Shown: piece by piece, positions 1-30,863 of the stretch
How positions within the stretch are numbered: position 1 is the stretch's first letter
Layout of the letters: every line of letters begins with the position of its first letter
Virus record (IMG/VR): IMGVR_UViG_3300012920_000158
Span: 1-30,863 of that record
DNA from: a virus
DNA length: 30,863 nt
Direction: 5' to 3' (one strand)
Notes under the pieces: generated by a model
What the model saw: only the letters and a program-made list of their open reading frames with translations
Databases searched by the model: none
Told to the model about the DNA's origin: nothing
Translations under genes and position numbers: made by a program

Positions 1-548
1 TCTCTAAAAGACTTGATCATGCCCTTTCTGCCGTCTTCCGAGGCCAATGTTTCTTTTAGTTCAACCATGCTTCCCAATAGTTTGTTCGCCGAAGGAGCTA
101 AGACTCCCATCGTAACAGCAAGGTTTTTAAACTTTGGAGCCATAGCATCATATGCGGCCACACCAGCTGGTCCGAGGTCTTCATATTCTTGTTTCAGTTT
201 TTTTAGCTTATTTATTTGTTCAATTGTGAGGCCTGTTTCCTCTTCAATTTGCCTTCTGCGCTCTGCGCTCATACCATCGACATCTTCGTATGCTTCTTCC
301 AAAATATCTTTGTATTTATCAAGCAAAGCAATAGCATTTTGCTCTAGAGCACCTCTTTCTTTGAGAGCATCATTTTGAGCCATAATAAGCTTAAGCTTCT
401 CGGCATCTATATTTAGACTTCTTTGTTTGGTCTCAAGTCTAGCATCAAATTGCTCTTGTGTCTCGCCATCTTGTTTGGTAATTTTATTCTCGCCCTCTTT
501 CTTCCCCAAAGCATCGAAAAGAAGTTGTCTTAGTTGTTCTGGTGTCAC
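1..548 (-). CDS. Probable tail tape measure protein, N-terminal part (cut by window edge)
   Basis: The frame opens at GTG (548-546), directly after the tandem TAA TAA that ends the upstream gene, with a GAGG Shine-Dalgarno about 9 nt upstream. It stays open to base 1, giving about 182 residues with no stop, so the C-terminus lies outside the window. The visible part is hydrophilic and helical, rich in Glu, Lys, Gln and Ala, with heptad-like stretches (around ERRRQIEEETGLTIEQINKL), followed by a more hydrophobic segment with LAVTMGVLAPSANKLLGSM near residue 145. The tape measure call is mainly positional: it follows sheath, two tubes and the gp26/gp51-like assembly pair, which is where contractile-tail phages place this gene. 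A tape measure spans the tail tube lumen and sets tail length. The full gene should be long; if it ends shortly beyond the edge the call is wrong. Confidence 0.55.
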   Translation of the reverse strand, partial: MTPEQLRQLLFDALGKKEGENKITKQDGETQEQFDARLETKQRSLNIDAEKLKLIMAQNDALKERGALEQNAIALLDKYKDILEEAYEDVDGMSAERRRQIEEETGLTIEQINKLKKLKQEYEDLGPAGVAAYDAMAPKFKNLAVTMGVLAPSANKLLGSMVELKETLASEDGRKGMIKSFR

Positions 549-551
549 TTA

Positions 552-902
552 TTAATCCTCATCTTTAAATGGCCAAATAAGGCCTGTGGTTTGCTCGAAA
601 TGATCAACATGGTTGCGAAGTTCGTGTCTCTTTTTCTGTGTCTGGGGATGATCCGTTCCAAAGTCACGGTAAGCGTCCAAAAACTCTTTTTCCGCAGATA
701 CGGCCAAAGCATATGCCTTGACATCTTTGTATTTACCACGAATAATAAAGTCAGGTCCGTTGTCTCCCTCGTTGAGGTTAGCAATCATCTTTACATCATC
801 ACCATACATAAACTTCAACAGAGTCTTTGTCCAAGACCCCAACATCTCCGTAAATGTTTCATTAAGGGTCACTTTTGCCCTTTCCAAGTCAATCTCAAGC
901 AT
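552..902 (-). CDS. Small tail-region protein of unknown function
   Basis: A soluble protein of about 116 residues, with no family recognised. Two ATGs lie close together at 908-906 and 902-900. The AAGGAG site is only 2 nt from the first but 8 nt from the second, so the second is preferred (MLEIDLERAKVT). The sequence has no membrane segment and no cysteine after the chosen start. It ends in an acidic tail (FKDED) and tandem TAA TAA stops, with the next gene starting at the following base. It sits between the gp51-like gene and the probable tape measure, behind its own terminator and ACTATTTA motif, so it probably begins a new transcription unit. A role in tail or baseplate assembly is inferred from position only. 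Confidence 0.7.
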   Translation of the reverse strand: MLEIDLERAKVTLNETFTEMLGSWTKTLLKFMYGDDVKMIANLNEGDNGPDFIIRGKYKDVKAYALAVSAEKEFLDAYRDFGTDHPQTQKKRHELRNHVDHFEQTTGLIWPFKDED

Positions 903-920
903 ACACATTTCTCCTTATCA

Positions 921-928
921 TAAATAGT
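921..928 (-). promoter_or_regulatory. ACTATTTA spacer motif (candidate late promoter element)
   Basis: The minus strand reads AAACTATTTATGATAAGGAG. The octamer lies just after the terminator at 935-955 and only 4 nt before the Shine-Dalgarno of the 118-codon frame downstream. The same octamer occurs in at least four other intergenic spacers of this window. If it is a -10 element, the transcript here would begin almost at the ribosome binding site. Confidence 0.45.
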
Positions 929-934
929 TTCTAT

Positions 935-955
935 AAAAAAATGCCCGAGAGGGCA
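935..955 (-). terminator. Intrinsic terminator after the gp51-like gene
   Basis: On the minus strand a TGCCC-TCTC-GGGCA hairpin (955-942) is followed at once by seven T (941-935). It begins on the base after the TAG stop of the gp51-like gene, so it closes the tube/gp26/gp51 transcript. Confidence 0.8.
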
Positions 956-1186
956 CTACTTTCTTGCTTTGGATGCTTTATCCATTTCTTTCTTTTCTTC
1001 TTCGAACTGCTTTCTCATTCTCTCGCAGAACCAGTTTCTAAGTCCTATTGGAAGGTTATACATCTCGGTGAATGACCAACCTCCAAAGTGCTTCATAATG
1101 AAGAATTGTTCATAAAGAGCTTCAGAATATTTATCGGTCAGGCCAAAAAAAGTCCGTATTAAACGGAACCTCCATTTCTTGCGCAT
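956..1186 (-). CDS. gp51-like tail assembly chaperone / hub assembly protein (likely made by frameshift)
   Basis: The frame ends at 956 and overlaps the 3' end of the gp26-like gene by about 55 nt in another frame. The recognisable part is the last 62 residues, with a GWSFTEMYNLPIGLRNWF core and a charged Lys/Glu tail. This resembles the short gp51-type proteins of T4-like phages, which work with gp26 around tape measure and hub assembly. The ATG at 1186 gives 76 residues but has no convincing Shine-Dalgarno, and its first residues (MRKKWRFRLIRT) look like out-of-frame translation of the overlap. TTG at 1207 is another possible start. More likely, ribosomes enter from the gp26-like frame at a run of seven T (1151-1145), giving a fusion of about 341 residues. 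Function is inferred from family resemblance and position. Confidence 0.65.
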   Translation of the reverse strand: MRKKWRFRLIRTFFGLTDKYSEALYEQFFIMKHFGGWSFTEMYNLPIGLRNWFCERMRKQFEEEKKEMDKASKARK

Positions 1187-1982
1187 GTCCGCAAGATCCG
1201 CACTCAAAAAGTTGTTTTATGGTCACATCGGGTGCAGCTAGCTTGTAGCAAGCCTTGAGGTGTCTGGAGTCTAAAGTAGGCATATTATCGACATATTTTG
1301 ATATGATTGAAGAGTCTCTGTGACCTTCAATCGCAACGATGGTTCTCTTAAACTGATCGGTCAAACCACTCTCGAGCATCTTACGTTTCTTCTTATCAAT
1401 CGCCAACTTGGATAGGGTCTGCTCGTCTATTCCGTTTAATAGCTTAAACTCAACGTTGAACTTTGAGAAAGGCATTTTGCAAGAAAAGTTTCCATTATCG
1501 AGCTTTATTAGAGATAATTCTTCACTGGTCTGTGATTCTTCTATCTTCTGTTGTCTTAGGTCAAAGTCAACTCTTGTTCTCGCCCCACAGGAAGGGCAAC
1601 CAACCTGAGTTTGATACAGATTTCCATATCCTGATATTCTGGCGGCGATAATCATAGCGTTTCTATCTCCAACCAATAAATCTCCAACCTTGATATTTTT
1701 ATCGATGATCAAAGACTGAAGCATACGCTCAATCGCAATCCCTTTCTTCAGGAGTGTTTGAGAGGAAAGTATGTCCTCTTCTTTGGCTGTCATGTAGCGT
1801 ATCTCCACAACTTCTTTACCGCATAAGGGGTGTCCTTCTGGGTAGTTTCCTTTTGATGGAAGTTCAACAAAGTCTGTTGGTGCTACAAAGCTTAAGGGAT
1901 CAAAGGCCTTTTCTACGGCTTGAGTTGGTGCTTCCGCTGGTTCTGGAGTATGAACTCCAAGTCTATCTTTATTTCTGCTCAT
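1131..1982 (-). CDS. gp26-like baseplate / tail assembly protein with zinc-ribbon cysteines
   Basis: 283 residues. After a Pro/Ala-rich N-terminus, residues 38-70 carry the typical opening of the T4 baseplate gp26 family (FVELPSKGNYPEG, then MTAKEEDIL). GYGNLYQ at 118-124 is followed by a CPSC pair at 129-132, with a second CGSC pair at 261-264; together the four cysteines could bind one zinc. Proteins of this family assist baseplate hub and tail assembly rather than form the bulk of the tail. ATG at 1982 is well placed behind AGAGG (6 nt). The gene lies directly after the second tube gene, and its 3' end overlaps the gp51-like frame at a T7 run, the arrangement expected for paired tail assembly chaperones upstream of a tape measure. 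At the T7 a +1 or -2 slip avoids the TAA at 1133-1131. Confidence 0.8.
   Translation of the reverse strand: MSRNKDRLGVHTPEPAEAPTQAVEKAFDPLSFVAPTDFVELPSKGNYPEGHPLCGKEVVEIRYMTAKEEDILSSQTLLKKGIAIERMLQSLIIDKNIKVGDLLVGDRNAMIIAARISGYGNLYQTQVGCPSCGARTRVDFDLRQQKIEESQTSEELSLIKLDNGNFSCKMPFSKFNVEFKLLNGIDEQTLSKLAIDKKKRKMLESGLTDQFKRTIVAIEGHRDSSIISKYVDNMPTLDSRHLKACYKLAAPDVTIKQLFECGSCGHAQEMEVPFNTDFFWPDR
1145..1151 (-). promoter_or_regulatory. Candidate programmed frameshift site (T7 slippery run)
   Basis: In the gp26-like frame the minus strand reads GAC TTT TTT TGG CCT GAC CGA TAA. A +1 shift (or a -2 shift) on the T7 run gives TTT GGC CTG ACC GAT AAA, which continues into the conserved gp51-like segment. 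A -1 shift would hit TGA within three codons. Only shifts into the gp51-like frame are productive. Confidence 0.5.
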
Positions 1983-1991
1983 TTATACCTC

Positions 1992-2489
1992 TTAGTCTAA
2001 TGTTGCTGAGTCATAGGCAACGGTGAGTGTTATCTCGAGTAGTTCGTCTGATGAATAGTCGAGGTCTCCATATTTAATTGCTTTAATGAAAGGATTGATA
2101 AGAGTCCAAGTTTCCAATCTGTCCCCATCGGCATTATATTTTATTATTCTTATGTTCGTCAAAGGCCTAACAGCAGGCCCCTGTGTTGTTTTCGCAAGCC
2201 CTGTGGCTACATCGGTTGATTCCAAGAAGGCATAACCAAATTTAAGCGATAAGTCGGAAATCAGGTTTCTCCCTGTATCTCCAACATCTACCATTGTTAT
2301 ATCAATATCGTTCCAAGTCGCAATACCGGGATACTTTATCTTGTGATTTATTAACTGGTGTTCCGAAACAGATATATCTGGTGAGGGCTGAGTTACGGAT
2401 TTTGCCCACCACATTGTATCATTGTTCATTTGAATATGAAAACGGAACTTTCTCTGTGGTTCCGCTGTATTTTCTGTCCAGAAAGCCAT
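1992..2489 (-). CDS. Tail tube protein, second copy (gp19-like)
   Basis: 165 residues, close to T4 gp19 (163). It opens MAFWTENTAEPQRKFRFHIQ, has NDIDITMVDVGDTGRNL in the middle and ends with the tube-like WTLINPFIKAIKYGDLDYSSDEL followed by LTVAYDSATLD. This is a clear paralogue of the gene just upstream (2499-3071), sharing the N-terminal MAFWTENT and the C-terminal KYGDLDYSSDEL. It lacks the roughly 25-residue insert and C-terminal extension of that copy. Tail tube subunits stack as hexamers inside the sheath and form the DNA conduit. Having two suggests either mixed rings or a specialised role for one, for example at the tube end or baseplate junction. ATG at 2489 has AAGGAGG upstream; the gap to the previous gene is 9 nt. 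Confidence 0.88.
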   Translation of the reverse strand: MAFWTENTAEPQRKFRFHIQMNNDTMWWAKSVTQPSPDISVSEHQLINHKIKYPGIATWNDIDITMVDVGDTGRNLISDLSLKFGYAFLESTDVATGLAKTTQGPAVRPLTNIRIIKYNADGDRLETWTLINPFIKAIKYGDLDYSSDELLEITLTVAYDSATLD

Positions 2490-2498
2490 TTAGCCTCC

Positions 2499-3071
2499 TT
2501 ATCTTGCTTGGAAATATGTATCCTGAAGTCCTGCTGGTGCTTCAGGGTTGGATATAACACACTCCGCCCAGTCATAAGCGAAAGTTAATTCAACTGTTCT
2601 CAACTCATCAGAAGAGTAATCAAGATCGCCGTATTTAGCAGACTTAAGGAATGGGTTTTTAAGAGTCCAAGTTTCTAGAACTTTACCATCAGCATTCAAT
2701 ACCATAATCTTTAATGTCTCAAGAGGCCCGGTTGCCGCTTTTCTTTTAGACATGGTCTCTGGGTTTGGTCCTGTGCCTGATTGCTCGTCTTTGATGTAGT
2801 ATCCAGAATCTTGCATTAACTTGTTTGTTCTCGCCACAGCATCTACCGATATCGGGTCAACCAAACTAAGGGAAACATCGTTCCAAGTTACACGACCGGG
2901 GAACTTATATTTGTTATCCAAGAAGTTGTGTTCAACCTCTCCAACATCAAACGAAGGTGTTGTGACCGTCTTTGCCCACCAGAATATCTCTGCGCCGCTT
3001 GATGGTCCTATTTGTACTTGAAATCTAAAATTTCTTTTAGGCTCTACAGTGTTCTCTGTCCAAAATGCCAT
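2499..3071 (-). CDS. Tail tube protein, first copy (gp19-like)
   Basis: 190 residues, longer than T4 gp19. It begins MAFWTENTVEPKRNFRFQVQ, continues with FWWAKTVTTPSFDVGEVEHNFLDN, a segment typical of tube proteins, then VTWNDVSLSLVDP, and ends WTLKNPFLKSAKYGDLDYSSDEL plus LTFAYDWAEC. An insert near residues 85-112 (SGTGPNPETMSKRKAATG) and a short C-terminal tail distinguish it from the second copy. It forms or contributes to the inner tail tube. ATG at 3071 is placed behind AGGAG. It follows the sheath gene across a short spacer carrying an ACTATTTA motif, so tubes could also be transcribed separately from the sheath. It is probably the main tube subunit because it sits in the gp19 position directly after gp18. 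Confidence 0.9.
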   Translation of the reverse strand: MAFWTENTVEPKRNFRFQVQIGPSSGAEIFWWAKTVTTPSFDVGEVEHNFLDNKYKFPGRVTWNDVSLSLVDPISVDAVARTNKLMQDSGYYIKDEQSGTGPNPETMSKRKAATGPLETLKIMVLNADGKVLETWTLKNPFLKSAKYGDLDYSSDELRTVELTFAYDWAECVISNPEAPAGLQDTYFQAR

Positions 3072-3096
3072 TGTATAAATCTCCTATAATATACAG

Positions 3097-3104
3097 TAAA
3101 TAGT
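3097..3104 (-). promoter_or_regulatory. ACTATTTA spacer motif (candidate late promoter element)
   Basis: The minus strand reads TCTAAACTATTTACTGTATA between the sheath stop codon (TAA at 3107-3105, whose last bases abut the motif) and the tube gene. A TATATTATAGGAG stretch follows, so either the motif or the downstream TATATTATA could act as a promoter element. Confidence 0.45.
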
Positions 3105-5957
3105 TTAGAACTCAATTCCGGAGCGTGTGATGTTAAAGTCAATCGCGATAAACTCAATAGCATAGGCCGGTTTAATAAAAACCTTAGCATACATGATGTT
3201 GCGATCAACGTAGTCGGGTGTTGTTGTTGATTCGTCTAGAACCAACTTGTACTCTGCTATTCCAAAGCGTGACTTGGCATCCGAGAGTATTGGTTGTGCT
3301 CCTGATATGAAGCGGTTCCAAGTTGCTTGAACATTGTTGTCGAACAGGATAGTGCGAGCAACACCGCCAATGCGCTTCTTAAGATAGATCATAAGACGAC
3401 GAACATTGATGCGGTCAAGAGCAGATGGTGTCTGTTGAAGAGTCTTCTGTCCGAATACAACCGGTCCTTCTGCTGGGAAGTTGGCGATTGGGTTGATATT
3501 AACTTGATAAAGATCATCACGGTCTGCCTTATTGAGGTTCTCAACAGGGCGCTGCACGCGTGGTCCTTTGTTCCCACCAAGTCTACGAATACCACCACGG
3601 TTAAAACCAGCAGGGGCAAACCAAGGGGCACCGGAAGCTTTATCGCTCTGTGCAAGAACACCCATACCAGCAACAGAAGCAGGAACACGAAGTCCAGCAT
3701 CATCACCAGCAAGAACTATTGGTGGGTAATAAGCCGCAGCATAGCTTGTGTTAAAGTCGCGATCATTCGCATCAGAAATAGCATCAGCCGCAGATCCGTT
3801 AGCATAAGCACCATAGTTTTCATGCTTGGCTTTGAATTCAGAATCCATATCAATAACAGCAAGAGCATCACCACGCTTTTCAGTATTGTCTACCAGTTCA
3901 TTTCTCAAAGTGCTATTTGTAAGACCGGGCATACAGATAACATCGTATTGAACGAGGTCAGCATCAGCAGCAAGATCAAGTGCTTTCTGTACAGAATAGT
4001 GAGCGTAATGAGAAGAAGGTTCGGAACTATCTGTAATAGCCTCTCCACTTTTGTTAGAGAATGGGTCGGTTAAGGTGATATCAACACCATCAGTTCCACC
4101 GAAGAAAGGTGTTTGGAACTGCTTGACCTTCTTGGTTGCAATAAGATATGCTGAACCAGAGTCATAAGTCAAAGAGTTTGTTCCCATTGAACCGGCTTCG
4201 TAATAGAAGCGCTCATTTGCTTCGTCCCAGACAATCTCATCCAAAGAGAATACGAAACTTGACTCAACATTATTAGAGTTAACATCGTGAATATTAAGCC
4301 CATCTCCGAGAGGACGAAGAAGTTCAGCGTAGTCTCCTTGTCTCCAGATACGAGTTTTATTGATTTCATCGGACTTAAAATGTCTTACTCCAAATACATC
4401 ACTATATTTGTAGTTATTTTCGTTCTTTGAATTTTCTGTGGTAAGGCGAAGTTCAGGGAACTCGATAGAAGCAGTTACATCTAAGCGGAAGTCTGCCCAC
4501 TCACCGGCTTTTGAATGACCATTGAATACACTTCCCACAGGAGAAGTAATAGCATATGCTGTTGAACCACCCTCTTCAAGATTAGCGGAACCAGAAGTAA
4601 TTTTAAAGCTTTTAAGTTTAGCCGGTCCATAGAAGCCAAATGGAATAGCATAAGCATCATCAATGCCTGCTTCCCAATCATCAGCCATCTCAACATAGAC
4701 ATAGTCTGACTTATTTTCATAGTTTCCTTTTACGATGTATTTTTCACGGGCATCACTCCATTCTTGATAAGTGTCGCCAATCTTCTTTCCAACAAAATCC
4801 TCTGAGGCTTCGTTGAGAGTACAGTTGGAAAACTGCTCTAGGGCATTACCATTAGCATCTATAATAGAAACGGTAAAGGTAGAATCTGGCTTGGTAGCGG
4901 TTCCCAATAGAAGGTCGGAAATGCGAACAAAATATCGCTTTTGGAACTGCTCTCCATCATGTAAAGATACAAGGCGGAAAAGCTTCTTCATATCGGCAGC
5001 ATCCCAAGAACTTAAGGCACTTGTTGGATTTGGATCTCGAGAGATGAACCAACCAGTTTTAGCAGGGGCTGCTTCACGTTCGTGATTAGCAAGGTTGTTC
5101 CCGGTATATAAAGAACCAGAAGTAAGAGGAAGGAGGATAGCAAATTGCTTACCAGCAGAACCTGAGCCTGCTGTTTTAAGTTTTTCATAAGTTTCTGTTT
5201 CAAAGGTTTCGCCTAAGAAATATTTTTCGGTATTTACTTGGTTTACACCATTCAGTAATTGTGGATTTGTATTTAATGCATTTCTAATAAAGCCATCTTT
5301 ATCGTCTGAGTCGAGGTGGAATGGAACCTTGGTGGTATTAACACCATCATCAATTTGCAAAACAAAAGAACCCATTTTGGAACCAGTGCTATCATCAGAT
5401 TCCATCAAGACGCCAACAGAAGCTGTTGTGTCGGAAGTTCCAGCGATAGTCCCAGTAAGAGATACGGCTGCGGCTTTGGTGTAAAGCACGGCAGCAAGAG
5501 TTCCATCAAGTTGTCCAGCAGCACCAGAAGGCATAACGAAAAGACCGTAAGCCGCAGAAGTTCCGGCTGCTGTAGGGGTTAAAGTCTCACCTGTATTCCA
5601 ACCAGCAGAAGTATAAATTCCGTTTTGATTTGGAGAATCTTCTCCAGCAAGACGAATGTAAGTGACTGGTGATGTCTCTGAAGCGAGCCATGCTTGGGCT
5701 GCGTAGAGTCCGTAAGTTGGAAGTTTTGTATTGCCAGCCCTCCAGATATCATCTTTGATATTCATTCCGCTTTGAGGTCGCCCAAAGACTGTGTAAAGAC
5801 TGTCTAGGTCCTTGATACGAATCGGCTTCATTGAAGGTCCTAAGCGGGCCTGTCCGATAATTAAGACACCATCATCAGCAGTCTCCGCAGGGACTTGGCT
5901 TTGATCAACTTCACGAAGAAGGATGTCGGGTGATATAAAATCAAATTTGCTAGGCAT
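3105..5957 (-). CDS. Tail sheath protein (gp18-like), unusually large
   Basis: 950 residues against 659 for T4 gp18. The contractile sheath polymerises around the tube and shortens to drive injection. The conserved parts are at the two ends. The N-terminus has FISPDILLREVDQSQVP and GVLIIGQARLGPSMKPIRI. The last 250 residues carry AAAYYPPIVLAGDDAGLRVPAS, the PVENLNKADRDDLYQVNINPIA region, GQKTLQQTPSALDRINVRRL, YLKKRIGGVARTILFDNN and a closing IEFIAIDFNITRSGIEF. The long middle (about residues 110-640) is variable, rich in Gly, Ser, Thr and Asp, and probably forms surface domains on the outside of the tail. ATG at 5957 has AAGGAG upstream. The gene lies between a gp15-like gene and the tube genes, as in gene 18-19 order. 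Confidence 0.95.
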   Translation of the reverse strand: MPSKFDFISPDILLREVDQSQVPAETADDGVLIIGQARLGPSMKPIRIKDLDSLYTVFGRPQSGMNIKDDIWRAGNTKLPTYGLYAAQAWLASETSPVTYIRLAGEDSPNQNGIYTSAGWNTGETLTPTAAGTSAAYGLFVMPSGAAGQLDGTLAAVLYTKAAAVSLTGTIAGTSDTTASVGVLMESDDSTGSKMGSFVLQIDDGVNTTKVPFHLDSDDKDGFIRNALNTNPQLLNGVNQVNTEKYFLGETFETETYEKLKTAGSGSAGKQFAILLPLTSGSLYTGNNLANHEREAAPAKTGWFISRDPNPTSALSSWDAADMKKLFRLVSLHDGEQFQKRYFVRISDLLLGTATKPDSTFTVSIIDANGNALEQFSNCTLNEASEDFVGKKIGDTYQEWSDAREKYIVKGNYENKSDYVYVEMADDWEAGIDDAYAIPFGFYGPAKLKSFKITSGSANLEEGGSTAYAITSPVGSVFNGHSKAGEWADFRLDVTASIEFPELRLTTENSKNENNYKYSDVFGVRHFKSDEINKTRIWRQGDYAELLRPLGDGLNIHDVNSNNVESSFVFSLDEIVWDEANERFYYEAGSMGTNSLTYDSGSAYLIATKKVKQFQTPFFGGTDGVDITLTDPFSNKSGEAITDSSEPSSHYAHYSVQKALDLAADADLVQYDVICMPGLTNSTLRNELVDNTEKRGDALAVIDMDSEFKAKHENYGAYANGSAADAISDANDRDFNTSYAAAYYPPIVLAGDDAGLRVPASVAGMGVLAQSDKASGAPWFAPAGFNRGGIRRLGGNKGPRVQRPVENLNKADRDDLYQVNINPIANFPAEGPVVFGQKTLQQTPSALDRINVRRLMIYLKKRIGGVARTILFDNNVQATWNRFISGAQPILSDAKSRFGIAEYKLVLDESTTTPDYVDRNIMYAKVFIKPAYAIEFIAIDFNITRSGIEF

Positions 5958-5987
5958 TAAATTTCTCCTTAAACTATTATTCTCAAG

Positions 5988-5995
5988 TAAATAGT
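5988..5995 (-). promoter_or_regulatory. ACTATTTA spacer motif (candidate late promoter element)
   Basis: The minus strand reads AACATACTATTTACTTGAGA, 31-38 nt upstream of the sheath ATG and just after a possible terminator (6005-6034). The position suits a promoter for sheath and tube genes. Confidence 0.5.
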
Positions 5996-6004
5996 ATGTT
6001 TATG

Positions 6005-6034
6005 TTTCAAAAGGACTTATTCCCGATAGTCCTT
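6005..6034 (-). terminator. Probable terminator overlapping the gp15-like stop codon
   Basis: On the minus strand AAGGACT and AGTCCTT form a 7-bp stem (6034-6028 with 6017-6011) with a 10-nt loop, followed by a short T run broken by G and A. The stem contains the last codons and part of the stop of the gp15-like gene. The weak T tract suggests partial termination. Confidence 0.45.
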
Positions 6035-6850
6035 ATCTTTCTTTTTCCATGGTGCTTTATCACCTGCTATAACTCTTTCCCTAGATATCTTGACCTCTAC
6101 AGCATTTTCTCTTATTGTTATTTGAGGTTTATCTCTATTAAGGCCATCTCCCATTAAATGTCCCAGCACTTTTATTGATATCTTTGTCTCAAACATTCTT
6201 TCATCTTCATTAAGGTTCGCAACATTCTTGTTTTCAGAGAAATTTTGCTCGATAAATGCTTCATAGCGATGCCCATCTTGTGAAAACAAAAAGGAATTGA
6301 GTTGCCCAGTTCTTGTGATGAACGGAGTCATTAGGTCATTCATTTGTTGCTGATATTCTGTGCGCAATGTAATATTGTACATAATAGTAACATAAGTTGG
6401 TATAGGTGAGGTAAGCCATTCGTAGACTATTTTCTTATTATCGCTTCTACCTGTGGCTCTTGCGTCTTTTGCATTCCGAGCAAAGTCGGCATTGGCGAAG
6501 TTTCTTGTCTTTTCTTGCTGAATTCTACGAACTCTGGTGATTGCTCCGCCTTTGTAGTCGTCTTGTTCGAATAGATGTGCTTGAAAAGAGCCTTTAAAAC
6601 TTGGATCTTTCGCAATTGACTCTCTGCTGACTGAAATCAGCGGTAATTTAAGCTTTCCAACACTATCTCTGATGTCTTTATTGTTTTTTATCTGGTGTGC
6701 TCTCTCTGAGCCTAACCAAAGGACTGGGACTTTCACCAATCCTTCGTTTGTTGTGGTGTGAAGTGCTAATTTCTCGTCCACAAACTTGTAGATACCCGTG
6801 TCGATAGTCTCGATGGTTGAGGGTTGCAATTCTATTACTTTATTCGCCAT
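6017..6850 (-). CDS. Tail completion / sheath-terminating protein (gp15-like)
   Basis: About 277 residues from the preferred ATG at 6850 (MANKVIELQPSTIETIDTGI); T4 gp15 has 272. An ATG at 6862 exists but sits almost on its own AAGGG, so the inner one is chosen. Features resembling the gp15 family are VPVLWLGSERA near residues 42-52, then LKLPLISVSRESI, and later SPIPTYVTIMYNITLRTEY with MNDLMTPFITRTGQ, a pattern seen in tail terminator proteins that cap the last tube and sheath ring. The C-terminus is basic (KKKDKDYRE). It overlaps the gp14-like gene by 11 nt and precedes the sheath, consistent with a neck-to-tail gene order. The assignment rests on motif pattern, length and context, so it is probable rather than certain. 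Confidence 0.65.
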   Translation of the reverse strand: MANKVIELQPSTIETIDTGIYKFVDEKLALHTTTNEGLVKVPVLWLGSERAHQIKNNKDIRDSVGKLKLPLISVSRESIAKDPSFKGSFQAHLFEQDDYKGGAITRVRRIQQEKTRNFANADFARNAKDARATGRSDNKKIVYEWLTSPIPTYVTIMYNITLRTEYQQQMNDLMTPFITRTGQLNSFLFSQDGHRYEAFIEQNFSENKNVANLNEDERMFETKISIKVLGHLMGDGLNRDKPQITIRENAVEVKISRERVIAGDKAPWKKKDKDYRE

Positions 6851-7334
6851 TAAACAGTCCATCCCTTGATCTTATACACTCTGCTTGTATCTCAAAGCGG
6901 TGTTCAACTTGCCCAAAGAGCAATCTTGGCTCGATAAGCTTAACAATTTCGTAAAAAACCTCTCCATAGCGAACAAAGTCGCCCTCTCGGACATACAAGT
7001 CTTGATCCTCAGACAATCTTCTCTTGTGAAAGTTAACTTTTATCTTTGTGAGTTTGTCTAGGTAAAGGTTTTCCACTCCAGTTGTCTCAATTCCTTGAAA
7101 TTCAACAAGTGCATGAACCCTTATTGGAGGAAGGAATGTTTTTTCTATTGCCTCACCATATAGGGGGTGGAAATTTGTATGGTCGATATCAATTGGAAAG
7201 TATAGTATCTGTTGACCAACGACTCTTTCAATAATTTCGTCGTTGACCTGCTTAACAAGGTCTCTCTCCTTCTTCCCAAAGAACATTGGGGGCGGAGGAG
7301 ATGCTGGTTTTCTCCACTTATTATCTTCTGACAC
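6840..7334 (-). CDS. Neck protein, gp14-like
   Basis: 164 residues starting at GTG (7334), with GAGG about 10 nt upstream; the start overlaps the end of the 848-residue gene by 14 nt. The core reads ILYFPIDIDHTNFHPLYGEA, then VHALVEFQGIETTG, LTKIKVNFHKRRL, YVREGDFVRYG and FYEIVKLIEPRLLFGQ. This order of a short cysteine-free beta-rich protein with YFPI, an acidic GEA turn, a REGD(F/L) turn and a final FEI strand resembles T4-like gp14 neck proteins, although T4 gp14 itself is longer (256). gp14 joins gp13 at the head-tail junction after DNA packaging. Its position between a gp13-like gene and a gp15-like gene supports the call. The Pro-rich N-terminus (PASPPPPMFFGKKE) may be a flexible arm. 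Confidence 0.65.
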   Translation of the reverse strand: MSEDNKWRKPASPPPPMFFGKKERDLVKQVNDEIIERVVGQQILYFPIDIDHTNFHPLYGEAIEKTFLPPIRVHALVEFQGIETTGVENLYLDKLTKIKVNFHKRRLSEDQDLYVREGDFVRYGEVFYEIVKLIEPRLLFGQVEHRFEIQAECIRSRDGLFNGE

Positions 7335-9867
7335 GTATCTTTATCCTCTTTTTATTCTCTGTAAGTTGTTTCTTAATGTTATTTGTTATGAATTGTTTGA
7401 GCTTTTCTTCTATCTTGTCGTTAAGTGTATCTATTAGGGTACCCCTATCTAGTAAAAAAACAGCAGTGCCCTTAAGGACTTTACTCGGGTAATCATTGTG
7501 TAGTATAGCGGTTAATTCATATTCAATTTCGTCTTCTTCTTCCGCCATCGTCTTTATTGTTTCGGCCGCAACCTCAACTGTTGGGTTCAAGAACTCTATG
7601 CTAATTGTTGGGTGCTCTTTTGGATTCCATTCTTCAATACCCAAAACTATCTTACTGGTCATTTCTTTGCTCTTTTCCATAGTATTTAAGAACTGGGCAA
7701 TTAATGTATATGCTGGCTTCATAAGATTCTCCGGTGCCTCTATGGAATTTAATATTTCATCCACATAGAAGCTACTACTATCTTTGAAAGTTATGGACTC
7801 CAAATATTCTCCGCCAAAGTAATCGTGTTCTTTATATTCTGTTTCTTCTGTTGGCCATTGTGCCCGATCATTTTCCAAGCCGTATTCATTTGAAATAGCC
7901 TGAAGTCTATACGTTTCGGATGGCAAATGACCTCTCTTTTCAAGTTCGTGGATTATCAAATTGTATCCGCTATCTTCGGCATATACCTCGAATACTTGGT
8001 TCATTTTTCTCGTCGCATCAGACACAGCATCTTCGAGGGCTTCATTTAGATCCCTACATACATAGTCTCCAACGACATCACAACCAGGATAACCAACGAG
8101 AACCATAAGTTTTCCATCTCTTGTTTTTCCCATAGTTATATCATCTGTTTCACTGATTGGATAATAATCGCTAGGAAAATATTCTGGTATTTCATATTGT
8201 ATGATTTCTCGAACTTCATCTTTTAAAGCTTTTAGTTTCATTCTATCTTCAAGGATTTCATCGGGTATGCGAAAATACATTAGCACCTTCATTTTCCAAG
8301 TGAAATCAGCAATACCTTCATAATTTTCATCAATACTCCAATCAAAAGAAATACCACCACCAGTATATTGATCAAATATTTCGTTTAATTTTTCATTAAT
8401 ATAGGCTTTCTGATCTTGGCCAAAAGTTTGTTTAATATTATTCTCGAAATCTTGGTCATACATTACGCTGCTGCCTTGTATTCTTAAATTAACACCAGCG
8501 GCACTAAACATCTTAGGAAGAGCATCGGAAACACTATGACCATAATCTTGGTAACTGCCACCATATCTAGTAAATTCGTTCATAAATATTGCTTCTTTAT
8601 TACCAGCAATCTTGCTTAACTTTTCTTTTTGCAGCATAGCGAACTTTTTCATTACAAGATCTTTGAAACCACTTAATTGTGCTCCGTATATTATTGTTGA
8701 AGGAACAGCCAGCGCTGTGACTTCACCATCATCATGATGATTAACATTCTTAATTCTAATGCGTGCAGAAGGGTTAAGTTCCCCATCTGCATCGGGCCTA
8801 TTTTCGTCATAGAATATCTCTTGATCATCAAGCTTATCCAATGATTCTTGAGTGGGTGGAAAGTTTTGAAATTCTTTTACAGGCACAGCATATACAATCA
8901 TACCATTTCCGTGAGCCTCTGCGAGAGCACAGATATTATGTTCGTTGTAAAAAGTACTTGATTCTGATTCACTATAGTAAGGCATACCGGGAGGAGTATG
9001 ACAACTCCCCAGACCCTCAAAGTCCGACATTCTATATACATCAATCGGATGTCTGGAGAAGATAAGATAATGCCTCTCCATTTGAGCCTCAAAGTCACTC
9101 ATCAAACTGTATCGTTCTTTAGGGCTATCAAGTTTAGTTTTTCTAAATTGTTCTAAGTCTCGTGAATAGACACCTTTGTCCATTAGACGGCTTTCAATTT
9201 TTGCAACTGGTGAATTTAGTACTTCTTGTATGTTCATACCAAGCCAATAATTACAAGCATCAAACATCTTCATTAAGTTTCTGTAGTGTTCTTTTGATAG
9301 TTTAACATCTTTATTAATAATTCTAGAATCTACGCTGTAAAGAAGTTCAGGATCTTCTCCACCTGATTCTGACCATCTAACTAATGCCGGCATCAAATTA
9401 TCAGTCCAAAGATCTTGAACCTTTTTATACCCACCGTTAATAAATTTAACAATACCGTCAATACATTTGTACATATCAAGCGTAATGGTCTTTCTCGAGA
9501 CACCCTGTTTGCCTTTGCCGTCAATGAAGTGTGTAACCTTCGTCTTGGTACAAGGTATCTTTCCACCTACAACTCTATTCTCACTATCATACTTTAAGTC
9601 TGTTGGAGTATTTACTTCCCAACCAAGTACAGCCAGCATATTAACAATCTTTCCAACATCACTACCTTTCTTAAAAGAAGCCAAAGGCTCTATGATACGG
9701 TAAGAATCACCAAATATATCTCCAAAAGGATAGTCTTGTATGGGGATATCTTTAAGGGTTTCAATGTTTGCGATTTTAACAGTCTCAATCTGTTCATCTG
9801 TGGCTTCGTTGATTTCCATAGCTCGTTCGGCCAAGAACCTATTCCACTTTTCCATTATAAGTTTCAT
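7321..9867 (-). CDS. Large protein of unknown function with a possible capsid-targeting N-terminus
   Basis: 848 residues, no family named with confidence. ATG at 9867 follows AGGA by 6 nt. The N-terminus MKLIMEKWNRFLAERAM resembles the short T4 capsid-targeting leader of packaged proteins (MKTYQEF followed by an (I/L)xE cut), with L12-A13-E14 fitting the gp21 cleavage rule. Residues 270-330 hold the most distinctive segment: SRHPIDVYRMSDFEGLGSCH, a Ser/Tyr-rich stretch, then NICALAEAHGNGMIVYAVP. I recall similar segments in proteins of other marine T4-like phages, without a known activity. Cys289-His290 and His320 are candidate functional residues only. The C-terminal third is acidic and ends in a basic KKRIKIRVRR tail. 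Lying between two neck genes, it may be a virion component. It could be an enzyme delivered with the DNA, but no catalytic fold is recognised. Confidence 0.85.
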   Translation of the reverse strand: MKLIMEKWNRFLAERAMEINEATDEQIETVKIANIETLKDIPIQDYPFGDIFGDSYRIIEPLASFKKGSDVGKIVNMLAVLGWEVNTPTDLKYDSENRVVGGKIPCTKTKVTHFIDGKGKQGVSRKTITLDMYKCIDGIVKFINGGYKKVQDLWTDNLMPALVRWSESGGEDPELLYSVDSRIINKDVKLSKEHYRNLMKMFDACNYWLGMNIQEVLNSPVAKIESRLMDKGVYSRDLEQFRKTKLDSPKERYSLMSDFEAQMERHYLIFSRHPIDVYRMSDFEGLGSCHTPPGMPYYSESESSTFYNEHNICALAEAHGNGMIVYAVPVKEFQNFPPTQESLDKLDDQEIFYDENRPDADGELNPSARIRIKNVNHHDDGEVTALAVPSTIIYGAQLSGFKDLVMKKFAMLQKEKLSKIAGNKEAIFMNEFTRYGGSYQDYGHSVSDALPKMFSAAGVNLRIQGSSVMYDQDFENNIKQTFGQDQKAYINEKLNEIFDQYTGGGISFDWSIDENYEGIADFTWKMKVLMYFRIPDEILEDRMKLKALKDEVREIIQYEIPEYFPSDYYPISETDDITMGKTRDGKLMVLVGYPGCDVVGDYVCRDLNEALEDAVSDATRKMNQVFEVYAEDSGYNLIIHELEKRGHLPSETYRLQAISNEYGLENDRAQWPTEETEYKEHDYFGGEYLESITFKDSSSFYVDEILNSIEAPENLMKPAYTLIAQFLNTMEKSKEMTSKIVLGIEEWNPKEHPTISIEFLNPTVEVAAETIKTMAEEEDEIEYELTAILHNDYPSKVLKGTAVFLLDRGTLIDTLNDKIEEKLKQFITNNIKKQLTENKKRIKIRVRR

Positions 9868-9870
9868 TTT

Positions 9871-11097
9871 TTATCCTACAAATATTTTGAGAGGAGATTC
9901 AGCAACAATTGCTTTAGCATTATCAATCATCCCCTTGTCTTCGGCTAATAATTTAGAGTATGTTAATTCGTCAAGAATTGTCTTTAATTCGTCTCGTAAA
10001 GCGTCTTGCTCTGCCTTAGCCTGTGAAAGCAAGTCGGACGCGTTCAGGCTCACATTCTCCCCGGGAATAGGCACGTTTCCACCAAACTTTCCACGTATCT
10101 GTCCCAAGGTTTCTTTAGATAAAGCAAGCGCAAATCTTCTAATCCACTGTTTACCAATTGAATTGATATTTTCATAAGGAATATTCTCAAATGGAATGGT
10201 GTTCATGTTGTTTACGCCGTCTTGTCCACCGTTATTATCATCTTCCCAAATATCAGAGTTCTCCACTGTAAACCTAAACCAAAACTTCTCCGGAGATACT
10301 GTGGTTGGTATTGGATAAAGACGAAGTTTGTTGTTAATAACTTCATAACTATAATGAGATGTTCTCGTATAGAGGTGATCTTCATATGATATAGCCTGAA
10401 TCTTGTTCTGCCATGCTGGAATGACCTGAAATGTTGAGTCATCAGCATATTGACCATATGTGTGCATATCCCCAACAACATTAAGTCCACCATAGTAACC
10501 ATAGAATCTCCACATCTGTCGTGGTGTTACATAGAATACTTGACGGATCTTAACTCTTTTGTCCCCAACAATGCTGGGGAAACTTGAAGATACGATTTGC
10601 TGAAGGTCATAATCTTGTTGATCGCTGACAGTATCAAAGGAAGCAGAATAAATGGTTTGTTCTCCACCAATACCGGCTTCTGTCGCAAACTTGTTTCCAA
10701 TTTGAAAAGCAATCTCAAAGTTAAGCTTGGGATACTTCAAAGCAACATTCTCAGGGCCACTGGTTATTTCACCTTTATGGTCAAAAGACCCTGTGGTGCC
10801 ACCGAGAGCCGAACCAAGGATATTCTTGGTTTGATGGATGTTGATCAAATAAGAATACTCGAGAACAGCATCTTCAAAGTTTGCGTAGATGTTTTGTTCT
10901 GTGAGTTCAATGTCCAAAACATCACCACCAAGCCTCTTGTAAGTAAAAGCAACCTGAGCAGCAGCACCAGATAAGAATTCAGCAGATGAAGCATACACTC
11001 CCAAAGGCAAGGAAGGGGCAACATTGCCTATTGTTCCTGTCTCCGGCAATATAATTGCTGATGTTTGTGAAGTTGGTGTTAGTGTTGGTAAAGACAT
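9871..11097 (-). CDS. Neck protein, gp13-like
   Basis: 408 residues; T4 gp13 has 309. After a low-complexity Thr/Ser/Pro N-terminus comes FTYKRLGGDVLDIELTEQNI with YANFEDAVLEYSYLI, which matches the opening of gp13-type head-tail connector proteins (a Leu-Gly turn, then ELT and a helix with acidic and aromatic residues). The C-terminus has GKQWIRRFALALSKETLGQI, then GKFGGNVPIPGENVSLNASD and a Glu/Leu-rich helix, again typical of this family. The middle is beta-rich, with many Tyr, and probably specific to this phage group. gp13 binds the portal-side neck with gp14 after packaging. ATG at 11097 has GGAGG 7 nt upstream. The stop is 3 nt before the next start, so the two genes are probably co-translated. 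Confidence 0.7.
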   Translation of the reverse strand: MSLPTLTPTSQTSAIILPETGTIGNVAPSLPLGVYASSAEFLSGAAAQVAFTYKRLGGDVLDIELTEQNIYANFEDAVLEYSYLINIHQTKNILGSALGGTTGSFDHKGEITSGPENVALKYPKLNFEIAFQIGNKFATEAGIGGEQTIYSASFDTVSDQQDYDLQQIVSSSFPSIVGDKRVKIRQVFYVTPRQMWRFYGYYGGLNVVGDMHTYGQYADDSTFQVIPAWQNKIQAISYEDHLYTRTSHYSYEVINNKLRLYPIPTTVSPEKFWFRFTVENSDIWEDDNNGGQDGVNNMNTIPFENIPYENINSIGKQWIRRFALALSKETLGQIRGKFGGNVPIPGENVSLNASDLLSQAKAEQDALRDELKTILDELTYSKLLAEDKGMIDNAKAIVAESPLKIFVG

Positions 11098-11122
11098 TCA
11101 TATTCCTCCGAGTCTTCATTAA

Positions 11123-11389
11123 TTAGTTCTCAGAAGACTCTTCCTTCTTTTTGGAACGTCTAGTTTTGCGCTTTGGCTTCTCTTCTGAAGTTTCCTCTTC
11201 TTTTATAGCAGCTTTTTTCTTAGCTGCTTCTTCTTTTGCTTTTTTAGCTGCTTCTGCTTTACGCTTCTTTTCAGCTTCCTCGGCAAGTCGTTTTGCTTCT
11301 TTGGCCTTTAACTCTGCTAACTCTTTAGCTTTCTTTTCAGCTTCTTCAGACATTTTTCTAAGCCAAAACTTTCTTTTTCTTGGTTTCAT
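11123..11389 (-). CDS. Short Lys/Glu/Ala-rich helical protein
   Basis: 88 residues from ATG 11389 (MKPRKRKFWLRKMSEEAEKK), chosen because AAGGAG lies 7 nt upstream; an upstream in-frame ATG would start inside the spacer with its terminator and motif. The protein is almost entirely Lys, Glu, Ala and Arg in a continuous charged helix (EAEKKAKELAELKAKEAKRL) and ends in a basic then acidic tail (KRKTRRSKKKEESSEN). No family is recognised. It has its own ACTATTTA motif behind the capsid gene terminator and is followed closely by the gp13-like gene. Its small size, extreme charge and neighbourhood recall the small prohead core proteins of T4 (gp67, gp68), but the composition is too simple to prove homology. 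Confidence 0.7.
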   Translation of the reverse strand: MKPRKRKFWLRKMSEEAEKKAKELAELKAKEAKRLAEEAEKKRKAEAAKKAKEEAAKKKAAIKEEETSEEKPKRKTRRSKKKEESSEN

Positions 11390-11414
11390 AAGAATCTCCT
11401 TAAAATTTATATTG

Positions 11415-11422
11415 TAAATAGT
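11415..11422 (-). promoter_or_regulatory. ACTATTTA spacer motif (candidate late promoter element)
   Basis: The minus strand reads TTCAAAACTATTTACAATAT, after the capsid terminator and about 16 nt upstream of the AAGGAG of the short charged gene. It probably starts transcription of the neck gene block. Confidence 0.5.
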
Positions 11423-11424
11423 TT

Positions 11425-11461
11425 TGAAAAAGAAAACCCCCAACCATAATGGAAGGGGGTT
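11425..11461 (-). terminator. Intrinsic terminator after the major capsid gene
   Basis: On the minus strand AACCCCC and GGGGGTT pair (11461-11455 with 11441-11435), and the loop can form a small inner CCAT/ATGG pairing. The stem is followed by TTCTTTTTC. It lies 25 nt beyond the capsid stop and would separate abundant capsid mRNA from the neck genes. Confidence 0.8.
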
Positions 11462-11485
11462 CTGTTTGAATCTAATCAGTTAAGA

Positions 11486-13249
11486 CTATGATCCAGACTC
11501 ACCTAAGAGACCACGAACGATAACAAGACCGTACATATCAGGGCGAACCATTTTCTTCGCATAGCGAGTCATGACACCCTTACGTGGTACGAACGATTCT
11601 GGATCGAAGATTGTAGGTGTAGTTTGGAGAGGTACATACGGAGCATATACATATCCAGACTCAAGGAAAGAGCTTCCTTTACGTCCTACAAGAAGTACAT
11701 TACGTGGGAAATAAGGGTCAACAATAACGTCGAACTTACGGCTCAAAGAACCAACCTTAACAGCACCGATGTCACCCTTGTCAGCATCAGCAGTTACGTT
11801 TGCGCGGAATCCGCTGGTGAATTCAAGAACGTTAGCAACTTCAGGAGAACAAACTACGAAGTTCGCTCCACCACGAAGAGTCTTACGGTGGATTTGAGCA
11901 GAAACATCATTGATGGTTTCAATGAGAGTCTCATACCATTCGCTAACTGTACCGGTGAAATCAGGGGCAAGAGCACCTGAACCAATTTCTTTACCAGATA
12001 CACGATCAACGAAAAGACCGGGTGAACGAGACCAGTAGAATGTACCAGCAGTTGCACCGTTTACGAGGTCAGCAAGGATCTCACGGTCAATTTCAAGAGC
12101 AATTTGCTCAGAAAGAATAGAAGTCAATTCAACTTCAGCATCCAAGTTGTGATAAGCGTTCAAGTCTTGTCCAAGTTCTGGAGTCCACTTTGCTTTCAAT
12201 TTCTTGGTGGTTGCTGTGATAGCGGTTGAGTCAACTTTGATGTCGATCTCAGGTATGTTAGTATTGTTTTCTAAGCTGTATAAGTCAGCCGCAACTACAC
12301 CAGCAGATAAACCGGTTGTAGTATAGGTGTCACGCTTCTCATAAGAGCCAGCATCGTGACTAATTGCTCCAATTGTACCAACATCTAATTGAGTTGAATT
12401 AACATAAAAGAACAAAAGGTTACCAGAATTATTGGGGTCTTCTTTGGTCAAGCGACGTACTTGTGTTCCAACTGGACCAGCTATGGCACCAGACAAAGGA
12501 AGAACAATTTGAGACATATGATCTTCGTTGAAGTCAGTAATGCTTGAGAAATCCACAGTTCGAACCAACAAGAAAGAGCCGCTGTGTTCGTCTAGTAAAT
12601 CAGCATCCCATCCGATCAAAGATCCAGCAAGTTCGTCATCAGCAACAAGATCTCCAACAGATGTTGCACCATCAGGAGCAGTGGCTAAGGTAGCACCATT
12701 AAGTGCCAATGTAACAGGTGAAAGAGTCAAAGAGGCAGCAGTGATAGAGCCGGTTGGTGAAGAGTAAGCAGAGCCGAAAGCATAAGGCTGCTTGTCCAAT
12801 TCTTCAGAAGCAAGACTCACACCGTTGATGAGTTCAGAACCAACAACTCCTTGTCCGTAGATAGAGTCTGTAGACGCTTGTCCGAGACGTGGGTCTTGAC
12901 CAGCAACATCATCAGAGAATTTAAAGTCAAGGAAGAAAATGAGTCCAGATGGAAGGCTCATAGGCTGAACAGATACAAGATCGTTAGCGATAAGTCCGGC
13001 GAAAACACGACGAACGATAGGGAAAGCAACAGCAGCAAAACCTTCAACTTCGCCACCAGTCATTGCTGTAGATTCACGAAGGAGTTCCTTCGCTTGGTTT
13101 TCGAGCAGGCGAGCCATAGTTGACTTCTGATGCTCGGTTTGAAGACCTTCAAGTAAACCAGTCTTAGTCCATTTGTTAAGAAGAGCAGCGCCTTCTTTCT
13201 TCATGTCGCGGTTCACGATGCCTTCTGTAAGGGTTTCAATTATAGACAT
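11486..13249 (-). CDS. Major capsid protein (gp23-like)
   Basis: 587 residues from ATG 13249, which has GGAGG 8 nt upstream; a TTG further out lies on that ribosome site and is not used. The N-terminal 60 residues match the T4 gp23 propeptide in layout: LLNKW near residue 23, GLLEGL, then ARLLENQAKELLRE. This is followed by a likely gp21 cut after E59 (L-R-E) and the conserved FPIVRRVFAGLIANDLVSVQPMSLPSGLIFFL. The C-terminal half has the HK97-type core (ELTSILSEQIALEIDREIL, then GGANFVVCSPEVANVLE and YPRNVLLVGRKGS) and ends VRPDMYGLVIVRGLLGESGS. Residues of about 130-330 are rich in Ser, Thr, Ala and Gly and look like an inserted surface domain; T4 gp23 is 521 residues. The gene follows the scaffold directly, as gene 23 follows gene 22 in T4. 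Confidence 0.95.
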   Translation of the reverse strand: MSIIETLTEGIVNRDMKKEGAALLNKWTKTGLLEGLQTEHQKSTMARLLENQAKELLRESTAMTGGEVEGFAAVAFPIVRRVFAGLIANDLVSVQPMSLPSGLIFFLDFKFSDDVAGQDPRLGQASTDSIYGQGVVGSELINGVSLASEELDKQPYAFGSAYSSPTGSITAASLTLSPVTLALNGATLATAPDGATSVGDLVADDELAGSLIGWDADLLDEHSGSFLLVRTVDFSSITDFNEDHMSQIVLPLSGAIAGPVGTQVRRLTKEDPNNSGNLLFFYVNSTQLDVGTIGAISHDAGSYEKRDTYTTTGLSAGVVAADLYSLENNTNIPEIDIKVDSTAITATTKKLKAKWTPELGQDLNAYHNLDAEVELTSILSEQIALEIDREILADLVNGATAGTFYWSRSPGLFVDRVSGKEIGSGALAPDFTGTVSEWYETLIETINDVSAQIHRKTLRGGANFVVCSPEVANVLEFTSGFRANVTADADKGDIGAVKVGSLSRKFDVIVDPYFPRNVLLVGRKGSSFLESGYVYAPYVPLQTTPTIFDPESFVPRKGVMTRYAKKMVRPDMYGLVIVRGLLGESGS

Positions 13250-13272
13250 GTTAATAACCTCCAAAAGTATAT

Positions 13273-14511
13273 CTATTTGATTCCAGCAAGTTTCTTCATC
13301 TTGTCGGCGAATGTGTGCTCAACAGATTCATTTACTCGCTGTTTTCTTGTATTGAGAATTCCGGAAAGATTGGACCTTCTATTAACGGACTCGCTTAGGG
13401 TTCGAGGAGATTTAACATCTCGACTCGATGTCACCGTAGCATTAAGAGTCTCGCAAAGATGTTTCGCTTCTTCGGGAGTTCTCGATTTTGCGATGGCTTC
13501 AACAATTTTTGTCTTTTGTCGCTCATTCAGGGAGGCATCGCTCAAAGTCTTATTTGAGTAAAGCAATTTAGCATTGGAGAGCAGAGTCTCATTGAGTTTC
13601 TCTGATAGTTTCTCGACAACATCTTTGTATTGCTTATTCTTGTGTAAAATTTTATTAAGTTTTTCTTGAAGTTTTTCACTTTTTTTCTTCTCGTCTTTTA
13701 GTTCTTCTTCCATCTCGGAAGCTTCTTTACGAGCTGCTTCAAGTTCCATTTCGTATTGAAGAGTTGGTTCAAATGTTTCGTGATAACCAGTCTTCTGCTG
13801 GCTTGTATCAACGATAAGTTCTTCTTCTAAAACTTCTTCTTCTTTATCACCATCCATCTCATTCATAAGTTTCATAATCTCATTAACAAGATCATCTTCG
13901 TTTTTTTCTTCTTCTTGAAGGTTGAGGTCACCCAAGAGGTCTCCTTCATCTTCACCACCGGCAGGCTCTGTTTCTTCTCCACCACCTAAGTCTAAGTCTC
14001 CAAGTATATCGTTTGGAGTCTCAAGGCCTGCTTCGTCGACTGGGTCTTCTCCCATTTCAGCTTTTAGTGCTTCAAGATCAAACTCATAAACCGGCTCTTC
14101 GACATCAACAGAGAACTCAACTGTCTGTTGCGGGTCGGTAACAGGGGAACCAGCAAATGGAGCCGAGAGACTTGCAGCAGAAGGAGCAGCTGTGCCCCCA
14201 CCCATACCATCTTCTTCTTGAAGAAGTTCTTCGTCAAGTGCCTCTCCGAGTTCTGATTCTTGAACTATAAAGGCTTTTCCACCTTCTTGTTGTATGGTGG
14301 CTTTGCCATCTTCAACCTCTTGAAGGGTGTAATTTTTACCTTCATAAGAGACTGTTGTTTTGGCTGGGCGACCTTCACCTTCAAGTAGAGACTCAACAGC
14401 CTCTTTTATCTGTGGTGTAAATTTTTCTATAAGTGCTTGTTCAGCATTTTTAAGTGCTGCCTCTCGTAGTGCTTGTGCATCTACAATGGCTTGTTCTAAC
14501 ATTGAAGACAT
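13273..14511 (-). CDS. Prohead scaffold / core protein (gp22 position)
   Basis: 412 residues, very acidic. The N-terminal 50 residues form a helix (SMLEQAIVDAQALREAALKN) ending in SLLEGE, a good (I/L)xE site for the prohead protease. A small domain around residues 55-95 (YTLQEVEDGKATIQQEGGKA) is followed by a long Glu/Asp/Gly-rich disordered stretch (about 95-225). A coiled coil spans about 250-310 (EARKEASEMEEELKDEKKKS onwards), and a Ser/Arg/Asn-rich C-terminus ends FADKMKKLAGIK. Such composition, the coiled coil and the position immediately before the major capsid gene match a T4 gp22-type core scaffold, which is assembled inside the prohead and then digested. It is larger than T4 gp22 (269), mainly through the acidic middle. 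Direct sequence similarity to gp22 is weak by eye. ATG 14511 follows AGGAG. Confidence 0.75.
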   Translation of the reverse strand: MSSMLEQAIVDAQALREAALKNAEQALIEKFTPQIKEAVESLLEGEGRPAKTTVSYEGKNYTLQEVEDGKATIQQEGGKAFIVQESELGEALDEELLQEEDGMGGGTAAPSAASLSAPFAGSPVTDPQQTVEFSVDVEEPVYEFDLEALKAEMGEDPVDEAGLETPNDILGDLDLGGGEETEPAGGEDEGDLLGDLNLQEEEKNEDDLVNEIMKLMNEMDGDKEEEVLEEELIVDTSQQKTGYHETFEPTLQYEMELEAARKEASEMEEELKDEKKKSEKLQEKLNKILHKNKQYKDVVEKLSEKLNETLLSNAKLLYSNKTLSDASLNERQKTKIVEAIAKSRTPEEAKHLCETLNATVTSSRDVKSPRTLSESVNRRSNLSGILNTRKQRVNESVEHTFADKMKKLAGIK

Positions 14512-14541
14512 TAATGCTTACTCCTAGTATACGTATCATTC

Positions 14542-14549
14542 TAAATAGT
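14542..14549 (-). promoter_or_regulatory. ACTATTTA spacer motif (candidate late promoter element)
   Basis: The minus strand reads TCTCACTATTTAGAATGATA upstream of the scaffold gene, about 18 nt before its Shine-Dalgarno. It would drive the scaffold and capsid genes. The rest of the 96-base spacer (14512-14607) is AT-rich, and I see no convincing hairpin in it. Confidence 0.5.
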
Positions 14550-14607
14550 GAGAAAATTAAGAAAAAGACTATTTTATCTTTTATCTCTCTTATCTGGTAA
14601 AGCTTTA

Positions 14608-15369
14608 TTATGTAATACTCCACTCTATACTGTTTCCACTGGGCCCTTCACCACGAGTGAAGTAGACTTCTACATAAGCAACACCGGTGAAACTAGTAGC
14701 ATTTGCCTGATTTGGGTTTATTTGCAATGTTGTGACCCAACCAGACTGGTTAACTCTGGTGCTGACATTACTCCCAAGTGTATTTGTTGATGTATTGGGT
14801 GAAGTAGCCGATGAGCCATTGTAAGTTACATATCCCACTCTTTCAAAACTACCTGCTCCCACATTACCTGTGCTTCCAACAACATGTAATCTAAAACCGA
14901 CAACTGCCCAGAAAGATGAGGCACTCGGATCGGTTGTTGTTCCTGTTATATATGGCCTCCAAGAGATAACATCGTGCCAAGTGTTTGCAGCAATCAATCT
15001 GAACTGGCGGTGGATTTTATATGTGAAACTTCTATCTGCTTCACTGCCATTTGAAAAATTAGGATCAACTACCTTGACCTCTTCAAAGTTAGAAGAACCT
15101 CCACTAACTGATGCGAAAGATAAGTTCCCCGCTCCGTCTGTTTGCAACACCTGTCCATCTGCACCATCTGTTGATGGGAATGCATATTCCTCCCCAATCA
15201 TTAACCCAGACACCTGAACCCCGTCATTGGTGACACTCATTCTTGTCGAACCAGATGTTTGAAAATCAATTTGGTCTTCTCCGAAATCAATTATAGTGTC
15301 TCGCTGTGTATCGTCTTGTGCTTTAAGGTCTCCAATGATTTGAGGACCACTTGAATATTTATATGGCAT
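14608..15369 (-). CDS. Fibre/adhesin-like virion protein, paralogue 3 (shortest)
   Basis: 253 residues. An N-terminal segment (MPYKYSSGPQIIGDLKAQDD) is followed by DFGEDQIDFQTSGSTRMSVT, then the linker YAFPSTDGADGQVLQTDGAG near residues 62-82, widespread in marine phage fibres. The C-terminal 150 residues form a domain shared with the two genes upstream: NTWHDVISWRPY, a FWAVVGFRLHV strand, GYVTYNG, then SGWVTTLQINPNQ and YVEVYFTRGEGPSG ending in EWSIT. It lacks the TIDG-containing N-terminal domain of those paralogues and has a different N-terminus, so it may attach elsewhere or to another protein. A receptor-binding or decoration role is inferred from the fibre-like architecture. ATG 15369 follows GGAGGGG; a CTATTTA motif lies just upstream. 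Its stop is 96 bases before the scaffold start. Confidence 0.75.
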   Translation of the reverse strand: MPYKYSSGPQIIGDLKAQDDTQRDTIIDFGEDQIDFQTSGSTRMSVTNDGVQVSGLMIGEEYAFPSTDGADGQVLQTDGAGNLSFASVSGGSSNFEEVKVVDPNFSNGSEADRSFTYKIHRQFRLIAANTWHDVISWRPYITGTTTDPSASSFWAVVGFRLHVVGSTGNVGAGSFERVGYVTYNGSSATSPNTSTNTLGSNVSTRVNQSGWVTTLQINPNQANATSFTGVAYVEVYFTRGEGPSGNSIEWSIT

Positions 15370-15386
15370 AACTACCCCTCCAATAT

Positions 15387-15394
15387 TAAATAGA
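15387..15394 (-). promoter_or_regulatory. CTATTTA spacer motif (variant of the ACTATTTA element)
   Basis: The minus strand reads TTTTTCTATTTAATATTGGA. Seven of eight bases match the motif; the first A is T, taken from the T run of the preceding terminator. It lies only 3 nt or so before the Shine-Dalgarno region of the third adhesin gene. Confidence 0.35.
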
Positions 15395-15418
15395 AAAAGG
15401 GCCGAGCAATGCCGACCC
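15395..15418 (-). terminator. Intrinsic terminator after adhesin paralogue 2
   Basis: The minus-strand RNA folds as GGGUCGG / UCGGCCC (7 bp with U-G and G-U pairs, loop CAUUGC) followed by TTTTTC. The wobble pairs form only on the minus-strand transcript. It is 24 nt beyond the stop of the 15442-16425 gene. Confidence 0.65.
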
Positions 15419-15441
15419 CCCTAAAGAATAAAACTTAAATG

Positions 15442-16425
15442 TTAAGGGGATGTATCAATATCCCAATACACTGCTTCGCCATAACCACCAGCCCCTCGAC
15501 CTAAGTGTAGCTCGATGTAAGCCGCACCTACGAAGAAAGTTTGCCCTGTGCTATTTGGGTTGATTTGGATTGTTGAAGTCCAATCGTTTGTATGTATTCT
15601 AAACGAAGGGACATTTCCCCAAGTAGCAATATCATCAGTATTATACCAAGCAACATTGCCACCGACATAGCTTACATGTCCGCGAACAATAATTACACCA
15701 CCCCCGGCCACACCACCTGTTTTACCAAAAATTTTAATAGTGTAGCCAACAGCACTCCAATATGTACTAGAGCCAAGCTCAACTCCGGGGTTTGTTGCAT
15801 CCAAAGGCCTCCAAGAGAAAATACTTGACCAAGTATTGGCTGATTTCTGTGGGATATGAATATGGTACTTTCTGGTATGACTAACTCCTTGTTGATAATT
15901 AGTAGTATAGTTCTCGTCGTAAAGTTCATTGTAATAAACAACACTACTTGTGAGATCAGAAGAGCTAACACCCCCTCCCCCACTTCCGGTAGCATCATTT
16001 TCCCAACTTAAGTTTCCATAGCCATCAGTTTTAAGGACTTGTCCATCGGTACCATCTGAGGTTGGGAAAGCAAAAGCATTACGAATAGTCATGCTATCAG
16101 CGGTCAGATCACCAGAGTCTATTGTATTCTGAGTACTGTTTACAATATCTATAACAGTCCAACCAGTACCAGTTGATTCTAAAACCTTTCTTTGGTTATT
16201 TACATTCAATACAATACTAGCTGAGCCGTCTATGGTTTGGCCACTAGCAGCATTGATTGTTACATTATTAGCACCAGCATCTCCGACAGTATCTTCAATT
16301 GATATCTTACGTACCGAGGTGGGTGCATTGTCTAAATTAATTGTTTTTCTAGCAGTCGAGTTAGCTAATATTCGCCACCCTCCTGCCGGCTCTATAGTCG
16401 AGCCATTTCCATCTGTAATAGGCAT
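15442..16425 (-). CDS. Fibre/adhesin-like virion protein, paralogue 2
   Basis: 327 residues, closely related to the next gene upstream (16514-17491). Residues 1-95 form a beta-rich domain that opens MPITDGNGSTIEPAGGWRIL and contains a TIDG module (GQTIDGSASIVLNVNNQRKV). The linker FPTSDGTDGQVLKTDGYG follows, then a glycine run, then the C-terminal domain with SHTRKYHIHIP, NTWSSIFSWRPLD, YWSAVGYTIKIFGKTGG, DWTSTIQINPN and IELHLGRGAGGYGEAVYWDI. The first 140 residues are nearly the same as in the paralogue, while the C-terminal domain differs, especially in loops. This is the pattern expected when a receptor-binding end diversifies and a virion-attachment end is conserved. The leader upstream (GGAGTGAATAAAAAAAATG) is also duplicated. 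Receptor binding is inferred. Confidence 0.8.
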   Translation of the reverse strand: MPITDGNGSTIEPAGGWRILANSTARKTINLDNAPTSVRKISIEDTVGDAGANNVTINAASGQTIDGSASIVLNVNNQRKVLESTGTGWTVIDIVNSTQNTIDSGDLTADSMTIRNAFAFPTSDGTDGQVLKTDGYGNLSWENDATGSGGGGVSSSDLTSSVVYYNELYDENYTTNYQQGVSHTRKYHIHIPQKSANTWSSIFSWRPLDATNPGVELGSSTYWSAVGYTIKIFGKTGGVAGGGVIIVRGHVSYVGGNVAWYNTDDIATWGNVPSFRIHTNDWTSTIQINPNSTGQTFFVGAAYIELHLGRGAGGYGEAVYWDIDTSP

Positions 16426-16475
16426 TTTTTTTATTCACTCCATTTTAAAAAAATATCATTCGATATAGTAGAAAA

Positions 16476-16498
16476 GGAGTTGAGTTGAACTCAACTCC
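16476..16498 (-). terminator. Perfect palindrome / probable terminator after adhesin paralogue 1
   Basis: Two 11-base arms (GGAGTTGAGTT and AACTCAACTCC) are separated by a single base, followed on the minus strand by TTTTCT. The real loop would be a few bases, with a stem of about 9-10 bp. The T tract is short, so it may be leaky or may protect mRNA ends. Confidence 0.6.
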
Positions 16499-16513
16499 AA
16501 TATTCACAGGTGT

Positions 16514-17491
16514 CTACGAGAGAGTTACTTCCCAATATACACCTTCACCTTTTGATCCGGCACCTCTACCAAAATGAAGCTCAATGTAAGCCCATCCCAT
16601 AAAGTCACCCCCCGAAGGGTTAAATTGAATTGTAGTAGTCCAACCACTAGTCTGCACTCTCATTGAAGGAGTTGTTCCGAAACTATCTGTCGACAAGTCA
16701 TTTGCATAATAAGCGTTACTCCCGACATATTGTATTCCACCGATTGCATCGATCATACCATTTCCGCCACCGGCACCAGTTTGGCTTCCGCCAACTTTAA
16801 CATTAAAAGCAGCTGCACCCCAATAAGTTGATGCTCCCGGTTCACTACCGCGATTTGATAAGTCTAAAGGTCTCCACGACACAATATCGTGCCAAGTATT
16901 TTGGGATGATTGTGGAATATTGATATGATATCTTCTACTATGACTAACTTCTTGTTGATCATTGGTGGTGTAATTTTCATCATACAACTCGTCATAATAG
17001 ACAACACTACTTGTAAGCTGAGAGGCGTCAATACCTCCGCCTCCACCGCTTCCCGTGTTGTCGTTTTGCCAACTTAAGTTTCCATAGCCATCAGTTTTAA
17101 GTACCTGACCGTCTGTACCATCTGAGGTTGGGAAAGAGAAGGCGTTTCGGATACTCAAACTATCAACAGTTAGATCCCCAGTGTCTGTTGTGTTGACACC
17201 AGCAACCGCAGAAGCAACTACTGTCCAACCAGTACCAGTTGATTCTAAAACCTTTCTTTGATAATTTGCATCCAATACAATACTTGAAGAACCATCAATA
17301 GTTTGGCTCCCTGAAGGATTGATTGTTACATTACTGGTTCCTGCATCACCGACAGTATCTTCAATTGATATCTTACGTACCGATTCAGGAGCAGCATCTA
17401 AATTAATTGTTTTTCTATCGGTAGAATTAGCCAGAATTCTCCAACCACCAATAGGTTCTATGGTATTACCATTTCCATCTGTAATAGGCAT
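16514..17491 (-). CDS. Fibre/adhesin-like virion protein, paralogue 1
   Basis: 325 residues from ATG 17491 (MPITDGNGNTIEPIGGWRIL). A GTG four codons further out lies inside the GGAGTG ribosome site and does not have a counterpart in the paralogue, so it is not used. A TIDG module lies at about residues 43-93 (SGSQTIDGSSSIVLDANYQR). The linker FPTSDGTDGQVLKTDGYG is at 119-136, a GSGGGGG hinge near 147, and a C-terminal domain at about 185-325 contains NTWHDIVSWRPLD, TYWGAAAFNVKVGGS, SGWTTTIQFNPSG and YIELHFGRGAGSKGEGVYW. The module order suggests a short fibre: an attachment domain, a flexible hinge and an exposed tip. It is preceded by a double terminator and a TACTATCTA variant of the spacer motif at 17549-17556. 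Confidence 0.8.
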   Translation of the reverse strand: MPITDGNGNTIEPIGGWRILANSTDRKTINLDAAPESVRKISIEDTVGDAGTSNVTINPSGSQTIDGSSSIVLDANYQRKVLESTGTGWTVVASAVAGVNTTDTGDLTVDSLSIRNAFSFPTSDGTDGQVLKTDGYGNLSWQNDNTGSGGGGGIDASQLTSSVVYYDELYDENYTTNDQQEVSHSRRYHINIPQSSQNTWHDIVSWRPLDLSNRGSEPGASTYWGAAAFNVKVGGSQTGAGGGNGMIDAIGGIQYVGSNAYYANDLSTDSFGTTPSMRVQTSGWTTTIQFNPSGGDFMGWAYIELHFGRGAGSKGEGVYWEVTLS

Positions 17492-17569
17492 TTTTTTATT
17501 CACTCCATTTTGTTAAAAAAATATGCAATAATTGAAATCATCACATTATAGATAGTATTTTTATACTGT

Positions 17570-17620
17570 AAAAAAGTCGCTGGTTGGTAAAAAAACCAAC
17601 CAGCTTTTGTTTGGTTGGTT
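17570..17620 (-). terminator. Overlapping double terminator (two mutually exclusive hairpins)
   Basis: On the minus strand hairpin A pairs AACCAACC (17620-17613) with GGTTGGTT (17601-17594) and is followed by a T run. Hairpin B pairs GCTGGTTGGT (17604-17595) with ACCAACCAGC (17588-17579), with a T6 loop, and is followed by GACTTTTTT. They share the central arm, so only one can form at a time. Both have terminator features. Confidence 0.7.
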
Positions 17621-17626
17621 ATATTC

Positions 17627-18259
17627 TTAGAATATTTTCCATACATTTGAAGCCACATAAACAGCCTCAATAGCAGCATGAGAAGATTCAAGAATAATTG
17701 ATGCTACACCGTCGACAGTGTGAGAACCCTGAGCATTAATTGTGATAGTATAAGTACCATCACAATCAGCAGGAGCTTTAACCTTCACAATATCTCCAAC
17801 AACAGGTGAAGCTGGAAGACTAACACTTTTGGCCTGTCCAAGAGTACCAAAATAGTTATAGCCCGGAGCAAGAGTCTCGCCATTATCAACTTCTTGTACG
17901 CTTTCTCGAATGTCACCAGCAAAATAAGTACCAGATACACCTTGAACACTGAGGTCGGCATCCATAGTTACATCTGCTTCAAAGAAAGCAGTGCTGCGAG
18001 CGTAAAGAGTTCCGTCAACAATAACATCAGAACTAAAAAGAGAATCTTCGTCTACGGTAAGACCACCTCGAATGCTAGTAGATACACCACTAGCAGCCAA
18101 GTCAACCTGACCAGCAACCGCAAGATCTGCGCCAACGAACAAGTCAGCTGAAGCAGAAATATCTGTGGCGAACATATCAGAAGATTCTGCTGTTACGTCG
18201 CCTTTTTGTGTTACGGACCCACTAAGAATGGATTGTCCGATTTGAAATTTATAAGCCAT
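17627..18259 (-). CDS. Short fibre-like virion protein with C-terminal TIDG-type module
   Basis: 210 residues. The first 30 (MAYKFQIGQSILSGSVTQKG then DVTAESSD) match the N-terminus of the next gene upstream, pointing to a shared attachment segment. The middle is a repetitive beta stretch (DLFVGADLAVAGQVDLAASG, LTVDEDSLFSSDVIVDGTLY, VTMDADLSVQGVSGTY), each turn about 16-20 residues, as in beta-helical fibre shafts. Residues of about 125-210 form a compact end domain with VSLPASPVVGDIVKVKAPAD, then QGSHTVDGVASIILESSHAA and a last WKIF. The VDG sequence is a variant of the TIDG module found in four other proteins here. ATG 18259 follows GGAGGG by 6 nt. Role as a tail or head fibre is inferred from architecture and neighbours. 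Confidence 0.75.
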   Translation of the reverse strand: MAYKFQIGQSILSGSVTQKGDVTAESSDMFATDISASADLFVGADLAVAGQVDLAASGVSTSIRGGLTVDEDSLFSSDVIVDGTLYARSTAFFEADVTMDADLSVQGVSGTYFAGDIRESVQEVDNGETLAPGYNYFGTLGQAKSVSLPASPVVGDIVKVKAPADCDGTYTITINAQGSHTVDGVASIILESSHAAIEAVYVASNVWKIF

Positions 18260-18294
18260 GCAATTCCCTCCAAAAAAATAAGAAAACTTATAAT

Positions 18295-18324
18295 AAAAAA
18301 GGGGCGGGCCATGAGCCCGACCCC
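18295..18324 (-). terminator. Strong intrinsic terminator after the 588-residue fibre gene
   Basis: On the minus strand GGGG-T-CGGGC pairs with GCCCG-CCCC (9 bp, one bulged T, loop TCATG), followed by TTTTTTATT. It is 25 nt beyond the stop codon. Confidence 0.85.
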
Positions 18325-18348
18325 CAAGAGTAATTCTTGTAACAAAAA

Positions 18349-20115
18349 TTACATTACAAAGTAGTTATTACCATCAGAAATGATGCTAACACCAGCATAA
18401 GGTGATTCAAGAAGAATTGAAGAAGCACCGTCGATGGTCTCAGAACCGTTTGGACGAATCTCAACGTTTCCGTTACCAATTTTCTTGAACTTGTATACCT
18501 TTCCTTCCATAGCCGATGGAGATGGAAGAGAAAGATTATCGTCAGACGCGAAGTTACAAAGAATCTGTTGGTTCTGATCAGCGAATTGAGAACCAGCAGT
18601 GATTGTCTGTACGCTTTCGATGATAGAGCCTTCAAGATCACCATAAATATTTTCCGCAGAAAGTACTTCAGTAACCATCATGCTAGCAGAAACTGGGTGA
18701 GAGAACTTGAAAATATCTTCGTCACCAGCTTGATCATCAATGTTTTCTTGAGCAGTCTTGATAGAAGCCCAACCGCTTCCAATAGCACCGAACTCGAGTC
18801 CGTAATCAACAGCAAAAGCACTAGATCCAGAACCTACAGTGATAAGTGCATCAGAGATAGCAAGGTTTGTGGTGTTAACATAAGTCAAAGCACCGGCTAC
18901 AGTCAAGTCACCAGAAACAGTAACGTCAGATTGGAAAGTGCGAGCACCAGCGATAGAACTTTTAAGAGAGATACCACCAGCAACAACTTCAAGAGCGTCA
19001 GAATCTACAAGAGCAACACCAGAGAATTCACCTGTTGAAGAGTTGTAGGACATATCGATAGAAGTAGTATCAGCAGCAGCGAGGTGTGCACGAACTTCAG
19101 CAGAAGAAGGTCCAGTGTAAGAGATAACTCCAGTAGAAGAGTCATAAGAGAGACTTCCGTCTCCACCATTATCAGTTACAGAAACAGCAGCACGTGAACG
19201 AGCGTCTGTATAGTAAAGGTTAGATCCCTCAGCAAGATCAGCAGTATCGAAAGCATTCAATTCAGCAATCTTTGAAGAAGCAATAGCGCCGGCTAACATA
19301 GCATTAGTAACACCAAGAGCCTTAACTTGAACACCATTAGTAGCGTCGATTTCGATAGAAGAATCGTCAACAAGAACTACAGCAGAGATTTCTCCGGAAG
19401 TTAAAGACATGTCAACAGAAGTACTATCAGCTACAGAGAAGTGAGCACGAACGTTAGCAGCAGAAGCATCAATAACGTCTTGAGCAGAAGCACTGAACTC
19501 GGAAGAGTTGATTGCCATTTCACCAGAAGCGAAGTCAATCATTTCACCACCAGAAAGGTGAGCGCGAACTTCAGCAGCGCTTGGACCAGTGTAAGAGATT
19601 ACACCAGTAGATGAGTCGTAAGAAAGACTTCCGTCTCCACCATTATCAGTTACAGAAACTGCTGCACGAGCGCGTGCATCGGTGAAGTAAAGGTTAGATC
19701 CTTCAGAAAGATCTCCAGTGTCTTTAGCCGCAAGAGCAGCATCAAAACGAGCCTGTGTGTAGTAAAGGTTTGAACCTTCGGCAAGGTCACCAGTATCCTT
19801 TGCAGCAAGTGCGGAATCAAAGCGAGCCTGTGTGTAGTAAAGATTAGAACCTTCAGCAAGATCTCCGGTGTCGAAAGCGTTAAGTTCAGCAAGTTTGCTA
19901 GAAGCAATATTTCCAGCCAACATAGCGTTGGTTACACCGAGATCAGCGATACCAAGATCGCCGCTTTGGTCTTCAAGACCAGCACCTGCGATACCAGAAG
20001 CATCGTCAAGGTCGATTGTAGCAGCATTAAGCTGAGAAGATTCAGCAGTAACATCACCTTCTTGAACTACAGAGCCACTCAAGCGAGCAGCACCTAATTG
20101 AAATTTATAAGCCAT
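18349..20115 (-). CDS. Tail fibre-like protein with YYTxAR repeats and C-terminal TIDG module
   Basis: 588 residues from ATG 20115, with GGAGG 8 nt upstream; an in-frame TTG further out lies on that site. The N-terminus MAYKFQLGAARLSGSVVQEG is shared with the next gene downstream. From about residue 83 come repeats of DTGDLAEGSNLYYTQARFD, three in a row and a fourth later (DLAEGSNLYYTDARSRAAVS). Two copies of a block with VTDNGGDGSLSYDSSTGVIS then YTGPSxAEVRAHL follow the third and fourth. The last 120 residues include an NLAISDALITVGSGSS segment, then a TIDG module (GSETIDGASSILLESPYAG) and a closing SDGNNYFVM. YTDAR-type repeats occur in many marine phage fibres. The repeats probably form an extended trimeric shaft, which is inferred. 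A strong terminator follows. Confidence 0.82.
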   Translation of the reverse strand: MAYKFQLGAARLSGSVVQEGDVTAESSQLNAATIDLDDASGIAGAGLEDQSGDLGIADLGVTNAMLAGNIASSKLAELNAFDTGDLAEGSNLYYTQARFDSALAAKDTGDLAEGSNLYYTQARFDAALAAKDTGDLSEGSNLYFTDARARAAVSVTDNGGDGSLSYDSSTGVISYTGPSAAEVRAHLSGGEMIDFASGEMAINSSEFSASAQDVIDASAANVRAHFSVADSTSVDMSLTSGEISAVVLVDDSSIEIDATNGVQVKALGVTNAMLAGAIASSKIAELNAFDTADLAEGSNLYYTDARSRAAVSVTDNGGDGSLSYDSSTGVISYTGPSSAEVRAHLAAADTTSIDMSYNSSTGEFSGVALVDSDALEVVAGGISLKSSIAGARTFQSDVTVSGDLTVAGALTYVNTTNLAISDALITVGSGSSAFAVDYGLEFGAIGSGWASIKTAQENIDDQAGDEDIFKFSHPVSASMMVTEVLSAENIYGDLEGSIIESVQTITAGSQFADQNQQILCNFASDDNLSLPSPSAMEGKVYKFKKIGNGNVEIRPNGSETIDGASSILLESPYAGVSIISDGNNYFVM

Positions 20116-20140
20116 AAAAAAATCCTCCAAGATATATATG

Positions 20141-20160
20141 ACAAAAGACCCGAAGGTCTT
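20141..20160 (-). terminator. UUCG-loop intrinsic terminator
   Basis: The minus strand reads AAGACC-TTCG-GGTCTT followed by TTGTC: a 6-bp stem closed by C-G around a UUCG tetraloop, a very stable loop. It lies 36 nt beyond the stop of the 20196-21293 gene and just before the ribosome site of the next. Confidence 0.8.
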
Positions 20161-20195
20161 CCGTAGTAATTAGTGGCTGAGGATGTCAACGACCA

Positions 20196-21293
20196 TCAGT
20201 AGATGAAGAATTTCGAAGTGCCATCAGAATATATGCTTATTGCTGAATATGGGCTTCTGAGTGCCACAGAGGCCACTCCGTCAATTGTTTGGGAGCCGCT
20301 GGCAAGGATCGTTATACTGTTTATATCAGCGGCTCCACTCTCATCTTTAACGGTGAAATATTGCCCAGATTCATAGTCTCCTGCTGATGGGAGTCTTATC
20401 TCTATTGCGGTTGAGCCAGATACTCCAAGTATAGAGTCATTAACAGATGCTGTAATGGTTGAACTGACGGCGCGCCTTGAGAAACTAATTCCTCCATCAA
20501 TTGTCACGGTTACATCGCCACCCGAATTAGTTGCCGTCACACCGGACCCAGCAAAGTCGAAAGAGGTCGCGGTTGTGGTTAAAGTTGAACCATCATCCTT
20601 AGCAGTTATTGCACCAGCGGAAGCAGAGATGTTAGATATTTTTTCATCCAAGTATTGCCCAACATATAGATATGCTGAAGCTGTTAGTGGGACTTTCGAG
20701 GAATCATAATCTTGAATAAAAATAGTACCGGCATAATAATCAACCTGCCAATCTATAGAGTCCCCAGATGTTATCTCGTTTGCTGGGTTTGTTGGATCGC
20801 CTTTGTATATCTTCATGACATAACGGTTAGGTGAAGCATTTGAAATCAAAGGAGGTACAAGTTGCAAGCCACCACGAGAGTCGTATACTCGCTTACCATT
20901 TGTAAATACATCCATCCCAGCATTTGGGTTTGAAGAGATGGTTTCATAATTTGATGCTAGCTTTAGATAGTACCCATGAGGCCCTGTTGATGAAGCTTCA
21001 TCTCCACCACCACCAGTATCATTTGCATCATAGGTTGTATCAGATATAGAAACAATGTCAAAGTAAACCTGCTCAACTGTTGCAGGCGCACCAAAAGAAG
21101 CGGAATACAAAGTATAAAAATCAGTTCCCGGGTCATTTGGTATCGCTTCAGCAAAAACACCCTCAGATGGAAGAGAAACATTTGAAGGTATGATCTCATT
21201 GACATCGGATTTTAAATTTGAAGTATGGGCTTTGCCTAATAGCTTCTTAGCTGCGAACTGCGTTGATGTTAAATTAGTCTTTCCTGTGCTCAT
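20196..21293 (-). CDS. Fibre-like virion protein with TTTATS and TIDG modules
   Basis: 365 residues. The first 220 form a distinct domain: SNVSLPSEGVFAEAIPNDPG, TLYSASFGAPATVEQVYFDI, GPHGYYLKLASNYE and YVMKIYKGDPTNPANEITSG, ending with an AGTIFIQDYDSSKVP strand and SAYLYVGQYLDEKI. Then comes the module ITAKDDGSTLTTTATSFDFA with GVTATNSGGDVTVTIDGG, also present near the N-terminus of the 1308-residue protein. The C-terminus is a TIDG module (SGSQTIDGVASVALRSPYSA, last residues KFFIY). The first domain, with its FIQDYDSS and YVGQYLDEK, is a recurring part of marine phage structural proteins. A fibre or connector role is inferred. ATG 21293 follows AGAGGACAG closely after the stop of the giant gene. 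Confidence 0.78.
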   Translation of the reverse strand: MSTGKTNLTSTQFAAKKLLGKAHTSNLKSDVNEIIPSNVSLPSEGVFAEAIPNDPGTDFYTLYSASFGAPATVEQVYFDIVSISDTTYDANDTGGGGDEASSTGPHGYYLKLASNYETISSNPNAGMDVFTNGKRVYDSRGGLQLVPPLISNASPNRYVMKIYKGDPTNPANEITSGDSIDWQVDYYAGTIFIQDYDSSKVPLTASAYLYVGQYLDEKISNISASAGAITAKDDGSTLTTTATSFDFAGSGVTATNSGGDVTVTIDGGISFSRRAVSSTITASVNDSILGVSGSTAIEIRLPSAGDYESGQYFTVKDESGAADINSITILASGSQTIDGVASVALRSPYSAISIYSDGTSKFFIY

Positions 21294-21301
21294 TCTGTCC
21301 T

Positions 21302-24300
21302 CTAATATGTTATCGCAATTCTAGATAGATAACCAGTCCAGTCTTTATGAGCGGAAATTTTCACAACAAAATATTGGTTACTTCTAACTTGCTTGCCTTG
21401 TAGTTGTAATGCTATGTCTCGACCAGTTCCTCCCACAGTCTGATTAAGGTCGCTACCTCCCCCGTTAAATATTCCAACACCATCAGTGTCAGGCTGTGTT
21501 CCGACACTATATGGCTTGATGCAATCGCCCCATGCTGTTGAGGTGTCATCAAGACCAGTAAAGGCCGGATCAAATGGAACCTTCACTTCTACCTGAATAT
21601 TTTTATTTGCTCCAAGAGTGCCTGTATAGAATGCACCTGACTTGGAGATTAAATTAGCATCTCCGTATAAAGTCAATGTAAATGTTGCTTTTGACAGCCC
21701 AGAGTTGTTTCTGAAATATCTATAATAAGTTCTGACATTCTCTGTTAAAGTAGAGTAATTTGGATTGCTACTTGGTGACTGAAGGGTGCCGCCGTCTGCT
21801 AGATTTCGTGTGTCACCAGAGTCTCCTATTTGCAAGGGAGAAATGGCATATCCATTAACTGTAACCATTCCGTCACTATGCTCTGGTTCTGTTCCAACAT
21901 CATTTACAGATATTGTTGAATCCCAAGCATTTGAAACAGAAGTGGCATCAGATTGGTTGACATAGTTACCAGATACAATTCTATAGTCTTCTGTATTGAA
22001 GTATTCGTTTGTGTTTAAATTTGTGCTTCCATTGGAGCCTGAATAAACCATAAATGATGCTTTCGAAGCAGTGCCTGTCGCTCTATCGGGCTTAAATGGA
22101 TGCAACACTTGACCTGATACTGATGCGTCATATTCAGTAAACAGACCGAGGTTGTCAACTATTGACGTAAGGCTGTCAAATAACACTGTGCCTGTTACTT
22201 CTATATCCGTTGTCTCGCAACCAGATGTATTATTAAGTGCCGGCATTGCCGCAGAAAATACAGCGGAATTAAAAGTATTGATACCAGAGCCAGTGATACG
22301 GATATTTGATATAGAACAGTTTGTTGTTGTGGGAAAACTGATAGATGTTCCATTCTGGTAAACGTTTCTATAGAAATTTCTTGCCAAGAAATTAAAGCTT
22401 GCCGATGGTCTTGAAGCAAAATAACCAACACCTGATTGGTAGAAAACATCACTATGATCAAAATTAGTCAAGTCCTCAGCCCCGAGAGCGGTATCTATTG
22501 TAGAGCCAGATGGGTCAATAATCCACTCAACATAATTTGTGACTGTGTCCCCACCACCTGTTCTATGGATTAAGCGAGCATAGTTCCATCCAATATTCTG
22601 ATCTCCGGAAACAACTTCATATGTTCCTGTGCGGTAAGGCTTATTATAATCAGGGATACTATCAGATGTTGTCGAGAAGCCAACAGCACTTACATTTATC
22701 CTAGAGCCAGAGCCATTTGTAGTATTTATACCCGATAGCGTACTTTCAAGATCAACAGAGTGAACCTCTTGTCCATTAACTTCTAGTATTAAGTCACCAT
22801 TGTAAGCATCATTAAATGCTTTCGAAGGATAATCTCCACCACTGTCTCCGGATATAGCATCGTTTATTTCTCCGTCAATTGTTGAAAAAGAAGAAAATAT
22901 CCCTCTTCTGTCACCTGATACAGAATAGAGTGAGTTGGAATCAAAGTCGACCAAAGAGATAGATGAGCCTGTTGCATTGCTATAATCTGCTATTGTATTT
23001 GAGGTGCCAAAGGATAACTTAGCATCGATACCAGTGTTGTTGGCATCTATATCAGATAAGTTTTGAGGAGAAGCAGCCGTTTCAGTCGATGCCCCAAATG
23101 TAAATTGTAGTTGTGACAAGTATCCTGTCCATGACTCATCGGCTTCCATCTTTATTACAATATATTGATTGTTCGCAACCGAGGCTGTTCCAAATGTAAT
23201 ATGATGTATGTTGCTGTTTGAATCTGTATCGTTTGCTGCTCCATTGATAAGTGCGCCATCTCCATCGGATATGCTGCCGTATGAGAAGTTCTGTGATATG
23301 TCCATCCAACCAGAGACACCGGGGATCTTTATGTAGAAGTGTGCATTAGCCGCCCCAAGGGCAGAGTTGTCAAATGTTGTTCCGGATTTAGTTGATGAGA
23401 TCTCCATATCATACTTTGTCACACCGGAAGTGTTTTGTACTTTTCTAAAATATGTTCTTGTTCCCGCTTCAGAGGAATAATCAGGGTTTCCACCATCTCC
23501 ATTGGCCAAAGCAGAGAAGTCACCGTTATTTGGGAGAGCAGAGGCTATTGGACTGTACAAGCGTCCACTATACTGCGAGGTTCCAATTTGGATCAAGCCA
23601 TCATTGTATCCAGATGTTCCGCTTGATGTCAGATGAACTTCAGAGTCCCATGTGCCATTTGAAGCTTCAAGTTGTGAAATGTAAGAAGCAGAAGTGACAC
23701 GATAATCTTCATTAATAAATGTTTCAACAAGATTTGTTGTTGTTGGAGGGGTATTGTCAAATATCAAAAACCCAGTTGCAGTAGCCGAGGCTTGGTTGAC
23801 CAAATTATTTTTAAGAGGGTGTGTGACCGAAATACCTTGCCCTATTGTTTGCGAAGGATTAAGTACACCGTTCAGATTAAATGTTCCTGTTATAGGAAAT
23901 ATTGCTGTCTCATCATTGATACCGGCTGTTAAATCTGTTAGGGCTTGAGCACTAGGTGTTGTGGCTCTTGTTGAGTTAAAAGATATTGGTGTACCAGTGG
24001 GATAAACATTTCTATAGATATTGTTAAGGTCAGCCTTATAGCTGGCAGTGAGTTGTGTATTATACCTGACACCTGAGAGATAAACACTACCTTCTGTTGT
24101 GATATCTTCTATTCGAGCATTTGTAATGGAGAGATCATTAACAGCACCAGAGGGATCATTAATCCATTCAATGTAGTTTGTTTCGTAATCTGTTGAACCC
24201 AAACTGTGTATTACTCTCGCATAGTTCCAGCCGGTTAACTGCTCATTGATGTCAATTTTGAATTTAGCCGTTCTGTGTTTGAATATATACCATTCAGAGT

Positions 24301-25228
24301 TATTACCATCAAACGATGATGCTGTTACAGAAATATTTGTGAAGCCTGAATCTCCTGTTAAAGAAGTGGCTGAGCCGCTATTGGGATTTCCTGTCCCCGC
24401 TAAACTAGTGAGATCAACAGTGTGTATCACAGTACCATTGAGTTCTAGTTTGAGGGAGCCTGTCTCGGCGTTTCCGAAAGCATCATTTGAATAAGCAACA
24501 TATCCGTTCTGAACAGACTCAACTGTTGAATAGTTAAGATATCCAGTAATATCGACAGTACCATCATAGATGCCAAGTCTAAAGTTTGAACCAGAAGTGT
24601 CACTTTCGTATACTTCGCCAATATCCACAGCATCAAAGCCGGCTGCTGTTCCGGAAGAGGTATAATCTGTTATAGGTGCTGATGTGCCAAAAGAAAGCTT
24701 AGCAGAAACACCGGCAGCGTTATCATAATTTATTTCTGTCAGTGCTGGTGCTGGGCTTGGTGCAAGTATCTTCAACACTTCATTGAAGCGATCAATAGGT
24801 ATACCAACTAATGTCGAGGGTGTGAAGTCTGTAAAGAGTCCATCCATGTAATTTCCATCCTCTGCTGGTCCAATACTAGTGGAACCACCAGAAGAAGCAT
24901 TAACATTAACAGTTACCACATTTCCAACTGCTGAGGCTGTAACAACTGCTCCAACAAAGTTTAAAGTGGTTGCTGTGGTTGTAACATCCGAGCCTTCTTC
25001 TTGTACTGTGAGGTCGCTACCAACGTTTGTTAGATTACTTCCGTCTCCGTAAAAGAACGAAGCACTAATATCTCCGGAAACCTCTAAAGTGTTACTTCCA
25101 GTATTATATATTAAATTAGGGGAACCAGATATCTCCGTATCGCTCTTCTTTAAAAGCACAGAGCCTGTAGGGCCCAAAGTTCCGGTAACAGCACCTCCGC
25201 CTACATACGCCCAACCAAATTCAGCCAT
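21302..25228 (-). CDS. Giant fibre/adhesin protein with internal tandem duplication
   Basis: 1308 residues. Residues 1-160 hold an attachment-like start (MAEFGWAYVGGGAVTGTLGP), a DISASFFYGDGSNLTNV element common in phage fibres, and the module LTVQEEGSDVTTTATTLNFV shared with the next gene. The rest is two homologous halves of about 560 residues each (roughly 165-725 and 728-1308). Matching landmarks are SAKLSFGTS / DAKLSFGTS, GWNYARVIHSLG / GWNYARLIHRTG, NYIEWINDPSGA / NYVEWIIDPSGS, IYRNVYPTGTPISF / FYRNVYQNGTSISF, INEDYRVTSASY / NTEDYRIVSGNY, and the end WTGYLSQLQFTF / WTGYLSRIAITY. Ser, Thr, Gly and Asn are abundant, as in secreted beta-rich adhesins. It is probably the main long fibre or a large head/tail adhesin; no enzymatic motif is seen. 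Its start overlaps the previous stop (TAATG). Confidence 0.85.
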   Translation of the reverse strand: MAEFGWAYVGGGAVTGTLGPTGSVLLKKSDTEISGSPNLIYNTGSNTLEVSGDISASFFYGDGSNLTNVGSDLTVQEEGSDVTTTATTLNFVGAVVTASAVGNVVTVNVNASSGGSTSIGPAEDGNYMDGLFTDFTPSTLVGIPIDRFNEVLKILAPSPAPALTEINYDNAAGVSAKLSFGTSAPITDYTSSGTAAGFDAVDIGEVYESDTSGSNFRLGIYDGTVDITGYLNYSTVESVQNGYVAYSNDAFGNAETGSLKLELNGTVIHTVDLTSLAGTGNPNSGSATSLTGDSGFTNISVTASSFDGNNSEWYIFKHRTAKFKIDINEQLTGWNYARVIHSLGSTDYETNYIEWINDPSGAVNDLSITNARIEDITTEGSVYLSGVRYNTQLTASYKADLNNIYRNVYPTGTPISFNSTRATTPSAQALTDLTAGINDETAIFPITGTFNLNGVLNPSQTIGQGISVTHPLKNNLVNQASATATGFLIFDNTPPTTTNLVETFINEDYRVTSASYISQLEASNGTWDSEVHLTSSGTSGYNDGLIQIGTSQYSGRLYSPIASALPNNGDFSALANGDGGNPDYSSEAGTRTYFRKVQNTSGVTKYDMEISSTKSGTTFDNSALGAANAHFYIKIPGVSGWMDISQNFSYGSISDGDGALINGAANDTDSNSNIHHITFGTASVANNQYIVIKMEADESWTGYLSQLQFTFGASTETAASPQNLSDIDANNTGIDAKLSFGTSNTIADYSNATGSSISLVDFDSNSLYSVSGDRRGIFSSFSTIDGEINDAISGDSGGDYPSKAFNDAYNGDLILEVNGQEVHSVDLESTLSGINTTNGSGSRINVSAVGFSTTSDSIPDYNKPYRTGTYEVVSGDQNIGWNYARLIHRTGGGDTVTNYVEWIIDPSGSTIDTALGAEDLTNFDHSDVFYQSGVGYFASRPSASFNFLARNFYRNVYQNGTSISFPTTTNCSISNIRITGSGINTFNSAVFSAAMPALNNTSGCETTDIEVTGTVLFDSLTSIVDNLGLFTEYDASVSGQVLHPFKPDRATGTASKASFMVYSGSNGSTNLNTNEYFNTEDYRIVSGNYVNQSDATSVSNAWDSTISVNDVGTEPEHSDGMVTVNGYAISPLQIGDSGDTRNLADGGTLQSPSSNPNYSTLTENVRTYYRYFRNNSGLSKATFTLTLYGDANLISKSGAFYTGTLGANKNIQVEVKVPFDPAFTGLDDTSTAWGDCIKPYSVGTQPDTDGVGIFNGGGSDLNQTVGGTGRDIALQLQGKQVRSNQYFVVKISAHKDWTGYLSRIAITY

Positions 25229-26361
25229 TACTCATCTACTCCTGAACCTGTGTGCTCGTACATTCTGGTAACAGGTATGTTTGTTAAATCAGAGTGCAGT
25301 GAAAAGTCACAGTCCCCATCGTAAGCAGAAAGATATATCTCTTTCGTTTTTATATTCATTTTTATTTTTTCACACGTGTCTGTTAGTGTCCAATAGTGTT
25401 TATTGGACACAACATTTGGAAGAGCAGCCGATGAGCGATAATGTATTCGTAACTGTCCTGTTCCGCTACCTTCTTCTGCTTCAAATGGAGAGTCGGCAGA
25501 AATTTGGACAAGGTCGGTGGCACCATTGTGATTATTGATGCCAAAAGTATTGGCAGTGGCATGATTGATAGGGACCTCATGTGAGCCTTGTGTCCTTAGA
25601 TCGGCCTTAACCCATACTTTCTTTCCAACAGGAAAAGTTGTTGGGTCATAGTAAGCACCGCCATTGTATAAGGTCGTTACTTGAGCATCTGTAAGAGCAT
25701 CCTCCCACACAATTACATCCCTGAATTTTACACTATCTGCAAACATGTCACCAGCAACAGGGCCGATGAAAAAATGTCCATTGGTGTAATCAATATCGGG
25801 AGTGCAATCAGTTGGACAAGCAATATTATTTGATACTGGAATATTATTGTTGAGATAAAACTTTGAGTATATATCACCGGATCCACCCGGGTTAGAGCCA
25901 CTCGCAACAGCAACCAAGAAATGCCAACCGGTTGGGACGACAATTTGAGATGCAACGGGTGTATTTCCGTCTTCTGAGATTGTAATGAACTGCCAGTTGT
26001 TGACCTTCTCTCTTATTATTTGGCGACTGTTTCCTCCGAATGACCATAGAGTTCCATTTTCCCCTAGGCCTGTTCCACTCGCCGAAACCCATAAGCTTAC
26101 AGAGTAATTCGACGAATTGCCTTCTGCTTGAAATGGTTTGTGCTGTGTTTTAAAGTCGAAGGTGCCGCTAATCTCTATACTGTTAAAAGTAGCACCAGTA
26201 GAGGAATCCAGTTGAACTGTTACATTGTTTGTAACTCTAGGAAACTCAACACGCATCTCTTGTCCCGAAGAAATACTTGATGCTGTAACAAATGGTGAAC
26301 CTGCGACTTGGTATGAACCTACATTGTGAAGTCCGCCTGTATATTTAAATTTTTCACTCAT
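25228..26361 (-). CDS. Decoration-type protein carrying an inserted lectin-like (LamG/concanavalin) domain
   Basis: 377 residues. Its two ends match the two small proteins upstream: GLHNVGSYQVAGSPFVTASS and VEFPRVTNNVTVQ at the start, then KTKEIYLSAYDG, LTNIPVTRMYEHTGSGVDE at the end. Between them (about residues 62-310) lies an insertion with features of a LamG/concanavalin-like jelly roll: NYSVSLWVSASGTGLGENGT, WQFITISEDG, GWHFLVAVASGS, SKFYLNNNIPVS, HFFIGPVAGDMFADSVKFRD and VIVWEDALTDAQVTTLYNGG. The last of these is the typical closing of LamG-like domains. Such domains often bind carbohydrates, so host-surface or matrix binding is plausible. The insertion lies between strands of the small fold rather than at an end. 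It shares TAATG with the giant fibre gene, suggesting translational coupling. Confidence 0.8.
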   Translation of the reverse strand: MSEKFKYTGGLHNVGSYQVAGSPFVTASSISSGQEMRVEFPRVTNNVTVQLDSSTGATFNSIEISGTFDFKTQHKPFQAEGNSSNYSVSLWVSASGTGLGENGTLWSFGGNSRQIIREKVNNWQFITISEDGNTPVASQIVVPTGWHFLVAVASGSNPGGSGDIYSKFYLNNNIPVSNNIACPTDCTPDIDYTNGHFFIGPVAGDMFADSVKFRDVIVWEDALTDAQVTTLYNGGAYYDPTTFPVGKKVWVKADLRTQGSHEVPINHATANTFGINNHNGATDLVQISADSPFEAEEGSGTGQLRIHYRSSAALPNVVSNKHYWTLTDTCEKIKMNIKTKEIYLSAYDGDCDFSLHSDLTNIPVTRMYEHTGSGVDE

Positions 26362-26363
26362 TC

Positions 26364-26729
26364 TTACTCCGTTACGCCGGAACCAGTGAGGTTATACATA
26401 TATGATGCCTTAATAGCTGTCAAAGAAGCATATAGGGTATAATCCGCAGTGGCTGATGAGCTTAGAATAATTAAGTTACACTTCACTTCAAATGTCTCTT
26501 GGTCTCCACCCGCTATTAAAAACTTATTAGAGTCAGCAGAGTCTGTGTGAAAATATACATATATATCATTTGTCGCATCTCTATTTAACACTGTTATCTG
26601 CTTTGTTACTTCCGGAAACTCAACACTAGAAGTATTGGCACTTAAAGACCCAGTCGCTCCAAAAGGACGACCAGATGCTTGATATGCTCCAACATGATAC
26701 AACCCGGGGTTATAAATATAATTTGCCAT
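26364..26729 (-). CDS. Small decoration-type protein, paralogue B
   Basis: 121 residues, a paralogue of the gene upstream and of the ends of the 377-residue gene. It shares GLYHVGAYQASGRPFGAT near the start, VEFPEVTKQITVLNRD in the middle and LTAIKASYMYNLTGSGV at the end. All three have the same predicted course of about eight short beta strands, with no signal peptide or membrane segment. The function is unknown. Compact all-beta proteins encoded beside fibres in phages often decorate capsids or cap fibres, but this is only inferred. Its ATG shares the A with the TAA of the previous gene, and its own stop is 2 nt before the next start with GGAG inside the stop region, so the trio should be made together. 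Confidence 0.75.
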   Translation of the reverse strand: MANYIYNPGLYHVGAYQASGRPFGATGSLSANTSSVEFPEVTKQITVLNRDATNDIYVYFHTDSADSNKFLIAGGDQETFEVKCNLIILSSSATADYTLYASLTAIKASYMYNLTGSGVTE

Positions 26730-27082
26730 TACACACCCTCCAAGCCATCAAGCGAGAACATTCTACCAGCAGGAATATTTGTTAACTCAGCAAACAGCTG
26801 AAAACCAGTACCAGTGGAAGCCGATACATATAGCTCTTTACATTTTATATCCATATCTATTTTTTTATCTGCTGGAAGAACCAACTTAACTCCAGGCGAA
26901 GAAACAAAATAAAAATGCATATCTTGTGACCCAGTATTATGTAATATAATGTTTTTTGTAACATCTGGAAACTCTACGAGCTTCTCCTCATTAGCTAATA
27001 CAGAAGCTGTAAGATATGGAGAGCCGGCAACCTGATAGGAGCCTACATTATTTAGCCCCACTGTGTATGTAAAATTTGACAT
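26729..27082 (-). CDS. Small decoration-type protein, paralogue A
   Basis: 117 residues. GLNNVGSYQVAGSPYLTASV is nearly identical to the matching stretch of the 377-residue protein, followed by VEFPDVTKNIILHNTGSQDM, FYFVSSPGVKLVLPADKKID, KCKELYVSASTG and LTNIPAGRMFSLDG. It represents the uninterrupted form of the fold that carries the lectin-like insertion two genes later. ATG 27082 has TTGGAG 7 nt upstream. The 20-base gap to the bS21 gene holds no terminator, so bS21 and this trio probably share an mRNA. No database family is recalled; a virion surface role is inferred from its neighbours. Confidence 0.75.
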   Translation of the reverse strand: MSNFTYTVGLNNVGSYQVAGSPYLTASVLANEEKLVEFPDVTKNIILHNTGSQDMHFYFVSSPGVKLVLPADKKIDMDIKCKELYVSASTGTGFQLFAELTNIPAGRMFSLDGLEGV

Positions 27083-27102
27083 TTTTTCTCCAAAAACTAA
27101 AC

Positions 27103-27318
27103 TTAATTAGTGTTTTTCTTTTCTTTTTGCTCGTTCTTTTTGCGACGAGCGATAGCCTTTTGCTTGGCTCTCCTTTTTTTGTCTGATTTCTTGGTGAAGT
27201 GTCTTCTTTCACGAACCTCATCCATAAGTCCTAGTTTCTTTATCTTGCGTCTAAAACGCTTGATTAGTCGTTCCCCGCTTTCATTTCGGCGAGGTCTCAT
27301 TGTAAGTCTTGAAGCCAT
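27103..27318 (-). CDS. rpsU: Ribosomal protein bS21 homologue
   Basis: 71 residues from ATG 27318, the same length as E. coli bS21. The start shares an A with the TAA of the previous gene and has AGGA 9 nt upstream; a TTG further out is less likely. After a short basic start, the bS21 signature is clear: NESGERLIKRFRRKIKKLGL, then EVRERRHFTKKSDKKRRAKQ and a Lys/Arg-rich helix ending in KKNEQKEKKNTN. Cellular bS21 sits near the platform of the 30S subunit beside the anti-Shine-Dalgarno end of 16S rRNA and affects initiation. Phage copies are known from marine and very large phages and are thought to enter host ribosomes. Its place inside a late structural operon suggests late expression. The RHF-K-S-KK pattern looks proteobacterial, though this is only an impression. 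Confidence 0.92.
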   Translation of the reverse strand: MASRLTMRPRRNESGERLIKRFRRKIKKLGLMDEVRERRHFTKKSDKKRRAKQKAIARRKKNEQKEKKNTN

Positions 27319-27740
27319 TAATCTTTTCCTGATAGTCTTTGCCAAATCTTTGATGAATGAGAAGAAAATATACCAGAGATATCAACACCGGGGTCGCTTG
27401 GTGCGACACTATCAAGTGGCCCTTGCCCTTGCCCAGTTTTCGGGGCGGGTGCAGGAGTTGTTCCTTCGAAAAGATCAACACCATTGTAAGCATCCTTACC
27501 AATTGAGTCAAGTAATTTTTTCTTTCTTGCTTTTGCTTCTTTCAATTTTCTCTCTTTATCTTCAAAGTTTTGTTTTATTTGTCTTGGTCTTTCGGTCTCC
27601 ACAATTCGTTGAGAACCAGAGGTTCCTTTCATAACTTCTGTTATGACTGTTGAAAGGACACCCTCTTCAAAGATTACCTCTTTGATACACTCTTTAATTA
27701 GAGGCTTCAATATTTTCTTTAAATCATTTTTATTGCTCAT
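27318..27740 (-). CDS. Hypothetical protein between protease and bS21 genes
   Basis: 140 residues. The N-terminus is an amphipathic helix (LKKILKPLIKECIKEVIFEE) with an (I/L)xE pattern, followed by a charged coiled stretch (KQNFEDKERKLKEAKARKKK), an LFEGTTPAPAPKTGQGQGP linker and a C-terminal DPGVDISGIFSSHSSKIWQR. No family is named; I recall proteins with this opening and this PGVDIS ending near bS21 genes in other marine T4-like phages, which suggests a conserved partner gene. Pro/Gly linkers and a protease-like cut pattern would fit a prohead core component, but this is speculation. It starts one base after the stop of the previous gene, and its stop overlaps the bS21 start. Confidence 0.75.
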   Translation of the reverse strand: MSNKNDLKKILKPLIKECIKEVIFEEGVLSTVITEVMKGTSGSQRIVETERPRQIKQNFEDKERKLKEAKARKKKLLDSIGKDAYNGVDLFEGTTPAPAPKTGQGQGPLDSVAPSDPGVDISGIFSSHSSKIWQRLSGKD

Positions 27741-28439
27741 TTATTCTCCAAAATCTAATGGTACTTGCGTCATTGGGTCTTTAACTTTTTTTCTTCTGTT
27801 GTATTTTCTTTTGCCTGATATGGACGGCTTATCAAACTTTTCCAAATCATCCGGGCTGAAAGGCAGTTTGGGCTCTTTTTCCATATTTTCAGGCTCTTCT
27901 TCTTGGCCTTCAAACTTCGGTTTTTTAACTAATGATTTGTATTTGCCGTCTTCTGAGGCATAAAAGTATACTTCTTCGGCTCCAATTAACTTCTTCCCAT
28001 CTACATGAAAGAACTTGTTTTCCCCAAATGGATTAAACCCGAACGGAACAAAGCCTTCAAGATCTTGTTCTTCGTTGGTTTTAATTACTTTACCAGAAAC
28101 ACCAGCAGCTAAAGTTCTGTGTCCGGTCTGTGCTATTTTCTCAGCACCAGTTTCACTAACTTGAAATACTATCGGGTTTCCAAGACGAATACAGTTGGTG
28201 TAGTAGAGAGGAGAGCCTTTTCTATTTCCTTTACTATTAACGCCGTAAAGACCAATCATGCCGTTCATTCCTCGGCCTCTATGAGTTCTATTTGTGTGGC
28301 TCCACAATCTTTGACCGATAAGATCATCTCCGTCTTTGTAGTTCTCAACCGGCTTTAGTGAGTTATAATACTGCTCATCTATCACTGCCTCTAATTCTTC
28401 TTTGACAATATCTCTTATTTGCTCTGATGTGATTTTCAC
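27741..28439 (-). CDS. Hypothetical protein downstream of the prohead protease
   Basis: 232 residues from GTG 28439, placed 2 nt after the protease stop with GGAG 7 nt upstream. It opens with a short amphipathic helix (MKITSEQIRDIVKEELEAVI), a style common at the N-termini of marine phage virion proteins. A central domain follows (RLWSHTNRTHRGRGMNGMIG, LYYTNCIRLGNPIVFQVSET, HRTLAAGVSGKVIK, EGFVPFGFNPFGENKFFHVD, EEVYFYASEDGKYKSLV). This small beta-rich domain with conserved His, Cys and Gly is not assigned. The C-terminal 70 residues are Glu/Lys/Pro-rich and probably disordered. Tight coupling to the protease gene suggests a role in the prohead or core. A catalytic role cannot be claimed. Confidence 0.75.
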   Translation of the reverse strand: MKITSEQIRDIVKEELEAVIDEQYYNSLKPVENYKDGDDLIGQRLWSHTNRTHRGRGMNGMIGLYGVNSKGNRKGSPLYYTNCIRLGNPIVFQVSETGAEKIAQTGHRTLAAGVSGKVIKTNEEQDLEGFVPFGFNPFGENKFFHVDGKKLIGAEEVYFYASEDGKYKSLVKKPKFEGQEEEPENMEKEPKLPFSPDDLEKFDKPSISGKRKYNRRKKVKDPMTQVPLDFGE

Positions 28440-28441
28440 TG

Positions 28442-29059
28442 TTAGTCTCCCAATATCTTCTTAAATAAATCGTCAACGATGTTTTGCTTGGCTTCGTTAA
28501 TTTTGTTCTCGTACATTCCACGCTTTGTTTTTGGATATACATAAGCATTTGGTGTCGAAGGTTCGGAGACAATGTCAAAGCAGATAAGTTCAAAATCTTC
28601 TTGAACTTCTGTTACTCCGCCCATAGATTCCTTTACTGAGCCGAGACCACGAGATGAGATTCCAAGTTTAACACCAGCATTGATCAAGTCTTTAAGAATA
28701 CGACCAGAAGGTGTATCGAGAACTTTGATCTTGCCCATAACATCCTTTCCTTCCCACCATACAGAAGTTACAATGTGAGAGACATTCTTTAAATTAATAA
28801 CAGAGTCATCCGGATGATCAAGTTCTCCACAGGCACGGTTATCTTTAACAATTTTTTGATAGTTATTAATTTCCCTTTTCAATACCTTAAATGGATAAGA
28901 TCTTCCGTTGCCGTTTTTTCTATCAGCGGTCTGAATACGACCGGATAAGAAAAGTGCTCCTTCTTGAACGACTTGTTTCTTTTCTCCTTCAGAAAGGAGG
29001 TCAAGGCATATTCCGTCCTTGCAAAGTTCATAAAATTCTGTTAGTAATTGCTTTTTCAT
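28442..29059 (-). CDS. Prohead core maturation protease (gp21-like)
   Basis: 205 residues, close to T4 gp21 (212). After LFLSGRIQTADRKNGNGRSY comes CGELDHPDD with His82, then SHIVTSVWWEGKDVMGKIKV, TPSGRILKDLINAGVKLGIS with SSRGLGS (Ser135/136) and FELICFDIVSEPSTPNAYV with Asp162. These are the hallmarks of the T4-type serine protease family, with the GHxxGxxSSRG pattern seen here as LGISSRGLG. The enzyme works inside the prohead, cutting scaffold, capsid protein and core proteins after (I/L)xE and finally itself. Candidate targets here are the capsid protein at E59, the scaffold N-terminus and the 848-residue protein at E14. ATG 29059 has GGAG 6 nt upstream and lies just after a terminator hairpin. 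Confidence 0.93.
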   Translation of the reverse strand: MKKQLLTEFYELCKDGICLDLLSEGEKKQVVQEGALFLSGRIQTADRKNGNGRSYPFKVLKREINNYQKIVKDNRACGELDHPDDSVINLKNVSHIVTSVWWEGKDVMGKIKVLDTPSGRILKDLINAGVKLGISSRGLGSVKESMGGVTEVQEDFELICFDIVSEPSTPNAYVYPKTKRGMYENKINEAKQNIVDDLFKKILGD

Positions 29060-29077
29060 TTAATACTCCAAATAAAA

Positions 29078-29096
29078 GAGCGGGCGCCACCCGCTC
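29078..29096 (-). terminator. Intrinsic terminator upstream of the protease gene
   Basis: The minus strand reads GAGCGGG-TGGCG-CCCGCTC followed by TTTTATTT, a 7-bp GC-rich stem. Only 18 nt separate it from the protease ATG, leaving no room for a full promoter, so it is probably leaky or acts in RNA processing. The remaining spacer (29097-29145) holds nothing I recognise. Confidence 0.75.
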
Positions 29097-29145
29097 GAGT
29101 CAGCTTCCTGAGCAACAACGTCTTACAGGCTGTAGTGTAAATTTC

Positions 29146-29475
29146 TTAATCCAAAAGTTTTTCTTGATCATTCTTAACTCCATTTCTAAAACCGAAATCA
29201 TCAACCAACATCGACAGAATGTATGATGTACCCGCAGAGATACAGCCGCACAAAAATGCGTTAATCAATGAATATTCAAATGTAAATAGTTCTGTTTTCC
29301 CGTTTATCGCCCACATAAAGACACCCGCCCAAAATCCAATACACAACGGGCAATGAAACAAAGTGTTCCATTTCTTCGTGTAATCTTTCTTGGGTCTTAT
29401 GTCTTCGAAGATCTTTCCGTGAACAAGGATAAAGGTCATACCATAACAAGCAAGGATAAAGTATAATAATTCCAC
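29146..29475 (-). CDS. Small membrane protein with CPLC motif (DUF1360-like)
   Basis: 109 residues from GTG 29475, with GAGG 5 nt upstream overlapping the previous stop. Three hydrophobic segments can be seen: about residues 3-20 (LLYFILACYGMTFILVHG), 43-58 (after HCPLC, IGFWAGVFMWAI) and 69-92 (YSLINAFLCGCISAGTSYIL). A CPLCIGFWAG sequence after a short basic loop (KKDYTKKWNTLFHC) is characteristic of DUF1360-type small membrane proteins found in phages and bacteria. It should lie in the host inner membrane. The function is unknown. A membrane gene between virion genes is unusual and could relate to prohead assembly at the membrane or to cell-envelope effects late in infection, but this is inference. 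A terminator follows 50 bases after the stop. Confidence 0.75.
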   Translation of the reverse strand: MELLYFILACYGMTFILVHGKIFEDIRPKKDYTKKWNTLFHCPLCIGFWAGVFMWAINGKTELFTFEYSLINAFLCGCISAGTSYILSMLVDDFGFRNGVKNDQEKLLD

Positions 29476-29483
29476 TTTAGCCT

Positions 29484-30083
29484 CTAGTATGTATAACGTC
29501 CGTAGAGGTAAGGCGCAAATAGGTTCTTTGTAAGAATAGAGCCCTTCTCTTCCTCGTGAGGCACCTCTCCAAGTTCTGTTGTATATTCATCATCAGGATC
29601 TAATATATTCCCGTGCATCATATCGTCGTGTGCTTCAAGAAACTCATCGCTAGGCTTCTCGAGCTTACACCATTCATGAATTTGAACAAGAGCAGATTTC
29701 ATTGAGTCATATTTCTCTGAGTCCAGCACGACCGCTTCCATTGAACCATATACATTCCCGCCTTGAATAGAATCATATTGAATGATACCGGTCTTGCGAA
29801 GGTGATCAAATAGTCTCTTTTCAGCGCCATAGACATTATCGTTTAGTATTTCTTTCGCAAATGCCACCACTTTTTTCTTTTCTTGCATGATAACGATATC
29901 AATATCTTTGTGTTCAAAAATCATAATGTCTCCGTTTAATGACTCCCGGGCCAACATATTAAACTTATATGACGATAGTCTGCTATCAGTTATCTTGACT
30001 CCAACGGTGGGTTGGATATCAATACTAACATCTTGTGAAGTTTGGACCTCGGGCCCCTTATTAATTTTGATACTAACAGACAT
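29484..30083 (-). CDS. Hypothetical protein, late region
   Basis: 199 residues. ATG 30083 shares an A with the TAA of the upstream gene, and GGAGG lies 7 nt before it. The N-terminal 50 residues are beta-rich (VSIKINKGPEVQTSQDVSID, VGVKITDSRLSSYKFNMLAR), followed by GDIMIFEHKDIDIVIMQEKK and VVAFAKEILNDNVYGAEKRL, a recognisable mixed alpha/beta core. A helix-rich part follows (AEKRLFDHLRKTGI). The C-terminal 60 residues are acidic (EEKPSDEF, DPDDEYTTELGEVPHEEEKG) and end LFAPYLYGRYTY. The sequence resembles conserved hypotheticals near head genes in other T4-like marine phages, as far as I can recall. No function is assigned. It might be a prohead component because of its neighbours. Confidence 0.75.
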   Translation of the reverse strand: MSVSIKINKGPEVQTSQDVSIDIQPTVGVKITDSRLSSYKFNMLARESLNGDIMIFEHKDIDIVIMQEKKKVVAFAKEILNDNVYGAEKRLFDHLRKTGIIQYDSIQGGNVYGSMEAVVLDSEKYDSMKSALVQIHEWCKLEKPSDEFLEAHDDMMHGNILDPDDEYTTELGEVPHEEEKGSILTKNLFAPYLYGRYTY

Positions 30084-30863
30084 TATATTTCCTCCACCAG
30101 ACCTTGAATATAAAATAGTTTCTCGACCATTTTGCCATCCAATGGTTTCTTGGTAAATTCTTCTAATATTACCGAGACTTTTTGGAGTTGAACGTATTTT
30201 CTTTCTTCCAAGGTGTCTTTACCTACCGAGAGTTTTTCGGAGAGTTTTTCCTTTAAAACTTGGAGTTCTTCGTTAATAAAAACTTTAAGACCAAGCCCGT
30301 TGTCTGAAAACGATGTTATGTAATTCGTAAGAAGGTTCTTTTGGTTTTCTTGGAGGGTGTTTTTGTATGTATCATTAAACTTTCCAACGAATGTTTTGTA
30401 TGTAAGATTGTCAATGTGTCTCATCTCCCTCTCTTCTTTCTGAGCTGGAACAAGAATTTGTTTTACCTTGGTCTCGATGATAAGACGATTCTTTGCTGTG
30501 GACTTGTTATCTTGGAACCACGAACCAACAGTTGCAATCTCTTTATAGTTTGGCACGAAATTTGCAAAAACATTCGTTCCAAGTTGCTTGTTGATTTGGC
30601 TAATCAGCTTGGTTTGAGCATTGAATACGGACTTGCGATCAAGAGCATTATAATCTTTCTTTGTCTCAACGAGAAAACGATCTGTGAAGTCCTTGGTCAT
30701 CTTGTCTTTATTTTCGAGGATTGACTTGTAAAGTTGTAAGTCTTCGTGGAGCGGAGACCCTTTGTGGAAGTTCTCCTTGAGCATTCCGAGAACAACCTTT
30801 TTTTTATTTTCTTGCTGATAAACAACAGCTTTCGTCAATTCCTTTACAAGAGATTCGTAAAGA
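30083..30863 (-). CDS. Hypothetical helical protein, C-terminal part (start beyond window)
   Basis: The frame is open to the right edge (about 259 residues visible). A TTG at 30838 could be read as a start, but the frame continues upstream (YESLVKE before LTKAVV) without a stop and without a clear ribosome site, so the true start is probably outside. The protein is highly charged and helical (LGMLKENFHKGSPLHEDLQL, LQVLKEKLSEKLSVGKDTLE, YVQLQKVSVILEEFTKKPLD) with no membrane segment. It ends in VEEI just at the next start codon. No family is recognised. The position upstream of the prohead protease would suit a head or core protein. A variant of the spacer motif (ACTATTTT, 30112-30119) lies in its last codons. 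Confidence 0.65.
   Translation of the reverse strand, partial: LYESLVKELTKAVVYQQENKKKVVLGMLKENFHKGSPLHEDLQLYKSILENKDKMTKDFTDRFLVETKKDYNALDRKSVFNAQTKLISQINKQLGTNVFANFVPNYKEIATVGSWFQDNKSTAKNRLIIETKVKQILVPAQKEEREMRHIDNLTYKTFVGKFNDTYKNTLQENQKNLLTNYITSFSDNGLGLKVFINEELQVLKEKLSEKLSVGKDTLEERKYVQLQKVSVILEEFTKKPLDGKMVEKLFYIQGLVEEI

Follow-up and report, generated by a model that had tools for sequence, protein, structure and literature searches.

A predicted +1 frameshift at a conserved T run would yield the short and long tail assembly chaperones of a T4-related phage lineage

Introduction

Does a single gene at this viral locus encode two tail assembly chaperones, a short and a long form, and if so, by which route is the long form made? 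The window, i.e., the whole stretch of DNA analysed, comprises 30,863 nucleotides from a marine virus of bacteria (IMG/VR record IMGVR_UViG_3300012920_000158). Close to one end it carries a gene resembling T4 gp26, which terminates shortly after a run of seven T and overlaps a second open frame. An earlier note had proposed that ribosomes slip at the T run by +1 or -2 and thereby join the gp26-like frame to a gp51-like one. Judging from the nucleotide sequence of the window and its relatives, we consider it very probable that one gene encodes both chaperones through a +1 shift at the conserved T run.

The chaperone locus and its reading frames

The features of the locus are compiled in Table 1. 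The gp26-like ORF ends with GAC TTT TTT TGG CCT GAC CGA TAA, and its product with FNTDFFWPDR*. From the slip point onward, the +1 frame reads GGC CTG ACC GAT AAA and continues for 62 residues to a TAG at 958-956; in the window this frame is open already well upstream of the slip site. Skipping one base yields a fusion of 341 residues that reads NTDFF-GLTDK across the junction. On re-reading the sequence, the position of the seven T, the coordinates and the junction peptide given earlier all proved correct, as did the statement that a -1 slip meets a stop at once (TTG GCC, then TGA). A -1 shift was rejected as a candidate, since this frame closes immediately in the window and in most relatives.

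Table 1. Features of the chaperone locus in window coordinates
Feature	Position	Strand	Basis
Zero-frame ORF, short tail assembly chaperone (T4 gp26-like, PF12322), 283 aa	1131..1982	-	PF12322 and phrog_150 matches; AlphaFold2
Slip site TTT TTT TGG (seven T at 1151-1145)	1143..1151	-	Sequence; site type conserved in 91 distinct contexts
+1-frame extension GLTDKYSEAL...KARK*, 62 aa	956..1144	-	Translation; profile comparison; AlphaFold2
Second-frame ORF	1207-956	-	ORF list; TTG at 1207, ATG at 1186
Rival second-frame starts ATG (1186) and TTG (1207)	1184..1207	-	Not conserved among relatives
Predicted long chaperone via +1 shift, 341 aa	956..1982	-	TGGC read as one step; homologues align across junction
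Zero-frame stop TAA, four codons past slip site	1131..1133	-	Sequence
-1-frame stop TGA, closing the -1 option	1138..1140	-	Sequence; -1 frame reads TTG GCC TGA
Small ORF between chaperone pair and presumed tape measure, 118 aa	552..908	-	ORF list
Presumed tape measure protein, start only (cut by window end)	3..548	-	Position; tape measure PHROG hits for the large ORF in relatives
Two tail tube (gp19-like) genes	2489-1992 and 3071-2499	-	PF06841, phrog_4542

Upstream of the chaperone gene, the minus strand carries two gp19-like tail tube genes in tandem (1992-3071) and a tail sheath gene (3105-5957). The 950-residue sheath is about twice as long as the phrog_23 profile and therefore probably contains a large insertion. 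The pair was said to lie directly upstream of the tape measure gene; it does lie upstream, but does not adjoin it, because the 118-residue ORF intervenes. This ORF gave no match above noise in Pfam or PHROG, and the tape measure fragment itself matched no tape measure PHROG. Among relatives, the next large ORF is a tape measure gene, with matches to tape measure families in four of the six relatives tested (phrog_167, E 1e-12; phrog_25241, 3e-13). A small ORF of 90-111 residues often precedes the tape measure in these relatives, at the position of the 118-residue ORF of the window; L199, L200 and L202 are examples. Comparison of the sequences supports a frameshift fusion that would supply two chaperones from a gene ahead of the tape measure.

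Conservation of the slip site among relatives

An IMG/VR scan yielded 80 loci, to which three further scans with distant members and isolates from a phage collection added more. The extension lies in the +1 frame, with the same site type and frame relation, in 91 distinct contexts, which share ancestry and are not independent of each other; the predicted conservation of T run and frame relation is borne out. The commonest site is TTTTTT TGGCCT (65 contexts), followed by TTTCTT TGGCCT and TTCTTT TGGCCT (nine each) and eight other forms. The Firmicutes-type relatives retrieved with SP-15-type queries (L136-L167; gut and rumen-type contigs plus a contig from an Erysipelotrichaceae MAG) mostly carry TTTTTTCGT or TTCTTTCGT and are likewise +1. 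Six of these loci (L156, L159-L161, L165-L166) have AAT CCC A (AATCCCA) at the position of the site, which would allow CCC to CCA re-pairing in the +1 direction.

Homologues align straight through the junction. Sufficient sequence was available for 74 loci, and their +1 frame runs for 54-98 codons (median 71) before a stop; shuffled sequence reached 54 open codons in 1.6% of draws per locus. The combination of frames, T run and open +1 frame is confirmed to exceed chance. This conservation bears on two technical readings of the locus. Homopolymers are error-prone, and a sequencing or assembly error might have turned a single reading frame into two. Against this, genomes of isolates (Mel-JY01, immuto, SP-15, LIS04, GXN1) and numerous separate assemblies show this frame relation too, together with a short conserved zero-frame tail before the stop. 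Since the relatives share the frame relation, such an error is excluded in practice. Slippage of RNA polymerase, which would generate some mRNA with an altered number of U, is likewise thinkable on a run of seven T, which suffices in length. Yet relatives with TTTCTTTGG or TTCTTTCGT, whose T runs never exceed three, keep the frame relation, and we judge this explanation to be highly improbable.

Evidence that the second frame is translated via a shift

Among 16 close pairs, differences in the second frame fall on codon positions 1, 2 and 3 in a ratio of 88/45/255, counted beyond most of the overlap with the zero frame. This concentration on the third position argues that the second frame is translated. 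It might be translated as a separate small gene, starting from the ATG or TTG that are both present in the window, or through ribosomes that re-initiate once they have passed the gp26 stop. The annotations of S-PM2 and KVP40 follow the separate-gene reading, and L188 and L193 look so. Against such a reading, 33 of the 91 contexts offer the second frame no ATG, GTG or TTG anywhere from the preceding +1-frame stop up to codon 12 of the extension (57 lack an ATG), the starts that do exist show no conservation, conservation of the second frame sets in at the slip site, and the homologous domain is fused to a gp26-type domain in T4, RB49, RB43 and CP220. The pattern that the earlier note had named as contrary to its proposal, a second frame with a clear start and no T run, is seen in L188 and L193 only. 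Taken together, a separate gene in the window is very unlikely.

The point of entry can be narrowed down. Many relatives have a +1-frame stop just 3 or 5 codons upstream of the slip point. In L178-L186 (R*ASFGL), a TAG blocks the +1 frame three codons ahead of the slip point, and entry must fall within those codons.

Searches for a stimulator of the shift gave little. RNA downstream of the site folds about as well as expected by chance (mean z -0.57), with no clear signal of a hairpin stimulator, and a four-base Shine-Dalgarno-like word 6-20 bases upstream occurs in just 9 of the 91 contexts, which leaves no clear stimulator. A further argument against a shift is that TGG is not an obviously slow codon.

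Direction of the shift

Entry into the second frame by +1 or by -2 would give almost the same protein, the -2 product having one extra residue (FFF-GLTDK). On TTT TTT T, the tRNA in the P site could move back by two bases and pair again, as would be allowed at 71 of the 91 sites including that of the window, and -2 shifting is used by phage Mu (PMC5009743). Re-pairing in the +1 direction is possible at 89 of the 91 sites. Twenty sites of the same arrangement, which occur on several branches of the tree (TTTCTTTGG, TTCTTTTGG, TTCTTTCGT, TTTCTATTC), make -2 re-pairing in the P site impossible; TTT CTT TGG, TTC TTT TGG, TTC TTT CGT and TTT CTA TTC each forbid it. A Mu-type -2 shift across the family was rejected on these grounds, and for the fusion discussed here -2 is very improbable. 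The shift is therefore most likely +1, and of the two directions originally proposed the fusion itself stands, with +1 favoured. The second slip codon is TTT in 81 contexts, CTT in nine, CTA in one and TTC in none; elsewhere in the gene, TTC accounts for 183 of 810 Phe codons.

Identity of the short form and of the extension

The short product matches PF12322 (T4_baseplate) with E=2e-14 and 54.2 bits, vs a curated cut-off of 24.5, as well as phrog_150 (baseplate hub; 2e-18). PF12322 covers the first ~200 residues of T4 gp26 and likewise of T4 gp51, the latter being ~48 residues longer; gp51 is thus a gp26-type protein plus an extension. A 70-sequence profile of the extension in the window clade matches one built from the second-frame domain in 11 phages of cyanophage type (probability 93%, E 4e-8), which in turn matches the gp51-type C-termini of T4, RB49, RB43 and CP220 (96.8%, E 4e-10); column-shuffled control profiles gave at most 0.3%. 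The direct comparison of the window-clade domain with the four T4-type C-termini is weak (3%), and homology to these C-termini rests on the cyanophage step. By these comparisons the second frame, described earlier as gp51-like, corresponds to the C-terminal ~45 residues of T4 gp51 and not to the entire protein, and the predicted long form carries a gp51-type C-terminal domain as recognized via the cyanophage domain.

The extension also lies near DUF6760 (PF20546), with matches at E up to 0.1 in 23 of 47 relatives (best 3e-5). Membership was rejected, as the extension stays under the curated cut-off (19.5 bits vs 27). A genome scan with the SP-15-type alignment for contractile injection systems bearing DUF6760 returned one contig and a plasmid search none; one genome searched for DUF6760 gave no match, and the controls were silent too.

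AlphaFold2 was run on the short form and the extension separately. The model of the short form (mean pLDDT 89) has matches in a viral library that include SP-15 and other baseplate hub annotations. Among solved structures, the HK97 tail assembly chaperone 2ob9 comes closest (Z 5.3, rmsd 8.2 over 90 residues; Foldseek E 0.69), a likeness that is suggestive only. The extension is modelled as three helices (mean pLDDT 91.7), and a structure search found no solved structure resembling it.

Other arrangements among relatives

In a search of whole records, two PF12322 genes were found solely in T4, RB49, RB43 and CP220, and one in each other record with a match above the cut-off; G002 has a second, broken match under the cut-off. 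Mel-JY01 and immuto were found by sequence similarity and gave no hit above the cut-off in the PF12322 search. In CP220 (L121, L127) the two genes lie ~9 kb apart, one of them with the extension fused in frame. The one-copy T4-type phages P-SSM2, Syn9, S-PM2, HTVC008M, KVP40, pf16, phiM12 and phiM9 have a T-run site at the 3' end of the gene and the extension in the -1 frame, an arrangement that is less clear in Vi01. Two annotated small genes are such -1-frame extensions of the preceding gp26 gene, namely S-PM2 151190-151363 (L134) and KVP40 186612-186779 (L135), which carry the labels gp51 or hub assembly catalyst. The KVP40 annotation had already seen the likeness to the gp51 C-terminus and S-PM2 annotates a small gp51; neither invokes a shift.

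In the tree, the T4-type group, with a -1 shift or two genes, stands apart from the rest (99*), and the -1 phages Atu_ph07 and Paride are placed at the edge of the +1 group. Nested within the latter, L049, L060 and L174-L176 (100*) have the extension in the -1 frame behind AAT TTC TTC TGG. These loci have lost the T run and offer an A AAU UUC site, at which a -1 shift would occur. In L188 and L193, the slip site has decayed and the extension follows its own ATG right after the gp26 stop, as a detached second gene. The fusion is accordingly not universal.

Proposed mechanism

The phage would be contractile-tailed and T4-related, with one gene for both tail assembly chaperones. Most ribosomes would stop at the TAA and release the short 283-residue form, the equivalent of gp26. 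In a minority, with tRNA-Phe on the second TTT in the P site and TGG in the A site, the ribosome would slip one base forward. In the P site, the tRNA would move from UUU to UUU in the window; in relatives the move would be from CUU to UUU or from UUU to UUC. GGC would then be read instead of TGG, giving the 341-residue form with a helical domain of 62 residues, the gp51 equivalent. If the pair works as lambda G/GT does, the part common to both forms would bind the tape measure protein and the extra domain would recruit the tail tube protein. The sequences show the frames, the conserved site, selection for coding in the second frame, the absence of starts in a third of relatives, homology of both parts to T4 gp26/gp51 and the gene order; the occurrence of the shift, its efficiency and the binding roles are inferred.

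Novelty and meaning

The T4 pair and the poly-T -1 sites are known, and the +1 direction, its breadth and the nested reversal to -1 are seemingly new. The literature consulted, in which Vladimirov 2022 was represented through the papers citing it, yielded no description of a +1 shift, of its breadth or of a reversal in this chaperone family. A large and old T4-type lineage probably uses +1 shifting without a stop codon or clear stimulator, with UUU or CUU in the P site before UGG (CGN in the Firmicutes-type relatives), and has switched between +1, -1 and two genes while keeping the pairing.

Among relatives, one gene has found four solutions, slipping forward by one base, slipping back by one, duplication into two paralogues, and a second gene standing apart, which indicates that the conserved need is for a short and a long form rather than for a particular route of making them. 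The family provides many natural examples of predicted bacterial +1 sites, a kind known from few cases so far. It also carries its own controls: members with the extension in the -1 frame lack the T run (TTC TTC), and members that start the extension from a separate ATG have a decayed slip site. Annotations that treat such second-frame domains as small genes in their own right, as with the cyanophage gp51 and KVP40, can be looked at afresh.

Comparison with known systems

The E. coli prfB gene shifts +1 at CUU UGA, aided by the stop codon and a nearby Shine-Dalgarno stimulator. The direction is the same here, and CTT TGG in relatives would re-pair like CUU UGA, but a Trp codon takes the place of the stop and there is no clear stimulator. 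The archaeal myovirus HSTV-2 shares the +1 direction with the window site (PMC5009743). Lambda G/GT and the Vandenendeviridae, with their -1 site GTTTTT (PMC12846349), also make a short and a long chaperone by frameshifting, from a gene ahead of the tape measure; theirs is a -1 shift, however, and the likeness drawn here is one of arrangement.

Closer relatives are the single-copy T4-type phages (TTTTTTC), in which the same gene has its slip site at the same place and a homologous extension, but shifts -1 at T TTT TTC rather than +1 at TTT TTT TGG. A later paper (PMC12846349) attributes the finding of poly-T -1 sites among T4-like phages to Vladimirov 2022. T4 itself was regarded in a 2016 review as an exception to frameshifted tail chaperones (PMC5009743). 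The earlier note was right that a fused form links T4 gp26 and gp51 to the frameshift systems, although the T4 pair of one short and one long chaperone gene had, according to a citing paper, already been reported by Vladimirov, Gautam and Davidson in 2022 (PMC10885494). T4 and the window have in common PF12322 in both products, a long form with an extra C-terminal domain and a short and long pair; they differ in that T4 employs two genes and the window one gene with a predicted +1 shift.
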